Assembly (NCBI GenBank): GCA_013414795.1
Contig: CP058732.1
Location: forward strand, 1,959,950-2,023,949
Source of the DNA: Candidatus Kapaibacterium sp.
GTDB taxonomy: Bacteria > Bacteroidota > Ignavibacteria > Kapaibacteriales > UBA2268
Length of the DNA: 64,000 bases
Reading direction: 5' to 3'
Position 1 is the first letter of the stretch. The number at the start of each line of letters is the position of its first letter. The position numbers were made by a program, and so were the translations under genes. Positions 1-64,000 of the stretch are shown here, one piece after another. The notes under the pieces were generated by a model, which was not told the origin of the DNA, made no database searches, and saw nothing but the letters and a program-made list of their open reading frames with translations.

Positions 1-404
1 CCAATGGAATCGATTGTCGTCATAATAGATTGGTCGCTTCCGTTTGACACTTTCCAGTTTGTTGTTGTTGCAATATAAACAAGAAAAATTATAGAGAACA
101 AGGAAATCAAGCCAGCAAAAAACATTTGAATTTTTCCAGTTTGGCCACTTTTGATATCTACGCCCGTTACATTGCTAGTGAGCATAATACCAAAGATAAG
201 CAAAACAAGAATTCCTCCAATGTAAATCATAATCTGCGTTACCGCAAGAAAATCTGCATTCAAAAGCACATAAATCCCAGCAACACCAAAAAAAGTGAAC
301 AACAAAGCAAAAACTGCATAAATCATATTTCGAGAAAGTACAACAACTAATGCAGAACCAATAATTAAAACCGCAAAAAACCAAAATGCAATATCGACTA
401 ACAT
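1..404 (-). CDS. nuoJ: NADH-quinone oxidoreductase subunit J (partial, 3' end outside window)
   Basis: Membrane subunit of complex I, part of the proton-pumping arm. I translated it by hand from the minus strand: the ATG at 402-404 opens with MLVDIAFWFF and stays open for about 134 codons to the window edge, so the C-terminus is missing. Hydrophobic helices and the family stretch VLLNADFLAVTQIMIYIGG are visible, followed by a helix ending in IFGIMLTSN, which is typical of NuoJ. It lies 14 bases after nuoI and is the last visible gene of the nuoABCDHIJ operon; nuoK, L, M and N would be expected beyond the edge. Confidence 0.9.
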   Translation of the reverse strand, partial: MLVDIAFWFFAVLIIGSALVVVLSRNMIYAVFALLFTFFGVAGIYVLLNADFLAVTQIMIYIGGILVLLIFGIMLTSNVTGVDIKSGQTGKIQMFFAGLISLFSIIFLVYIATTTNWKVSNGSDQSIMTTIDSI

Positions 405-418
405 AAATCTATTCAACC

Positions 419-973
419 TCAATTAACTTCATTTGATGCTTGCGCCTGTTTTTCTTGTTGTGCTTTTGCGGCTTTTTGTTTTGCAGTCCATTCAGCAAGC
501 ATTTTCTTCTTCTCTTCAACTTTTTCTGGCGACATAGCAGAAAAATGATAAATTAAGCCCTCACGTGTATAACTACTATACTCGAAATCAGTTGTATGTT
601 TGATGGCTTCTGTTGGACAAACGGTTGTACAAAGCCCGCAAAAACAACATTTGGCAAAATCAATGTCGTAGCGAGGAACCCAGATTTTTCTTGGAGTTCC
701 ATCGAACATTTTTGGTTGCTCTGGGTCGTCGGGAACCACTTTCATAGTCTCGACTGTAATGCATTGCACAGGGCAAATTCTTGAACATTGCAAGCAACCA
801 TTGCATCTATCTGGGTCCAATTGAAGTCTATTCCTTGCAATTGGGGGTATTGGATATCGTTCGTTTGGATATTGGATTGTAACTTTTTTGGCAAAAAGGT
901 GCCTCAAAGTGATTTTCATACCAACTAATATGGTATAAAACCAAGTCCAAACATTTTTAAAGTAATCTATCAT
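419..973 (-). CDS. nuoI: NADH-quinone oxidoreductase subunit I, copy 1
   Basis: Complex I subunit carrying two [4Fe-4S] clusters (N6a/N6b) that pass electrons to NuoB. The two CxxCxxCxxxCP motifs are at about residues 57-68 (CNGCLQCSRICP) and 109-120 (CCFCGLCTTVCP). I chose the ATG at 973 (184 aa) over an upstream in-frame TTG at 985, because GGAGG sits five bases before the ATG. The C-terminus carries a Lys/Ala/Gln-rich tail of about 35 residues that the second NuoI copy (60571-61068) lacks. The two copies differ throughout, so they are old paralogues. It sits between nuoH and nuoJ. Confidence 0.95.
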   Translation of the reverse strand: MIDYFKNVWTWFYTILVGMKITLRHLFAKKVTIQYPNERYPIPPIARNRLQLDPDRCNGCLQCSRICPVQCITVETMKVVPDDPEQPKMFDGTPRKIWVPRYDIDFAKCCFCGLCTTVCPTEAIKHTTDFEYSSYTREGLIYHFSAMSPEKVEEKKKMLAEWTAKQKAAKAQQEKQAQASNEVN

Positions 974-978
974 ATCAA

Positions 979-983
979 CCTCC
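979..983 (-). promoter_or_regulatory. Shine-Dalgarno site of nuoI copy 1
   Basis: GGAGG on the minus strand, five bases before the ATG at 973. It decides the start in favour of the ATG and against the TTG at 985. Strong Shine-Dalgarno sites are not universal in this window, so this one stands out. Confidence 0.7.
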
Positions 984-1002
984 AATCTATGTTGAACAAT
1001 AA

Positions 1003-2055
1003 TTAATATATTATTCTATATAAACTTATAACCACAAAACAGACAAGTGCAAATGGCAAAAGAATTTTCCAACCAAGATACATCAACTGGTCGACACGCA
1101 CACGGGGAAGAGTCCATCGCAACCAAATTTGTATGAAAACAATAAACATTGCCTTTAAGATAAACCAAAAAATTCCCCACCAATAACCACTCATAAAACT
1201 ACCAAAAGGAGAAGTCCAACCACCGAGGAATACAACAGTCAAAATTGCTGCTACAATGAACATATTGGAATATTCTGCAAAGAAAAACATAGCAAACTTC
1301 ATTCCAGAATATTCCGTATGATAGCCAGCAACCAACTCGGATTCTCCTTCGGGTATATCAAATGGGGTTCTATTTGTTTCTGCAAGCGAAGTAATCATAT
1401 AAATCAAAGAAAGAAGTAAGGTGAAAGGCAAAATCCAAATCTTTGACCAACCGCCGGGACCACCGAAAAGGAACCAATTCCAAAAGCCACCGTCTTGAAG
1501 AGCAGTTATCTTTTGCATATCAAGAGAATTTGCCAACACGGCTGCCGAAAGAATCACCAAAGCACCGGGAATTTCGTAACTTATCATTTGAGAGGCTGAA
1601 CGCATTGCCCCAAGCAATGAGTATTTGTTGTTCGAAGCCCATCCACCCATTACAATTCCAATCACAGCAAAAGCACCAACAGCGAACACATAGAACAAAC
1701 CTATGTTTATCTCTGCGGGAACAAAAGCAGCAGTAAACGGAATCACAGCAAAGCCAGCAAAAGAGCCAGCAAAAATCACATAGGGCGCAAGATTGAACAA
1801 CAATCTATTAGCACCCGCTGGAACAATATCTTCCTTTTGTATTAATTTAATAACTTCTGCAAGCGGCTGAAGAATCCCATAGGGTCCAGTTCGCATTGGT
1901 CCAAGTCGCTCTTGAATCCAAGCAGAAATTTTCAACTCGCCAAGGATTGCAATCAAAGCATAGATTATAAGAAATACCAATGGAAGCAATACACTTATCA
2001 ATGCACTTAATATGTTTTGACCTAAAAGTTTTTCGAATACATTAAATGTTTCCAT
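1003..2055 (-). CDS. nuoH: NADH-quinone oxidoreductase subunit H, copy 1
   Basis: Membrane subunit of complex I that helps form the quinone chamber. It has 350 residues and about eight hydrophobic helices. Family signatures seen include [20 protein letters not shown] near residue 55, [16 protein letters not shown] in the middle, and [20 protein letters not shown], the conserved acidic loop. It lies 18 bases after nuoD and 17 before nuoI. No strong ribosome binding site precedes the ATG. A second, clearly different nuoH lies at 61082-62131. Here the order jumps from nuoD to nuoH with no nuoE, F or G, as in 11-subunit complex I. Confidence 0.96.
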
Positions 2056-2073
2056 AAACGAAAAATATTAATT

Positions 2074-3225
2074 CTACCTATCCACTTCACCAAGAACTAT
2101 ATCTATACTACCGAGAATTACAATTAAATCTGCAAATAAATACCCACGCGAAATTTCTGGCAAAACGCTTAAGTTCACAAAGCTTGGGGCTCTTCCTTTG
2201 ACGCGATAGGGCTTATCTTTTCCATCGCTGATTACGTAAAAGCCAAGTTCTCCTTTTGGATTTTCACATCTGAAATAAACTTCACCCTTTGGTGGTCGCA
2301 CTTTCTTTGGAATTGCGGACTGAACATCGCCACTATCGGGCATTTGGGCAATTGCTTGTTCGATAATCCTGCAACTTTGCTCCATTTCACGCATTCGAAC
2401 AATATTTCGGTCCCAGCAATCCCCAACTGTACCAACTTCCCCTTTACCCACGGGTATTTCGAAATCAAATCGGTCGTAAATTGAGTATGGTTCTGCTTTT
2501 CTCAAATCGAAAGGAACCCCAGAACCACGCAAAACTGGACCACTACATCCATAATTTATAGCAACATCCGCTGGTAAAACACCAACGTTTGCAGTTCTGT
2601 CGATAAAGATTTTGTTGTAAATAAGAAGTTCTTCAATCTCTTTATTGGTTTTTCTAACTTGTTTCACAATGTTAAGAACATCTTCTTTGAAGGTAGGATA
2701 AACATCGTTGGCAAGACCGCCAACCCAGAAATAATTGAAAAGCAATCTTCCACCAGTGGCTTTTTCAAATATCCAAAGGATATATTCCCTGTCGCGGAAT
2801 AGATACAAAAATGGAGTAAAAGCGCCAGCATCCAAACCAAACGTTGCCACGGCAATCTGATGGTTCGCTATCCTATTCAATTCAGCCATAATTACACGTA
2901 TGTATTCAACTTTCTCGGGGACTTTAATTCCCATCAACTTTTCCACAGCCATTACATAGGGCAACTCGTTATTCATCGAAGAAATGTAATCCATTCGGTC
3001 CACGTATGGAATAACCTGCTGGTAATTCATATTTTCAGCGATTTTCTCGAAACATCGATGAAGATATCCTATGTGGGGTATAACATTGGTAACAACTTCA
3101 CCATCGAGTTCGACTTCGAGCCTCAAAACACCGTGGGTTGATGGATGTTGGGGTCCAACATTTAAACGCATCCTATCAGATTCAATTCTACTAAAATCAA
3201 TATCGACGAATTTTGTTGTAGTCAT
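2074..3225 (-). CDS. nuoD: NADH-quinone oxidoreductase subunit D
   Basis: The 49-kDa subunit of complex I, related to the large subunit of NiFe hydrogenases; with NuoB and NuoH it forms the quinone pocket. It has 383 residues. The quinone-site regions GPQHPSTHG (about residues 24-32) and DRMDYISSM (about 76-84) are intact, holding the His and Tyr known to bind the quinone headgroup. The C-terminus ends in LGSIDIVLGEVDR, as is usual for the family. An AGGTGA-like site lies a few bases before the ATG. It follows nuoC by 10 bases and is a separate gene, not a NuoCD fusion. Confidence 0.97.
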   Translation of the reverse strand: MTTTKFVDIDFSRIESDRMRLNVGPQHPSTHGVLRLEVELDGEVVTNVIPHIGYLHRCFEKIAENMNYQQVIPYVDRMDYISSMNNELPYVMAVEKLMGIKVPEKVEYIRVIMAELNRIANHQIAVATFGLDAGAFTPFLYLFRDREYILWIFEKATGGRLLFNYFWVGGLANDVYPTFKEDVLNIVKQVRKTNKEIEELLIYNKIFIDRTANVGVLPADVAINYGCSGPVLRGSGVPFDLRKAEPYSIYDRFDFEIPVGKGEVGTVGDCWDRNIVRMREMEQSCRIIEQAIAQMPDSGDVQSAIPKKVRPPKGEVYFRCENPKGELGFYVISDGKDKPYRVKGRAPSFVNLSVLPEISRGYLFADLIVILGSIDIVLGEVDR

Positions 3226-3235
3226 CTATTTCACC

Positions 3236-3712
3236 TCAATATGGTACTCTAATACCGTGATAGGTTTCTGGTTCTTTATAATCTTTTCTCAATGGATGGC
3301 CTTCCCAATCGTAAGGAAGAAGAATTCTTATCAAATTGTGGTGTCCCTCGAAGACAATCCCAAACAAGTCGTAGGCTTCTCTTTCGTGCCAATCAGCCGA
3401 ACGCCAAACTCTTTCAATGCTGGGAACTTTTGGATTATCTTTTGGTACTGTTACTTTCAAAACAACTTTGTGCTTTTTATTTAATGAATAAAGATGATAG
3501 ACAACTTGCAGTGTTTCGGGGTAATCTACACCACTTAAACACATCAAATAATCGAAATCAAATTCTGGGTTGTCTCGCAATTCAAGACAAATGTCGAACA
3601 ATTTATCGGGAACAACATTAATAAAAGGGTCGGATGGTGGTTCATTTACTAGGTCAATAATTGCGTCACCAAACTTTTCTTTCAAGACACCAAAAATTTC
3701 TTGGATTTCCAT
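3236..3712 (-). CDS. nuoC: NADH-quinone oxidoreductase subunit C
   Basis: The 30-kDa peripheral-arm subunit of complex I. The C-terminal signature EREAYDLFGIVFEGH followed by a conserved RILLPYDWEGHPLRKDY stretch is diagnostic. I use the ATG at 3712 (158 aa), which is preceded by GAGGG five bases upstream. A TTG at 3724 is also in frame and would overlap the nuoB stop by four bases. It lies between nuoB and nuoD in the operon. Confidence 0.95.
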   Translation of the reverse strand: MEIQEIFGVLKEKFGDAIIDLVNEPPSDPFINVVPDKLFDICLELRDNPEFDFDYLMCLSGVDYPETLQVVYHLYSLNKKHKVVLKVTVPKDNPKVPSIERVWRSADWHEREAYDLFGIVFEGHHNLIRILLPYDWEGHPLRKDYKEPETYHGIRVPY

Positions 3713-3720
3713 TTCAGCCC

Positions 3721-4260
3721 TCAAATTTTGTTCTTCAACAATGCTTCCTCTTCGGCAATGCGTTGTCTCTTACGGAATATTGCTTGCTGGTCGATTAGAC
3801 TTTGCAATTTCATCATACCTTCTTCCATTGCTTCTGGTCGAGGTGGACAACCAGGGACATAAACGTGAACTGGGATAATTCTATCGACACCTTTAAGCAC
3901 GTGGTACCCATATTGCCAGTAAGGTCCCCCGCTATTGGCACACGAGCCAACAGATATGCAATATTTTGGTTCAGCCATTTGCTCCCAAAGAACTTTGATT
4001 CGTTCAGCCATTTTCAGAGTTACGGTACCAGTTATCATAATGAAGTCGGCTTGTCGAGGTGTAGCTCGTGGAATGATACCAAAACGCATAAAATCGAAAT
4101 GCGAAGCATTCATCGACATAAATTCAATAGCACAGCAGGCAAGCCCAAAATGCAAATACCAATCGGACTTGCTACGGCCCCAGTTGAGAACGTCTTCGAG
4201 GGTGCCTAATATTATTCCCCCAGTTTCAAAAGGATTGTCTAATCTATCTAAAAGACCCAT
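3721..4260 (-). CDS. nuoB: NADH-quinone oxidoreductase subunit B
   Basis: Complex I subunit that carries cluster N2, the last cluster before quinone. The N2 ligands are all present: the paired cysteines in [10 protein letters not shown], the cysteine in [13 protein letters not shown], and the cysteine in [10 protein letters not shown]. It has 179 residues. The ATG is preceded by AGGAGG five bases upstream, overlapping the end of nuoA. Confidence 0.97.
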
Positions 4261-4265
4261 ATAGA

Positions 4266-4271
4266 CCTCCT
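4266..4271 (-). promoter_or_regulatory. Shine-Dalgarno site of nuoB
   Basis: AGGAGG on the minus strand, five bases from the nuoB ATG, overlapping the last bases of nuoA. This arrangement favours translational coupling of the two genes. Confidence 0.7.
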
Positions 4272-4692
4272 ATTGTTTTTTATAAATAATATAGTTTAAG
4301 TTTGGAACAATTGGTTTTGCTCGCTCCCAATCAAGGTCGCCTTTAGCCCAAACATAAGCGAAACCAAAAACCAAAATCACAACGAAGACAAACATTTCCA
4401 GAAAAACAAAGAAGCCATAGCCAAATGATTTAAAGTAGTTTATCACAACTGCCCAGGGTAGAAGAAAAACAATTTCCACGTCAAAAAGTAAAAATACCAA
4501 AGCAACAACGTAAAATCGAACATTGAAGCGTATCCAAGGATAGCCAATAGGTTGCTCGCCACATTCATAAGTTGATAGTTTTATTGGATTCGGCTTGTTT
4601 GGTCTTATGATTGCAGCAGCAAGCAAACCAATAGCTACAAACAAAAATCCTACTATAAAGAACAAAAGTACTATTCCAAATTCAGTTACCAT
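4270..4692 (-). CDS. nuoA: NADH-quinone oxidoreductase subunit A
   Basis: Small membrane subunit of complex I, 140 residues with three hydrophobic helices. The loop STYECGEQPIGYPWIRFNVRFY, and the helix after it with FDVEIVFLLPWAVV, are the NuoA/Ndh3 signature. It is the first gene of the nuoABCDHIJ run. A TAATTTTG element on the minus strand at 4715-4722 could be its promoter. Confidence 0.96.
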   Translation of the reverse strand: MVTEFGIVLLFFIVGFLFVAIGLLAAAIIRPNKPNPIKLSTYECGEQPIGYPWIRFNVRFYVVALVFLLFDVEIVFLLPWAVVINYFKSFGYGFFVFLEMFVFVVILVFGFAYVWAKGDLDWERAKPIVPNLNYIIYKKQ

Positions 4693-4714
4693 ATCTCATC
4701 TTAAAAATAAATTT

Positions 4715-4722
4715 CAAAATTA
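4715..4722 (-). promoter_or_regulatory. Putative -7 promoter element of the nuoA operon
   Basis: TAATTTTG on the minus strand, 22 bases before the nuoA ATG. It matches the TAnnTTTG -7 consensus of Bacteroidota. I saw no convincing -33 partner. The rest of the 4693-4931 gap shows only A+T-rich sequence. Confidence 0.4.
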
Positions 4723-4931
4723 AGAAAAAATACAAAAGAAAAGAATTACTGAATAGTAATGTAGATTTTAAGGAATAAAATGCTTAACCAACTATAAATC
4801 AATGACATAAAAAACTACTATGATTTGCTTATTATTGAGGGGACTTATTATTACTTTGATTAACCTATTACAAGATTGAAATTTATTTAAAATTAAAACA
4901 AATCGAATACAAAACTAAATTTGGTCGGAAA

Positions 4932-7208
4932 CTATTTAACTAACTCCGCTTTTTGTTTTGAAAGAATTTCATTTCTTAACTGTGCTAATATTGAAATTAA
5001 ATTCACGACACGCATTGAAAGCCCATAAAGACCTTCGACAAGAGAAATGTAAACAATACCACGACGAGCATTCGCACCAGGACGTTTCAATGCCTTCATA
5101 TAAGTTTTGTGTATTCTTTTAATCTCTTTTGAAAATTCAATTTCGACATTTTTCACATCTTGGTCGACCGAAAGGTTTTGGTTGTCCGCAATTTTAAGTA
5201 TCTTCTCGAATAATTGATTGAAAAGTTTCGATACTACTTTTAAATCGGACAATTGATTATCGGTGAAAGCTTTTTGAGAGTTATCAACATAATCGAAGCA
5301 CCTTTGGCTGATATTAAGTAGATTACTTGAAATGTGGCTTAGGTCTGCCATCGCAGAAGCATAAATATGGGACCCCTCGAAAACACTGTCGTCGAAACCA
5401 CGAATACTTTTGACAAAGTCAGAAAGAACAACTTCTACTTTATCTTGAAGTTCCCTTGCCAATTTCGTTGCCTTTTTCAATTCTTTCAATTTAAACTTTG
5501 AAATTCCATTAACACATAAGTTCGAAATTTCTCTAACATTAATCAAAAATTCATACACATCTTTCAAAAATATGTTGAAACTTTCTTGGACGCTTGCACG
5601 CTGAATTATTAATTTTTCTTCCTGTTCCTTTCTTTCTTTTTCTCTTTTTCTATGAATAATCGTAGTTCTGGCAAGCGAGAATACAACCAGACCAACCCAA
5701 ATTACTACACCCACTATTCCCAAATAGTACACAGTAATTGCAATCAATCCAGCAACTAAACCACAAATTACTGCTGTCAAGAGCCAGCCACCAATAACGG
5801 TAAGAATTCCAGAAACACGGTAAACAGCATAATCTTTGCCCCAGGCTCTGTCTGCAAGAGCGGTTGACATCGCAACAATAAAAGTAACATATGTAGTCGA
5901 TAGGGGTAACTTTAAAGACGTTCCTAAAGAAATAAGTGCCGAAGAAATAGTTAGATTTATCGTAGCACGAATAAGGTCGAAAGAGGCTTGTTGCCCTTTA
6001 TCATCAGTTAGCAAAATAACTTTTGTCGCATCGAAACGTGAATTAATCTTTTCTCGGAACTTTTCGGGCAACAAACTTGATAAAAAGCCAGAGAACGATG
6101 TAAATACCCGCACCAAGAACCGAGCAAAAGGAAAAGACTCGAAAGATTCGTAGCCCTCTACCTGTCTTCCTAGGTTAACTTCAGTTGCTGTAACAGTTCG
6201 AGCCTTTTTGGATAGATATAAGGTCAAAATCATTATTAAACCGCAAAATAAAAGGATTGAGGTTTGGGCTTGAACTGGTTGAGCAAGGATACCCATTTTC
6301 ATATTAAGTGGGTCGGGACTTGAAATTGCAGATTGATAAGCAAACAAACCGCTTATGGCGGGACCAACAAAATTCACAAGGTCGTTGGAGGCAAATGCTA
6401 AAGCAAGAGCAGAAGTTCCAATAAGTACAATGAATTTTAAAATATTCAGTTTAATGATTTGAAAAAAGTACAATAAAACAGTCGAAATAAAGAAAAAGCC
6501 CCCTAAAATTTCCCATCGATGATTACTAATAAAACTATGCATCTCTGGTGTGATAAAAGAAGCGCCTTCCAAACCCTTGACAGTGATAAAGTAGAGAATG
6601 AAAGTCATAGCAAAACTGCTCCAGAGGGGACCAATTTTCCGAAATGTTTTTTGATAATCGAAAGTAAAAATCAATCTGGAGATAAATTGTCCGAGAAAAC
6701 CAAAAATGAATGCGAAAATGATAGAAATAATTATTGAGACGTAAATTGCGGTTATTTTGCTCAAATTCATATATTGAGCAATATTTTCCAGAGGCTGATT
6801 TTCTCCCGTGATGTGAATTAAAGAAATAACCAAAGCACTACCAGTCAAAGAAGAAACAAAGGAAACTGTTGTGGATGTAGGGATTCCAAAAGTGTTGAAA
6901 AAATCGAGCAAAAGAATATCGGTTAATACTGTGGCGAAAAAAATTATCAACACCTCGTAAAGCGTAAAAGATGAAGGAATGAAAACGCCTTTACGAGCCA
7001 CCTCCATCATACCGCTCGACAGAGTTACCCCCAAAAGCACACCTATTGAAGCAAATGCAAGGGCTTTCTTGAAAGGAGCAACTTTTGAACCAACAGCACT
7101 GTTTAAAAAATTTACTGCGTCATTTGCAACTCCCACCGTAAGGTCGATTATGGTTAAAGTAATTGTGATTACCAAAAGAATTAATGCAAATTCCAATTCT
7201 TCACCCAA
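4932..7208 (-). CDS. PiT-family inorganic phosphate transporter with C-terminal PhoU-like domain
   Basis: Predicted inner-membrane phosphate permease, about 758 residues. Both PiT family repeats are visible: GVANDAVNFLNSAVGSK near the N-terminus and ASNDLVNFVGPAISG in the middle, each within hydrophobic helices. About 12 membrane segments occupy the first 540 residues. The last 220 are helical and charged and resemble the PhoU-like tail of long Bacteroidota PiT proteins. There is no in-frame ATG near the start. TTG codons at 7217, 7208 and 7196 are possible; I chose 7208 because the likely promoter octamer ends at 7223 and the N-terminal length then fits. No phosphate-regulon genes are adjacent. 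Confidence 0.88.
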   Translation of the reverse strand: MGEELEFALILLVITITLTIIDLTVGVANDAVNFLNSAVGSKVAPFKKALAFASIGVLLGVTLSSGMMEVARKGVFIPSSFTLYEVLIIFFATVLTDILLLDFFNTFGIPTSTTVSFVSSLTGSALVISLIHITGENQPLENIAQYMNLSKITAIYVSIIISIIFAFIFGFLGQFISRLIFTFDYQKTFRKIGPLWSSFAMTFILYFITVKGLEGASFITPEMHSFISNHRWEILGGFFFISTVLLYFFQIIKLNILKFIVLIGTSALALAFASNDLVNFVGPAISGLFAYQSAISSPDPLNMKMGILAQPVQAQTSILLFCGLIMILTLYLSKKARTVTATEVNLGRQVEGYESFESFPFARFLVRVFTSFSGFLSSLLPEKFREKINSRFDATKVILLTDDKGQQASFDLIRATINLTISSALISLGTSLKLPLSTTYVTFIVAMSTALADRAWGKDYAVYRVSGILTVIGGWLLTAVICGLVAGLIAITVYYLGIVGVVIWVGLVVFSLARTTIIHRKREKERKEQEEKLIIQRASVQESFNIFLKDVYEFLINVREISNLCVNGISKFKLKELKKATKLARELQDKVEVVLSDFVKSIRGFDDSVFEGSHIYASAMADLSHISSNLLNISQRCFDYVDNSQKAFTDNQLSDLKVVSKLFNQLFEKILKIADNQNLSVDQDVKNVEIEFSKEIKRIHKTYMKALKRPGANARRGIVYISLVEGLYGLSMRVVNLISILAQLRNEILSKQKAELVK

Positions 7209-7222
7209 ACATAACAATTTTA

Positions 7223-7230
7223 CAAAATTA
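7223..7230 (-). promoter_or_regulatory. Putative -7 promoter element of the phosphate transporter gene
   Basis: TAATTTTG on the minus strand, 14 bases before the TTG start chosen for the transporter. If it is real, the transcript would begin near 7217, making the TTG at 7217 an unlikely start. Confidence 0.35.
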
Positions 7231-7311
7231 AAAAAACTTGGGTCTCTTAATTGTTAATTTTTTGTTAAGATTTTCCCTTAAATAGATAACTATTAAATTA
7301 TCTCAAAGTTC

Positions 7312-7319
7312 TATTTTTG
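7312..7319 (+). promoter_or_regulatory. Putative -7 promoter element of purB
   Basis: TATTTTTG, 26 bases before the purB ATG, matches TAnnTTTG. No clear -33 element is visible. Confidence 0.35.
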
Positions 7320-7345
7320 CATTTTATGTTCAAAGGTTTTTTATT

Positions 7346-8641
7346 ATGATTCCAAGATATACTTTGCCAGAGATAGCAAAAATTTGGTCGGACGAAAACA
7401 AATTCTTCATCTGGCTCGAAATCGAAATCCTTGCAGTAGAAGCATTGGCAGAATTGGGTTGGTTTCCAAAGGAAATACCGCATAAGATTCGAAAACTTGC
7501 TCGTTTTGATGTAAATAGAATAAACGAAATCGAGAAAGTCACCAAACACGACGTTATTGCATTCCTCACAAATGTTGAAGAAAGTATAGGGGAACTTGCT
7601 CAATACTTGCATTATGGTATGACTTCCAGCGATGTACTTGACACTTGCCTTGCTGTACAATGTCAGCAAGCGGGGAAATTGATACTCGACAAACTTCATC
7701 AATTTTCAATTGTTTTAAAAAAACGAGCCATTGAATTTAAAAACACTCCTTGCATAGGGCGTTCGCACGGCGTACACGCAGAACCGATAACCTTTGGTTT
7801 GAAATTTGCCCTTTGGTTTGATGAATGCCAAAGAAATATCAAACGCTTGGAAAACGCAATCGAAGAAATTTCATACGGAAAAATTAGCGGGGCTGTTGGT
7901 ACATACGAACATATTCCCCCATTTGTCGAAGAATATGTTTGCAAAAAATTAAACTTGAAACCATCCCCTATTTCTACGCAAGTTGTTCAAAGAGATAGAC
8001 ACGCCTTCTATATTTCGACTTTGGGATTAATAGCCTCGATGTTGGAAAAAATTGCAACTGAAATTCGGCATTTGCAAAGAACAGAAGTGCTCGAAGCCGA
8101 AGAGTACTTCTCGCAAGGACAAAAAGGAAGTTCCGCTATGCCACACAAACGCAATCCCATAACCAGCGAAAACATTTGTGGACAAGCAAGACTTATTCGC
8201 TCTTTCATTATACCCGCAATCGAAAACAATACACTTTGGCACGAACGGGATATTTCCCACAGTAGTGTCGAAAGAATTATTCTTCCAGATGCTACCATTT
8301 CTTTATACTATATACTTACCAAAGCAATTGAACTTGTGGATAAACTTATTGTCTATCCCGAAAATATGAAAAAGAATTTGGAATTAACCAGCGGGCTTAT
8401 TTATTCCCAAAAAGTTCTACTTGCCTTGATGCGTAAAGGAATGAAAAGGCAAGAAGCATATAAAATCGTTCAAACTTGCTCTTTGGAGGCTTGGGAAAAC
8501 AAAAAAGATTTTAAAGAAGTCTTGCAAGGAAATCAAGAGATATTGAAATTCTTATCGTTTGAAGAGATTGAACATTTATTCTCCTTCGAAGAGATATTCC
8601 AAAATGTAGATTTTATTTTCAAGCGGTTGGGTATTGAATAA
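7346..8641 (+). CDS. purB: Adenylosuccinate lyase
   Basis: Catalyses two steps of purine synthesis: SAICAR to AICAR and adenylosuccinate to AMP, each releasing fumarate. It has 431 residues. The fumarase/aspartase superfamily signature SSAMPHKRNP is at about residues 262-271, and the catalytic-histidine region GRSHGVHAEP is near residue 139. The start IPRYTLPEIAKIWSDENKF matches the usual PurB N-terminus. It is divergent from the phosphate transporter and 18 bases before an MFS gene, with which it may share a transcript. Confidence 0.95.
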   Translation: MIPRYTLPEIAKIWSDENKFFIWLEIEILAVEALAELGWFPKEIPHKIRKLARFDVNRINEIEKVTKHDVIAFLTNVEESIGELAQYLHYGMTSSDVLDTCLAVQCQQAGKLILDKLHQFSIVLKKRAIEFKNTPCIGRSHGVHAEPITFGLKFALWFDECQRNIKRLENAIEEISYGKISGAVGTYEHIPPFVEEYVCKKLNLKPSPISTQVVQRDRHAFYISTLGLIASMLEKIATEIRHLQRTEVLEAEEYFSQGQKGSSAMPHKRNPITSENICGQARLIRSFIIPAIENNTLWHERDISHSSVERIILPDATISLYYILTKAIELVDKLIVYPENMKKNLELTSGLIYSQKVLLALMRKGMKRQEAYKIVQTCSLEAWENKKDFKEVLQGNQEILKFLSFEEIEHLFSFEEIFQNVDFIFKRLGIE

Positions 8642-8659
8642 TATTAATAACATTATTTA

Positions 8660-10054
8660 GTGGAAAAAAAGCATTTCTGGACTTCATTTGTTCTCTTTGC
8701 AATTTTATTTCTTGAAAGATTTGCCTATACAAATCTATTAATACAACTCCCAATTTATATTGCACAAAAAGGTATTGAAAATACGCTTGGATGGGGACAA
8801 GAGGTCAAAGGTTGGATTTTCTTTTTCTGGGCTTTGGTGCAAAACCTAACTCCTATCTTCTTCGGTGCAATTTCAGATAGGATATCACCACAAAGAGCAA
8901 TTACTCTTTCCCTAATATGTACAACAATTGGATATCTTGGATTAATTTTTCAAAACGGTATTGTTTGGTTCATAATTTTCATAATATTTATTGGATTCGG
9001 AAGCGGTTGGTTCAAACCCTCCCTGCAAAGTTTATTTTCAACTTTAACAAGTCGTGTAGTTTGGGCATTTTATCTTTTGGTAGGCAACATTGCATTTTTG
9101 TCTGCAATAATTCTTTCCAAATTTCTAAAAGACATTGGCTGGGAATTTGTTTTCATTACCAGTTTAATAATTTCAGCGATTAACTTCCTTCTATCTTGGT
9201 TTTCATTATACCCCAAAGAAAAAATTTTAGATAAAACATTTTCAATAAAAATTGCACTAAATGAATTTAAAGAAATCTTTCGCCTTTTGAATGACAGAAA
9301 ATTAGTTCTGATACTCGCTTTTACAACTTGCTTTGCTATGATTTATATGCAGTTTTACGAAAGTTTGCCAAATTTCATCGTAGATTGGGTAGATACCTCG
9401 AAATTAGTAGAATTCTTTAAACTACCCGATTCTTTGACTATGAATACATCTCTTGGTAAACAAGTCTCCTACGAAATATTCTACATTTTAAACCCTTTAC
9501 TAATATTATTTTTCGTTCTTCCTTTGCAGAAGTTTACTCTACACAAAACTATTGTCAATTCCATTGCTATTGCACTAATTTTGGTAACATTAGGATTTTC
9601 CATCTGTGGTTTCACAAAATATGGCGAATTCCTTCTAATTGGATTTGTTGTATATACTTTCGGTGAAATGTTGTTCAATATGAAAATTCTTGAATTGATT
9701 GGCAAGATTGCACCAAAGGAAAAGAAATCGACATACTTTGGTTTGTTAAACGTTAGTTACACAATTGGTCTAACAACTGGGGCACTTGCTGGTGGCTATT
9801 TATACAAACAAATTGCAGAAAAATATTCTCTGGCATTAAAGTATCTTGGAAAAGTTTACACAAATGACCCAATCGGCGAAATAGCAATGAAAATTCACGA
9901 CATTGACCCGACATCTTTTCTTTGGAATTTATATAAACCATATTTGTATTGGTTACCATTCATAATAATCGGAATCATAGGAATACTTAATATTGTAGTT
10001 TTTAAAAAATATTACTTTAATAAAATAGTCAATAACGGGGGAAAAAATAAATAA
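8660..10054 (+). CDS. MFS transporter (POT/nucleoside-symporter-like)
   Basis: Predicted inner-membrane transporter of the major facilitator superfamily, 464 residues with about 12 hydrophobic helices. It opens with FVLFAILFLERFAYTNLLIQ, reminiscent of the E-R-F/Y motif of proton-dependent oligopeptide transporters, and carries GAISDRISPQRAITLS, the MFS loop 2-3 motif (G-x-x-x-D-R). It starts at GTG, 18 bases after purB, and ends three bases before uppS. The substrate cannot be told from the sequence; purB suggests nucleosides or bases only weakly. Confidence 0.8.
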   Translation: MEKKHFWTSFVLFAILFLERFAYTNLLIQLPIYIAQKGIENTLGWGQEVKGWIFFFWALVQNLTPIFFGAISDRISPQRAITLSLICTTIGYLGLIFQNGIVWFIIFIIFIGFGSGWFKPSLQSLFSTLTSRVVWAFYLLVGNIAFLSAIILSKFLKDIGWEFVFITSLIISAINFLLSWFSLYPKEKILDKTFSIKIALNEFKEIFRLLNDRKLVLILAFTTCFAMIYMQFYESLPNFIVDWVDTSKLVEFFKLPDSLTMNTSLGKQVSYEIFYILNPLLILFFVLPLQKFTLHKTIVNSIAIALILVTLGFSICGFTKYGEFLLIGFVVYTFGEMLFNMKILELIGKIAPKEKKSTYFGLLNVSYTIGLTTGALAGGYLYKQIAEKYSLALKYLGKVYTNDPIGEIAMKIHDIDPTSFLWNLYKPYLYWLPFIIIGIIGILNIVVFKKYYFNKIVNNGGKNK

Positions 10055-10057
10055 ATT

Positions 10058-10876
10058 ATGGATTGGTATAGCGAACAAACAGATTTAGACTTATCAAAAC
10101 AAAACGAACTACGACTTTCTTGCAAACTGCCAAAACACATTGGAATTATAATGGACGGCAACGGTAGGTGGGCTCTTGAACACGGGCTTACACGCACCGA
10201 AGGACATAAACAAGGCATCGAAAGTGTTAGGGATATTGTTAAAGCCTGTGCACAGATTGGAATCCCATACTTGACGCTCTATGCCTTCTCGCTTGAAAAC
10301 TGGAAGAGACCATCAAGCGAAGTCGGGGTTCTAATGAATTTGCTTGAATATTACTTGAAAAAAGAAATAAAGGATTTGAATGAGAACAATGTTAGGCTTT
10401 TGGCAATAGGCAAAATAAGTTCGCTACCCAAAAAAGTCCAAAGATTGCTTTTCGAAGCCATTGATATCACCTCGAAGAACACTGGCTTGACTTTAACATT
10501 GGCTTTAAGTTACAGTGGACGCTGGGATATTGTCCGTGCTGTGCAAATGATAGCCCACGACATTCGCCGTGGGAAAATCGCTCCAGAAGATATCACAGAA
10601 GAAATCTTCTCAAGTTATTTACAAACTTCGCAACTGCCCGACCCAGACTTGATAATCCGAACAAGCGGTGAAATGCGTTTAAGCAACTTCCTACTTTGGG
10701 AATCTGCATATTCTGAAATATATATATCTAACAAATATTGGCCAGAATTTAGAAGAGACGACTTATACACAGCAATCAAAGATTATTCTCGTCGAGAGCG
10801 AAGATTTGGTAAAATCTCCGCACAAATTCACGAAGCCTCCAAGCAAAATGTTGAAAATGTTAAAATTGAAAAATGA
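10058..10876 (+). CDS. uppS: Isoprenyl transferase (undecaprenyl diphosphate synthase)
   Basis: Makes the C55 (or similar) polyprenyl diphosphate carrier for cell-wall and LPS sugars from FPP and IPP. It has 272 residues. The signature HIGIIMDGNGRWALEHG, with the catalytic Asp, is at about residues 28-44, and the C-terminal DLIIRTSGEMRLSNFLLW stretch binds substrate and magnesium. It overlaps bamA by four bases (ATGA), so the two are probably translationally coupled. The uppS-bamA-ompH order is common in the Bacteroidota/Chlorobiota group. Confidence 0.96.
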   Translation: MDWYSEQTDLDLSKQNELRLSCKLPKHIGIIMDGNGRWALEHGLTRTEGHKQGIESVRDIVKACAQIGIPYLTLYAFSLENWKRPSSEVGVLMNLLEYYLKKEIKDLNENNVRLLAIGKISSLPKKVQRLLFEAIDITSKNTGLTLTLALSYSGRWDIVRAVQMIAHDIRRGKIAPEDITEEIFSSYLQTSQLPDPDLIIRTSGEMRLSNFLLWESAYSEIYISNKYWPEFRRDDLYTAIKDYSRRERRFGKISAQIHEASKQNVENVKIEK

Positions 10877-13230
10877 AAATTCGAATCATATTAAGACTTT
10901 TTTTGCTTTTGCTTTTACTTTTCTCTCCAAATTGGACTTTTTCGCAAGTTCAAAAAACTTATACAATTGCAGATATCTCGGTCGAAGGCAACACTTTTTC
11001 GGACCCACACACAATAATTTCTCTTTCTGGTTTAAATCGTGGTGATGTAATTACATTTCCATATGATGCCAAATTGCAAAAAGCAATTAAAAACCTATGG
11101 AATAGGAAACAATTTTCAGATGTACAAATACTTGTAGATAAAATTTCCGAAAACTTCATTTTTCTTACAATCAAAATCAAGGAATATCCAAGAGTTAGCG
11201 ACATTACAATCAAAAACAACAAAAAGATTTCAAAAGAAGACCTGATGAAGGTTATTAACAAAAACCGTGGTGATATCATATCCAAATACGAAGTTTATCA
11301 GATTGAACAAAGAATTAAAAGAAAATACAAAGAAGAAGGTTTACCTTTCGCTATTGTCAAAGCAAAACTGAATCCAACTGACAAACCCGATTACTTCGAA
11401 CTGGAAATTGAAATTGACGAAGGTTTCAAGTACAAAGTTAAATCTATTACCTTCGTTGGAAACCAAAATCTTCGGGAAGACGACTTAAAAGAAGCATTCA
11501 AAGAGACCAAAACCAAACATTGGTGGCAGTTTTGGCGTTCAGCAAAATTTGAACCCGACAAATACAAAGAAGATAAGGAGTTACTCTTGAACTATGCCAG
11601 AAATAACGGCTTTATTGATTTTGAAATTCTTGGAGATACAATTATTTATGATGACAATGAAAAAGTTGTAAACATAAAGATTTTTGTCAACGAGGGGAAG
11701 AAGTATTTTATTAGAAACATTTATTTTTTGGGTAACACTGTTTTCCCAAACGAGGCTTTGTTGCGTCGGTTGGACATTTCAAAAGGTGAACCCTTCAACC
11801 AAGAAAAACTTCAACAAAATCTCAATGGAAACAAAGAAAACACCGACGCAATGAGTTTGTATTTCGATAATGGATACCTTTTCGCAAGAAGCGAAATTCA
11901 AGAAATTCGAGTGGAACCCGACTCGCTCGATTTGTATATTAGAGTTTACGAAGGTAATAGAGTTACAATAAGAAAAGTTGAAATAGTTGGAAATACAAAG
12001 ACAAAAGACAAAGTCATTAGAAGAGAACTATACACCTACCCTGGCGATTATTTCAATCGTTCCGCAATTATCAAAAGTGTCCGTGCTCTTGGATTATTGA
12101 ATTACTTCAATCCAGAAACATTACGCCCAGACGTTAAAATGGTAGACAATACCAAAGTCGACATTGTCTACCAAGTGGAAGAGCGTTCAACAGATACTTT
12201 CAATGCGTCAATAGGCTTTGCTGGTTCGTTTGGGTTAACTGGGGCAATTGGTTTTTCATTCAACAATTTTTCACTTCTTGAACCCTTGAAAGGCGGTGGA
12301 GGACAATTATTCAACTTTAATCTTGAATTCGGGCAAGCAAATCGTTATCGCACAATATCGTTAGGTTTCACTGAACCATGGTTGTTCGACGAACCCACCA
12401 CACTTGGCTTTAATCTTTACGACACAAGAATCATCTACAATCCAATTGATTTAAGAAGGACTGGCTTTGGCATTAATATTGGGCGGAGACTTCGCTGGCC
12501 AGACGATTATTTCAGAGTTGACGGCGGAATTCGCATTCAAAGGAACAACGTTGGCTCGGGTTATTCAAGTTATTATCGTCCTGGAATTTCAACGGAATTC
12601 ACCATTTCTGAATCTATTTCACGAATTAGTTTGGATAACATATTCTTCCCTACAAGTGGTTCAAGATTCACCTGGAGCAACGACCTTGCACTTGGTGCTG
12701 TTGGAATAGGAACAACAGATTTCTTCAAAACCCAACTCCGCTTTGAAATTAACCAAACAGTTATGAAAATCAATGAATTGCCACGTGTTGTTTTAAATGT
12801 AACGTCGAACTGGGGATACATCACGGGATTGAAAACAGATACTTCGATAAATCCTATTGAACTTTTCTTTATGGGTGGCACTGGCTTAAGCAGTGGTTTT
12901 CCAGTTACCCCGCTACGAGGCTACCCAGATCAATCCATTGGACCAAGGGCTGGGGGAAAAGTTTTGGCACGGCATTTTGCAGAATTGAGGTTCGCAGTAA
13001 GTCTCGACCCGATGCCAATTTACTTCTACGGTTTCCTGGAAGCGGGAAATGTGTGGAGCAGTTTGGACCGAACCGACCCATTTAATTTGAAAAGGTCTGC
13101 TGGCGTTGGTGTTCAAATATTTTTGCAAGCATTGGGCATAATAGGATTTAGTTATGGATATGGCTTCGATAAAACCGATGACACTGGTCAAATTTCTGGC
13201 TGGCGTTTCCTTTTCCATATTGGGCAATAA
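10873..13230 (+). CDS. bamA: Outer membrane protein assembly factor BamA
   Basis: Central subunit of the BAM machine that folds beta-barrel proteins into the outer membrane. It has 785 residues. A signal peptide (residues 1-24, ending near TFSQ) is followed by about five POTRA repeats (roughly 30-430), recognisable by repeated IxGNxxxxxxxLR patterns, and then a C-terminal 16-strand barrel of the Omp85 family. The conserved LRGYPDQSIGP, equivalent to the VRGF/Y loop-6 motif, is near residue 680. The protein ends in an aromatic barrel strand. It overlaps uppS by four bases and is followed by two ompH-like periplasmic chaperone genes. Confidence 0.96.
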   Translation: MKIRIILRLFLLLLLLFSPNWTFSQVQKTYTIADISVEGNTFSDPHTIISLSGLNRGDVITFPYDAKLQKAIKNLWNRKQFSDVQILVDKISENFIFLTIKIKEYPRVSDITIKNNKKISKEDLMKVINKNRGDIISKYEVYQIEQRIKRKYKEEGLPFAIVKAKLNPTDKPDYFELEIEIDEGFKYKVKSITFVGNQNLREDDLKEAFKETKTKHWWQFWRSAKFEPDKYKEDKELLLNYARNNGFIDFEILGDTIIYDDNEKVVNIKIFVNEGKKYFIRNIYFLGNTVFPNEALLRRLDISKGEPFNQEKLQQNLNGNKENTDAMSLYFDNGYLFARSEIQEIRVEPDSLDLYIRVYEGNRVTIRKVEIVGNTKTKDKVIRRELYTYPGDYFNRSAIIKSVRALGLLNYFNPETLRPDVKMVDNTKVDIVYQVEERSTDTFNASIGFAGSFGLTGAIGFSFNNFSLLEPLKGGGGQLFNFNLEFGQANRYRTISLGFTEPWLFDEPTTLGFNLYDTRIIYNPIDLRRTGFGINIGRRLRWPDDYFRVDGGIRIQRNNVGSGYSSYYRPGISTEFTISESISRISLDNIFFPTSGSRFTWSNDLALGAVGIGTTDFFKTQLRFEINQTVMKINELPRVVLNVTSNWGYITGLKTDTSINPIELFFMGGTGLSSGFPVTPLRGYPDQSIGPRAGGKVLARHFAELRFAVSLDPMPIYFYGFLEAGNVWSSLDRTDPFNLKRSAGVGVQIFLQALGIIGFSYGYGFDKTDDTGQISGWRFLFHIGQ

Positions 13231-13235
13231 TTTAT

Positions 13236-13243
13236 TAATTTTG
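13236..13243 (+). promoter_or_regulatory. Putative -7 promoter element before ompH copy 1
   Basis: TAATTTTG, 28 bases before the ATG of the first ompH gene. It could give extra transcription of the chaperone genes apart from uppS-bamA read-through. Confidence 0.35.
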
Positions 13244-13271
13244 TAATTTTATTAACAAAAAGGATTTAAGA

Positions 13272-13802
13272 ATGAAAAAATTAGGAATTTTCGTAATCGC
13301 ATTAATTTCAATTTTATTTTCCACAAAACTTTATTCGCAAAAAACATCGCAAGCAAGCGGGTTAACTTTTGGTGTTGTTGACATCAATCTTATTGTTGAA
13401 CAATTGCCAGAAGCAAAAGAAGCCGATGCAAAATTGAAAGAAATGCAGAAAACTCTCCAAGACACAATTCTGAAAATGCAAGATGCTTTGCAAAAGAAGG
13501 CAGACACCTACTTGAAACAAAAAAGTATGATGCCCGCAGACCAACAACAGAAACAAGAACAGGCTCTTCAAGAAGAACAATTAAAAATGCAGCAATATTA
13601 CAATGAAAAAATGAACGAAATTCAAAATAAACGTGAAGAGTTTCTCGAACCTATTCGAAACAAAGTTAAATCTGCAATACAAGCCGTTGCTAAGGAAGAA
13701 AACCTCCAAGTAGTTTTCGACAAAGGAAGCTTACTTTACACCGAGGATAAATACGATATTACTTTCAAAGTCTTGGACAAAATAAAAAGAGGGAATAAAT
13801 AG
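13272..13802 (+). CDS. OmpH/Skp-family periplasmic chaperone, copy 1
   Basis: Predicted periplasmic chaperone that keeps unfolded outer-membrane proteins soluble on the way to BamA. It has 176 residues: a signal peptide (1-22, ending LYSQ), then the family start FGVVDINLIVEQLPEAKEAD, a long Gln/Lys-rich coiled coil (about 55-130), and the C-terminal beta segment that includes VVFDKGSLLYTEDKYDIT. AGGA precedes the ATG. It sits directly behind bamA and before a second, larger OmpH-like gene. Confidence 0.9.
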   Translation: MKKLGIFVIALISILFSTKLYSQKTSQASGLTFGVVDINLIVEQLPEAKEADAKLKEMQKTLQDTILKMQDALQKKADTYLKQKSMMPADQQQKQEQALQEEQLKMQQYYNEKMNEIQNKREEFLEPIRNKVKSAIQAVAKEENLQVVFDKGSLLYTEDKYDITFKVLDKIKRGNK

Positions 13803-13813
13803 AATTGTTTCTA

Positions 13814-13836
13814 CCCTCTGTTAATTTCTTAGAGGG
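13814..13836 (+). other. Hairpin covering the ribosome binding site of ompH copy 2
   Basis: Arms CCCTCT (13814-13819) and AGAGGG (13831-13836) with an 11-base loop. The 3' arm contains GAGGG, the likely Shine-Dalgarno site three bases before the ATG at 13840. The stem would hide that site, or could act as a weak attenuator or RNA-stability element. There is no T-run behind it, so a simple terminator is unlikely. Confidence 0.45.
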
Positions 13837-13839
13837 AAT

Positions 13840-14535
13840 ATGAAAAACACAAGATTTTTGTTTATTATCATTTTGCTTGCCCCAATTCAACTTTTTGCTC
13901 AAAGGGTAGGTTTTATCGCATCTGATATTATACGAGAGAAATTCCCCGAGGCAAAACAAGCAGAACAAAGAATTCGTTCGGTAGTTGAGGAGTGGAAACG
14001 CGAACTTGAAGATATGGATAAAAGAATCGAGAATTTGAAGTTCGAGATTAACAAAAACCGCTTGATTTGGACAGAAGAAGAAAAAAGAAATAAAGAAAAA
14101 GAACTTGAAGATTTAACCACTCAGAAACTAACCTATTCGCGTAAAAAATTCGAACCCGGTGGTGAATACGACATTTTAGTTAAAACCATAATGCAACCAG
14201 TCGAAGAAAAAATCTACGCCGCTGTTCAAAAAGTTGCAGCAGAGAACGGCTTCGATATAATTTGGGACAAAAGTACTAATCCTCTTGCCTACGTTAATTA
14301 CAAATACGATTTAACATTAAAAGTGCTTCGCGAACTTGGCGTCGATGTTTCTCAGATGGAAAAAGAACTCCAAGAGAAAATATCCAAAGACCCACGAAAT
14401 CAGGTCAAGGTCGAAACTCCTTCAACTCAGAGAAAAAAGCAAAGAACCACGAAAAAAGAGGTTCAAACAGAAAAGCCAGAAGAAAAACCAATACAAGAAA
14501 ATCCGGACAATAAAGAAGAAGAACAAAAGAAATAA
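13840..14535 (+). CDS. OmpH/Skp-family periplasmic chaperone, copy 2
   Basis: Second OmpH/Skp-like protein, 231 residues, longer than copy 1. It has a signal peptide (1-20, ending LFAQ), then RVGFIASDIIREKFPEAKQA, a Glu/Lys-rich coiled coil (about 45-115), and a conserved C-terminal beta segment with IIWDKSTNPLAYVNYKYDLT. The last 45 residues form a low-complexity, Lys/Glu/Gln-rich tail absent from copy 1. Tandem ompH genes behind bamA are frequent in the Bacteroidota/Chlorobiota group. lpxD follows after six bases. Confidence 0.9.
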   Translation: MKNTRFLFIIILLAPIQLFAQRVGFIASDIIREKFPEAKQAEQRIRSVVEEWKRELEDMDKRIENLKFEINKNRLIWTEEEKRNKEKELEDLTTQKLTYSRKKFEPGGEYDILVKTIMQPVEEKIYAAVQKVAAENGFDIIWDKSTNPLAYVNYKYDLTLKVLRELGVDVSQMEKELQEKISKDPRNQVKVETPSTQRKKQRTTKKEVQTEKPEEKPIQENPDNKEEEQKK

Positions 14536-14541
14536 AATTAT

Positions 14542-15600
14542 ATGGAATTAAACACTCCTTTGACTTGCGAAGACATAGCAAATCTTTTCAATGGTAAGAT
14601 TTTAGGCAACAAAGATTTGAAGATATTTCGATTGAATAGAATTGAATTTGCAAAAGAAGGTGACTTAACTTTTTTCAACGATAAAAAATATCTTAAATAT
14701 CTTGAACATAGCGAAGCAACAGCAGTTCTTGTACCGAGAAATTTCACTCTTTCATCGCCAAAGCAAAATCAGTCATTCATCGAAGTGGACAATCCATATT
14801 TGGCTTTCTTCCAAATTTTAGTTCAAAACGACACTTACTACAAGCAATTCAAATCCTTCATTCACAAAAGTGCAGTTATCGATATAACATCACAGATTCA
14901 CGAAAGTGCTTACATTGGTGCCAACGTAGTTATCGGAAAAAACTGTAAAGTTGGGGAAAATACTGTTATCCTCCCAAATGTCACACTTTACGATAATGTT
15001 CAAATTGGAAACAATTGTCTTATTCATTCCAATGTTGTGTGCTACTACAATACAATAATTGGGAACAACTGTATCATTCACGCTGGTGCTGTAATTGGCT
15101 CCGATGGATTTGGTTTTATCGAAAACAAGGACGGAAGTTTCACAAAAATTCCCCAACTTGGCAATGTTGTAATTGGCAATAATGTAGAAATTGGGGCAAA
15201 CACAACTATCGATAGAGCAATCGTTGGAAGCACAGTAATTGAGGACGGTGTGAAAATTGACAATTTAGTGCAAATTGCTCACAACGTTTACGTTGGAGAA
15301 AACACAGCAATGGCTGCACAAGTTGGCATTTCTGGAAGCACTAAGATTGGCAAAAGAAATCGTTTGGCTGGCCAAGTTGGTATTGCTGGTCACATAGAAA
15401 TTACTGACGACGTTGTATTAGAAGCAAAATCTGGTGTTGCAAAATCCATTAATGAAAGTGGAGTCTATTTTGGTGCACCACCGAAGAAGAAAATCGAAGC
15501 CTTTAAAATATTAATGGCAACAAACGAGTTGCCCAAACTTATACAAGATTTCAACAGACTTAAAAGAATACTTGAAGAAAAATTCGGAATTAAATTATAG
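14542..15600 (+). CDS. lpxD: UDP-3-O-acylglucosamine N-acyltransferase
   Basis: Third enzyme of lipid A synthesis; it adds the N-linked acyl chain to UDP-3-O-acylglucosamine. It has 352 residues: an N-terminal uridine-binding domain (about 1-100) and a left-handed beta helix made of hexapeptide repeats such as IGANVVIGKNCKVGENTVI. The catalytic-histidine segment NLVQIAHNVYVGE is near residue 245. Its presence implies an LPS-bearing outer membrane. It closes the uppS-bamA-ompH-ompH-lpxD run and is convergent with the PASTA gene, two bases away. Confidence 0.95.
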   Translation: MELNTPLTCEDIANLFNGKILGNKDLKIFRLNRIEFAKEGDLTFFNDKKYLKYLEHSEATAVLVPRNFTLSSPKQNQSFIEVDNPYLAFFQILVQNDTYYKQFKSFIHKSAVIDITSQIHESAYIGANVVIGKNCKVGENTVILPNVTLYDNVQIGNNCLIHSNVVCYYNTIIGNNCIIHAGAVIGSDGFGFIENKDGSFTKIPQLGNVVIGNNVEIGANTTIDRAIVGSTVIEDGVKIDNLVQIAHNVYVGENTAMAAQVGISGSTKIGKRNRLAGQVGIAGHIEITDDVVLEAKSGVAKSINESGVYFGAPPKKKIEAFKILMATNELPKLIQDFNRLKRILEEKFGIKL

Positions 15601-15602
15601 AA

Positions 15603-16337
15603 CTATTTGACAACAGTTAAATCGATACTTGTTCCTTTTTTAACCAGTTCTCCGGCTTTTATTCCCTGGTTTAAAACTGTATTGGATAAATAAGTTTGAT
15701 TTTCAACATAGATAATATTCCCCACTTGCAATTCAGACTCGTTCAAAATCTTAATAGCATTCTCAAGGTTCAACCCTTCGAGAAAAGGAACTTTTACCAA
15801 AGCGACCGAACCACGACTTACAACTAAATCTACTGTGCGGCCATAATTAACCTTTACACCACCCTGGGGGCTTTGGGCAACAATAGTGTCCACCCCGTAT
15901 CTTTCATCATTCACATAAGTAATTGCTCCGACATCAAGGCCAACATTTCTTAAAAGAATACGCGTATTACGAATGTTCTGACCAACTAAATTCGGAACTT
16001 CAACTTCTTCGCGTCCTTGACTTACAGTTATAAAAACATCCCTACCTTTTTTAATTGTTTGTCCAGGTCTTGGACTTTGGTTTATAATTGTTCCTGGGGG
16101 ATATTGTTCGTTATAAAGTTCATTCACACGGGCAATTTTCAAATCCAAAGAAGTAATTGTTTTCTCGGCATCTGCCAGTTTCATTCCAATCAAGTTTGGC
16201 ATTTTAAGCGTTTCTTCACTGTGAATAAGCATTGGAAATACAATTTTGTCGAGGATTATGATGGTAATCACAATCGTAACAAAAAAAGCAGCCAAAACAT
16301 AAACATATGGTAACAGTTGACGGATACTTTCTTTCAT
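15603..16337 (-). CDS. PASTA-domain membrane protein
   Basis: A 244-residue protein with one N-terminal membrane helix (about 10-35) and a short linker, then three PASTA repeats at about 42-107, 110-177 and 180-244. Each repeat starts with a pattern like VPNLVG and contains a QSP/G turn plus a GxxVxLxVS strand. PASTA domains bind peptidoglycan or muropeptides. Usually they are attached to Ser/Thr kinases or penicillin-binding proteins; here no catalytic domain is present, so a wall-binding or scaffold role is inferred. Stand-alone PASTA proteins occur in Bacteroidota. Confidence 0.85.
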   Translation of the reverse strand: MKESIRQLLPYVYVLAAFFVTIVITIIILDKIVFPMLIHSEETLKMPNLIGMKLADAEKTITSLDLKIARVNELYNEQYPPGTIINQSPRPGQTIKKGRDVFITVSQGREEVEVPNLVGQNIRNTRILLRNVGLDVGAITYVNDERYGVDTIVAQSPQGGVKVNYGRTVDLVVSRGSVALVKVPFLEGLNLENAIKILNESELQVGNIIYVENQTYLSNTVLNQGIKAGELVKKGTSIDLTVVK

Positions 16338-16388
16338 TGTGCAAAAGAAAAAAATGCAATTTATATAAATCGGAACAAAAAAAGTTAT

Positions 16389-16396
16389 TAATTTTG
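16389..16396 (+). promoter_or_regulatory. Putative -7 promoter element before the TPP riboswitch
   Basis: TAATTTTG ends six bases before the first paired base of the riboswitch (16403), so the transcript would start almost exactly at the aptamer's P1 stem. This is the best positional support for the TAnnTTTG element in the window. Confidence 0.5.
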
Positions 16397-16402
16397 CAGT
16401 GG

Positions 16403-16486
16403 TCCGTTGGGGGTGCTCAACATTAAGTTGGGCTGAGAGGATACCCCTGGAACCTGATCCGGGTAATACCGGCGTAGGGAAACGGA
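16403..16486 (+). ncRNA. TPP (thiamin pyrophosphate, THI-box) riboswitch aptamer
   Basis: Both conserved TPP aptamer blocks are present: GGCTGAGAGGATACCC (16431-16446) and ACCTGATCCGGGTAATACCG, followed by GCGTAGGGAAACGG. P1 is formed by TCCGT (16403-16407) with ACGGA (16482-16486). The aptamer binds thiamin pyrophosphate and turns expression down when the vitamin is plentiful. It lies upstream of a TonB-dependent receptor with no gene between, so that receptor is very probably regulated by thiamin supply. A candidate expression platform lies between 16487 and 16568. Confidence 0.95.
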
Positions 16487-16514
16487 CAAACCCTACATTC
16501 CAGGCGCAATCCTC
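16437..16514 (+). promoter_or_regulatory. Candidate switching helix of the TPP riboswitch
   Basis: GAGGAT inside the aptamer core (16437-16442) is exactly complementary to ATCCTC (16509-16514) downstream, and GU pairs could lengthen the helix. AAACGGA, the 3' side of P1 (16480-16486), is repeated at 16527-16533, where it could compete for the same 5' strand. Both features are what an alternative, ligand-free fold would need. This is inferred from complementarity only. Confidence 0.4.
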
Positions 16515-16568
16515 TTTAATGCCTCCAAACGGATAGTTGATTTGTTAAACTATTCGTGTGGTGGCGCT

Positions 16569-18953
16569 ATGGTAAAAAAACTATCGTTCTGGCTTTGCCT
16601 AATTTTAGGCATATCCAATGCCTTTTCTAGCGAAGAGGCAAGCGACACGCTCAAACAATACTTTCTTCCGAGCATAACAGTTACTTCTACGCGTGCAATT
16701 CGTGGCGAAACGCCAATTCCTTTTTCCCAACTTTCGTACAAGGAATTTATTTCCATCTACTCGACGCAAGATATTCCCCGACTACTCAGCGAAATGCCAT
16801 CAATAATTACCTTTTCGCAAAGTGGAAACGACATTGGTTACTCAAATTTAACTATGCGTGGATTTAATCAACGGAGAATTTCTGTTCTAATCAACGGTAT
16901 TCCGCAAAACGATCCAGAAGACCACAACGTCTACTGGATTGACTTCCCCGACTTCCTGCCGAATGTACAGCAAGTTCAAATTCAACGCGGTGCAGGTTTG
17001 AATAACTATGGACAAGCCGCCATAGGTGGTTCAATTAATTTAAACACTGGTAATTTCCTCGACAAGAAAGGATTAAGGCTTTTCAGTGGTATTGGTTGGC
17101 AGGAATTCGGATATAACGATAATACAACCAAATTACATCCAAATGTTAGCAAATTCTCTGCAGAATTCTCCTCTGGACTTGTTGACAATTACGCTTTCTA
17201 CGGAAGACTTTCTCGAGTTAATTCGCTCGGCTATCGTAATCACTCTTTTGCTTTCCTGAATAGTTACTTTTTCAGTGCCGCAAGGTTCGACAATAATTTT
17301 TCAACACAAGTTAATATTTTTGGTGGACCGATCAATGATGGCTTGGTTTATTATGGTTTACCAAAAAGTTTCATCAAGGACAAGGAGAAACGAAGGTTGA
17401 ATTGGAACTATTGGACTTACGACTCAACTGGTTACCAAATTGCATATTCCTCTGAACGGCGAAAGCAAGAAGTCGAGGAATTTTCACAACCACATTACGA
17501 AATCTTAAACGACTGGCAAATCAATGAAAACTTGCGTTTCCTTTCGGCGCTCTTCTACTACACTGGCGATGGCTACTTCGATTACGATGCATCTTGGGCA
17601 GACACTACAATGTTAAGATTAACCTCTGCCTTTGGTTACCATCTCACTCAAAATCCAACTGGTACAATTTTCCGTGCTTTTGTTGGTAATAAACAAGGCG
17701 GATGGATTCCCAGAATTGTGTTTACTCACGGTAAAAACGAACTTGTTGCAGGAGCTGAAATTCGTTTCCATCGCTCTGAACATTGGGGTAAAATTCGATA
17801 TTCTGAATACTTGCCCGAAAATTATAATCCCGATGAGAAAGTATATTCAAACAATGGTGTCCGAGACATCTTCTCAATCTTTGCAAGAGAAACCATTAAA
17901 CCAAACGATGATTTATCGATTTCGCTCGAAAGTCAACTAACTTACCAACGATATGCTCTTAAAAATGAAAAAGCACGCAACAAGCCTGTGTACTTTAAAG
18001 ACATAAACGGCAACATTGTTGGGGATAATTATCTATTCGACATTAAATACCTTTTTCTCAATCCAAGACTTGGTGTAAATTACAAGGTCAACGACAAATT
18101 AAACATATTTGGGTTCGTTGCTTATACTTCACGGGAACCAAGAATGCATAATCTTTATCGAGCCGAAGATTCATACTTTGGTGCAACACCGCAGTTTGAA
18201 TTTAAGCAAGTCGATGGCGAAATTCGTTATGACTTCAACAAACCTATCTCCAAACCCGAAAAAATGCTCGATATTGAATTTGGCTCAAATATTTCTATTG
18301 CTGATAAACTCGAAGCAAACATTAATTTATTCTGGATGGAGTATTCGGACGAACTTGTTAAAACGGGGAGACTCGACATTTTTGGCAATCCAGTCGAAGA
18401 AAACATACCAAGGACACGACACATTGGCTTGGAATTTGAACTTTCGGCAAACTTGCTCGACAATGAATTCGGCAAACTTGATTTAAAAGGGAATTTCACA
18501 CTCTCTCGCAACAGAATTGTTAAATACGACTTTGTAACATTCGACAGCGTAAGTATTTCGTTTAAAGACAACGCTATTGCTGGTTTCCCAGACTTTATGG
18601 GAAATATTAGGCTTAATTACACACTTAAAAACTTGTATTTCTCCATTTGGGGACATTACGTTGGCTCGTATCGAACGGATAATTACGACAAATTGCTGGT
18701 AGAAAATCCAGATTTAATTCGACATCTTCGTTACTTGGGAGACTATTATTCCGACAACATTTTAGACCCATACTTTCTTTTGAATTTGGACATTGGTTAT
18801 TCGATTAAAAAGATACCATTCTTCCAAGAAATTAGCCTCAAACTGCAAGTTCGCAACCTTTTGAATCGCTTGTATGCTGGCGGTGCAGAAGGGAAAGAAT
18901 TTTTCCCTGGTGCTGAAAGAAATTACTTCTTTGGAATTGAATTAGGTTTGTAA
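16569..18953 (+). CDS. TonB-dependent outer membrane receptor, probably for thiamin or a thiamin precursor
   Basis: Outer-membrane gated porin energised by TonB. From the ATG at 16569 it has 794 residues. An upstream in-frame TTG at 16542 would put nine polar residues before the signal peptide, so I reject it. The signal peptide covers residues 1-20; a TonB-box-like SITVTSTR follows at about 35-42, then a plug domain with MRGFNQRRISVLINGIPQND and an RGAGLNNYGQAAIGGSINL stretch, and a 22-strand barrel to the C-terminus. The substrate is inferred from the TPP riboswitch in front: TPP-regulated receptors are a known class in Bacteroidota. No inner-membrane permease gene is next to it; a terminator follows at once. 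Confidence 0.88.
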   Translation: MVKKLSFWLCLILGISNAFSSEEASDTLKQYFLPSITVTSTRAIRGETPIPFSQLSYKEFISIYSTQDIPRLLSEMPSIITFSQSGNDIGYSNLTMRGFNQRRISVLINGIPQNDPEDHNVYWIDFPDFLPNVQQVQIQRGAGLNNYGQAAIGGSINLNTGNFLDKKGLRLFSGIGWQEFGYNDNTTKLHPNVSKFSAEFSSGLVDNYAFYGRLSRVNSLGYRNHSFAFLNSYFFSAARFDNNFSTQVNIFGGPINDGLVYYGLPKSFIKDKEKRRLNWNYWTYDSTGYQIAYSSERRKQEVEEFSQPHYEILNDWQINENLRFLSALFYYTGDGYFDYDASWADTTMLRLTSAFGYHLTQNPTGTIFRAFVGNKQGGWIPRIVFTHGKNELVAGAEIRFHRSEHWGKIRYSEYLPENYNPDEKVYSNNGVRDIFSIFARETIKPNDDLSISLESQLTYQRYALKNEKARNKPVYFKDINGNIVGDNYLFDIKYLFLNPRLGVNYKVNDKLNIFGFVAYTSREPRMHNLYRAEDSYFGATPQFEFKQVDGEIRYDFNKPISKPEKMLDIEFGSNISIADKLEANINLFWMEYSDELVKTGRLDIFGNPVEENIPRTRHIGLEFELSANLLDNEFGKLDLKGNFTLSRNRIVKYDFVTFDSVSISFKDNAIAGFPDFMGNIRLNYTLKNLYFSIWGHYVGSYRTDNYDKLLVENPDLIRHLRYLGDYYSDNILDPYFLLNLDIGYSIKKIPFFQEISLKLQVRNLLNRLYAGGAEGKEFFPGAERNYFFGIELGL

Positions 18954-18960
18954 TAATTAG

Positions 18961-18990
18961 GAGGCGGGAGTAAATTCCCGCCTCGTTTTT
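18961..18990 (+). terminator. Rho-independent terminator after the TPP-regulated receptor
   Basis: Perfect 9-bp stem: GAGGCGGGA (18961-18969) pairs with TCCCGCCTC (18976-18984), with a six-base loop, followed by GTTTTT. It begins seven bases after the receptor stop and overlaps the end of the convergent yicC gene. Confidence 0.9.
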
Positions 18991-19864
18991 ATTCAATATT
19001 TTGAATCATTTCTCGAATCTTCTCGATTTCTTCCTTTGCTTCGACAACAAGATGGGATATTTCTGCATTATCGGATTTTGAACCAATTGTATTGAATTCC
19101 CGATTTATCTCTTGAAGTAAAAAGTTTATTTTCTGACCAACTGGCTCCTTCGATTTAAGCGTTTCTCGAAGGAATGAAAGATGGGATTCCAATCGAGCAC
19201 ATTCTTCGTTGATATCCAAGCGATTTGCCATCAATAGAATTTCGAACTGCAAGCGATTTTCGTCAATTTCATCATTTTCAAAAAGCATTGCAACTTTCTG
19301 GCGAAGTTTCTCCCTTTCTTCCTCAATATGATTCTTGCTCTTATTTACTATCTTGTTTAAAATTTCCCTTAACTTCTTCGTTCTCTGCGAAATATCTTTA
19401 TACAAATTTTTCCCCTCTTCAAGTCTGTATTTATCTATTTGTTTCAAGGCATCTGCAAGAGCATCTTTAACAACATTCCATTCCAATTCTACATCATAAT
19501 TTCCATTCTCTTCTATAAGCAAATAATTTGGAAAAGAAATTATATCGCTAATCGTAACACTGTTTTTTATCTTGAGTTTCTTTGAAAGATTAACCAAAGC
19601 ATTGTAAATACCAATCGCATTGTTCTCGTTCAATCGAAATGGTTTCAAAGAATAATCCAACTCGGTTGAAACAGAAACAGTAACAGTTCCTCGGGTAATT
19701 GTTTTTTTGATTGTGTCTCGAATTTCAATTTCTTTATGGGAAAGTGATTTTGGAATTCTACAAGTAACATCCAGAAAGCGATTGTTTAATGATTTAATTT
19801 CAACAGTAGCCTTCACACCATTTTCAATTTTTTCAACTTTGGCGTACCCTGTCATACTTTTCAT
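18989..19864 (-). CDS. yicC: YicC-family endoribonuclease-like protein
   Basis: Conserved bacterial protein of the YicC/YloC family; in E. coli YicC acts as an endoribonuclease on small RNA and is linked to stress survival. From the ATG at 19864 it has 291 residues, the usual family length. It starts with the diagnostic MKSMTGYAKVEK, has a conserved KSLNNRFLDVTCRIPKSL near residue 25, and ends with the family C-terminal segment containing FLLQEINREFNTIGSKSDNA and a glutamate-rich helix. The longer frame reaching 20086 is rejected because it runs into the start of the divergent der gene. Confidence 0.93.
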   Translation of the reverse strand: MKSMTGYAKVEKIENGVKATVEIKSLNNRFLDVTCRIPKSLSHKEIEIRDTIKKTITRGTVTVSVSTELDYSLKPFRLNENNAIGIYNALVNLSKKLKIKNSVTISDIISFPNYLLIEENGNYDVELEWNVVKDALADALKQIDKYRLEEGKNLYKDISQRTKKLREILNKIVNKSKNHIEEEREKLRQKVAMLFENDEIDENRLQFEILLMANRLDINEECARLESHLSFLRETLKSKEPVGQKINFLLQEINREFNTIGSKSDNAEISHLVVEAKEEIEKIREMIQNIE

Positions 19865-19894
19865 TTTTATTCGTCTCTTGTTATCAATGAATTT

Positions 19895-19902
19895 CAAAAA
19901 TA
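19895..19902 (-). promoter_or_regulatory. Putative -7 promoter element of yicC
   Basis: TATTTTTG on the minus strand, 30 bases before the yicC ATG at 19864. It supports the short start. Confidence 0.35.
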
Positions 19903-19940
19903 CTAAACAATTTGTGAAGTAATTTATTAAAGATAATAAA

Positions 19941-21263
19941 ATGAGTTTAGTTGCAATTGTCGGAAGACCAAATGTCGGGAAATCTACGCTATTCAATCGT
20001 CTCATTGGACAGAAAAATGCAATAGTAGACGACCTCCCTGGGGTTACTCGAGACAGAATATATGGACAATCTGAATGGAACGGCAAAAAATTTTATGTAA
20101 TCGACACTGGAGGCTTTGTACCAAAAAGCGAAGACTTAATTGAGCAAGCCATCAAAGAGCAAGCAATGATTGCAATTGACGAGTCCGACGTTGTTCTATT
20201 CGTATGCGATGGACGTGATGGCGTTACAAGTTACGACATAGAAATAGCCAACATATTACGGCAAAGCAAGAAAAATGTTCTTCTTTTGGTGAATAAATGC
20301 GACAATCCGCAACAGGATTTGAATTCGTATGAGTTTTATTCACTTGGACTTGGCAATCCATACCCAATTTCTGCCCTCTCTGGTCGTAACACTTGGGAAT
20401 TTTTAGATGAATTGGTCGAACTTCTACCCCCAAAAGAAATAGAAGAAAAGGATACAAATCTGAAAATTGCTATTGTTGGAAGACCTAACGTCGGCAAGAG
20501 TTCTATCGTTAATGCAATTGTCGGGAAAGAGCGTTCAATCGTAACAGACATTCCAGGAACTACCCGTGATTCAATTGACACCGTTATTAAATATTACAAT
20601 GAGGAAATCACACTGATAGACACCGCTGGTTTACGAAAGCGTAGCAACATCAAAGAAAGCATAGAGTTTTATAGTACAGTTAGAACTATACGGGCAATTG
20701 AAAGATGCGACGTTGCGGTTATCGTTTTAGATGCAACTCGTGGACTTGAAGACCAAGATAAGAAAATTATAAACCAAGTTGACGAAGCACGCAAAGGAAT
20801 GATTTTAGCAGTTAATAAATGGGATTTGATTGAAAACAAAGAAACCAAAACTGCCGACGAATTTAAAAAAACAATATATGAAAAACTTCAAACTTACTAT
20901 TATGTTCCAATTCTTTTTGTTAGCGCTGTAACGAAGCAAAGATTGGTAAAAATTTTGGAGAAAGCAAAGGAAATAAAATCCAACAGAATGACAAGAATTC
21001 CAACTGCACAACTAAATAGAGATATTCTGCCCGAACTTGAAAAAGTTCCACCTCCATCGGTAAAAGGTAAAGATTTGAGAATCAATTACATCACACAAAC
21101 AAGGACAGAGCCACCAGTTTTTGTATTTTTCAGCAACTTTCCCGATTTAATTCCAGATTCATACAAGAGATTTATCGAAAAAATTTTTCGAGAGAAATAT
21201 AATTTCGAAGGAACACCTATATCCTTCGTGTTCAGGAAAAAACACAAAAACGAAGATTTTTGA
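19941..21263 (+). CDS. der: Ribosome assembly GTPase Der (EngA)
   Basis: Double-GTPase factor for 50S ribosome maturation, 440 residues. Two G domains in tandem: the first P-loop GRPNVGKSTLFNRLIG is at about residues 8-23 and the second, GRPNVGKSSIVNAIVG, at about 178-193. Each is followed by its DTGG/DTAG and NKxD motifs (NKCD and NKWD). The C-terminal KH-like domain occupies about 350-440. It is convergent with nfnB, two bases away. Confidence 0.97.
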   Translation: MSLVAIVGRPNVGKSTLFNRLIGQKNAIVDDLPGVTRDRIYGQSEWNGKKFYVIDTGGFVPKSEDLIEQAIKEQAMIAIDESDVVLFVCDGRDGVTSYDIEIANILRQSKKNVLLLVNKCDNPQQDLNSYEFYSLGLGNPYPISALSGRNTWEFLDELVELLPPKEIEEKDTNLKIAIVGRPNVGKSSIVNAIVGKERSIVTDIPGTTRDSIDTVIKYYNEEITLIDTAGLRKRSNIKESIEFYSTVRTIRAIERCDVAVIVLDATRGLEDQDKKIINQVDEARKGMILAVNKWDLIENKETKTADEFKKTIYEKLQTYYYVPILFVSAVTKQRLVKILEKAKEIKSNRMTRIPTAQLNRDILPELEKVPPPSVKGKDLRINYITQTRTEPPVFVFFSNFPDLIPDSYKRFIEKIFREKYNFEGTPISFVFRKKHKNEDF

Positions 21264-21265
21264 TT

Positions 21266-23546
<2,281 letters not shown>

Positions 23547-23568
23547 AACAAACTCAAATTTAAAGTTA

Positions 23569-23576
23569 CAAAAATA
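23569..23576 (-). promoter_or_regulatory. Putative -7 promoter element of nfnAB
   Basis: TATTTTTG on the minus strand, 22 bases before the nfnA ATG. Confidence 0.35.
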
Positions 23577-23596
23577 CTAAAATCAAGGCATTATTA

Positions 23597-23711
23597 TTTG
23601 AATCTTTTGAAAGAATGAATTATAAAGTGTTGCAAAGTTTATAATTTTACCAAAAAATAATTTAACAAAAAAGACAATAATTTCTTAATTAATCGTTTTG
23701 AATCTTTTGAA
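23597..23711. repeat. Pair of 15-base direct repeats 100 bases apart
   Basis: TTTGAATCTTTTGAA occurs at 23597-23611 and again at 23697-23711, exactly 100 bases apart (start to start). They lie in the divergent gap between nfnA and the exported HMA-domain gene; the second copy ends 16 bases before that gene's ATG. They could be paired regulator sites, though both are A+T-rich. Confidence 0.5.
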
Positions 23712-23727
23712 TAATTTGGGGACTAAA

Positions 23728-24063
23728 ATGAGAACTGCAGTTTTAGCCATAATGTCCTTTGCATTAGCATTTGTTCTTGCTTTTTCGCAAAATCAAAACC
23801 AAACACTTGCAGAAATAAAAACATCTGCAGTTTGCGAGCATTGCAAAGAAAGAATTGAAAGCAATCTTAAAAACGTCGAGGGAATTCTTAAAGCGGATTT
23901 GAATTTAGAGACCAAGGTTCTTTCGGTTGCTTATGATTCAACAAAAATCTCGCTCCAAGAAATCAGAAAAAAGATTTCCAAAATTGGATACGATGCCGAC
24001 GATGTGAAGCGAGATCCAAAAGCCTACAAGAAATTGCCTAAATGTTGCCGAATCGATGGCTAA
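23728..24063 (+). CDS. Exported heavy-metal-associated (HMA) domain protein
   Basis: Small exported metal-binding protein, 111 residues from the ATG at 23728, which has GGGGA five bases before it; an in-frame TTG at 23698 is rejected. A signal peptide covers residues 1-21. The HMA fold follows: EIKTSAVCEHCKERIESNL, with the metal-binding CxxC at about residues 37-40, and the typical IGYDADDVKRD ending. A C-terminal Cys-Cys pair (PKCCRI) is extra. It probably carries copper or mercury-like ions in the periplasm; the metal is not evident. No metal ATPase or mer gene is adjacent. Confidence 0.85.
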   Translation: MRTAVLAIMSFALAFVLAFSQNQNQTLAEIKTSAVCEHCKERIESNLKNVEGILKADLNLETKVLSVAYDSTKISLQEIRKKISKIGYDADDVKRDPKAYKKLPKCCRIDG

Positions 24064-24071
24064 AAGTTAAC

Positions 24072-26075
24072 TTATTCCATATTTTCCCAGACGATTTCTG
24101 CAAGATCTTTCACCTGGACATTATCTTCCAAATTCTTTGCTTTGACGCCATCAACAAGCATAGTCATACAAAACGGACAATTCGAGGTTATTACATTTGG
24201 AGAAACCTTTAACAACTCCTCGGTTCGTTCGATATTTACCCTTTTACCAGCAGTTTCTTCAAGGAACATCATACCACCCCCAGCACCACAACAAAGCCCC
24301 TTGTCTTTGCTCCTTTTAACTTCTACAAAATTCCCATCATAGACATTTTTTATAATGTTCCGAGGGGTTTCATAAATTCCGTTGTAGCGACCAAGATAGC
24401 AAGAGTCGTGGTATGTTACTCTTTGATTTGAATTTCGCTTCAATTTAATTTTTCCACTGCTTATCAAAGTTTCAATAAATTGAGTATGATGAATTATTTC
24501 TGCCTTGAAACCGTAATCGGGATATTCATTTTTGAAAATATTGTAGCAATGTGGACAAATAGTAAGCATCTTCTTTACATTGTAGCGATTTAAAGTCTCG
24601 ACATTTGTTTTTATCAAGTAATCCGCAAGATATTCATTTCCACTTCGTCGAGCGACGTCCCCATTGCAAATCTCTTCTGGACCAAGAATTGCGAAATTGA
24701 TATCGGCTTTCTGTAAAATTTGTGCAAACGCTCGAGCAATCTTTTTTGCCCGTTCGTCGAAACTACCTGCACACCCAACCCAGAACAAATATTCAAAATC
24801 CGGACTTTCGCTTGCAAGCGGAACGTTCAAATCCTTTGCCCATTCAGCCCTATCAGCAAAAGGAAATTGCCACGGTGCGAAATTGTTTTCAAGCGAGGTA
24901 AAAACATTTTGCAGTAACGAGGGGAAATTTGATTCCATAAGAACCAACGACCGCCTCATTTCGATTATTGGATGAAGATGTTCAATGCTAATGGGACATT
25001 CCATCATACACGCACCGCAAGTAGTACACTGCCACAATGCATCCCAACTTTGGTAATCACCAATGAACTTCTTCTCCAATACAGAACGATATTCTTCATT
25101 AATGTTTTGGTCAGATGAATTTTTCTCCAATTTTAGCACTACACTCCCCTTTTCTTGGGCTCGCTTGCGAATTTGGATAATGATTTGCCGTGGACTAAGA
25201 ACTTTTCCAGTGGTATTCGCTGGGCAAACGCTATCGCAACGACCGCAATGCGTGCAACTAAATCCATCGTGGATGGATTTCCACGAGAGGTCTTCGAAGT
25301 CTTGGGCTCCAAACTTTTCTATGTTCTCCGCTTCGAAATCAATCCGTGTCGGCTTGAAAAAATATTCTGGTTCACGGAAAAATACATTTTGAATTGATGT
25401 ATATACGTGGAAATGTTTCGAATAGTAAAGATAGTTCATAAAGAAGTAAATCCACAAAATATGAACCCACCAGAAAATATTGTAAAATACATTAGCACTA
25501 TCTTGGGCAAAAATTCCGCTTAAAAGTGTAGCAAATGGTTGAAGTGAATATTCTTCAACATCATTTAAAGCAATCTTGGCTGAATTTTCCAAAAGCAAAG
25601 CAGATACAATAATGAATATTGAACCCAAAACTATTAAAGCATCAAGCATTTCACGTTTGTCGCCTTGCAATCGCTTTACACGAAAAATAAATCTCCGCAA
25701 TAATGCAAATATCACTGCCAAGACGACAAATACACAAAACAAATCATTCGAAAGAGAAATGACTGTGTAAAAAGGACCAAGAATAGACCAAGAAAACTCG
25801 CTATAGAAACCTTGGAACACTCCCTCGGAAGCAGAAAACAACAAAGCCAAGAAACCCCAAAAAATCGACACGTGTAGAATTCCAGCAAACGGCTCACGCA
25901 AAATTTTGCTCTGGAACAATGCGATTTTCAAAGCATTTTTGAGTCTCAACGCAAAACGATCCGTTCTTGTTTCTTTCCTCGCCAGTTTAAGAATTCTTGA
26001 AAATCTATATAGGTTGAAAATAAGGAAACCAAAAGCAATTACAGTAAAAATTGCAAAGATTATTACTTTTACCAT
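24072..26075 (-). CDS. Membrane-bound Fe-S oxidoreductase (HdrD/GlpC-like with cytochrome b-like N-terminus)
   Basis: 667 residues. The first 240 hold about six membrane helices resembling the respiratory nitrate reductase gamma/HdrE type. Two [4Fe-4S] motifs follow, CTHCGRCDSVCP (about residue 275) and CTTCGACMMECP (about 355). Cysteine-rich CCG-type segments come next: FWVGCAGSFDERAKK with EEICNGDVARR, then HDSCYLGRYN and CCGAGGGMMF. The layout fits a menaquinone-linked oxidoreductase passing electrons between the quinone pool and a soluble partner. The partner is unknown; there is no etfAB or hdrABC gene next to it. It is convergent with the HMA gene, eight bases away. Confidence 0.8.
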   Translation of the reverse strand: MVKVIIFAIFTVIAFGFLIFNLYRFSRILKLARKETRTDRFALRLKNALKIALFQSKILREPFAGILHVSIFWGFLALLFSASEGVFQGFYSEFSWSILGPFYTVISLSNDLFCVFVVLAVIFALLRRFIFRVKRLQGDKREMLDALIVLGSIFIIVSALLLENSAKIALNDVEEYSLQPFATLLSGIFAQDSANVFYNIFWWVHILWIYFFMNYLYYSKHFHVYTSIQNVFFREPEYFFKPTRIDFEAENIEKFGAQDFEDLSWKSIHDGFSCTHCGRCDSVCPANTTGKVLSPRQIIIQIRKRAQEKGSVVLKLEKNSSDQNINEEYRSVLEKKFIGDYQSWDALWQCTTCGACMMECPISIEHLHPIIEMRRSLVLMESNFPSLLQNVFTSLENNFAPWQFPFADRAEWAKDLNVPLASESPDFEYLFWVGCAGSFDERAKKIARAFAQILQKADINFAILGPEEICNGDVARRSGNEYLADYLIKTNVETLNRYNVKKMLTICPHCYNIFKNEYPDYGFKAEIIHHTQFIETLISSGKIKLKRNSNQRVTYHDSCYLGRYNGIYETPRNIIKNVYDGNFVEVKRSKDKGLCCGAGGGMMFLEETAGKRVNIERTEELLKVSPNVITSNCPFCMTMLVDGVKAKNLEDNVQVKDLAEIVWENME

Positions 26076-26167
26076 AAAAACCCCAAAAAAAATAGTAAAA
26101 TAACAAAGGGAAAATTAATATTGATGCTAATTTTAAACTATTTGGTGGGTCTGTAAATGAATTGTTG

Positions 26168-27253
26168 TTAATTCTTAATTAAAATTTGGGAAGGATTGAC
26201 ACCAACTGTAACCTTTCGTTTAAACGTTGCGTTCTTGTCATTCCAATCAAATATAATTACCTCGCCTTCAACAGTGTAGTTCTTTGCATTTCCAACCAGT
26301 ATGTATTTGTTTTTAGTATCTACGCATATTGAGTACCAAATTTCGCTTCGTTTTGGGTTTACAATTAGTTCTTCCAATTCATTATTATCTACATTTAAAC
26401 TCCAAACTCTTTCCCCGGAAAGAAAAAACAATTTTCCAGTTTTGTTCTCTATTTGTAAACTTCTTGGAAATGGAAATTTCCATTCCTTGACCCTTTGTAA
26501 AGTCAATAAATCGAACAAAACAATTCCGCCAACTGAATCCTTCAAGGAAGGTAAATGGTTGTACGATACAAATAACCTATGTCTATTTCCATCAATTGCA
26601 ATTTCAATTGGGTTTGGTGCGACAAACAAATTTGCAACCTCTTTCCCAGCATTTACGTCAACTATAGAAAGAGTTCCAGCCTTGGGTTCGCTGGCTCTAT
26701 AATCACCATATCCAGAATTTGCAACGTATAACTGACCATTGAAATACTCCACAAATTCGGGTGCTGGTCCAACAAGTATCGTTTTTTCGATTTTTTTACT
26801 TGAAATATTTAAAATGTAGACACAATCTTTGTATAAATCTGTAATTACAACAATTGAATCATTAATTATTGCCAGGTGTCTCGGTGCAGAATTTCCTTCA
26901 AATGCAAAGTATCCCAATAACTTACCATCTCGAACATCGAAATATTCAAGGGCTTTCGATGTAGTAGCAACAACGAAGAAAGTATCTCCTTTCAATGCAA
27001 TGTCGTTGCCAATATCTCCAATTTTAAAATTTTTATTGACAATGGAAGTAAAATCATTCTGAACATCAAATGTAATCAAATTCAACTTGCTCACTGTTGA
27101 ATTGTTATAACCCCAAAGACCCTCGCAAAGAATAAGTGCAAAGTTGGAATTTGTTGTGTCTGGAATAGAAATATCGTTACTGTTTGTGTTCTCCCTGCAA
27201 GAAAAGATAGCCAAAATCAAAAACAGAAAATATATTTTTAAGTTTGTATTCAT
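26168..27253 (-). CDS. Lipoprotein with YncE-like beta-propeller
   Basis: 361 residues. The N-terminal hydrophobic stretch ends in a lipobox (AIFSC, Cys at about 19), predicting a lipid-anchored envelope protein. The rest consists of repeated beta-propeller blades with patterns such as PAPEFVEYFNGQLYVANSGY, VAPNPIEIAIDGNRHRLFVS and VGVNPSQILI, like the YVTN/YncE family. Such proteins bind partners or ligands rather than act as enzymes. It stands alone, divergent from pdxA (26 bases apart). The role is not known. Confidence 0.72.
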   Translation of the reverse strand: MNTNLKIYFLFLILAIFSCRENTNSNDISIPDTTNSNFALILCEGLWGYNNSTVSKLNLITFDVQNDFTSIVNKNFKIGDIGNDIALKGDTFFVVATTSKALEYFDVRDGKLLGYFAFEGNSAPRHLAIINDSIVVITDLYKDCVYILNISSKKIEKTILVGPAPEFVEYFNGQLYVANSGYGDYRASEPKAGTLSIVDVNAGKEVANLFVAPNPIEIAIDGNRHRLFVSYNHLPSLKDSVGGIVLFDLLTLQRVKEWKFPFPRSLQIENKTGKLFFLSGERVWSLNVDNNELEELIVNPKRSEIWYSICVDTKNKYILVGNAKNYTVEGEVIIFDWNDKNATFKRKVTVGVNPSQILIKN

Positions 27254-27279
27254 TTTGATACTTTTAAAAAAGAAAAATT

Positions 27280-28284
27280 ATGAAAAGAAAAATTAATGTA
27301 GGCATTACAATTGGTGATATCAACGGAATTGGTCTTGAAATCTTTGCCAAGTTCATCAATTCCCAGTACTTTGAAAAAATCGAAAGTAAAGTTAAATTTA
27401 CACTCTTTGGAAATGAAAATGCTGTCTTTGAATATTTTAAATCCCTTGAAAATTCAGGTCAACTTGAAAAAAGATTAGAAAATGCTTTGCAGAGTGGAAG
27501 TTTACATTTGGTTAACATAAATGTAAAACCAAAAATTGAATTTGGTAAAATTCAAGAATTATCTGGTAAACTTGCAATCGAATCGATTTCAACTTCTCTG
27601 GATGCTTTTTTACAAAAGAAAATCGATTGTCTTGTTACCCTGCCTATTAGCAAAAAAGCCATACAAATGACAAAACCCAATTTCATCGGACACACTGAAT
27701 ATATTGCAGATTACTTAAATGCAAAAGACCCCTTGATGACTTTTGTATACCAAAACTTTAGACTATGCTTATTAACCACACACATCCCAATAAGCAAAGT
27801 CTCTGGAGAAATCACATCAGAAACGATTATCAAAAAGGCAAAAATCTTTGCAAAGAGTTTGATGAACGATTTCAATGTTGTACATCCCAAAATTGCAATT
27901 CTTGGTCTAAATCCTCATAGTGGTGAAAACGGAGCAATTGGAAAAGAAGAAATAGAAATTTTCCATCCTTCAATTGCAAAGTTGAGAGATGAAATTCAAA
28001 TCGCAGGACCATTTCCTTCGGATGGCTTTTTTGCTTTCGGAACACATAAAAATTTCGATGGTACAATTGCTTGCTATCACGACCAGGGTCTTATCGCTTT
28101 CAAAATTCTCTCCAAAGGGGAGGGAGTGAACTTTACAGCAAACTTACCCTTGGTAAGAACATCCCCAGACCACGGGACTGGTTTCGATATTGCTGGGAAA
28201 AACATTGCCAGTTTCAAGAGTTTAAAGAACGCAATTATGCTTGCGGTAAAAATTACAAAAGCAAGACCAAAGATGACTAAATAA
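27280..28284 (+). CDS. pdxA: 4-hydroxythreonine-4-phosphate dehydrogenase
   Basis: NAD-dependent enzyme of the DXP-dependent pyridoxal phosphate (vitamin B6) pathway. It has 334 residues. The N-terminus GITIGDINGIGLEI matches the family. Metal-ligand histidines are seen in FIGHTEYIADYLN, LGLNPHSGENG and ACYHDQGLIAFK. The conserved end RTSPDHGTGFDIAGKN is also present. Its stop overlaps the convergent queA stop by eight bases. Confidence 0.95.
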   Translation: MKRKINVGITIGDINGIGLEIFAKFINSQYFEKIESKVKFTLFGNENAVFEYFKSLENSGQLEKRLENALQSGSLHLVNINVKPKIEFGKIQELSGKLAIESISTSLDAFLQKKIDCLVTLPISKKAIQMTKPNFIGHTEYIADYLNAKDPLMTFVYQNFRLCLLTTHIPISKVSGEITSETIIKKAKIFAKSLMNDFNVVHPKIAILGLNPHSGENGAIGKEEIEIFHPSIAKLRDEIQIAGPFPSDGFFAFGTHKNFDGTIACYHDQGLIAFKILSKGEGVNFTANLPLVRTSPDHGTGFDIAGKNIASFKSLKNAIMLAVKITKARPKMTK

Positions 28285-29320
28285 TTAACATTGCGTCGCC
28301 ATAAACTAGGAAACGATAATCATTTTTCAAAGCGTGTTTTACAGCCTTCAAATAATTATCTTTACCCGCAAATGCCATCCCAAGATAAGTGGATGGAGAA
28401 TTGTACTCGTGGAAATTAGTTATCAAAGCATTAATTATTTTAAAATCGTATGGTGGACAGATAAATTTATCGGTCCAATCTTTGTTGGGTTTCACTGTAC
28501 CCGAAATCAAAACAGAAGACTCAAGAGCACGTGCCACGCTTGAACCAACTGCAACAACTTTTTTCTTCATACGGAGAGACTTATTTATTGTTTCAGCAGC
28601 ATCATAAGGTATCATAAAATACTCGGTGTACATTCGGTGCTTTGTCAAATCTTCAACTTCAATTTTTTCATAAGCACCAAGACCAAGAGTTATAACAATT
28701 TTAACAATTTTCACACCTTTTTTCTTGAGGGTTTCGACCAAGTTTTTAGTAAAATGTAAACCCGCAGAAGGCGGGGCAATCGAAGTATTGTAATTTGGGT
28801 TTGCAAAAATGGTTTGATAATTCACTTTATCTAATGGTGTATATTCTCTTTTGATGTAATTGGGAAGTGGCATTTCCCCAATTCTGTCCAGAATTTTATA
28901 AATATCTCCTTCGTAACTCAAACGAAGCGTTCTTCCCCGAGAAGTTGTATTATCCATCACTTCTGCATAGAAATTGTTCTCATTGAAAAAAATCTTGTTT
29001 CCAATACGAACTTTTCTGGCTGGTTCAACAAGAGCATCCCAAAGTCTTTCTTCGGCACGCAGTTCCCTTAACAGTAGAACTTCGATTTTGGCATTTGTTT
29101 TCTCTTTTCGACCATACAATCGAGCGGGGAAAACCATTGTTTCATTTACTACAAGGCAATCTCCTTTGTCCAAATAGTCAACAATGTCGGAGAATACTCT
29201 ATCTTCCAACTCCCCAGTTTCACGCTTAACAACAAGAAGCCGTGAGGAATCTCGGGGGTCGGCTGGAAATTTCGCTATTTGGCTCTTTGGTATCGTAAAA
29301 TTAAATTCAGACAACCTCAT
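28277..29320 (-). CDS. queA: S-adenosylmethionine:tRNA ribosyltransferase-isomerase
   Basis: Adds the ribose part of SAM to 7-aminomethyl-7-deazaguanine in tRNA, making epoxyqueuosine. It has 347 residues. Family stretches seen include FNFTIPKSQIAKFPADPRDSS at the N-terminus, VNETMVFPARLYGRK near 60, SIAPPSAGLHFTKNL near 185, and LITNFHEYNSPSTYLGMAFAG at the C-terminus (His instead of the usual Leu-Pro in NFHLP). It is on the opposite strand to pdxA and overlaps its end. Confidence 0.94.
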   Translation of the reverse strand: MRLSEFNFTIPKSQIAKFPADPRDSSRLLVVKRETGELEDRVFSDIVDYLDKGDCLVVNETMVFPARLYGRKEKTNAKIEVLLLRELRAEERLWDALVEPARKVRIGNKIFFNENNFYAEVMDNTTSRGRTLRLSYEGDIYKILDRIGEMPLPNYIKREYTPLDKVNYQTIFANPNYNTSIAPPSAGLHFTKNLVETLKKKGVKIVKIVITLGLGAYEKIEVEDLTKHRMYTEYFMIPYDAAETINKSLRMKKKVVAVGSSVARALESSVLISGTVKPNKDWTDKFICPPYDFKIINALITNFHEYNSPSTYLGMAFAGKDNYLKAVKHALKNDYRFLVYGDAMLII

Positions 29321-29405
29321 ATCTTCCCTTCATTTTCAAAAACTTATACTACATTTTAGAAATATATTGATTAATAACGAAAAAAATAAAATATATTTTT
29401 ATTTA

Positions 29406-31277
29406 TTAACTTTTCCCAATCAATTCTGTAAACTTTTGTAATATCTCGTTCATATTTTTCACTAATTCAGTTGGTTCTTCAAGTTCTCCTTCAAGTACAA
29501 GAGTTTCGTAATATAGTTGCTCGATGATTTTTTCAACTATATTATCACTTTCACTATTGTCAATTAATTTGGCAAGATTTTTAATAATTGGATGTGCAGT
29601 GTTTACTTCCAGTATCTTCTTCGACTTTTGGTAATTTTTATCAAGTATTTTAAATATCTTTTCAGATTGTGGGTCGTGTCCGAAATATGGTGCAACAAGA
29701 GTAACAGGCGAGTCGACCAAACGGTTCGACACTTGAACATTCAACACTCTATCCCCAAGAACAGATTTCATACGTTCGAACAACTTGTTTGCAGTTTCTG
29801 GGTCTAATCTTTCGTTCCCGTCAGTTTCCTTTTGTATTTCAACATCAACTTTGTCGATGGATTTCAAAGGTTTTCCGTCATATTCTCTTATCAGTGGAAC
29901 AATTAAAGAGTCAATTGGGTCGGTCATTACCAACACTTCGTAATTGTTTTTCAAAAAGTATTCAAGATTTGGGTTTCGGCTCAACGAACTTCTTGAATCT
30001 GTAATCACATAGTAAATTGACTTTTGATTTTCCTTCATTCGGGAAACATAATCCTTTAACGATGTATATTCATTTTCTGGTAAAGTCGTACTTTGGTAGC
30101 GAAGGAGATTGATAATCCTATCACGGTTTGCGCTGTCGATTGTTATTCCACCTTTAAATATTTGACCAAAGTTTTGTGTAAATTTAGCGTACTTCTCTTT
30201 TTCGTTTTCCGCAAGTTCTTCTAAATGAGAAAGAATTTTGTTGGTTAGAATTTGCTTTATTTTCGTTATCAATGGACTATTTTGAATAGTTTCTCGAGAA
30301 ATGTTTAAAGGCAAGTCATCAGTGTCGAGCACTCCACGAATGAACCGAAGGTATTCGGGAAGAATTTCTGGGTTATCGTCCTGAATGAAAACCTTGTGTG
30401 AATACAAACTAATTGTCTTGTCGAAGAAATCACGCCAGTAATATGATGGAGGGCTATCGGGAATGAACAAAAGAGCGTTGAAATTAACATTGCCTTCGAC
30501 TGAAAAATGCAAATAACTTAACGGTGGGTTATCGTCACCAGTTAAATATTTGTAAAAGTTCTCGATATCTTCTCTGGAGACTTCGTCTTTCTTTTTCCTC
30601 CAAATTGCATCGATTGTATTTACTTTTTCGTTGTTAACATAGATTGGAAAGTCGACAAAATTTGAATATTTCCTGATAATTTCCTTTACTCTTTCGGGTT
30701 GAGCAAATTCTTTGTATTCATCTTTTAAAGTAAAATATATCAAAGTTCCACGAGTTGGTCTATCAATCTCTTCGATAGAATATTTTTCTTTTCCGTTAGA
30801 TTTCCAACGAACACCAGATGAATCGGGTATATACGAGCGGGTTTCGAGAGTAACTTCATCGGTGACCATAAACACTGAATAGAAGCCTACCCCAAACTTA
30901 CCAATTAAGTTGATATCAAAATTTTCGGAATCCTTCTTTAAATTCTTCAAAAAGTTTGCAGTTCCAGAATGTGCAATTGTTCCAATCTGTGAAATCACTT
31001 CCTCTTTGGTCATTCCAATTCCAGTGTCCTCGATTTTGAAAAGTTTTGTTTCTGGGTCAACTGTAATATCAATTCTCAACTCCAATTCTGGATTGAGTAT
31101 GTTCGGTTCGGTCAATCTCTTGAATCGAATCTTATGCAAAGCATCGGATGAGTTTGAAATGAGTTCACGGATGAAAATTTCTGGATGTGTGTAAAGTGAA
31201 TTGATGATGATATCAAGCAATTGTTTGATTTCAGCAACAAATTCAAATTCTTGCACTCGATTTTCAACATGTTCCAT
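29406..31277 (-). CDS. htpG: Chaperone HtpG (Hsp90)
   Basis: ATP-dependent Hsp90-family chaperone, 623 residues. The Bergerat ATP-binding fold is visible: LISNSSDALHKIRF (about 38-51), IEDTGIGMTKEEV (about 76-88) and GKFGVGFYSVFMV (about 125-137). Middle and C-terminal dimerisation domains follow. In the first motif most family members read N-A-x-DA; here it is N-S-SDA, a mild change. AGAGG precedes the ATG closely. No CIRCE-like inverted repeat is visible in the 211-base gap upstream. Confidence 0.96.
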   Translation of the reverse strand: MEHVENRVQEFEFVAEIKQLLDIIINSLYTHPEIFIRELISNSSDALHKIRFKRLTEPNILNPELELRIDITVDPETKLFKIEDTGIGMTKEEVISQIGTIAHSGTANFLKNLKKDSENFDINLIGKFGVGFYSVFMVTDEVTLETRSYIPDSSGVRWKSNGKEKYSIEEIDRPTRGTLIYFTLKDEYKEFAQPERVKEIIRKYSNFVDFPIYVNNEKVNTIDAIWRKKKDEVSREDIENFYKYLTGDDNPPLSYLHFSVEGNVNFNALLFIPDSPPSYYWRDFFDKTISLYSHKVFIQDDNPEILPEYLRFIRGVLDTDDLPLNISRETIQNSPLITKIKQILTNKILSHLEELAENEKEKYAKFTQNFGQIFKGGITIDSANRDRIINLLRYQSTTLPENEYTSLKDYVSRMKENQKSIYYVITDSRSSLSRNPNLEYFLKNNYEVLVMTDPIDSLIVPLIREYDGKPLKSIDKVDVEIQKETDGNERLDPETANKLFERMKSVLGDRVLNVQVSNRLVDSPVTLVAPYFGHDPQSEKIFKILDKNYQKSKKILEVNTAHPIIKNLAKLIDNSESDNIVEKIIEQLYYETLVLEGELEEPTELVKNMNEILQKFTELIGKS

Positions 31278-31488
31278 AACCTCTTCCCAGAATTTTTACG
31301 CATCCATTCTTTATTTGACGAAAAACAAGTAATGATATTTATTTGCAAATTTTTTTTGTTTTCAACCGATTGTTTAAATTTTCTTTTATCCTTTTTCCAA
31401 TTGTTCAAAAAGTACTTTTAAAAACACTCCTTGTACATCGGCATCATACAATCCTTTATTTTCGTTTCTGTGAGTTATTTTAGAGTTT

Positions 31489-32130
31489 ATGAATATAGTT
31501 AAATCAAAAATTTTTGCTTATTCGACCATTTTCTGTCTACTTTGCGTAAACATCATTTTACTTTTTAACTTTTTTAGAGACGGCAAAAACACAACTGCAA
31601 AGCAAAATATTTCATTTTCTCATAAACAGCATTCGAAATTCAAAATTTCTTGTCTTTTCTGTCATTACAAGGCAGAGACAAATAGATTTGCAAACCTACC
31701 CAGCACCAAAGACTGTATGATATGCCACGTTGCTTTGAAAACCGAAAGCGAACTTTTGAAAAGCGTTGTTCTTTCATACGATAGTTTAATCACACTGAAG
31801 TACAAAAAAATCTACGACCTTCCAGACTATGTCCAGTTCAGCCACAGCCTTCACATAAACAGCGGGATAGATTGTGCCACTTGTCACGGTTTCGTTGACC
31901 AAATGGACTCTACTTATCAAGTAAGAAACTTATCAATGGGCTGGTGTATCGATTGCCACAAAACGCCAGAAAAGTATATTATTCCTCCGAGAGAAATTTC
32001 TGGTATTTTCACTTTACCAGATACACTTGTAACAGATACAATAATTTATTCCTCTTTGCAAATGTATAAACCGACTCGGATTAGAAAATTGAAACCAGCC
32101 TCAACTGAATGTTCAACTTGTCACTATTAG
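31489..32130 (+). CDS. actA: Alternative complex III subunit A, pentaheme cytochrome c
   Basis: 213 residues with five CxxCH haem-c sites: CLFCH (55-59), CMICH (76-80), CATCH (129-133), CIDCH (153-157) and CSTCH (208-212). A single N-terminal membrane helix (about 8-28) anchors it on the outer face of the inner membrane. Five haems, an N-terminal anchor and the following actB- and actC-like genes match ActA of alternative complex III, a menaquinol:cytochrome c oxidoreductase unrelated to cytochrome bc1. QrcA of sulfate reducers is similar but has six haems. The stop is three bases before actB's ATG. Confidence 0.88.
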   Translation: MNIVKSKIFAYSTIFCLLCVNIILLFNFFRDGKNTTAKQNISFSHKQHSKFKISCLFCHYKAETNRFANLPSTKDCMICHVALKTESELLKSVVLSYDSLITLKYKKIYDLPDYVQFSHSLHINSGIDCATCHGFVDQMDSTYQVRNLSMGWCIDCHKTPEKYIIPPREISGIFTLPDTLVTDTIIYSSLQMYKPTRIRKLKPASTECSTCHY

Positions 32131-32132
32131 AA

Positions 32133-34850
32133 ATGGATAGAAGAGACTTTGCTAAAATTCTGACCACTTCACTCTTTGCTGGAATTTCTTGCAAGCGACC
32201 CGAAATTGTCTACGAAAGCAAGGTTAAGCCAACAAATGCTCCAACGCTCGAAAATTTAGTTGAATATAATACAACATTCCCTTACTATCCTTTACCAATA
32301 CCAATCGTAATTGAAACCTACGAGGGAATCCCGTTTCGAATTAAAGGAAACGAAAATGATTATCTAACAGCGGGGAAAATACCAGACTTTGTGCTTGCCT
32401 CGAATTACTTGCTTTTCGACAAACACAGAAGGAAACCTCCAAAAGTCAACAATAGAGAAACTACTATTGAAAATGCAATTTCAACAATTTTACAAGAAAT
32501 TGAATCAAATATAGCCAAAAGACAGAAGATAGCAATTATTTCAAGTCTAAACAATTCAGAATTCATTCAAATATTGTCAAATGAAATTGAAGAATCAAAT
32601 CAATTTATAAATATAATTGGATTGCCAACATTCGACTTTTTCCATTCGCAATGGATTGCAAATCGGAAATTTTTTAACGAAAACATCTACATTTTAAACC
32701 AAATCCAAAACAAAAGTTTAATCATAAACTTCGGAAATGATTTTCAATATCACGACCCATTTGCTTGGTATCATTTAAACAAATTCGACAAAAGCAAACA
32801 ATTCTTAATCACTTTTGAAGATGTCATAAGTCTGACTGGCTTAAATTCAAACATCCGAATAGTTTCGGACGAATTCGATATGCTTCGATATTCACTGACC
32901 TTGCTTCAAGAAATATTGAAATTAAAAAAGTTAAACTCCTTGCTCAGCATTTTCAATGCACTTATTCCAAAGGAAATTATATTGAACAACACAGAAGAAA
33001 TTAATACACTACTTGAAGCCAACATCGACAATCTTGTTGTTCTTTGCAATCCATATTATTCCATTGAATTACAGATAGTTGCTTTTATTATCAATCAAAT
33101 TTGCAAAGTCGAACCAAAAATCATTTTCGATTTAACAACCTATTCAAATGGAAAAAAGAAATATCAAGAACTTTTGAACAACTACAATGATTACAATTTG
33201 CTTCTTTTTCTTGATTACAACCCATACTTTTCCTTAAACAAAGATTTAGTTAATCTGATTGAAAATAAATCCAAAAAAATCATACAATTTTCGATATATT
33301 CCAACGAAATGACTGAAAAAGCAGAAATTTTTGTTCCACTGCAAACTTATTTTGAATTTTGGTTAGACCACAAAGTTCCCAATGGAACAACACTTGCCCA
33401 ACAAAAAATCGTCGAACCTATTAATCCAAATTCGACATCTACCATCGAATTTCTTTTCAAGTTGAGAAATCACCTTTTTGATGAAAAATCTCTTCAAAAT
33501 TACGAGGAGGGACTATTCAATTTTTACATTCAAGGTAGACCAAAAGAAAAATTTCAAGAGGAACTTCGCAATGGTTATTTCATCAGTCAAACATCAAGAA
33601 ATGAAATTAGTTTAAAGATTGATGAGTCTATGTTTTACCAAATTCTACGATTTATTTCATTAACCTTGCACCAAAATAAAAGAATGAACACAAAGAAAAT
33701 AATTCCACATAGAGAAATCTATTCTGGGGAATATTCAAACAATCCATATTTAAAGGAATTACCAGACCCAGTGACAAACACAAGTTGGATTTCGCCAATT
33801 ATTTTATCTAAAAATTATCAGACTAACACACCAGAATTCGGACAAGCCATTGTTTCTATTGGAGATGAAAAAATAGAATTACCATTTATCTGTTTCAAGG
33901 AATACGACATCAATACAAGTTTCTTAATTTATCGCAACTATGATTATTTTGAAAGGCATTTGAAACTTGTCCTCTCCCATCTTAATATCAATTTTATTAG
34001 TACCAAAGATGGATTACAACTTCTTGGGGAAATTCAAATTATAGATAAAATTGCCCAAACATCAAACCAAATTCCAAAACAAACAATTGCCGACTTATCA
34101 AATCTAAAGAGTTTTCTTGAATACCAAGAAGTGCAAAAAATTGAAATGTATAGAAACGAGAAGATAGATATTGAAAAACAATGGGCAATGGTAATCGATA
34201 TTGACAAGTGTATTGGTTGTAACTCTTGCATTTTGGCTTGCAAAATTGAAAATAACACACCAGTGGTTACTTTGGAGAATATCGCTCGTAATCGAGATTT
34301 GTTCTGGATAAAAGTATACAAAGCAACTTATTCAAGTGGCACAAAATTCTATCCTTTGATGTGTCAGCAATGCGACAATGCTCCTTGCGAAAGTGTCTGC
34401 CCAGTTGGTGCAACAAGTCACAGTAGCGAAGGAATAAGCGAGATGACATACAACCAGTGCATTGGTTCAAGATTTTGTATGGTGAATTGCCCGTACGGAG
34501 TTCGTCGGTTCAATTTCTTGCATCCCGAGAAAGTCCATCCGAATTATATTCCAGAAATGATGAATCCATTGGTAACTGTAAGAAGTCGAGGAGTTAGCGA
34601 AAAATGTACTTTTTGCATTCACAAAATAAATTTCGAACGGTCGAAATCCAAACAGTTTGGTGATGAAGAGAATTTCCTTGTAAAAACTGCTTGCCAAGAG
34701 GTTTGTCCAGTAAATGCAATTATCTTTGGTAGAAAGAAAGAATTGCTGACAACAATAAAGCAAGGTAATTTATTTATGCTTATGCCCGAGTTTAACACTA
34801 AACCAAATGTTTTTTATAAAATGACAAAAGATGAAAAGAGTACAAATTAG
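32133..34850 (+). CDS. actB: Alternative complex III subunit B (molybdopterin-like domain fused to Fe-S domain)
   Basis: 905 residues from the ATG at 32133; the longer frame starting at 32109 lies inside actA. The start MDRRDFAKIL resembles a Tat signal, and a Cys at about 21 could be lipidated. Residues 30-650 correspond to the cofactor-free molybdopterin-oxidoreductase-like part but are strongly diverged; no N-terminal CxxCxxxC cluster is present. The C-terminal part, from about residue 690, is a ferredoxin-like subunit: CIGCNSCILAC, CQQCDNAPCESVCP, CIGSRFCMVNCP and CTFCIHKI with CQEVCP, enough for three [4Fe-4S] and one [3Fe-4S] cluster. In alternative complex III this subunit passes electrons between haems and quinol. 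Confidence 0.85.
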   Translation: MDRRDFAKILTTSLFAGISCKRPEIVYESKVKPTNAPTLENLVEYNTTFPYYPLPIPIVIETYEGIPFRIKGNENDYLTAGKIPDFVLASNYLLFDKHRRKPPKVNNRETTIENAISTILQEIESNIAKRQKIAIISSLNNSEFIQILSNEIEESNQFINIIGLPTFDFFHSQWIANRKFFNENIYILNQIQNKSLIINFGNDFQYHDPFAWYHLNKFDKSKQFLITFEDVISLTGLNSNIRIVSDEFDMLRYSLTLLQEILKLKKLNSLLSIFNALIPKEIILNNTEEINTLLEANIDNLVVLCNPYYSIELQIVAFIINQICKVEPKIIFDLTTYSNGKKKYQELLNNYNDYNLLLFLDYNPYFSLNKDLVNLIENKSKKIIQFSIYSNEMTEKAEIFVPLQTYFEFWLDHKVPNGTTLAQQKIVEPINPNSTSTIEFLFKLRNHLFDEKSLQNYEEGLFNFYIQGRPKEKFQEELRNGYFISQTSRNEISLKIDESMFYQILRFISLTLHQNKRMNTKKIIPHREIYSGEYSNNPYLKELPDPVTNTSWISPIILSKNYQTNTPEFGQAIVSIGDEKIELPFICFKEYDINTSFLIYRNYDYFERHLKLVLSHLNINFISTKDGLQLLGEIQIIDKIAQTSNQIPKQTIADLSNLKSFLEYQEVQKIEMYRNEKIDIEKQWAMVIDIDKCIGCNSCILACKIENNTPVVTLENIARNRDLFWIKVYKATYSSGTKFYPLMCQQCDNAPCESVCPVGATSHSSEGISEMTYNQCIGSRFCMVNCPYGVRRFNFLHPEKVHPNYIPEMMNPLVTVRSRGVSEKCTFCIHKINFERSKSKQFGDEENFLVKTACQEVCPVNAIIFGRKKELLTTIKQGNLFMLMPEFNTKPNVFYKMTKDEKSTN

Positions 34851-36063
34851 AAAAATTATCATAGGTGTTTCCTTAATACTACTTTTCCTCTGGATTGGTG
34901 GAATAATCTACACCTTTGCTTTTGGTTTGAAGTCTTGGGGACTAACAAGTAAAACTGTCTGGGGAGTAGAAATCGTTAACTTTGTATTTTGGATTGGCAA
35001 TTCACACGCTGGCACATTAATTTCCGCAATTTTGTACCTTCTACGACAAGACTGGCGAAAATCCATTCACCGAATTGCCGAAACATTTACAATTATTTCA
35101 ATCCTAATTGCTGGAATTTATCCCTTGCTTCATCTTGGAAGACCGTGGCTTTTTTACTGGATGTTCCCTATTCCCAATCAAATGCAGACCTGGGCTAACT
35201 TCAAGTCTCCTCTTATTTGGGATTTTATTGCAATACTAACCTACATAATTTTAAGTTTCCTTTTTCTAACACTTGGAATAATTCCAGACTATGATAAAAT
35301 CAAATTCAAAAAAAAGAATTCCCTTGGAAACGCAATTAATAACTTTTTCGAAAAAATTTGGTTAGGTTCATTGAATAATTGGAATGAATACAAATGGACT
35401 TATCACATTTTTGCAGGCATTCTAACATTCGTAGTAATTTCTGTACATTCGATTGTCTCCTATGACTTTTCTGTTTCAATTCTACCACAATGGCATTCAA
35501 CGATGTTGCCCGTGTTCTTCGTAGTCGGAGCAATATATTCTGGTGTTGCTTTACTTCTTATTTGTACAACTCTTTTGAACTCAATTAGTTCCTTTGGAAA
35601 AAGAATTAACCAAATTGCCTTGAATAATCTTTCGAAAATGCTTCTTGGCTTTTCGCTTGTTTTCCTCTACTTTTATATTCTTGAACTTTTCTTCCAATTC
35701 TATAGTCAAAATCAATACGAACAATGGATTTATTCTTTAAGGTTTCAAAATGAATATAAAATTATATTTTTTATTATGTGCATTTTGATTTTTGCCATAC
35801 CACAGTTCTTTTGGTTCAGAAAGTTAAGAGAGAATAAAGTTGTACAATTTCTTATCGCTTTGTCAGTGCTGGTTGGAATGTGGCTTGAAAGATATATTTT
35901 GATTGTACCCGTGCTTTCAGCAGATTTTGTTACAAAACAGACTATCAACTACACACCATCACTATTGGATATTATATTAACATTTGGTAGTCTTGGCTTT
36001 TTTGTGATTGTGTTCTACGCAATTGGGAAAAGAATACCAATGGTGCCAATCTACGAAGATTAA
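34831..36063 (+). CDS. actC: Alternative complex III subunit C (NrfD/PsrC-like quinol-binding membrane protein)
   Basis: 410 residues with about ten hydrophobic helices, NrfD/PsrC family. Conserved features include FWIGNSHAGTLISAILYLLR near 55 (the family quinol-site region) and HLGRPWLFYWMFPIPNQM near 105. It overlaps actB by 20 bases. No actD, actE or actF gene follows: the next gene, four bases overlapping, is a convergent HNH protein. Without them the complex would hold only A, B and C, unless the other subunits lie elsewhere. Confidence 0.85.
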   Translation: MKRVQIRKIIIGVSLILLFLWIGGIIYTFAFGLKSWGLTSKTVWGVEIVNFVFWIGNSHAGTLISAILYLLRQDWRKSIHRIAETFTIISILIAGIYPLLHLGRPWLFYWMFPIPNQMQTWANFKSPLIWDFIAILTYIILSFLFLTLGIIPDYDKIKFKKKNSLGNAINNFFEKIWLGSLNNWNEYKWTYHIFAGILTFVVISVHSIVSYDFSVSILPQWHSTMLPVFFVVGAIYSGVALLLICTTLLNSISSFGKRINQIALNNLSKMLLGFSLVFLYFYILELFFQFYSQNQYEQWIYSLRFQNEYKIIFFIMCILIFAIPQFFWFRKLRENKVVQFLIALSVLVGMWLERYILIVPVLSADFVTKQTINYTPSLLDIILTFGSLGFFVIVFYAIGKRIPMVPIYED

Positions 36064-36620
36064 TCGACAAATAGGTATGGTTTCCATTGGCTGTCAATCG
36101 AAGAGCCAACGAAACTTTTAATAAAAATGATATGGTTGGGCTTCCTTGGCTTGGCAAGAAGTTTCATTCCCGCCTCTTCTGGTGTACGATTGCCCTTTTT
36201 ATTATTGCAAGAAATACAAGCGGTTACAAGATTTTCCCAAGTATCGGTTCCACCACGTGATTTTGGAATAATATGGTCTACTGTCAGATTTCCTGAAGTT
36301 GTACCGCAATATTGACAACGATAGCCGTCCCTTCGAAGAATGTTTTTTCGTGAAAGTTCGATTTTCTTATGTGGGATTTTGATATACCTTGACAAACGAA
36401 TGATACTTGGCAAAGGAACCTTGTTGTTAACAGAACGAAGAACTAATCCATCTTTTGGGGCTATAAGTTCAGCCTTTGTAAGTAATAAGAGAAGAATAGC
36501 CTTTTTCACCGAACAGATACTGATTGGTTCGTAACTTTGATTTAGTACTAAAACTTTGCTCTTTAAAGGATTAACCGCAAAATCCTTTTCGTCTAATGAG
36601 CAATCTTTTTCGAACTCCAC
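36060..36620 (-). CDS. HNH endonuclease family protein
   Basis: 186 residues. A C-terminal HNH domain: RRDGYRCQYCGTTSGNLTVDHI (CxxC zinc knuckle and the D-H pair), then RGGTDTWENLVTACISCNNKKG with the Asn and the second CxxC. The N-terminal 90 residues are of a kind found before HNH domains in a conserved family of Bacteroidota and Chlorobiota proteins; their role is unknown. The start is a GTG with AGGAGG immediately adjacent, a very short spacing. There is no sign of a mobile intron or of a methylase partner. It may act on DNA, but no substrate can be named. Confidence 0.8.
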   Translation of the reverse strand: MEFEKDCSLDEKDFAVNPLKSKVLVLNQSYEPISICSVKKAILLLLLTKAELIAPKDGLVLRSVNNKVPLPSIIRLSRYIKIPHKKIELSRKNILRRDGYRCQYCGTTSGNLTVDHIIPKSRGGTDTWENLVTACISCNNKKGNRTPEEAGMKLLAKPRKPNHIIFIKSFVGSSIDSQWKPYLFVD

Positions 36621-36636
36621 CCTCCTTTTGAAATAT

Positions 36637-36644
36637 CAAAATTA
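36637..36644 (-). promoter_or_regulatory. Putative -7 promoter element of the HNH gene
   Basis: TAATTTTG on the minus strand, 16 bases before the GTG start of the HNH gene. Confidence 0.35.
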
Positions 36645-36705
36645 GCAAAAAAATTTAAAGAAAAAAACGAATAATTCGTCAATTTCTTTTTTAAAATTTA
36701 AAACA

Positions 36706-37515
36706 ATGTTCGAAGAATACACAAAAGTTGCGATTGAAACAGCAAGAAGGGCTGGAAGAATTTTGCTCGAAGGTTTTGGTACATCCTTCAAAATTTCTTC
36801 GAAAGAAGGAAAAAACAACCTTGTAACAGAGTATGACAACCGTTCGGAAGAATTTATAATTAATAACTTGAAAAAACATTTCCCCGACTTTTCATTCCTC
36901 GCAGAAGAAAGCGGTCAGTCAAACAACAATAAAAATAATGGATACGTTTGGGTAATCGACCCATTGGACGGAACAGTGAATTACGCCCACAATCTGCCAA
37001 TTTTTAGTGTTTCAATAGCCTTGATAAAAGAAAAAAATGTACTTTGCGGTGTAATTTACAATCCGATTCTTGATGAAATGTTCGTAGCGGAAAAGAACAA
37101 GGGTGCTTATTTAAACGATACTCGTCTTTCTGTTTCAAATTGTGATAAACTCGACAATTCATTTTTAGTGACAGGTTTTCCGTATAATATTGATTCAAAT
37201 CCAGGGCATTGCGTCGACCAATTCGTACAAATGTTGAAGCGTGGGATTCCAGTTCGAAGGCTTGGGTCCGCAGCGTTGGATTTAGCCTATGTTGCTGCTG
37301 GTCGTTTCGACGGCTTCTGGGAAATCAATCTCAACCCTTGGGATGTTGCGGCGGGATTTCTTCTTGTCGAAGAAGCGGGCGGAGTTGTAACCCAATACAA
37401 TCTTGAACCATATTGGATATTCGACAACAACATTCTTGCAACCAATGGGTTGATTCACAATGAACTTTCAGAAACTTTGATTGCTTGCTATTTCGAGTTA
37501 AACAATGGAACTTGA
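36706..37515 (+). CDS. Inositol monophosphatase family protein
   Basis: 269 residues of the IMPase/FBPase/CysQ superfamily. The metal-binding site is visible: EEFI with the later EES (LAEESGQSN, about 68) and the signature WVIDPLDGTVNYAHNLPIF at about 83-101. The second signature WDVAAGFLLVEEAGGVV is at about 211-227. It hydrolyses phosphate from inositol monophosphate or a related sugar phosphate or PAP-type substrate; which one cannot be told. The symbol suhB is often given to such genes but is not assured. It overlaps dapF by 11 bases. Confidence 0.88.
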   Translation: MFEEYTKVAIETARRAGRILLEGFGTSFKISSKEGKNNLVTEYDNRSEEFIINNLKKHFPDFSFLAEESGQSNNNKNNGYVWVIDPLDGTVNYAHNLPIFSVSIALIKEKNVLCGVIYNPILDEMFVAEKNKGAYLNDTRLSVSNCDKLDNSFLVTGFPYNIDSNPGHCVDQFVQMLKRGIPVRRLGSAALDLAYVAAGRFDGFWEINLNPWDVAAGFLLVEEAGGVVTQYNLEPYWIFDNNILATNGLIHNELSETLIACYFELNNGT

Positions 37516-38356
37516 AATAACAATAATGTCGGGGGCTGGAAATATTTTTTCCGTTGTTGATAATACAAAATATCAATTTCCAATTCAATTTTACGAAAAA
37601 CACGCCACCCATATTTGCGAAAATAGTTTTTCAAAAGGAAGAACCGAAGGCTTGCTCGTAATTGATAAATCACAAAAAGACACGGATTTCTCTTTGAAAT
37701 TCTTCAATCCCGATGGTAGTTTTGGAATGATGTGTGGAAATGGTGGACGATGTGCTGTTTTTTTTGCTTCAAAGGGGGGTTTAATAAATAGAAATAAGTC
37801 TATACTTTTTGATGTTTGGGATGAAACCTACGTTGCAGAATTTATCGAGGACAAAATCAAAATCCGATTTGCACCACCCAAAACCGTAGAAGTTGATAAA
37901 AAAATCCATTTGGAAGAACAGATTGTTGTTGGGGACTATGTCGACGTGAACTCACAACATTTCGTGATTGACTACAAGAAATCACCATTTGCAAGCCAAT
38001 ACGACTTCTTCGCTTTTCCAATCAAAGAAATTGCCCCACAAATTCGCTTTCATAAAGAATTTCAACCCAAAGGAGTAAATGTAAATTTCTATCTTGCTTC
38101 CGAGGACAAAATATACCTTCGCACTTACGAAAGGGGCGTGGAAGGAGAAACTGGTGCTTGTGGAACGGGAGCAATATCGACTGCTGTCTCCCTTTTTCAT
38201 AGAAATAAAGACATCAATAAATTTAAAATAATTCCACCGAGCAAAGATGAAATTGAAGTCCACATAAATGTAAATGAATTAGGTAAAATAGATGAAATTT
38301 ATTTAATTGGCAACGCAAAAGTAGTTGAAGTTGCAAAATTGGAAATAGATAATTAA
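37505..38356 (+). CDS. dapF: Diaminopimelate epimerase
   Basis: Converts LL- to meso-diaminopimelate for peptidoglycan and lysine. It has 283 residues. Both catalytic cysteines are in place: CGNGGRC (GMMCGNGGRCAVFF, about 75-88) and GACGTGA (ETGACGTGAISTAV, about 216-229). The N-terminal MSGAGNIFSVVDN replaces the usual GAGNDF, with Ile for Asp. It overlaps the inositol monophosphatase gene by 11 bases and shares one base with recG (TAATG). Confidence 0.95.
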   Translation: MELEITIMSGAGNIFSVVDNTKYQFPIQFYEKHATHICENSFSKGRTEGLLVIDKSQKDTDFSLKFFNPDGSFGMMCGNGGRCAVFFASKGGLINRNKSILFDVWDETYVAEFIEDKIKIRFAPPKTVEVDKKIHLEEQIVVGDYVDVNSQHFVIDYKKSPFASQYDFFAFPIKEIAPQIRFHKEFQPKGVNVNFYLASEDKIYLRTYERGVEGETGACGTGAISTAVSLFHRNKDINKFKIIPPSKDEIEVHINVNELGKIDEIYLIGNAKVVEVAKLEIDN

Positions 38357-40566
38357 TGTATTATATACTTAAAGGGGAACCAAAACCGATACAATACATC
38401 AAAGGAGTTGGTCCAGCAAGGGCAAAAGCATTCAATAAGATTGGCATATTCACTGACATCGACCTATTGTACTACTTTCCAAGAAACTACATCAACCGAA
38501 CTTCAATATTAACAATTAAACAAATATACACACGATTATTAAAAGATAATTTTTACTTCACCGAATTGAACAACGATTTGAAAGAAGAAGTTACATTACT
38601 TTGCAAAGTTGTCAACAAGTCTGTTAAAACTTCTCGTGGAAATAAAAAATATCTGATTGTTAATGTAAAAGATTATAACAACGACGAGGCAAACTTAATA
38701 TACTGGCAATACCCCGACTATTATGAAAAAGTGTTTGAAAGAGGACAGTACTACATAATTTACGGTACTCCAAGTATTGATTATCAAAAAGAGGTTACAT
38801 TCCATCACCCAGAATTCGAGCCATTTGACAAAGTTGAAGAAATAGAGTTTTTCAAAGGAAAAACAATTCCTATCTATCCAATGAGTTCAGCATTGAAATC
38901 TGGACGAATCAATAACAAGGTTTTAAGGAAAATCATATACGATATATTACCTAATACAATTGAAAAGGTAGAAGATTTTTTGCCAGAAAATATAGTAACC
39001 GAATTAGATTTTAGAGATTTAAAATATTGTCTCAAAAATATGCATTTTCCAGAAGATGTGAATGAAATACCAAAGTTAAAAGAACGGTTTAAATTCGAAG
39101 AGGCTTTTGTATTCGAAACTTTGCTCGCCCACTTTAGAACGAAACAAATTGACATAGAAAAAGCCCCAACCTTTGACAAAAGCAATGGAATAATAAAACA
39201 ATTTTTGAAATCTCTACCATTCGAATTGACCAACGACCAGAAAAAAGTTATTTCACAAATTTTGACCGACTTTCAAAGCGGAAAACCGATGAACCGATTA
39301 GTGCAAGGCGACGTTGGCTCGGGAAAAACAATTGTTGCAATTTTTGCAATGCTTTATGCAAAGGTTAACGGATACCAATCTGCAATTATGGCTCCAACAG
39401 AAATTCTTGCAGAGCAACATTATTTAACGATTTCCAATTTGCTAAAAAATTTCCCAGCAAAAATCGAATTAGTTGTCGGGAGCCAAACAAGCAAAGAGCG
39501 TCAAATCGTAGCCCAGAAAGTCAAATCTGGTATTGTCGATATCATCATTGGAACCCACGCTCTATTCGAGGGTACTGTTGAGTTCAATAATCTAGGACTT
39601 GTCATCATTGATGAACAGCATAGGTTCGGAGTTGCACAAAGAAGCAAACTTCGTGAACTGGCTCGACAGTCGCTCGACAATTCTTTGGTTCCACATTTTC
39701 TCGTAATGTCCGCTACACCAATTCCAAGAACACTGGCAATGACACTCTACGGAGACCTCGACGTTTCCACAATCAAAGAAATGCCCAAGGGACGAAAACC
39801 GATTACCACAAGAATTGTTTTCGAAGAAAATTTGGCTAAAATGTATGAATTTATACGAAGTCAACTGAAAAAAGGACACCAAGCATATTTCGTTTATCCA
39901 CTAATAGAGAAATCTGAAAAATTGGAAATTAAATCTGCCACCGAACATTGGAAATTATTACAAGAGAAAATTTTCCCCGAATTCAATTGTGGCTTGTTAC
40001 ACGGGAGAATGAAATCCGACGAAAAAGAGGAAGTAATGCGAAATTTCAAAGAAAAAAAATTTCACATTCTGGTTTCGACAACTGTCGTAGAAGTTGGAAT
40101 AGACGTACCCAATGCAAATATTATGGTTATCGAAAGTGCGGAAAGATTTGGTCTTTCCCAATTGCACCAATTACGTGGTCGTGTTGGTCGGGGCACAGCA
40201 AAGTCTTATTGCTTTCTCGTAACAAGCAGTAAGTTCAATTTAGATAGACAGAGCACGCTTTTCGACAATTCGGAAGGGAAACTTGCACTTGCCAGGCTAA
40301 AGGCTATGGAACAAACAACCGACGGGTTTAAAATCGCTGAAATCGACTTGCGTCTGCGTGGTCCAGGAGACATCCTCGGAATCCAGCAATCTGGATTGCC
40401 ACCATTCAAATATATAAACCTTGCTACCGATGGAGAAATAATTGCAAAATCCAGGGAATATGCTTATAAAATCAAAGAAATCGACCCAGCCTACAAATCC
40501 CATCCAAAACTAAAACAAATCCTTCAAAAAGTAATTAACGAGAAAAAATATTTTGGAATAGGATAA
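38356..40566 (+). CDS. recG: ATP-dependent DNA helicase RecG
   Basis: Branched-DNA translocase for replication-fork rescue and recombination, 736 residues. The wedge (OB) domain covers about 60-180. Helicase motifs include Walker A GDVGSGKTIVAIF (about 317-329), DEQHRFGVAQR (Walker B, about 418-428), SATPIPRT, and the C-terminal motifs HGRMKSDEKEEVM, VVEVGIDVPNA and RGRVGRG. The family C-terminal TRG-like region is present. A terminator follows. Confidence 0.97.
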   Translation: MYYILKGEPKPIQYIKGVGPARAKAFNKIGIFTDIDLLYYFPRNYINRTSILTIKQIYTRLLKDNFYFTELNNDLKEEVTLLCKVVNKSVKTSRGNKKYLIVNVKDYNNDEANLIYWQYPDYYEKVFERGQYYIIYGTPSIDYQKEVTFHHPEFEPFDKVEEIEFFKGKTIPIYPMSSALKSGRINNKVLRKIIYDILPNTIEKVEDFLPENIVTELDFRDLKYCLKNMHFPEDVNEIPKLKERFKFEEAFVFETLLAHFRTKQIDIEKAPTFDKSNGIIKQFLKSLPFELTNDQKKVISQILTDFQSGKPMNRLVQGDVGSGKTIVAIFAMLYAKVNGYQSAIMAPTEILAEQHYLTISNLLKNFPAKIELVVGSQTSKERQIVAQKVKSGIVDIIIGTHALFEGTVEFNNLGLVIIDEQHRFGVAQRSKLRELARQSLDNSLVPHFLVMSATPIPRTLAMTLYGDLDVSTIKEMPKGRKPITTRIVFEENLAKMYEFIRSQLKKGHQAYFVYPLIEKSEKLEIKSATEHWKLLQEKIFPEFNCGLLHGRMKSDEKEEVMRNFKEKKFHILVSTTVVEVGIDVPNANIMVIESAERFGLSQLHQLRGRVGRGTAKSYCFLVTSSKFNLDRQSTLFDNSEGKLALARLKAMEQTTDGFKIAEIDLRLRGPGDILGIQQSGLPPFKYINLATDGEIIAKSREYAYKIKEIDPAYKSHPKLKQILQKVINEKKYFGIG

Positions 40567-40569
40567 GAA

Positions 40570-40604
40570 GAGGCTATCTCTTTGAGATAGCCTCACAAAT
40601 TTTT
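40570..40604 (+). terminator. Terminator after recG
   Basis: Hairpin of GAGGCTATCT (40570-40579) with AGATAGCCTC (40585-40594), plus a C-G pair closing a TTT loop, followed within five bases by ATTTTT. It closes the inositol monophosphatase-dapF-recG run and separates it from the convergent T9SS cargo gene. Confidence 0.85.
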
Positions 40605-40621
40605 AATTACAACAAATTCTT

Positions 40622-42643
40622 TTATTTCTTCAATACTATTTTTTCGAAAATGTTTTTACCGTCAATATTCAAAACAAGGTAGTAAACGCCATTGTTAAAT
40701 TCTGACAAATCTATTGGCAATTCATAGAAAGCATCTTTCAAATTCGCTTCATTGAAACCATAGACTTCGTTACCAATTACATCGTAAATTTTTGCCGAGA
40801 ATATCTTGCCTTCTGTCTTGAAAATTACACGCACCACTCCACTCGTTGGATTTGGGAGAATTTGTATGGATGGGTAAGTTTCGTAATTATTTTCCACTGA
40901 GGTTGGACTATAAACTGCGTTGATTGGATCATATTCAGCCCAGGGAAGATCCCATCGTTCAATTAAGTTTTGACCAAATGCTCCGCAGTAAGGAACCTTG
41001 TCGAAAAATGGATCGTCAAAGTTTACTGATCCATAATTTTCAAACTTAGCAGAGGTTAGATAGGGAGCAGTCTGCTTTGGTTGTGGGTTAATTAATCCGT
41101 TTTCGCCAAATGGATCTATTAACTCTGCTTTGTAAGGAGAGGATAAATCAACATTGTTGTTGAATTCTGGTTTCAACATCCAATCTGATGGAATAGATGG
41201 GGTTGTACCATCAACATAGAACAAAGCAGATTTAATACCATATATATTGTTATTTCTGATAATTATGGAATCATTTGCAGCAGCCTTTTGAGAGCCAGAA
41301 GATAATATTTCAAATCCTTTGGGCCAGCCCATAATTACAGAATTCACTATGGACAAACGTGCATTGCGACGAATTTGTACCACAGTACTATAACGAGAAT
41401 TGAACTTATTCGCACCAGTTCCCGTAGTCCAACTTGTATCTTTAATTGGACCTATTGCTGTTACATTAGAAAAACGTGCAGATGTAAGGGGATTATTGTA
41501 AGAGCCAGCTGCATCATTATCAAATTCGAAAAGGTGGCTACCAGAAACGTCTGCAATTTCTGGTGCTCGAATGGAAAGAGCAAATTGTACTCTTCCACTA
41601 AATCCATTATCGCCATCAAATTCATCATCCAAGCCTTTGTAAGCAATAATATACTTTGCGTCTACCGTTCCGCCAAACCATTCGAACGAATCGTCATTGG
41701 CATAGGAAACCATTACGTGGTCGATTTTGGTTCCTCTACCCACAGCACCAAGAGTTAAACCATTCAACTCTTGATTTGGAGCCGCAGCAATTCCTCCAAA
41801 TTCAATTCTGACATAACTTAACACCCCGCTATTGTCGTTGTCGTCTGGGTTATTTCTACCACCGAACCAACCTCGCACCCTATTAGCATCAGCAATACCA
41901 CCCTCGAGTGCTGCTTCGCCGCCGGGATGGTTTGTAGAGGCTAAACCACAAAGTAATATACCACCCCAATCGCCTTGTCTTCTCTGGCCTGGAGGGGCGG
42001 AACTAGTAAAAATAATAGGCTTTTCTGGCGTCCCTTGTGCCAGTATTTTGCCCCCACGATTTACACAAATGGCTGAATTTTGTCCAACAGTGTCGCCAAT
42101 GATAACAGTCCCAGGTTCAATTTCCAAAACACCTAAGGAATCGACAAAAACATACCCATCAAGTGCATAAATTTTATTTGCTGAAAGTTTAACTCTTGTG
42201 GCAATTGGCGTTCTCAAAACTGAGTCCGGTTTTAGAGGTTCCGGTTGTTCAATTTCAAAAGGTGCATCATTTATATCGGTTACGCTCTCGTTAAGAGAAC
42301 CATCGGGGTTCAATAAAACCATACGGATATACCCGGTTGTAGTACGAACAGCGGGAACACGCCAGCCACCAGAGACCCTTCCTCGCGTTTGACCACTATC
42401 GAGTACATTAGCCAAATTCGAGATTGTTGTCCAAGGCCCAGTCGGCGAAGTTCCAAATTGAAATGCAAAACGTGAACGATAGGTTCCAGTTGTATCCCAT
42501 CTTATATCGACCGAACTTCCAGCACGAAACTTTTCGCCACCATTTGGATAAGTTAGTTTGATGCTCGTAGGTTGACTGTAAACCGAAACGAAAGTAAACA
42601 GAATTGCAAATAGGAACATTGAGGTTTTGGTAATATTAATCAT
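40622..42643 (-). CDS. Secreted protein with T9SS type A sorting domain
   Basis: 673 residues from the ATG at 42643. A signal peptide of about 24 residues ends in YSQ. An Ig-like module beginning KLTYPNGGEKFRAGSSVDIRW covers about 30-110. A long beta-rich stretch follows, with Gly/Asn/Asp-rich repeats suggestive of a right-handed parallel beta helix (about 170-520). The last 80 residues are a T9SS sorting domain: ILPNPTSGVVRVIF, then KIYDVIGNEVYG and FNNGVYYLVLNIDG, ending KIVLKK. It is exported across the outer membrane by T9SS. It directly follows a TonB-dependent receptor gene (43-base gap), suggesting a shared nutrient job. The substrate is unknown. Confidence 0.82.
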   Translation of the reverse strand: MINITKTSMFLFAILFTFVSVYSQPTSIKLTYPNGGEKFRAGSSVDIRWDTTGTYRSRFAFQFGTSPTGPWTTISNLANVLDSGQTRGRVSGGWRVPAVRTTTGYIRMVLLNPDGSLNESVTDINDAPFEIEQPEPLKPDSVLRTPIATRVKLSANKIYALDGYVFVDSLGVLEIEPGTVIIGDTVGQNSAICVNRGGKILAQGTPEKPIIFTSSAPPGQRRQGDWGGILLCGLASTNHPGGEAALEGGIADANRVRGWFGGRNNPDDNDNSGVLSYVRIEFGGIAAAPNQELNGLTLGAVGRGTKIDHVMVSYANDDSFEWFGGTVDAKYIIAYKGLDDEFDGDNGFSGRVQFALSIRAPEIADVSGSHLFEFDNDAAGSYNNPLTSARFSNVTAIGPIKDTSWTTGTGANKFNSRYSTVVQIRRNARLSIVNSVIMGWPKGFEILSSGSQKAAANDSIIIRNNNIYGIKSALFYVDGTTPSIPSDWMLKPEFNNNVDLSSPYKAELIDPFGENGLINPQPKQTAPYLTSAKFENYGSVNFDDPFFDKVPYCGAFGQNLIERWDLPWAEYDPINAVYSPTSVENNYETYPSIQILPNPTSGVVRVIFKTEGKIFSAKIYDVIGNEVYGFNEANLKDAFYELPIDLSEFNNGVYYLVLNIDGKNIFEKIVLKK

Positions 42644-42686
42644 AAGAGTACTAAAAATGTTAAACATACAAAGGGGTATTCAGGTT

Positions 42687-45521
42687 CTAGAAAATACTAT
42701 AAGAAATTGAAAATGATATAGTTGTTCCAAATTTATTAATTGACCAGGTCCTTCCGTTTTGCTGGTATACAGTTTCTGCATTCAATATGTTCTTCAAACT
42801 CAATCTTAGGTCAAGAGAACCAATTTTTTGACCAATTAACAGATCGAGGTAATTTTGCGGCAATTCATATATGTGTGGGTCCTTAGCTTCGAAAACACCA
42901 ACTTGCGAGACACGAACAATTCTCTTGCCAAAAGTGTAGTAGGTTAAAGAAAGCAGAGTTCCAGATTTTTGATTGTTGTAAAACAAACCAAAATTGAGTG
43001 TGTATGGAGATTGTCCCCACATTGGTCGGCGGTCTTCTGTTCCTTTGCCACCTTGGTTAACTTCAATAACCGAACTAATTAAAGAGGCGTTGCCGACAAA
43101 ACTCAAATCGTCCAAAGCCTGCAAGATGAAACCAAGATTTTTTCTTAATTCGAATTCAAGACCCAGATTTTTTGCAAGTCCATTAGCATTGGCAAATGTT
43201 CGGGTTAATTCACTTTGTTGGGGATAGATAGTCTCTTCAATTGCATTTTCAAATGCTTTGTAGAAAAATCCTATCGAATAAAGTTCATTGTGCGAAGGAA
43301 AATATTCAAATCTTAAATCCACATTTGTAATATTTGCTCTTTTAAGGTTTGGATTTCCTTGTATTAGTGTCAATTCAGAATAATCGTAAAAGGCAAATGG
43401 AGCAAATTCACGGAACGATGGTCTTGCAAGAGTACGAGATAGATTTAACCTGATGTTTGCATTCTTTGTCGGCATAATAAGCAAATTGAAAGCAGGTAGA
43501 TAATCAATTGTCGGATAATCAACATTTATTGGTGAATCATTTATGTCGTGACTATTCAACAATATTTGATCTCTTTCAACTCTTAACCCAGTAATCAAAC
43601 GTAATGGAATATTCAGCAAATTAAATCTGTAATCAATCATAAAGTAGCCAGCAAACAACTTTTCACTCGCATTGTATGAATCGCTAAGTTTTGAATCTTC
43701 ACCGATTCTCAAACCATCTTCAAAAGAAAAGTTTTCCGGAGCAAGTATTTTATCTATATTGTCATAGGAGGAAAGTAATTCATAAACATCCTCGCGGAGA
43801 TAAGGAGACATTGTGATTGTTATCGAACGAGCATTAAAAGATCTTTGCTTTCTTTCAAAAAGCCCACCAAATTTAACTTTCAAGTTTCCAAACTCTCTTG
43901 ACAAATTTAGATTGGCAACAACATTTTCTTCTGTTGTATAGGAATAGAATCTACCAGCACGTGTGCCATCACCTTGTTGATTTGCAAGAAGTTCCAATAT
44001 AAATGGAGTATTGGGATCGTATTCCAAATCTGCCAGTTGTCGAGAAAAACGAAACCTTCGATAGTCTGGTTCGTCTCGATTTAATTTCGAAAAACCAACA
44101 CTCCACTCTGCTTTTAAACTTACTGGCATTATTACATTGTTACCTTGGACTGTAGTATTGAATAATGTTTTTTGCGTGTAATGCATTGAAATATTTTTAA
44201 ATTCCAGGAATTGATAACCCAAATCTTTTCCATCAATTTGCAGGACCTCGTCTTCTGCATTATTTACAATTGAAGTTTTTATGGAAAAAATTTGATTATC
44301 TGGTGTTTTAATCGATAGATTCAACAACCCTGCTGAATTTGTATTGACATTTGACCGACTTCCAGTGGTTTTGTATAATGTATCAAAATTTGAAAGGTAA
44401 TTTATTCTTCTGATAGAATTGACAACATTATCTACCGAGTACAACCCGTTGGCAGTCAACCCGATGAAATAATCACCAATCTCGAAGGTATTCGAGTATT
44501 GCATATTGAAATTCTTATTATCCAATGGGGTTATAGTTCGAGATTTAAGTTTCAAGGTTTTGTTATTTAAGGAGCGGGCAATTGATTCATACTTTTGCAA
44601 AGCACCAGTTGTATCGAATGGGTTATTGGCAAGGTTCAACAAATTGTTAAATTCTCTTCGATTTGATGGGAAGTCGCTGGGCAATTTCCTTGTTCCATCG
44701 TCCACTCCCAACCAATCTAACTTACCCCCCTCGTATCCTCTAAACGCATCCTTTTTAAAAGTTGTAACAGAATTGCTTTTTGAACCTATACTTACTTTGA
44801 AAGTTTTACCAGAGGGAAAATCGACGGTGTTCAGTTGAATCAAACCACCAGCAAAAGTACCAGGCAAATCTGGTGTGAACGACTTGACCAAACTAACGTT
44901 TTCAACAAAATCACCTGGGTATAAGTCAAAGGAAAAGGCGCGCTTATCAGTCTCAGTCGAAGGAAGATTAACGCCATTAAGGATAGCAGAATTGTAACGC
45001 TCGCCAACACCGCGGACAAGAATAAAATCGTTGAACATTGTCACACCAGAAATCTTTTGCAGTGCAGAGCTTAAATTCTTGTCGGGCAATCTCTTAATTT
45101 CGGAAATTGAGATTCCATCCATAAGATTGCCAGAGTTCTTCCTTAAATTCAGCAAGGCAGATTCGTTATCGTTGATACGAAATGCTTCGACAGTAACTTC
45201 TTGTGTTGATTTAATTTCTGGGTAGAGGGGAATAGGAATTTCGCTCTCTTTGTCGGCAACAATATCGTTGATAATTTTAGTCTGATAACCCATATAAGTT
45301 ACTTTTAAGGAATATTTCGATGGTTTAATGTTAGAGATTCGAAAACGCCCTTTCGCATCGGTAAACGTTCCTTTGACAAGTTCAATGATTTGAACAGTGG
45401 CACCTGCCAAAGGTTCAGACGTTTCCGCATCGTAAACTCTACCTTGAAGACTGAAAGTCGCCTCGTTTGAGAAACAGTAAACAGTAAATGCAAAAAACAC
45501 TACAAATACGTACTTTAACAT
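42687..45521 (-). CDS. TonB-dependent receptor with carboxypeptidase-regulatory-like domain
   Basis: 944 residues. Signal peptide 1-20; carboxypeptidase-regulatory-like beta-sandwich at about 22-110 (FSLQGRVYDAETSEPLAGAT and GTFTDAKGRFRISNI); plug domain at about 125-250 with MFNDFILVRGVGERYNSAIL; and a C-terminal barrel ending in a typical aromatic strand. It resembles the FCB receptor family with the FDLYPGDFVENVSLVKSF and GTFAGGLIQLNT plug motifs. Together with the T9SS cargo that follows it forms a probable two-gene operon for import of an unknown compound. No SusD-like lipoprotein is present. Confidence 0.86.
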   Translation of the reverse strand: MLKYVFVVFFAFTVYCFSNEATFSLQGRVYDAETSEPLAGATVQIIELVKGTFTDAKGRFRISNIKPSKYSLKVTYMGYQTKIINDIVADKESEIPIPLYPEIKSTQEVTVEAFRINDNESALLNLRKNSGNLMDGISISEIKRLPDKNLSSALQKISGVTMFNDFILVRGVGERYNSAILNGVNLPSTETDKRAFSFDLYPGDFVENVSLVKSFTPDLPGTFAGGLIQLNTVDFPSGKTFKVSIGSKSNSVTTFKKDAFRGYEGGKLDWLGVDDGTRKLPSDFPSNRREFNNLLNLANNPFDTTGALQKYESIARSLNNKTLKLKSRTITPLDNKNFNMQYSNTFEIGDYFIGLTANGLYSVDNVVNSIRRINYLSNFDTLYKTTGSRSNVNTNSAGLLNLSIKTPDNQIFSIKTSIVNNAEDEVLQIDGKDLGYQFLEFKNISMHYTQKTLFNTTVQGNNVIMPVSLKAEWSVGFSKLNRDEPDYRRFRFSRQLADLEYDPNTPFILELLANQQGDGTRAGRFYSYTTEENVVANLNLSREFGNLKVKFGGLFERKQRSFNARSITITMSPYLREDVYELLSSYDNIDKILAPENFSFEDGLRIGEDSKLSDSYNASEKLFAGYFMIDYRFNLLNIPLRLITGLRVERDQILLNSHDINDSPINVDYPTIDYLPAFNLLIMPTKNANIRLNLSRTLARPSFREFAPFAFYDYSELTLIQGNPNLKRANITNVDLRFEYFPSHNELYSIGFFYKAFENAIEETIYPQQSELTRTFANANGLAKNLGLEFELRKNLGFILQALDDLSFVGNASLISSVIEVNQGGKGTEDRRPMWGQSPYTLNFGLFYNNQKSGTLLSLTYYTFGKRIVRVSQVGVFEAKDPHIYELPQNYLDLLIGQKIGSLDLRLSLKNILNAETVYQQNGRTWSINKFGTTISFSISYSIF

Positions 45522-45656
45522 TTTTACAAAACCTTGTTTTTAATAACATTCAAAATTCCTCGAAATGTTTAAGTATTTAATAAATTGTCTGTTAAAGTTT
45601 TGTTAATACGAAATTTTGGTTCAAAATTTTTTGATGATTAAAAAAATTAATTTGAC

Positions 45657-45664
45657 TAATTTTG
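45657..45664 (+). promoter_or_regulatory. Putative promoter of miaB (-7 TAATTTTG with possible -33 TTTG)
   Basis: TAATTTTG, 26 bases before the miaB ATG. A TTTG at 45630-45633 lies 23 bases upstream of it, roughly the place of the -33 element in Bacteroidota promoters. This is the only site of the set where I found a partner. Confidence 0.42.
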
Positions 45665-45690
45665 TATTTTGCTTAAATTAAAAATCTGCT

Positions 45691-47010
45691 ATGGATAACA
45701 AGTTTAAAATATACATTGAAACATACGGCTGTCAGATGAATCTTAGCGATACAGAAATTGTATCGCGTATTGTGAAAAATGCTGGCTACGAACTCACCGA
45801 CAGCTTAAACAATGCCAATGTCGTCCTGCTCAATACTTGTTCTGTTCGCGAAAATGCAGAAAGAAAAATAAAAGAGAGACTTTCCCAAATAAAAAAATAT
45901 AAAAATGGAGATAGTCCGCTCGTTGTTGGAATTCTTGGGTGTATGGCAGAAAGATTGAGAAACAAAATTCTCGAAAATAATTCGATAGTCGACTTGGCTG
46001 TCGGACCCGACGAGTATCGAAAGGTGCCAGATTTGATTCAAAAAGCATTTGCTGGCGAAAAAGGTATCGCTGTAAAGTTGTCGCGTGTGGAAACCTACGA
46101 TGATATTGAACCGTTGCGAAAAGAGGGAATTTCTGCTTGGATATCGATAATGCGAGGTTGCGATAAATTCTGTACCTATTGCGTAGTACCTTACACACGA
46201 GGCAGAGAGCGTTCTCGCAAACTTGCGTTAATCGTTGATGAAGTAAAGAAACTTTGGGACGAAGGCTTTAAAGAAGTAACGCTTCTTGGGCAAAACGTAA
46301 ACAGCTATAAATGTCCCGAAACAAACTCCGATTTCGCAGACTTGCTTCGCCAATGTGCCAAAGCAGTGCCCAATATGCGAATTCGATTTATCACATCACA
46401 TCCGCAAGATATGAGCGACAAATTAATCGAGACAATAGCCGAACACGACAACATTTGCAAATACATACATCTACCCATACAAAGTGGCTCTGATAGAATT
46501 TTGCAATTAATGAATAGAAACTACACTTACGAACATTTCTTAGGAAGAATCAATAAGATTCGTTCATTAATGCCAGATTGTGCCTTGTCGACAGATATTA
46601 TTGCTGGTTTCCCAACGGAAACTCTCGAAGACCACCAAGCCACGCTTCGTGCTTTGGAAGAAATTCGTTTCGACGGTGCCTATATGTTCAAGTATTCACC
46701 AAGAGAACACACCAAAGCGTATAAAATGGAAGACGATGTTCCCGAAAAGGAAAAAATTCGACGATTGAATGAAATCATAGATTTACAAAACAGAATTTCA
46801 AAGGAAATTAATCAATCCGAGCATAACAAAATTCATTATGTGTTAGCCGAAGGTCCCTCCAAGAAGGACAAAAAGCAATGGTCTGGAAGAACTGATACAA
46901 ACAAGGTGGTCATCTTTAAACCAAAAGAAACAACCAAGGTTGGGGAAATTGTCAAAGTTCGAATATTTGATTCAACTTCTGCAACATTATTTGGAGAAAT
47001 TGTTCAATAG
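45691..47010 (+). CDS. miaB: tRNA-2-methylthio-N6-dimethylallyladenosine synthase
   Basis: Radical-SAM methylthiotransferase acting on A37 of tRNA. It has 439 residues. The N-terminal cluster cysteines are in ETYGCQMNLSDTEI, LLNTCSVRENAE and LGCMAERL. The radical-SAM motif is CDKFCTYC (about 155-162). A C-terminal TRAM domain covers about 370-439. Together these fit MiaB rather than RimO or MtaB. It is convergent with the nfu gene, overlapping by seven bases. Confidence 0.95.
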   Translation: MDNKFKIYIETYGCQMNLSDTEIVSRIVKNAGYELTDSLNNANVVLLNTCSVRENAERKIKERLSQIKKYKNGDSPLVVGILGCMAERLRNKILENNSIVDLAVGPDEYRKVPDLIQKAFAGEKGIAVKLSRVETYDDIEPLRKEGISAWISIMRGCDKFCTYCVVPYTRGRERSRKLALIVDEVKKLWDEGFKEVTLLGQNVNSYKCPETNSDFADLLRQCAKAVPNMRIRFITSHPQDMSDKLIETIAEHDNICKYIHLPIQSGSDRILQLMNRNYTYEHFLGRINKIRSLMPDCALSTDIIAGFPTETLEDHQATLRALEEIRFDGAYMFKYSPREHTKAYKMEDDVPEKEKIRRLNEIIDLQNRISKEINQSEHNKIHYVLAEGPSKKDKKQWSGRTDTNKVVIFKPKETTKVGEIVKVRIFDSTSATLFGEIVQ

Positions 47011-47249
47011 ACCAACTTGACTGCTTTTACAGACTGAACTTTCATTTTTAAAATGCGTTCTACGCCGCCACGCAAAGTCATTGCAGCGCCGGGACATCCA
47101 GCACAAGCCCCGGATAGACTGACGTAAACTATTCCCTTTTCTGCCTTCTTCAAAACAATTCGTCCACCATCCGCTTCTATAAACGGTCTAATATCCTTAT
47201 CGATAACTTTCTTGACTTCTTCGTAAAAATTCTTTTCTTCAATATCCAT
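47004..47249 (-). CDS. NifU-like (Nfu) iron-sulfur scaffold protein
   Basis: 81 residues, essentially a single Nfu domain. It starts EVKKVIDKDIRPFIEADGGR and holds the cluster-binding GACAGCPGAAMTLRGGVERIL with the CxxC at about residues 53-56. It delivers [4Fe-4S] clusters to target proteins; many targets exist here (NuoB, NuoI, NuoG, ActB, NfnB, MiaB). It lies 15 bases after glnS on the same strand, so the two may be co-transcribed. Confidence 0.93.
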   Translation of the reverse strand: MDIEEKNFYEEVKKVIDKDIRPFIEADGGRIVLKKAEKGIVYVSLSGACAGCPGAAMTLRGGVERILKMKVQSVKAVKLVY

Positions 47250-47264
47250 AATTGCACCAAAGTT

Positions 47265-48974
47265 TTATTTATTATTTTCCTCTTGTAAAGATTTCAAAAT
47301 TTTCGACCAGGTATCCTTCAACGTAACAGTTCGGTTGAACACGGGCTGACCGGGTTTTGAAAATTTTGAGTCAACACAGAAATAGCCAATCCTTTCAAAT
47401 TGGAATTTTTCTTCTGGCTTAGCATTTTTCAAAAACGGCTCGCACATAGCGGTTTTAATCTCCAATGAATGGGGATTTAAGTAATCCAAAAACGTCTTTC
47501 CTTCCTCAACATCATTGGGATTTTCTTTAGTGAACAGTCTATCATAAAGTCGAACCTCTGCCGGGAAACAATGATTAGCAGAGACCCAATGAATTGTGCC
47601 AAGCACTTTTCTTCCGTCGGGCGAACTTCCCCCGCGAGTCTCTGGGTCGTATGTACAATGCAATTCTATAACTTCACCAGTTTTGGGGTCTTTAACAACA
47701 TCAGTGCAAGTAATATAATAAGCATAACGAAGTCGAACCTCGCGCCCGGGGGCAAGTCTGTAATATTTCTTGGGTGGGTTTTCCATAAAATCGTCGCGTT
47801 CGATGTAGATTACTTTTGAAAACGGAACTTTACGAGTTCCCATTGAAAGGTCTTCTGGATTGTTGATAGCGTCCATTTCCTCAACAAGGTCATCTGGATA
47901 GTTATCTATTATTACTTTCAATGGATTCATCACCACAAATGCCCTTTGAGCCCGTTTATTTAAATCCTCACGGATACAATGTTCCAGTACCGAAATATCG
48001 ACAAGGCTTTCTTTCTTCGAAACCCCAATTATTTCGGCAAATTCTCTAATCGATTCGGGAGTGTAGCCCCGTCGACGCAAACCACGAATGGTGGGCATTC
48101 GCGGGTCGTCCCAGCCATCGACAATTCCTCTTTGAACGAGTTCTAACAATTTTCTTTTGCTTAGCACTGTGTAGGATAAATTGAGTCTTGCGAATTCAAT
48201 TTGCTGTGGATGGTGAACACCAAGTTGGTCAAGGAACCAATCGTACAATGGTCTATGGTCCTCGAATTCCAGTGTGCAAATAGAATGGGTTATACCTTCA
48301 ATAGAGTCGGAGAGGCAATGAGTAAAATCATACATTGGATAAATGCACCATTTATCGCCAGTGCGGTGGTGTGTTGCGTGCTTAATTCTATACATAACAG
48401 GGTCACGCATATTCAAATTTGGAGAAGCCATATCAATCTTTGCCCGCAGTGTTTTTGCCCCATCGGGAAATTCGCCCTTTCTCATTCTTTCAAACAATTC
48501 GAGGTTCTCTTCGACAGAGCGGTTGCGATATGGACTTTCAATCCCAGGTTCAGTAAGTGTTCCACGAGTTTGACGAATCTCCTCTTGGGACAAATCGCAT
48601 ACATATGCTTTTCCCATTTTAATTAATTGAACAGCATAATCGTAGAGTTTGTCGAAGTAGTCTGAAGCGTAGAACAAACGGTCGCCCCAATCGAAACCAA
48701 GCCAGCGAACATCTTCAATAATTGCATTGACATATTCCTCATCCTCTTTCGTGGGGTTGGTATCGTCAAACCTCAAATTGCACAAACCACCGAACTCCTC
48801 GGCTAAACCAAAATTCAAGCAGATACTTTTTGCGTGACCAATATGCAAATAGCCATTTGGCTCGGGAGGAAATCGAGTATGCACTCGCCCACCCCATTTA
48901 TTTGTTTTTAAATCTTCAATAATAATTTGTCTGATGAAATTATTCCCGATTTGCCTTTTTTCTTCCTCTGACAT
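47265..48974 (-). CDS. glnS: Glutaminyl-tRNA synthetase
   Basis: Class I aminoacyl-tRNA synthetase that charges tRNA-Gln directly. It has 569 residues from the ATG at 48974; a GTG two codons upstream (48980) is also possible. The HIGH motif lies in [16 protein letters not shown] (about 40-55) and the KMSKS variant is VLSKRKL (about 268-274). The C-terminal anticodon-binding beta barrels include [20 protein letters not shown]. GlnRS rather than GluRS is supported by the [16 protein letters not shown] signature and the length. Many FCB bacteria carry GlnRS. Confidence 0.96.
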
Positions 48975-49039
48975 TTCCACTTTGCACCTTTACTAAAAAA
49001 CAAAATTACCAAAGATAGTCTAAATGAAATAAACTTAAT

Positions 49040-49960
49040 TTACCTTTCATCTTTCCTTTTCAAATCATTATACGCCTTTAAAACTGCCTCGACGTACGTT
49101 TTACTTCTGTTATATCTAAACAATGCTTGGTAATATGAATTTGTGTCCCCTTCCTTCCAGCCATTCTTGGAGAGAAAATTACCTACGCTAAAAATTGCGT
49201 CTTCCAGATTGAACAAATCAACTTTACCGTCGCCATTCCCATCGAAGCCATAATTCAAATATGAAGAAGGCAAAAATTGGGGTATACCAAAAGCACCAGA
49301 ATAGGAACCATAAAGTTGGTATATATCCATTAAACCTCGCTTTTGTATTTCAATCAATGCTAAAAGTTCATTTAAAGCAAAATTTTCTTTCATCTTTGCC
49401 CTTTGATACAAAATTTTGTAAGCAGAGTCTTTGCTAATCCCATTTTTGATTTCTATTTGCTCGATGTTCATCAACACATTTGGATTGGTTGCTGTTGCCA
49501 TACTCAAAAAAACGCTGGGCAAATGATTTTTACCCAACACATTTCCAAATCTACTTTCAACCCAAAGAAGAATTGCAACAATTTCTTTGGGAACTTTGAA
49601 AATTTGTTCTGCTTTGGCTAAAGTCACCTCGTTGGTATTAATAAAATTCTCAATTTTTTTCAAGTCTTTCTTATCAAAAGAATTTGTAAAATCAAGTTTT
49701 GGTTGAGAAACAATATTAACCTTTGCAAATCTCTCGTTGAAATATGTACGGTAATCATTCACAAGACTTAAAACTGAAATAGAATCGCCACCCCTTTTAA
49801 TTAGACTATCTATTACACTTTTAAAAATCTTATATTTAAACTCTTTCTTTTTCCCGTTGTTTAAATATGATACTTGGTAGTTACACAAGGGGATTAACAA
49901 TATTACAATTACTATCAGTTTATTCCTTTGAAGTAAAAGAAAAAATTTATTTAAACTCAT
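49040..49960 (-). CDS. MltB-family lytic murein transglycosylase
   Basis: Cleaves peptidoglycan glycan strands to form 1,6-anhydro ends. It has 306 residues: an N-terminal membrane or signal helix (about 10-28) and the SLT_2 domain from about 130. The catalytic Glu is in LLWVESRFGNVLG (about residue 136). The conserved YGSYSGAFGIPQFLPSSY and DGNGDGKVDLFNLEDAIFSV stretch (which resembles an EF-hand calcium loop) follow. No lipobox is obvious. It is divergent from murF. A phage origin is unlikely: no phage genes are near. Confidence 0.88.
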   Translation of the reverse strand: MSLNKFFLLLQRNKLIVIVILLIPLCNYQVSYLNNGKKKEFKYKIFKSVIDSLIKRGGDSISVLSLVNDYRTYFNERFAKVNIVSQPKLDFTNSFDKKDLKKIENFINTNEVTLAKAEQIFKVPKEIVAILLWVESRFGNVLGKNHLPSVFLSMATATNPNVLMNIEQIEIKNGISKDSAYKILYQRAKMKENFALNELLALIEIQKRGLMDIYQLYGSYSGAFGIPQFLPSSYLNYGFDGNGDGKVDLFNLEDAIFSVGNFLSKNGWKEGDTNSYYQALFRYNRSKTYVEAVLKAYNDLKRKDER

Positions 49961-50065
49961 ATAAAATACTCAAAAAATAAAAACAGCAAAAGTTAAAATT
50001 CAAAAATAAACTAATTAAGTAGTTTCAACTATTAAAAAATTTAAAAATTCTAAAGTAAGTATTCT

Positions 50066-50073
50066 TAATTTTG
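50066..50073 (+). promoter_or_regulatory. Putative -7 promoter element of murF-mraY
   Basis: TAATTTTG, 21 bases before the murF ATG at 50095. The in-frame TTG at 50071 overlaps this element, which argues for the ATG. Confidence 0.38.
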
Positions 50074-50094
50074 AGTTTTTTATCATTTGGATTT

Positions 50095-51486
50095 ATGAAT
50101 TTTTTAACGATTGAAGAAATTTTCGAATATTTAGACATCATTGAAACACGCAATGTTCCAGTCAGTCCACAGATAAAGGGCGTTTCAACCGATACTCGAA
50201 CCATTCAAGAAGGTGAAATCTTTGTGGCACTCAAAGGTGATAATTTCGATGGACACAATTTCCTCGATGATGCATTCAACAAGGGTGCCTCGCTTGCTGT
50301 GGTCAATAAAGACTGGGCTAACCAAAAAACAAACACCAAATTCCCAATAATTACAGTTGAAGACACTCTTTTCGCTCTTGGAGAGTTAGCAAATCTATAT
50401 CGTTCGAAATTCGATATACCAATTGTTGCAGTCGGTGGGTCCAATGGAAAAACAACCACAAAGGATTTCGTAGCCCACATTCTGTCACAAAAGTTTAAAG
50501 TTTTGAAAACCGAAGGAAATCATAATAATCAAATTGGTGTACCTTTAACCTTATTCAAGTTGAACTCTTCTATCGAAGTTGCAGTTATTGAAATTGGTAC
50601 TAATCAGTTCGGCGAAATACCTCGCTTGTGCGAAATTTTGGAACCAACCCACGGGGTGATTACAAACATTGGCAAGGAACATCTCGAAGCATTCATCGAC
50701 CTCGACGGTGTTGAAATGGAAGAAACTTCGCTTTACGGTTACCTTCTCAAACACGGTGGAATATCTTTCGTCAACACAGACGACCCAAGATTGGACAAAT
50801 ATGTAAAACTACTCGAAAACCGATTTACTTATGGGCGAAACCCCGACAATAATTTGATATATTCTATTGAATACAACGAAAAACTTTTTCCAAAAATTAC
50901 TTTTGAATACGGAGGCAAAAAATTCTCCGCTGTATTGAACAATCCAGGCTTTTCAGTTGCTTTAGCAAGCGTTCCAGCAGTTGCTGTTGGTCTTTCTTTT
51001 GGATTAACAATCGAAGAAATTCTTGAAGGACTACAAAGTTTCAAACTTCCCGAACATAAGGATTATGGACGAATGCTTGTTAAATCGGTAGGAAATTACA
51101 CGCTTATCAACGATACTTACAACGCAAATCCATCATCAATGAATTTAGCACTCGAAACACTGAGAATGCTAACAACTTCTGGGAAAAAAATTGCCGTGCT
51201 TGGGGATATGCTTGAACTTGGCGAAACCTCCCAAGATGAACACTTTGAAATAATAAATAAAGCAAGAAGTATATGCGACGAAGTCTTTATTTACGGAATT
51301 GAGATGAAAAAAGCCTTTGAAAAATTATCGAACACCGAAAATGTCCACTTTTTTGAGAACAAAGTCGATATTTCAAAAGAGTTGATTTCAAAACTAACTG
51401 GCGAGGATATTATCCTTTTCAAAGCCTCTCGAGGTATGCGTTGCGAAGAAGTATTGAATGATTTTATAAACAAATTGAATAAATAA
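50095..51486 (+). CDS. murF: UDP-N-acetylmuramoyl-tripeptide--D-alanyl-D-alanine ligase
   Basis: Adds D-Ala-D-Ala to UDP-MurNAc-tripeptide, the last cytoplasmic step of the peptide stem. It has 463 residues from the ATG at 50095. Mur-ligase features: KGVSTDTRTIQEGEIFVALKG at the N-terminus, the P-loop VGGSNGKTTTKDF (about 119-131), NHNNQIGVPLTLF near 150, and the C-terminal NDTYNANPSSMNLALETL. mraY follows after one base, so translation is probably coupled. The rest of the dcw cluster is not in the window. Confidence 0.96.
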   Translation: MNFLTIEEIFEYLDIIETRNVPVSPQIKGVSTDTRTIQEGEIFVALKGDNFDGHNFLDDAFNKGASLAVVNKDWANQKTNTKFPIITVEDTLFALGELANLYRSKFDIPIVAVGGSNGKTTTKDFVAHILSQKFKVLKTEGNHNNQIGVPLTLFKLNSSIEVAVIEIGTNQFGEIPRLCEILEPTHGVITNIGKEHLEAFIDLDGVEMEETSLYGYLLKHGGISFVNTDDPRLDKYVKLLENRFTYGRNPDNNLIYSIEYNEKLFPKITFEYGGKKFSAVLNNPGFSVALASVPAVAVGLSFGLTIEEILEGLQSFKLPEHKDYGRMLVKSVGNYTLINDTYNANPSSMNLALETLRMLTTSGKKIAVLGDMLELGETSQDEHFEIINKARSICDEVFIYGIEMKKAFEKLSNTENVHFFENKVDISKELISKLTGEDIILFKASRGMRCEEVLNDFINKLNK

Positions 51487-51487
51487 A

Positions 51488-52618
51488 ATGCTATACTATT
51501 TGGCAATGTGGATTGACAAATTATTCAATCCTCCCGGTTTTGGTGTTTTCCAGTATATAACATTTAGGTCTGCCGCCGCTGCAATTACTTCTCTTTTGAT
51601 CAGTTTTCTGCTGGGACCGAAAATCATTCGATATTTGAAGAGAAAGCAAGTAAAAGAACAAAACAAACTCGAATTGCAAAACGTAGGGAACCACTGGCAA
51701 AAGGCTGGAACTCCTACAATGGGTGGGATTATAGTACTTTCCTCCGTGTTAATTCCAACTCTACTTTGGGGGGACATCAAGAATGCTTATGTAATTTTAA
51801 TTTTTATTGCAACTTTGTGGATGGGACTCGTCGGCTTTTTAGACGATTACCTAAAAGTAATCAAGAAAAAGCCAAAAGGCTTGATTGCTCGTTGGAAACT
51901 CGTTGGACAAATTTCTTTAGGCTTACTTATAGGAGGCATTATCTATTTTTACCCTCAATTCTTTTCGGACAATTTCGCAAAATTCAAAACATTGACTACC
52001 GTGCCTTTCGCCAAAGATTTTAACTTCGACTTTTCGTACTTTTATATTCCAATAGTAATTTTCATAATCACCGCAACATCCAATGCTGTTAATCTTACTG
52101 ATGGACTCGATGGACTTGCAATCGGGACCGTAGGAATAGCTTTCCTTGCTCTTTCGATTATTACATACGTTACTGGAAACTTTATTTACTCGGATTATTT
52201 AAACATCATATATCTCAAAGGCTCGGGCGAACTAACGATTTTCTGTGCCGCAATGGTTGGTGCTGCCCTTGGTTTCCTTTGGTATAATTCTTATCCAGCA
52301 CAAATATTTCTTGGGGACACTGGATCGTTGGCGCTCGGAAGTGCACTTGGAGTTTTAACCATCTTAATCAAAAAAGAACTTTTGCTTCCAATAATCGGGG
52401 GAATTTTCTTTTCCGAAACTCTTTCGGTTATTCTACAAGTATTGTACTTTAAGTATACAAAGAAAAAATATGGCGAAGGTCGGCGGTTATTTCTTATGGC
52501 TCCCCTCCACCATCATTTCGAAAAGAAAAATATTCACGAATCGAAAATTGTAATGCGATTTTATATCATTGCAGTAATGCTCGCAATAATTACAATGACT
52601 ACATTCAAAATAAGATAA
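51488..52618 (+). CDS. mraY: Phospho-N-acetylmuramoyl-pentapeptide-transferase
   Basis: Integral membrane enzyme that transfers phospho-MurNAc-pentapeptide to undecaprenyl phosphate, making lipid I; it uses the carrier made by UppS. It has 376 residues and about ten hydrophobic helices. Signature sites: GTPTMGGIIVL near 76, the catalytic Asp pair GFLDDYLK (about 116-123), NAVNLTDGLDGLAIG near 200, FLGDTGSLALG near 277, and PLHHHFEKK near 340. It directly follows murF and is closed by a hairpin terminator. Confidence 0.97.
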   Translation: MLYYLAMWIDKLFNPPGFGVFQYITFRSAAAAITSLLISFLLGPKIIRYLKRKQVKEQNKLELQNVGNHWQKAGTPTMGGIIVLSSVLIPTLLWGDIKNAYVILIFIATLWMGLVGFLDDYLKVIKKKPKGLIARWKLVGQISLGLLIGGIIYFYPQFFSDNFAKFKTLTTVPFAKDFNFDFSYFYIPIVIFIITATSNAVNLTDGLDGLAIGTVGIAFLALSIITYVTGNFIYSDYLNIIYLKGSGELTIFCAAMVGAALGFLWYNSYPAQIFLGDTGSLALGSALGVLTILIKKELLLPIIGGIFFSETLSVILQVLYFKYTKKKYGEGRRLFLMAPLHHHFEKKNIHESKIVMRFYIIAVMLAIITMTTFKIR

Positions 52619-52640
52619 TCTTTTTCCTAATCAAAAAACA

Positions 52641-52669
52641 AAAGGGAACCCCAAAGGTTCCCTTTTTAT
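52641..52669 (+). terminator. Terminator after mraY (works possibly in both directions)
   Basis: Stem of AAAGGGAACC (52641-52650) with GGTTCCCTTT (52656-52665), loop CCAAA, then TTATT; an A-run precedes it. It lies between mraY and the convergent stomatin gene and could serve both. Confidence 0.88.
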
Positions 52670-53421
52670 TTGCTGTTTTCTCTATTCTTTAAAAAAGGAG
52701 AAATCAAATCGATTGGAATTGGGAAAATGGTTGTAGAATTCTTTTCTGTAGCAATGTCTGAAAGAGTTTGCAAGTATCGTAATTGAAGTGCAACTGGATA
52801 ATCTTGAATCATTTGCGCAGCTTCCTTCAATTTTTGCGCTGCTTGGAATTCGCCGTCTGCGTTGATTATCTTCGAACGTCGCTCACGTTCTGCTTCTGCT
52901 TGTTTTGCCATTGCTCTTTGCATTTCTATCGGCAAGTCGACTTGCTTGATTTCCACAGCAGAAACTTTAATACCCCAGGGCTCTGTGTGTTCGTCGATAA
53001 TTGCTTGCAAACGTTTATTTAATGCTTCGCGTTCAGCCAGTATTTCGTCCAAGTCGGATTGTCCTAAAATACTTCGCAAAGTGGTTTGGGCAATTTGGCT
53101 TGTTGCAAAAAGATAATTTTCAACTTCAATAATTGCTTTCCCAGCATCCAGGACTCGAAAATAAACCACGGCACTAACCTTGATGGAAACATTATCCTTT
53201 GTGATTACATCTTGCGGTGGAACATCCAAAGTTACAGTTCGGAGGCTTACTTTTACCATTTTATCGATAAATGGTATAAGAATAATAAGTCCTGGTCCTT
53301 TAGAAGCAATATATCGACCAAGGCGAAAAACAACAGCGCGCTCGTATTCGTTCAAAACCTTAATTGCAGAGAATAGAACGAAAAGTATAAAAAGAACTAT
53401 TACAATTGTTTCAACTGCCAT
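52666..53421 (-). CDS. SPFH/Band 7 protein, stomatin-slipin family
   Basis: 251 residues. An N-terminal membrane helix (about 4-20) is followed by the SPFH/Band 7 domain (about 22-190), with [39 protein letters not shown] and the [17 protein letters not shown] helix. A short coiled coil of the [17 protein letters not shown] type comes after. It is encoded nine bases after an NfeD protease gene, the widespread nfeD-stomatin arrangement. The pair is thought to act on membrane quality or microdomains; the role in this organism is inferred. Confidence 0.92.
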
Positions 53422-53429
53422 AAGGCACC

Positions 53430-54701
53430 TTATTTTGGTTTAACAAACAAAGTAAAAGAATCCGCTCTTTCAACTATAACATTAGTACCAGGGGAAATAT
53501 CAACGTCAGAAGTTGCAGACCAAATTTCGCCGTGCACAAGCACTTTTCCTTTTTGATTGGCTTTTATTTCCTCGATAACTTTGCCTTCCTCTCCAACCAG
53601 GCTTTCGAACCCAGTGGCTTTCTTTTTAAATTGGGCTTTGATTCCAAGCGTAATTACAAATGTGAAAAACAAAAATGTTACAACCACAGCAGTGATAATT
53701 AAACTCAATGAAATTTTCATAAACTCCCCCGGTGCATCAATTAACATAAGAGAACCAACAAAAAGAGAAACAATTCCTCCAATAGTCAAAAGCCCGTAAC
53801 TTGTAATTTTGATTTCCAATAAGAAAAGAATAATAGCAAGAACAATCAACGCCAAGCCAGCGTAATTGACTGGTAGCATTTGCAAAGAGTATCCGGCAAG
53901 AATTAGCGATAATGCACCTATCACACCAGGGAAAATACTCCCCGGATTGTATAGTTCGAATAGAATTCCGTAAATCCCAATCATCAAAAGAATGTAGGCT
54001 ACATTCGGATTAGAGATGAAATCAAGAAACTTATCCCTAAAACTTAGCTCATACTCACGAACTGTGGCTCTGCTTGTTCGCAAAACTTTTACACCACTTT
54101 TGGTCTCAATTTGCTTACCATCGATTAAAATCAGAAGAGAATCTACGCTCCCTGCAATAAAGTCGATAACATTTTCTTCTAATGCCTCCTTTTCCGTTGA
54201 AGAAATGCTTTCGCGAACGGCACGTTCTGCCCAGTCAACATTTCGATTTCTTTGCTGAGCAATCGAGCGAATAAAGGCTGCGGCATCATTTACAATTTTG
54301 TCTCCCATTACCGAGGAATCAGCATTCCCTTGCAACCCCACGGGATGGGCTGCACCAATGTTTGTTCCCGGTGCCATTGCTGCAATGTGGGCAGAAAGTG
54401 TGATAAAAACACCCGCAGAGCCAGCCCTTGAACCACTTGGCGAGACATAAACAACAATCGGAACGGGTGAATTCATAATGTTTTGAACTATTTCCCTTGT
54501 TGATTCAAGTAGACCACCCGGGGTATTCAACTCGATAATCAAGGCTTCTGCATTTATTTCTTTTGCCCATTCGATTGCCTTCTTGATTTGTGAACTACTC
54601 GAAGGTGTAATCGCCGAATTTATTTTAATCAATGCAACTTCAGAAGCAAATAAAAAATTAAAGGGTAAAAGAAGGATTGCTATGAGTGTCCACTTTCTCA
54701 T
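53430..54701 (-). CDS. NfeD-family membrane serine protease (long form)
   Basis: 423 residues: signal peptide (1-20), a ClpP-like protease domain (about 22-210), then four or so membrane helices (about 235-345), and a C-terminal OB-fold NfeD domain (about 365-423). The catalytic Ser lies in [19 protein letters not shown], and the Lys in [16 protein letters not shown]. The known partner of such proteases is the stomatin encoded directly downstream. The long form with protease domain corresponds to NfeD1b. Confidence 0.92.
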
Positions 54702-54758
54702 AATTAATAAATAATTTAAAATGCTAATATATAAAATTTGTAACTATCAAAAGATACT

Positions 54759-56993
54759 TTAATCCACGACGAATTTTCTTATTCGCGACTGATTGCCTTC
54801 TTGGATTTGGATAAAGTAAACCCCCGAAAGCAAAGGCATTGGCAACCGGAAAAAGTCTTGAACTTGTTTTCCATCAGAATAAAGAATGCCACTTGCAATT
54901 TTTTGGCCCAAGACATTGTAAACATTCACAACCAATTCATTCGAATTGGGAGCCGCGACTTTGTAACTTATGAACAAACTCTGTTTCCCGGGAAGCACAA
55001 ATACTTTAAAATCATCGTCATTTCCGCGAACCAAATCACTCGATGAAAGTGGATAATCAAGGACAAACAAGCCAGCTTCGGTTGCCATAAACAATTGCTC
55101 TTTCCCTTGATTTTCGTAATAATATGCTCGCCAAACATTTGCCCGCGGTCCAGAACCGCCAGTACGAACACTCCATTCCTTACCTTTGTCTGTGCTTCTA
55201 ATGATTACAGCATATTTACCGCAAAAGTAAACCGTATCGCCTTTGCTTGCGATATGGTTCATCCCCCGCAAAGTGATTGTGCGAATTTTCTCCCAATTCC
55301 TCCCGCCGTCCGTGGTTTGGTAGAAATATGATTTATTAGTGGTGATAAATCCAACAGAATTATCAACAAACTTGACATAAGTGAACCTAAGGGTTGGGTC
55401 AGAAAGTTTCAATTCAAACGGTTGAAGATTACTTGAATAGTACAAATTTCCTTGGTCAGTAACTGCAAAGACATCTCCATTGGATAGATATTCAACACCA
55501 GTGATTGTTTCTGTCAAATTAGTATTAATCTTTGTCCAAGTCTCTCCTTTATCCGTGGAAATAAAAATTGTTCCTTTCGAACCATAAGCCGCAATAATGT
55601 TATTCAATATCTTTATTCCGAAAAAGTCGCAACTGTAATCAATACCCAAATCGAGCCAAGTCTTGCCGCCATCGGTGGTTCGGAAAAGTGTACTCTTCTC
55701 TCCAACTACAATTCCATTCAAAGAGTCCAGAAAAGCAACACCATAGAGATTGTTGTTGGTTGGGAGATTGATTTTGGACCAAGCAAAGCCACCATTGGTA
55801 GTACGCAACAAAAGTCCATCAAAACCACACAGGTAGCCATTTTTACCATTAAGGAAATGCATTCCTCGAAGGTGATTTTTATAATCAATTACTTGATTAC
55901 TAAATTGTTGCCCAGAATTTAAAGAAATTCGGAAAATGCCATTGTCACCAGCAGCAAATACTGTGTCGCCAACAGCCTGAATTGTGTACAAATCGGAATT
56001 GGCACCCAAATCGTATAAAACCCAATCTATACGTTCGTCAAAATTGAGCCAAGTCTCACCTCCATCTGTTGAAATTCGAACAATACCAACCCCAGGAACA
56101 AGGTTGGTGTCGAGCGTCCAAAAGTCTTCGGTGTATCCACCAATAAAGATTTCATCTTTATCGCCACGAGATTTGACCGAGAGAGCCCAAATACTGGTAT
56201 CGGGAAAACCAATAATATCCCAATGATAGCCACCATCGGTTGTACGATGCAAGCCCCCATTATTTTTATTTGCAGCAAATAGATATGTAACAACTGCATA
56301 GCCAACAAGAGGATCTCTTGGGGAAAATTCAATTCTGGTTATTTCGACATCTTGTTGTAAATATTTCGGTTTTCGCAAAGAATCACAAAGGACCCAAGTA
56401 TGTCCAGTATCTTGGGAGACAAATATCTCGCCTAAAATGCTACCAGCAAGAATGACGTTTGTACTATCCGAACGAATTCCAATGGAACATATCTGGGATG
56501 GAATTTTGGTCAATGAATCCCAAGTAGCCCCGTTGTCAGTGCTACGATAAATTACACCCCATTTGAAATCACCAGCATAAATGATATTGGGCTCGTCGGG
56601 TTTGTACAGCATTGCTTTTCCATTTAAATCGATAGCGTGTTCTTTGGCAAGAACGACTTGCCAAGTGTTCCCAAAATCAGTTGAACGAACGATATTACCG
56701 AAGTTCAAACCACCCACCAAAACAATATTCGTATCATTTGGCAAAATAATTACATTGTTCAAGCGGGAAGATTGCATCTTTGCAAAAATTACAATCGTAT
56801 CCCAAGTTCTACCAGCATCAAAAGAACGGTAAACAAGATTGCCTTCCCCACCAACAAAAATTGTATTTATATTGTGTGGGTTTACAGCAACGTCGTAAGT
56901 AGGCACTGGCAAAAGCAACCGCCAACGACTGCTCTGCGAGAACAATTGAACAATAGCCACAAGGAGAAAAAGGAAGACAAAAACTTTTTTCAT
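54759..56993 (-). CDS. T9SS-exported BNR/YCF48-like beta-propeller protein
   Basis: 744 residues. A signal peptide (1-20, ending FSQ) is followed by about ten repeats with the motif S/TxDxGxTW, for example RSFDAGRTWDTIV, RSTDNGATWDSLT, RISTDGGETWLNF and RTTDGGKTWLDLG, typical of BNR/sortilin-type propellers. The C-terminal 80 residues are a T9SS type A sorting domain (VNVYNVLGQKIASG and LSGVYFIQIQEG, ending KFVVD). A surface or secreted binding protein is likely; no catalytic residues are evident. It lies 12 bases after the unknown gene at 57006. Confidence 0.85.
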   Translation of the reverse strand: MKKVFVFLFLLVAIVQLFSQSSRWRLLLPVPTYDVAVNPHNINTIFVGGEGNLVYRSFDAGRTWDTIVIFAKMQSSRLNNVIILPNDTNIVLVGGLNFGNIVRSTDFGNTWQVVLAKEHAIDLNGKAMLYKPDEPNIIYAGDFKWGVIYRSTDNGATWDSLTKIPSQICSIGIRSDSTNVILAGSILGEIFVSQDTGHTWVLCDSLRKPKYLQQDVEITRIEFSPRDPLVGYAVVTYLFAANKNNGGLHRTTDGGYHWDIIGFPDTSIWALSVKSRGDKDEIFIGGYTEDFWTLDTNLVPGVGIVRISTDGGETWLNFDERIDWVLYDLGANSDLYTIQAVGDTVFAAGDNGIFRISLNSGQQFSNQVIDYKNHLRGMHFLNGKNGYLCGFDGLLLRTTNGGFAWSKINLPTNNNLYGVAFLDSLNGIVVGEKSTLFRTTDGGKTWLDLGIDYSCDFFGIKILNNIIAAYGSKGTIFISTDKGETWTKINTNLTETITGVEYLSNGDVFAVTDQGNLYYSSNLQPFELKLSDPTLRFTYVKFVDNSVGFITTNKSYFYQTTDGGRNWEKIRTITLRGMNHIASKGDTVYFCGKYAVIIRSTDKGKEWSVRTGGSGPRANVWRAYYYENQGKEQLFMATEAGLFVLDYPLSSSDLVRGNDDDFKVFVLPGKQSLFISYKVAAPNSNELVVNVYNVLGQKIASGILYSDGKQVQDFFRLPMPLLSGVYFIQIQEGNQSRIRKFVVD

Positions 56994-57005
56994 ATTACCC
57001 TCTAT

Positions 57006-57491
57006 TTAAGAAAGAACCACATTTCCTTCTGGTCCTTTGTATTGATAGCGAAATAGAACATCAGTGTAAGGAATTTCAATATTTCGCTTCATAACATTGC
57101 CCTTTTCGTCGATAACATTGCACACAACAGTGTCGAAAGGTTCTTGAACAGAATTGAACATCACGAAGACATAAGTTCCGCTTGTATGCTCGACATTATT
57201 GGGCAATACTTCTATGAAACTGGTTTTTGAATAATCTTTATAAAAGAACCCATACTTGGGCATTGGGGGCAAAAAATTATGCTTTTTTGACATATAATTT
57301 TCAATTTTTGGTAAAACAATCAATTGAAATAATGTTTCAGTAATGTTGTCGAATAAATCAATTTCTTGAAGTTGCTCCCATTTTAAATTTGCTTTTTCTA
57401 ACACTGGTATCAAAGCAAGCAATGATTCTCTAAACAAATTAATTAAAGCAGAAACTCCTGTCAACCTCCTTTGGGTTTCTCCACTATTCAT
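57006..57491 (-). CDS. Protein of unknown function
   Basis: 161 residues from the ATG at 57491; a TTG at 57524 would give 172. I do not recognise the family. The sequence is soluble, with a helical N-terminal half (ALINLFRESLLALIPVLEKA, KWEQLQEIDLFDNI) and a C-terminal half rich in beta strands (FIEVLPNNVEHTSGTYVFVM, YQYKGPEGNVVLS). No signal peptide, cysteine cluster or metal motif is visible. It precedes the T9SS propeller gene by 12 bases on the same strand, so the two may be co-transcribed. Confidence 0.7.
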   Translation of the reverse strand: MNSGETQRRLTGVSALINLFRESLLALIPVLEKANLKWEQLQEIDLFDNITETLFQLIVLPKIENYMSKKHNFLPPMPKYGFFYKDYSKTSFIEVLPNNVEHTSGTYVFVMFNSVQEPFDTVVCNVIDEKGNVMKRNIEIPYTDVLFRYQYKGPEGNVVLS

Positions 57492-57572
57492 AAATTCACC
57501 ATTTTTATATCTACTCAAAAGCAAAAATATTAACTTTTTTGCTAAAATCCTTCATATATTTCTACATTAATA

Positions 57573-57591
57573 CTAAACTTCACAAGTTTAG
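57573..57591. repeat. 19-base palindrome upstream of the aminotransferase gene
   Basis: CTAAACTT (57573-57580), spacer CAC, AAGTTTAG (57584-57591): perfect 8-base arms. It ends one base before the putative -7 element TAATTTTG. The position fits a repressor or activator site overlapping a promoter, or a small RNA stem. Confidence 0.5.
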
Positions 57592-57592
57592 A

Positions 57593-57600
57593 TAATTTTG
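57593..57600 (+). promoter_or_regulatory. Putative -7 promoter element of the aminotransferase-SDR pair
   Basis: TAATTTTG, 27 bases before the aminotransferase ATG and directly after the 19-base palindrome. Confidence 0.4.
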
Positions 57601-57627
57601 TAATTTCTTTAATCAGAAAAAAAGAAT

Positions 57628-58788
57628 ATGAAAGCAAAGAGAATTAACAAAATTCAAGATTCGATTTTCGGAGTAATGAGTGCTTTGGCATTCAAGCATC
57701 AGGCTGTCAACCTTGGACAGGGTTTCCCCGATTTCAGCGGTCCCGATTGGATTATCGAAGCCGCTTTCAAAGCGATGAAAGAAGGGAAAAACCAATATGC
57801 TCCCACCCAAGGAATTTATTCTTTACGAAAAATTATCTCCGAAGTTTACTCAAAACACTATAATATGAACTTCGACATCGAAACGGAAATCACAATCACT
57901 GCTGGGGCAACCGAAGCACTTTTCTGCACATTTCTGGCTCTAATTGAAGAAGGCGATGAAGTAATCCTTTTCGAACCGTTCTACGATGCCTATCTTTCGG
58001 ACGTCTACCTTGCTGGTGGTATTCCAAAGTTCGTCACTTTGCACAAACCCGACTTTCAATTCGACTTCAAAGAGTTGGAAAAATTAATTTCTGAAAGAAC
58101 AAAAGCAATAGTGGTAAACAATCCCAACAATCCTTCGGGAAAAGTTTACACTTTAGAAGAATTGCAACAAATTTTTGAACTGGCTGAAAAATATAATCTA
58201 TTCATTATTAGCGACGAAGTGTATGAATTTCTGACTTACGACAATATCAAACACTATTCAATATTAGAAATCGACAAGGAAAGAAAGCGAAGCATTATGA
58301 TTTCCTCAACTGGTAAAACTTTTAGTATGACAGGATGGAAAATCGGCTGGGCAATTGCAAATCCACAAATTACTGATGCAATTCGAAAAGTTCACCAGTG
58401 GACAACTTTTGCAGTTAACACTCCTGGGCAACACGCAATGGCATATGCCTTTTCCAAATTAGATGAATATCTTCCATATTTTCGCAAAGAGTATCAAGAA
58501 AGAAGAGATTTAATTTATTCCGAACTTCAAAATACGCTTTTCAAACCGCATAAGCCCTATGGAAGTTACTTCCTGCTCGTTGATATTCCAACAGATGTAG
58601 AAATGGATGACATTGAAGTATCAAAAGAACTTACGATAAATAACAAAATCGCCACAATTCCCGCTTCTCCTTTCTATTCAAAATCCCAGGAAGGAAAATC
58701 TATGTTAAGAATTTGCTTTGCTAAAACATTGGAAACAATAAAGAAAGGAATCGAAAATCTAAAATCATTTAAATCGGAGAAAAAATGA
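57628..58788 (+). CDS. Class I/II pyridoxal-phosphate aminotransferase (YbdL-like)
   Basis: 386 residues of the fold-type I, class I/II aminotransferases. Typical stretches: NLGQGFPDFSGPDWI near 30, ITAGATEALFCTFLA near 90, VVNNPNNPSGKVYTLEE near 165, DEVYEF near 195 and the PLP lysine in SSTGKTFSMTGWKIGWA (about 228-244). The best resemblance is to the methionine/kynurenine/glutamine-type aminotransferases (YbdL, KAT), not to AspC. The natural substrate cannot be fixed. It overlaps the SDR gene by four bases (ATGA). Confidence 0.9.
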   Translation: MKAKRINKIQDSIFGVMSALAFKHQAVNLGQGFPDFSGPDWIIEAAFKAMKEGKNQYAPTQGIYSLRKIISEVYSKHYNMNFDIETEITITAGATEALFCTFLALIEEGDEVILFEPFYDAYLSDVYLAGGIPKFVTLHKPDFQFDFKELEKLISERTKAIVVNNPNNPSGKVYTLEELQQIFELAEKYNLFIISDEVYEFLTYDNIKHYSILEIDKERKRSIMISSTGKTFSMTGWKIGWAIANPQITDAIRKVHQWTTFAVNTPGQHAMAYAFSKLDEYLPYFRKEYQERRDLIYSELQNTLFKPHKPYGSYFLLVDIPTDVEMDDIEVSKELTINNKIATIPASPFYSKSQEGKSMLRICFAKTLETIKKGIENLKSFKSEKK

Positions 58789-59540
58789 AGAAAATACTTA
58801 TAACAGGAGCGTCGAGAGGGATTGGTCGCTCTTTGTGCAAGACTATTGCCAAAAGCGAGAAATGCAAATTTGCTTTGATAGCCCGCAACGAAGACTTATT
58901 AAAGCAAGTTAAAGCAGAAGTGGAATCTCTCGGCTCGTTTGCAGAAATCTATCCCTGTGATATTTCAAACAAAGAACAGTTCCAAACAACGATACACCAA
59001 GCAAGCGTTTATTTAAACGGAGTCGACATCGCAATTCTCAATGCTGGAATTTCCCACAATAAATGGATTACGCAAGAAAACTACTCAACTACTTTCGAAG
59101 AAATTTACCGCACAAATGTTTTCAGCATAGCCTATGCTCTTGAGGTTTTGCCGGAAATTATGAACAAATCCAATGGAAAAATTGTCATAGTTAGTTCGCT
59201 TGCCGACGTTAGAGGGTTCCCTTCCAGCAGTGCATACTGTTCAAGCAAATCAGCAGTAACAAAACTTGCAGAATCTGCTCGTGTGGAATTGAAAGCCAAA
59301 GGAATTCAAGTTATTACAGTTAAACCGGGTTTTGTAAAAACTGATATGACAGCCAAAAACAAGTTTCCTATGCCATTTTTGATGGACGTAGAAAGTGCAA
59401 GCGAAATAATTTGGAATGGAATTAAGAACAATAAACGGATAATTGCTTTCCCTTTGCCTATGGTACTATTGACCAAGTTTCTTGGGCTTGTCCCTAATTT
59501 TATTTTCGATTTCCTTGCAAGTAAATATAAGGAGCAATAA
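58785..59540 (+). CDS. Short-chain dehydrogenase/reductase
   Basis: 251 residues of the classical SDR family. Cofactor motif GASRGIGRSL (about 7-16), ILNAGIS (about 84-90), catalytic Ser in IVSSLADVRG and catalytic Tyr-Lys in SAYCSSKSAV (about 148-157). The C-terminus is hydrophobic and may touch the membrane, as in 3-ketodihydrosphingosine-type reductases, but this is not decisive. It overlaps the aminotransferase by four bases and is convergent with the next gene. Confidence 0.9.
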   Translation: MKKILITGASRGIGRSLCKTIAKSEKCKFALIARNEDLLKQVKAEVESLGSFAEIYPCDISNKEQFQTTIHQASVYLNGVDIAILNAGISHNKWITQENYSTTFEEIYRTNVFSIAYALEVLPEIMNKSNGKIVIVSSLADVRGFPSSSAYCSSKSAVTKLAESARVELKAKGIQVITVKPGFVKTDMTAKNKFPMPFLMDVESASEIIWNGIKNNKRIIAFPLPMVLLTKFLGLVPNFIFDFLASKYKEQ

Positions 59541-59556
59541 CTAAACGATTATAAAA

Positions 59557-59973
59557 TCAAGTTTTTCTTCTACCTGGAACTTGCTTGAAGTTTTGGATTT
59601 TTTCAAGTACTAAAATTAAAATTCCAATTAGAGGGAAAAGCAGAAACAGCCATCCTAACCACGGAAGACCACGAAAAACAAATGTAACAATCCAAAAAAA
59701 GGAGGAAGAAATTATAATTATCCATCCAGAAATCTTGGGCTTAAAAAAATAAGTTGCAAAGCCAACCATTATTCCAAGAAAACCCAGAATTTGCAGACCA
59801 AGAGATAAATCCCAATTACTGTAATCGTATAGGTCATCTGTCCATAAAACAAGAATCATAAGGACAATAAACAACAATAGAGCAAGACGCAGTGCGTACA
59901 AAAGAACTTTTCGAATAAATTGGTTCAAATCACTTTTCTTCGGTGGCTTACTTCTTCCGGCTGTATTTGCCAT
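59557..59973 (-). CDS. Small membrane protein of unknown function
   Basis: 138 residues from the ATG at 59973. About four hydrophobic helices (roughly 25-45, 60-80, 85-103 and 108-126) follow a basic N-terminus (RSKPPKKSD); the C-terminus is also basic (PGRRKT). I do not recognise a family. It overlaps the end of the YbhB-like gene by 26 bases, so it is likely to be translated from the same message. Confidence 0.68.
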
Positions 59974-60466
59974 AGAATTGTCCTTCAGCAAGTATATGAC
60001 CCTTCATTGCTTTAATAAGTTCATCTTTTGTTGCCCCGGGTTTCAAATCCAACATTTTGTCCAAAGCGTAAATCTTGAAGAAATAGCGATGGACGCCGCT
60101 TGGTGGACAAGGACCACCGTAGCCAATTTTGCCCCAACTATTTTTGCCTTGAAGAGAGCCATCTGGCAACTTTTCCACTGGCTTGATATTCTCTGGTAAA
60201 CCATTCGAAGTTGCGGGGATATTGTAAATAACCCAATGCACCCAAGTTCCCATTGGAGCATCTGGGTCGTCGTTGATAATAGCAATCGACTTTGTCCCAG
60301 AAGGCAAATTCTTCCAACTCAAAGGCGGAGAGATGTTTTCCCCATCGCAAGTATACTTCTGTGGAATTATTCCACCATTCTCGAACGCAGAGCTTGAAAT
60401 TTGAATTTCCATTGGTTTCCCCCCGAAAAAGAACAACAATATCAAAAGAAATGAAAAACTTTTCAT
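59948..60466 (-). CDS. YbhB/YbcL (PEBP) family protein, exported
   Basis: 172 residues from the ATG at 60466; a GTG at 60487 is rejected because it adds a non-signal-like stretch. A signal peptide covers about 1-17. The PEBP fold shows the ligand-site motifs [17 protein letters not shown] (about 70-86) and [19 protein letters not shown]. Bacterial members are of uncertain function; the human relative is Raf kinase inhibitor protein. It runs into a small membrane protein gene with a 26-base overlap. Confidence 0.88.
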
Positions 60467-60570
60467 ATCTAAACCAATAAACAACACTAAATTAAATAAA
60501 AATAATTTATTTTGTTAATGGTATTGCAGTACCAAAAAGTTTTTTAAATCGAGAATGTCACGAGAGAAAA

Positions 60571-61068
60571 TTACTTATATTCCCGAAGGAACTCTAACCT
60601 ATCTTGCAGTTTATGAATTGGAACGAGCAATTTGTCCTTTCCTAAAATTCCATCCTCACGATTTGTGAAGACCAACTCATAGTCCTTACTCATTACTATT
60701 GCCTCTTCGGGACAAACTTCCTCGCAAAAGCCACAAAATATACATCGAAGCATATTTATTTCAAACTTTTCGGGATAACGTTCTTTTTCACGTTCTGTTT
60801 CTGCTGCTTGCACTTCGATAGCAAGAGCGGGGCAAACACGCGAACATAATCCACAAGCAACACATCGCTCCCCATCTTCGTCGAGCACTAAAACCGGACG
60901 CCCGCGATAGGAACCAGTTGGTTCCCAGCGTTCCTCGGGATACTGGCGAGTGAATTTGGGTTTAAACATCTGCCGAAGAGTAATTCCCAAGCCTTTTGCA
61001 ATTTCTGGAAGATAGAGTTTCTCCCAGAAAGTCAATCTTTGATGTTCTGTGTTTTCTATTCTATTCAT
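60571..61068 (-). CDS. nuoI: NADH-quinone oxidoreductase subunit I, copy 2
   Basis: 165 residues with two CxxCxxCxxxCP motifs, [12 protein letters not shown] (about 67-78) and [12 protein letters not shown] (about 107-118). This copy is closer to the classic NuoI of 14-subunit complex I, with [16 protein letters not shown] before the first cluster, and has no basic tail. It follows nuoH copy 2 by 13 bases. The 83-base gap to the YbhB-like gene shows no clear terminator. Confidence 0.95.
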
Positions 61069-61081
61069 ATTTTTGCTCGAA

Positions 61082-62131
61082 TTATTTCAAAATATAAATA
61101 ACGATAGATGTAACAATTAAATTTATAAGAGCCAAAGGAAGCAACACTTTCCAGCCTAAATACATTAATTGGTCGTATCGAAAACGTGGCACAGACCAAC
61201 GCACCCAAATGAAGAAAAATACCATCAAAAGTGTTTTAAAAATTAGTATACAAAATTGAATTAAAGATAACCAAAAAGAACCTGGTTCCAAGCCAATCCA
61301 TTCGGGGGGAATAGGTAAATTCCAACCACCAAAGAAAAGCAGCACAATTATCAGTGACGAGGTGAACATATTTGCATACTCAGCAAGGAAAAACATTCCA
61401 AATTTCATCCCAGAATATTCTGTATTATATCCGCCAACAAGTTCGGGCTCGGCTTCTGGCAAATCGAATGGAGCGCGATTTGTTTCAGCAAATGCAGAAA
61501 CAAGAAAAACAATAAAACCAAGCGGTTGGTAGAATATGTTCCAGTTCCATAAGGCTTGCTTTTGGACAATTTCTTGCAGTGAAAGAGTTTGAGCCACAAG
61601 AAGAACACCAACAATAGACAATCCCATCGACAATTCATAGGAAATCATCTGGGCAGAGGAACGCAAACCTCCAAGAAGTGAATATTTATTGTTCGAAGAC
61701 CAACCCGCAAAAGTAATTCCATACACTCCAACAGAGGTCAAAGCAAGAATAAACAAAATTCCAATGTTAACATCAGGAGTAGTTATCGAAAAATAAATTA
61801 GTTTGTCGCCATATTTAAATGGATCGGCAAAGGGAATCACTGCATAAACTGAAAAAGCAACCCCAAGAGAAATAACGGGAGCAATACGGTGGAAAAATTT
61901 GTCGGCAGCGTAAGGAGTAATGTCTTCCTTTAAAAACAATTTTATTACGTCAGCAAATGGTTGAAGAATACCAAAGGGTCCTACTCTGTTTGGTCCAATT
62001 CGATTTTGAATAAACGCAGAGATTTTCCGTTCGAGGTAAACTCCAAATGCCGCCGCAATAAGCAATATCAGAGTTAAAATTATTAATGCTTTAATTAGAA
62101 ATTCGATTATTAGAAATGACCATTCGACCAT
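61082..62131 (-). CDS. nuoH: NADH-quinone oxidoreductase subunit H, copy 2
   Basis: 349 residues and about eight hydrophobic helices. Signatures: [20 protein letters not shown] near 35, [20 protein letters not shown] near 150 and [20 protein letters not shown] near 220. It is a standard NuoH and reads quite differently from copy 1 (RIGPNR versus RLGPMR; PEAEPE versus PEGESE), so the two are not recent duplicates. GAGGG precedes the ATG. It lies 12 bases after nuoG. Confidence 0.96.
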
Positions 62132-62143
62132 AATTACCCTCTG

Positions 62144-63916
62144 TTAATCTGGTTTCATATAATGAGATTCATAAACTGGAACCACTGGGTCTGGGTTCTT
62201 GCTTTTGCCAACAACAACACCAAAGTGTGTATCCAAAAGTTGATAAGTCATACCTTTGAATTCATTTAAGTGTTGAGCAATTTCGTTGAAAACATCTTCC
62301 GATTTTCGATAATTCCACCCCGCGCCAAGTTTGTTTGCAATCATTTGAATTATTTCCCAACTCTGCCGAACGTCTCGGTACTCAAATTGCGACCATCTAT
62401 CGTTGAATGCTCCAAACTTATCCAACCGACTCATCTTCATTCCCATAAAACGCAAATTGTTGCGTGTTACCAAGGCTGGTTTGAAATGCTGCACCCTACC
62501 GTCTACATTTACATAAGTTCCTTCGGATTCTGCATAAGTTGCGGCTGGAAATACGATGTCTGCTTTTTGTGTTAATTTATTGTTCAAATTGTATTGGTGT
62601 ACAATTAACAAATCAATCTCATCTAATAGTTCGTATAGTTCGGGAAAATCATCAAAATCATCCTCCATCACATACAATGCTTTGACCATTCCCTCTCGAA
62701 TCAGATCTGGAAGTTGGGAAATGCGGTAAGAGTGGGACGTTGAGCTTGCACCCACAATTCTTGCGCCCCTTAAATTTGGCGTTTTATCTGAACAACGCAA
62801 AAAGTCATCGCCAAAAGTTTCGTCAAAGTGTTCTAACAAATCTATATTTTTTGTATGAATAATTTCCTTTGCAAATTTTACGAGTAAATAATTGCTTTCA
62901 ACTGTTGCTTTTGCAGAAGCAACAAACATAATTTCATTGGGTTGTATTGGTTTTAATCTTTCTACAACCGAATTTACCGCTTCGGTCCAATTTGTTTTTT
63001 CTAATTTATCACCAATTCTAATCATTGGGGAAGTAAGTCTGTTCTCGTTCACATACTGATAATGCAATCTCCCGTAATCGCACATCCAGTAACGATTCAC
63101 GTATGGATTTCCACGAGGTTCAATACGCAGTATTTGATTTTGGCGTACTCCAATTTTAATATTGCAACCTCTTGCACAACCTTCGCAAATGGAGTCGTTG
63201 AAACTCATATCCCAAACGCGGGATTTGAAACGAAAATCTCTACTTGTCAAAGCGCCAACTGGGCATATATCAATGACATTCATCGAGTATGGGTTGTCAA
63301 ATGAAGTTCCAGGATGAAGTTCTATAGTCACACGATCTCCTCTCTGGACAAAAGTTAAAACATCTTGCTTAGCAATTTCTTTAGCAAACCGAATACAGCG
63401 AGAACAAGATATACATCTTTCCCCATCAAAGATAACATTTGGACCCCAAATTACCCGCTTTGGTTTGTGATTTTTCTCTTCGTCGAATCTACTAAAACCA
63501 CGTGAGTGTTTAAAAGCATATTCTTGGAGTTTGCATTGTCCAGCCTCGTCGCAAATCGGGCAATCGAGCGGATGGTTTATCAACAAAAATTCCATCACAG
63601 CCTCTTGTGCCTTGATTGCCCGCTCGGATTTGGTTCGAACATGCATTCCGTCCGATACTTCCGTTGCACAGGCTATTTGCAACTTGGGAAAATAATTTAT
63701 AACTGGTCGATTATCTGCATCAACTTGAATCGAACCGTCGGGATTTCGCTTTGGGAAACCCACTTCAACAAGACACATTCTACAATTTCCAGCGACAGAC
63801 AATTCTGGATGCCAACAGAAATGTGGAATATTCAAGTTGTTCTCATATGCAACTTGAATGATTGTCTGACCTGGCTTTGCCTCGAATAATCTTCCGTCAA
63901 TATATATATGTGGCAT
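62144..63916 (-). CDS. nuoG: NADH-quinone oxidoreductase subunit G
   Basis: Peripheral-arm subunit of complex I with several Fe-S clusters. It has 590 residues from the ATG at 63916; an in-frame TTG at 63922 is possible. [2Fe-2S] ligands: FCWHPELSVAGNCRMC near 33-48 and CATE near 82. The His-Cys [4Fe-4S] segment is LINHPLDCPICDEAGQCKLQ near 112, then CISCSRCIRFAK near 175, and the molybdopterin-like part begins CEGCARGCNIKIG near 244. The later part is short (about 340 residues), a shortened molybdopterin-like domain. With nuoH and nuoI behind it, it belongs to the 14-subunit type; nuoF or nuoE should lie beyond the window. Confidence 0.93.
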   Translation of the reverse strand: MPHIYIDGRLFEAKPGQTIIQVAYENNLNIPHFCWHPELSVAGNCRMCLVEVGFPKRNPDGSIQVDADNRPVINYFPKLQIACATEVSDGMHVRTKSERAIKAQEAVMEFLLINHPLDCPICDEAGQCKLQEYAFKHSRGFSRFDEEKNHKPKRVIWGPNVIFDGERCISCSRCIRFAKEIAKQDVLTFVQRGDRVTIELHPGTSFDNPYSMNVIDICPVGALTSRDFRFKSRVWDMSFNDSICEGCARGCNIKIGVRQNQILRIEPRGNPYVNRYWMCDYGRLHYQYVNENRLTSPMIRIGDKLEKTNWTEAVNSVVERLKPIQPNEIMFVASAKATVESNYLLVKFAKEIIHTKNIDLLEHFDETFGDDFLRCSDKTPNLRGARIVGASSTSHSYRISQLPDLIREGMVKALYVMEDDFDDFPELYELLDEIDLLIVHQYNLNNKLTQKADIVFPAATYAESEGTYVNVDGRVQHFKPALVTRNNLRFMGMKMSRLDKFGAFNDRWSQFEYRDVRQSWEIIQMIANKLGAGWNYRKSEDVFNEIAQHLNEFKGMTYQLLDTHFGVVVGKSKNPDPVVPVYESHYMKPD

Positions 63917-64000
63917 TTTCAAACCATCAAAAAAACATAAAAAACTAAATTACTAAAAACTAATTAAACTCCATCCAATTCGTGTTTGTTTATGTAACTT

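Follow-up and report, generated by a model that had tools for sequence, protein, structure and literature searches.

A stand-alone TonB-dependent receptor gene behind the only TPP riboswitch of a Kapabacteria genome: predicted thiamin import with an unlinked SSS symporter as candidate partner

Results

Our window, the whole 64-kb stretch of DNA analysed here, contains one Rfam match only (cmscan), which is to the TPP riboswitch model RF00059 and lies upstream of a gene for a TonB-dependent outer-membrane receptor (Table 1). The match covers the full model (1-105) and exceeds the gathering score of 54.3 bits, so that the aptamer, which a sequence-only reading had judged complete and had proposed to check with Infernal around 16380-16580, is confirmed from its sequence as a TPP riboswitch with predicted TPP binding and a predicted effect on expression. 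Directly 5' of it sits TAnnTTTG, which we take to be the Bacteroidota-type core promoter motif and which 34 of 68 loci have in the 28 nt preceding the aptamer, versus 1.3% of background windows. Matches to sigma-70-type promoters number 8 (7.0 in shuffles) and none of them precedes the aptamer.

We place the receptor start at the ATG, the mechanical open reading frame with the same end starting at a TTG (16542). Its Plug (PF07715, 50 bits) and TonB_dep_Rec_b-barrel (PF00593, 82 bits) domains assign the product to the TonB-dependent receptors, and its predicted structure is that of a standard member (AlphaFold2, pLDDT 85, pTM 0.84). Fold comparison puts it closest to PqqU/YncD (9c4o, 6v81), Fiu and FecA, among which PqqU/YncD is itself a receptor for a cofactor and shares about 16% identity with the window receptor. 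Such likeness is shared by TonB-dependent receptors at large and gives no clue to the ligand, so we dropped any ligand assignment from the fold.

Between riboswitch and downstream terminator, which consists of a 10-bp GC-rich stem and a T tail, there is no gene besides that for the receptor, and its flanks encode a PASTA-domain protein and a YicC-like endoribonuclease (Pfam). The unit is thus one gene long, which bears out the earlier claim that the receptor alone precedes a strong terminator. Neither pnuT nor a thiamin kinase gene adjoins it, again as had been claimed, but the kinase step does exist elsewhere in the genome (see below).

The genome has 12 TonB-dependent receptors. A second one in the window (42687-45521, minus strand; 944 aa) has a carboxypeptidase-like N-terminus; after it comes a 681-aa secreted protein whose C-terminal domain is sorting-like. 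A predicted lipoprotein, possibly a YncE-like beta-propeller (26168-27253, minus strand), adjoins no receptor and has no Pfam match and weak NCBIfam matches (choice-of-anchor I, lactonase-type NosZ).

Table 1. Features of the riboswitch-receptor locus (window coordinates)
Feature	Position	Strand	Evidence
Promoter -7 like element TAATTTTG (TAnnTTTG), directly 5' of aptamer	16389-16396	+	
TPP riboswitch aptamer (RF00059)	16399-16497	+	cmscan 78.8 bits, E 7e-14
Aptamer P1	16404-16408 paired with 16481-16485	+	
CCCTAC, complementary to aptamer GTAGGG (16474-16479)	16491-16496	+	sequence, minimum-energy fold
Switching strand TGCCTCCAAACGGATA, complementary to aptamer 5' strand GTCCGTTGGGGGT (16402-16414)	16520-16535	+	duplex -20 kcal/mol
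Hairpin, 5' arm formed by switching strand, 3' arm over ribosome-binding region upstream of ATG 16569	16521-16565	+	
TonB-dependent outer-membrane receptor, 794 aa, predicted thiamin importer	16569-18953	+	Pfam, fold, orthologues behind TPP riboswitch
Intrinsic terminator GAGGCGGGAGTAAATTCCCGCCTC then GTTTTTATT	18961-18984	+	terminator scan

The leader between aptamer and start codon folds at -23.4 kcal/mol (z -3.2) and contains a strand that repeats the P1 3' strand AAACGGA (16480-16486) and can engage in two mutually exclusive pairings, one with the aptamer 5' strand and the other within the start-codon hairpin. A second ligand-free pairing, possibly, is that between CCCTAC, which is kept in same-genus species, and the GTAGGG of the aptamer. 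Over 63 leaders the switching complementarity is stronger than in shuffled sequences (mean z -1.9; 60% below -1.645), with a control segment that differs little from them. With the switching strand masked, accessibility of the start site rises in 38 of 61 leaders, falls in 5 and stays much the same in the others. Swapping the switching-helix motif between leaders separates own from swapped with p 0.06, and gapless helix length is near that of shuffles (46% versus 41%). These last two outcomes being weak or mixed, we do not claim covariation of the helix, and the switching step is one that we infer.

A scan for terminators between aptamer and start codon found none, which favours translational over transcriptional control of the receptor. 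Termination of transcription could draw on the strong hairpins seen in leaders, that of the window included, but besides the negative scan the hairpin of the window lacks a T tract and leads directly into the ATG, and we regard this mode as unlikely. Control at the level of receptor translation is therefore the reading that we favour. Four leaders from the longer-operon group (L148, L165, L178, L179) carry very stable hairpins (z -4 to -6), and their expression platform may differ.

In a sample of 54 genomes (27 genera) from the family, 45 have a TPP riboswitch and always exactly one each. All 30 loci of the first set have a receptor orthologue behind it, and so do 38 of 40 longer ones (46-78% identity), with other genes around the pair varying between genera. 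When each genome is counted once, riboswitch and receptor go together in at least 41 of the 45, two genomes having been left out of this count and the locus of G033 being cut by a contig end. Similarly, the riboswitch lies upstream of 79 of 80 named receptor homologues from MAGs labelled Kapabacteria, Ignavibacteria, Chlorobi-group or Bacteroidota, and the remaining one starts inside the gene at a contig end. A stand-alone receptor gene is the rule in this family.

Two departures in gene content are worth recording. In G034, the sole TPP riboswitch (L061) precedes thiS-thiC and not a receptor, so that this genome (84% complete) is either a thiamin maker amid apparent auxotrophs or includes a misbinned contig. 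In one genus (L051, L056, L058), the receptor is followed by one to three secreted-looking proteins that are related to one another and about 200 aa long; one such protein tested (L143, same species as L051) has no Pfam match.

The source genome (2.66 Mb, single contig, 97.65% complete) contains no TPP riboswitch other than that of the window. Genome-wide family searches found no ThiC, ThiE or ThiB-type binding protein and no PF04973 match, hence no PnuC/PnuT-family gene, which sets the genome apart from PnuT-partnered salvage, while thiamin pyrophosphokinase (TPK) is encoded about 153 kb from the receptor. With none of these found and TPK present, the bacterium, a relative of Candidatus Kapabacteria, looks like a thiamin auxotroph, and the simplest reading of its gene content is import of thiamin followed by its phosphorylation. 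Of the 54 family genomes, 50 have TPK; strong ThiE matches are confined to three (G016, G017, G049), all without a TPP riboswitch.

We accordingly predict thiamin as the cargo of the receptor, which retains one half of the earlier suggestion that it takes up thiamin or a pyrimidine or thiazole precursor. The other half, or uptake of a phosphorylated vitamer, may appeal to a receptor fold that does not reveal the ligand and to TPP riboswitches whose targets include precursor transporters, for instance ThiV (for HMP) of SAR11 (PMC11452348). Against this, there is no ThiC and no ThiE to join the moieties, so that the pyrimidine and thiazole halves would be of no use if imported; TPK, in turn, is nearly general in the family, and in 14 relatives the gene immediately after that for the receptor is TPK-like. 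To our minds a cargo other than thiamin is quite improbable, even more so than control by termination. Uptake of TMP or TPP, with dephosphorylation in the periplasm, is conceivable. Thiamin itself remains the predicted substrate.

The 14 loci just mentioned are more distant ones (six were Pfam-tested for TPK), and in most of them the next gene encodes a membrane protein. The operon order in these Ignavibacteria-type relatives is riboswitch, receptor, TPK and then either an SSS sodium:solute symporter (PF00474), as in most, or a PnuC-family protein (PF04973), as in L170 and L180; L172 and L175 have small membrane proteins resembling PnuC-family ones in this slot. Linkage of the receptor to thiamin salvage genes is hence found in distant relatives and not in the source genome. 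A slot that can hold either family suggests a shared role, most likely thiamin transport.

The source genome has a single orthologue of the operon SSS proteins (1505159-1506538, minus strand; E 2e-115), the only match with their profile, at 470 kb from the receptor and with no riboswitch on it. Orthologues at 245 bits or more occur in 42 of the 54 family genomes and form, together with the operon SSS proteins, one clade apart from paralogues (support 0.97). By its SSF domain (PF00474) and its place in the TPP-operon SSS clade, the source-genome protein is a ThiV-like candidate. In the window genus, the SSS is divergent (376-394 bits versus 424-497 for full-length members outside the genus) and its gene is linked to no thiamin gene, both of which count against the assignment.

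Absence of the SSS gene goes along with presence of other thiamin functions, as ThiE or a PnuC-family gene is present in 7 of 12 genomes without it versus 1 of 42 with it (Fisher p 3e-5, genomes treated as unrelated). The sole SSS-bearing exception is G033, where a TonB receptor, PnuC and a NadR-like gene lie in a row (L226, 2847-6518); because of these neighbours we rejected this PnuC as a PnuT and read the operon as one likely for nicotinamide riboside uptake. Also rejected as a transporter was a membrane protein that neighbours TPK in several genomes, which is CdsA-like and was named from its sequence.

We therefore consider the unlinked SSS orthologue the most promising candidate for moving thiamin across the inner membrane in the source genome, a role that we infer. 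This revises the view that the receptor is cut off from any inner-membrane step: the step is probably present, yet unlinked. Conceivably, some other, unrecognised transporter fulfils it and the SSS protein carries another solute, since SSS proteins carry many and the gene is both unlinked and unregulated here; moreover, five genomes (G002, G007, G020, G034, G043) have neither SSS orthologue nor ThiE nor PnuC family, G020 being 76% complete. What speaks against this is the presence of the same SSS clade in the TPP operon of sister lineages, in a slot elsewhere filled by a PnuC-family protein, as well as the association of SSS absence with ThiE or PnuC presence. On balance, another transporter is a possibility that we find doubtful, and the SSS orthologue is our preferred partner for the receptor.

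Discussion

Our findings suggest a scheme, which as a whole we believe to be probable, in which an auxotroph imports thiamin through a receptor under a translational riboswitch and completes the route with an unlinked SSS symporter followed by TPK. When TPP is low, the switching strand would pair with the aptamer 5' strand, thus blocking the start-codon hairpin and permitting translation of the receptor; when TPP is high, the aptamer would close and free the same strand to fold over the ribosome-binding site, so that receptor synthesis would stop. The receptor would use TonB energy to move thiamin into the periplasm, from where the SSS sodium symporter, itself free of riboswitch control, would most likely take it across the inner membrane for conversion into TPP by TPK.

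The principle of a TPP-controlled lone receptor is already known. In Bacteroides thetaiotaomicron, the outer-membrane receptor OMthi (BT2390) is under TPP control and split from pnuT-tnr3 (PMC5613172), which qualifies the notion that TPP-regulated receptors usually stand beside pnuT and a thiamin kinase gene. OMthi and the window receptor are alike in having a TPP riboswitch upstream and a transcript of their own, a likeness of arrangement. Combined loss of OMthi and biosynthesis causes growth defects at low thiamin (PMC5613172). OMthi and pnuT transcripts hardly changed with thiamin (PMC5613172), which counts against our scheme, although regulation of translation would escape a count of transcripts. 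In contrast to the source genome with its single TPP riboswitch, B. thetaiotaomicron also has TPP-controlled biosynthesis and pnuT-tnr3 operons; the source genome lacks PnuT as well as ThiE and ThiC and has the SSS symporter as likely partner. Bacteroidota operons that place genes for receptor, kinase and inner-membrane transporter behind a single TPP riboswitch, as L170 and L180 do with PnuC-family proteins, are absent from the source genome, and in most operon-bearing relatives the SSS takes the transporter slot.

An SSS symporter tied to vitamin B1 has a precedent in ThiV of SAR11, which is assigned to HMP and bears a TPP riboswitch itself (PMC11452348). Known HMP/thiamin symporters share the residues Tyr78, Asp139 and Phe254 (SiaT numbering; PMC11452348). 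By family our candidate resembles ThiV, both being SSS members connected with TPP riboswitches and with uptake of vitamin B1; unlike ThiV, it shares an operon with TPK and receptor in relatives and has no riboswitch of its own in the source genome.

What is new, then, is a one-gene TPP regulon kept across a family, together with its candidate SSS partner; in the literature searched, we found no paper describing this combination. The broader proposal, that in this Kapabacteria family a single outer-membrane gene under translational control is all that is left of the thiamin regulon, with an unregulated SSS completing the route, is one to which we would give an even chance. If true, vitamin B1 supply would be set only at the outer membrane across the family, a family-wide case of vitamin regulation acting there alone, and the SSS would be a thiamin transporter not described for this group. 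It fills the gap left by the sequence-only reading with a concrete candidate for inner-membrane thiamin transport in Kapabacteria and Ignavibacteria without PnuT. The scheme also predicts that these uncultured bacteria would depend on thiamin from their neighbours.
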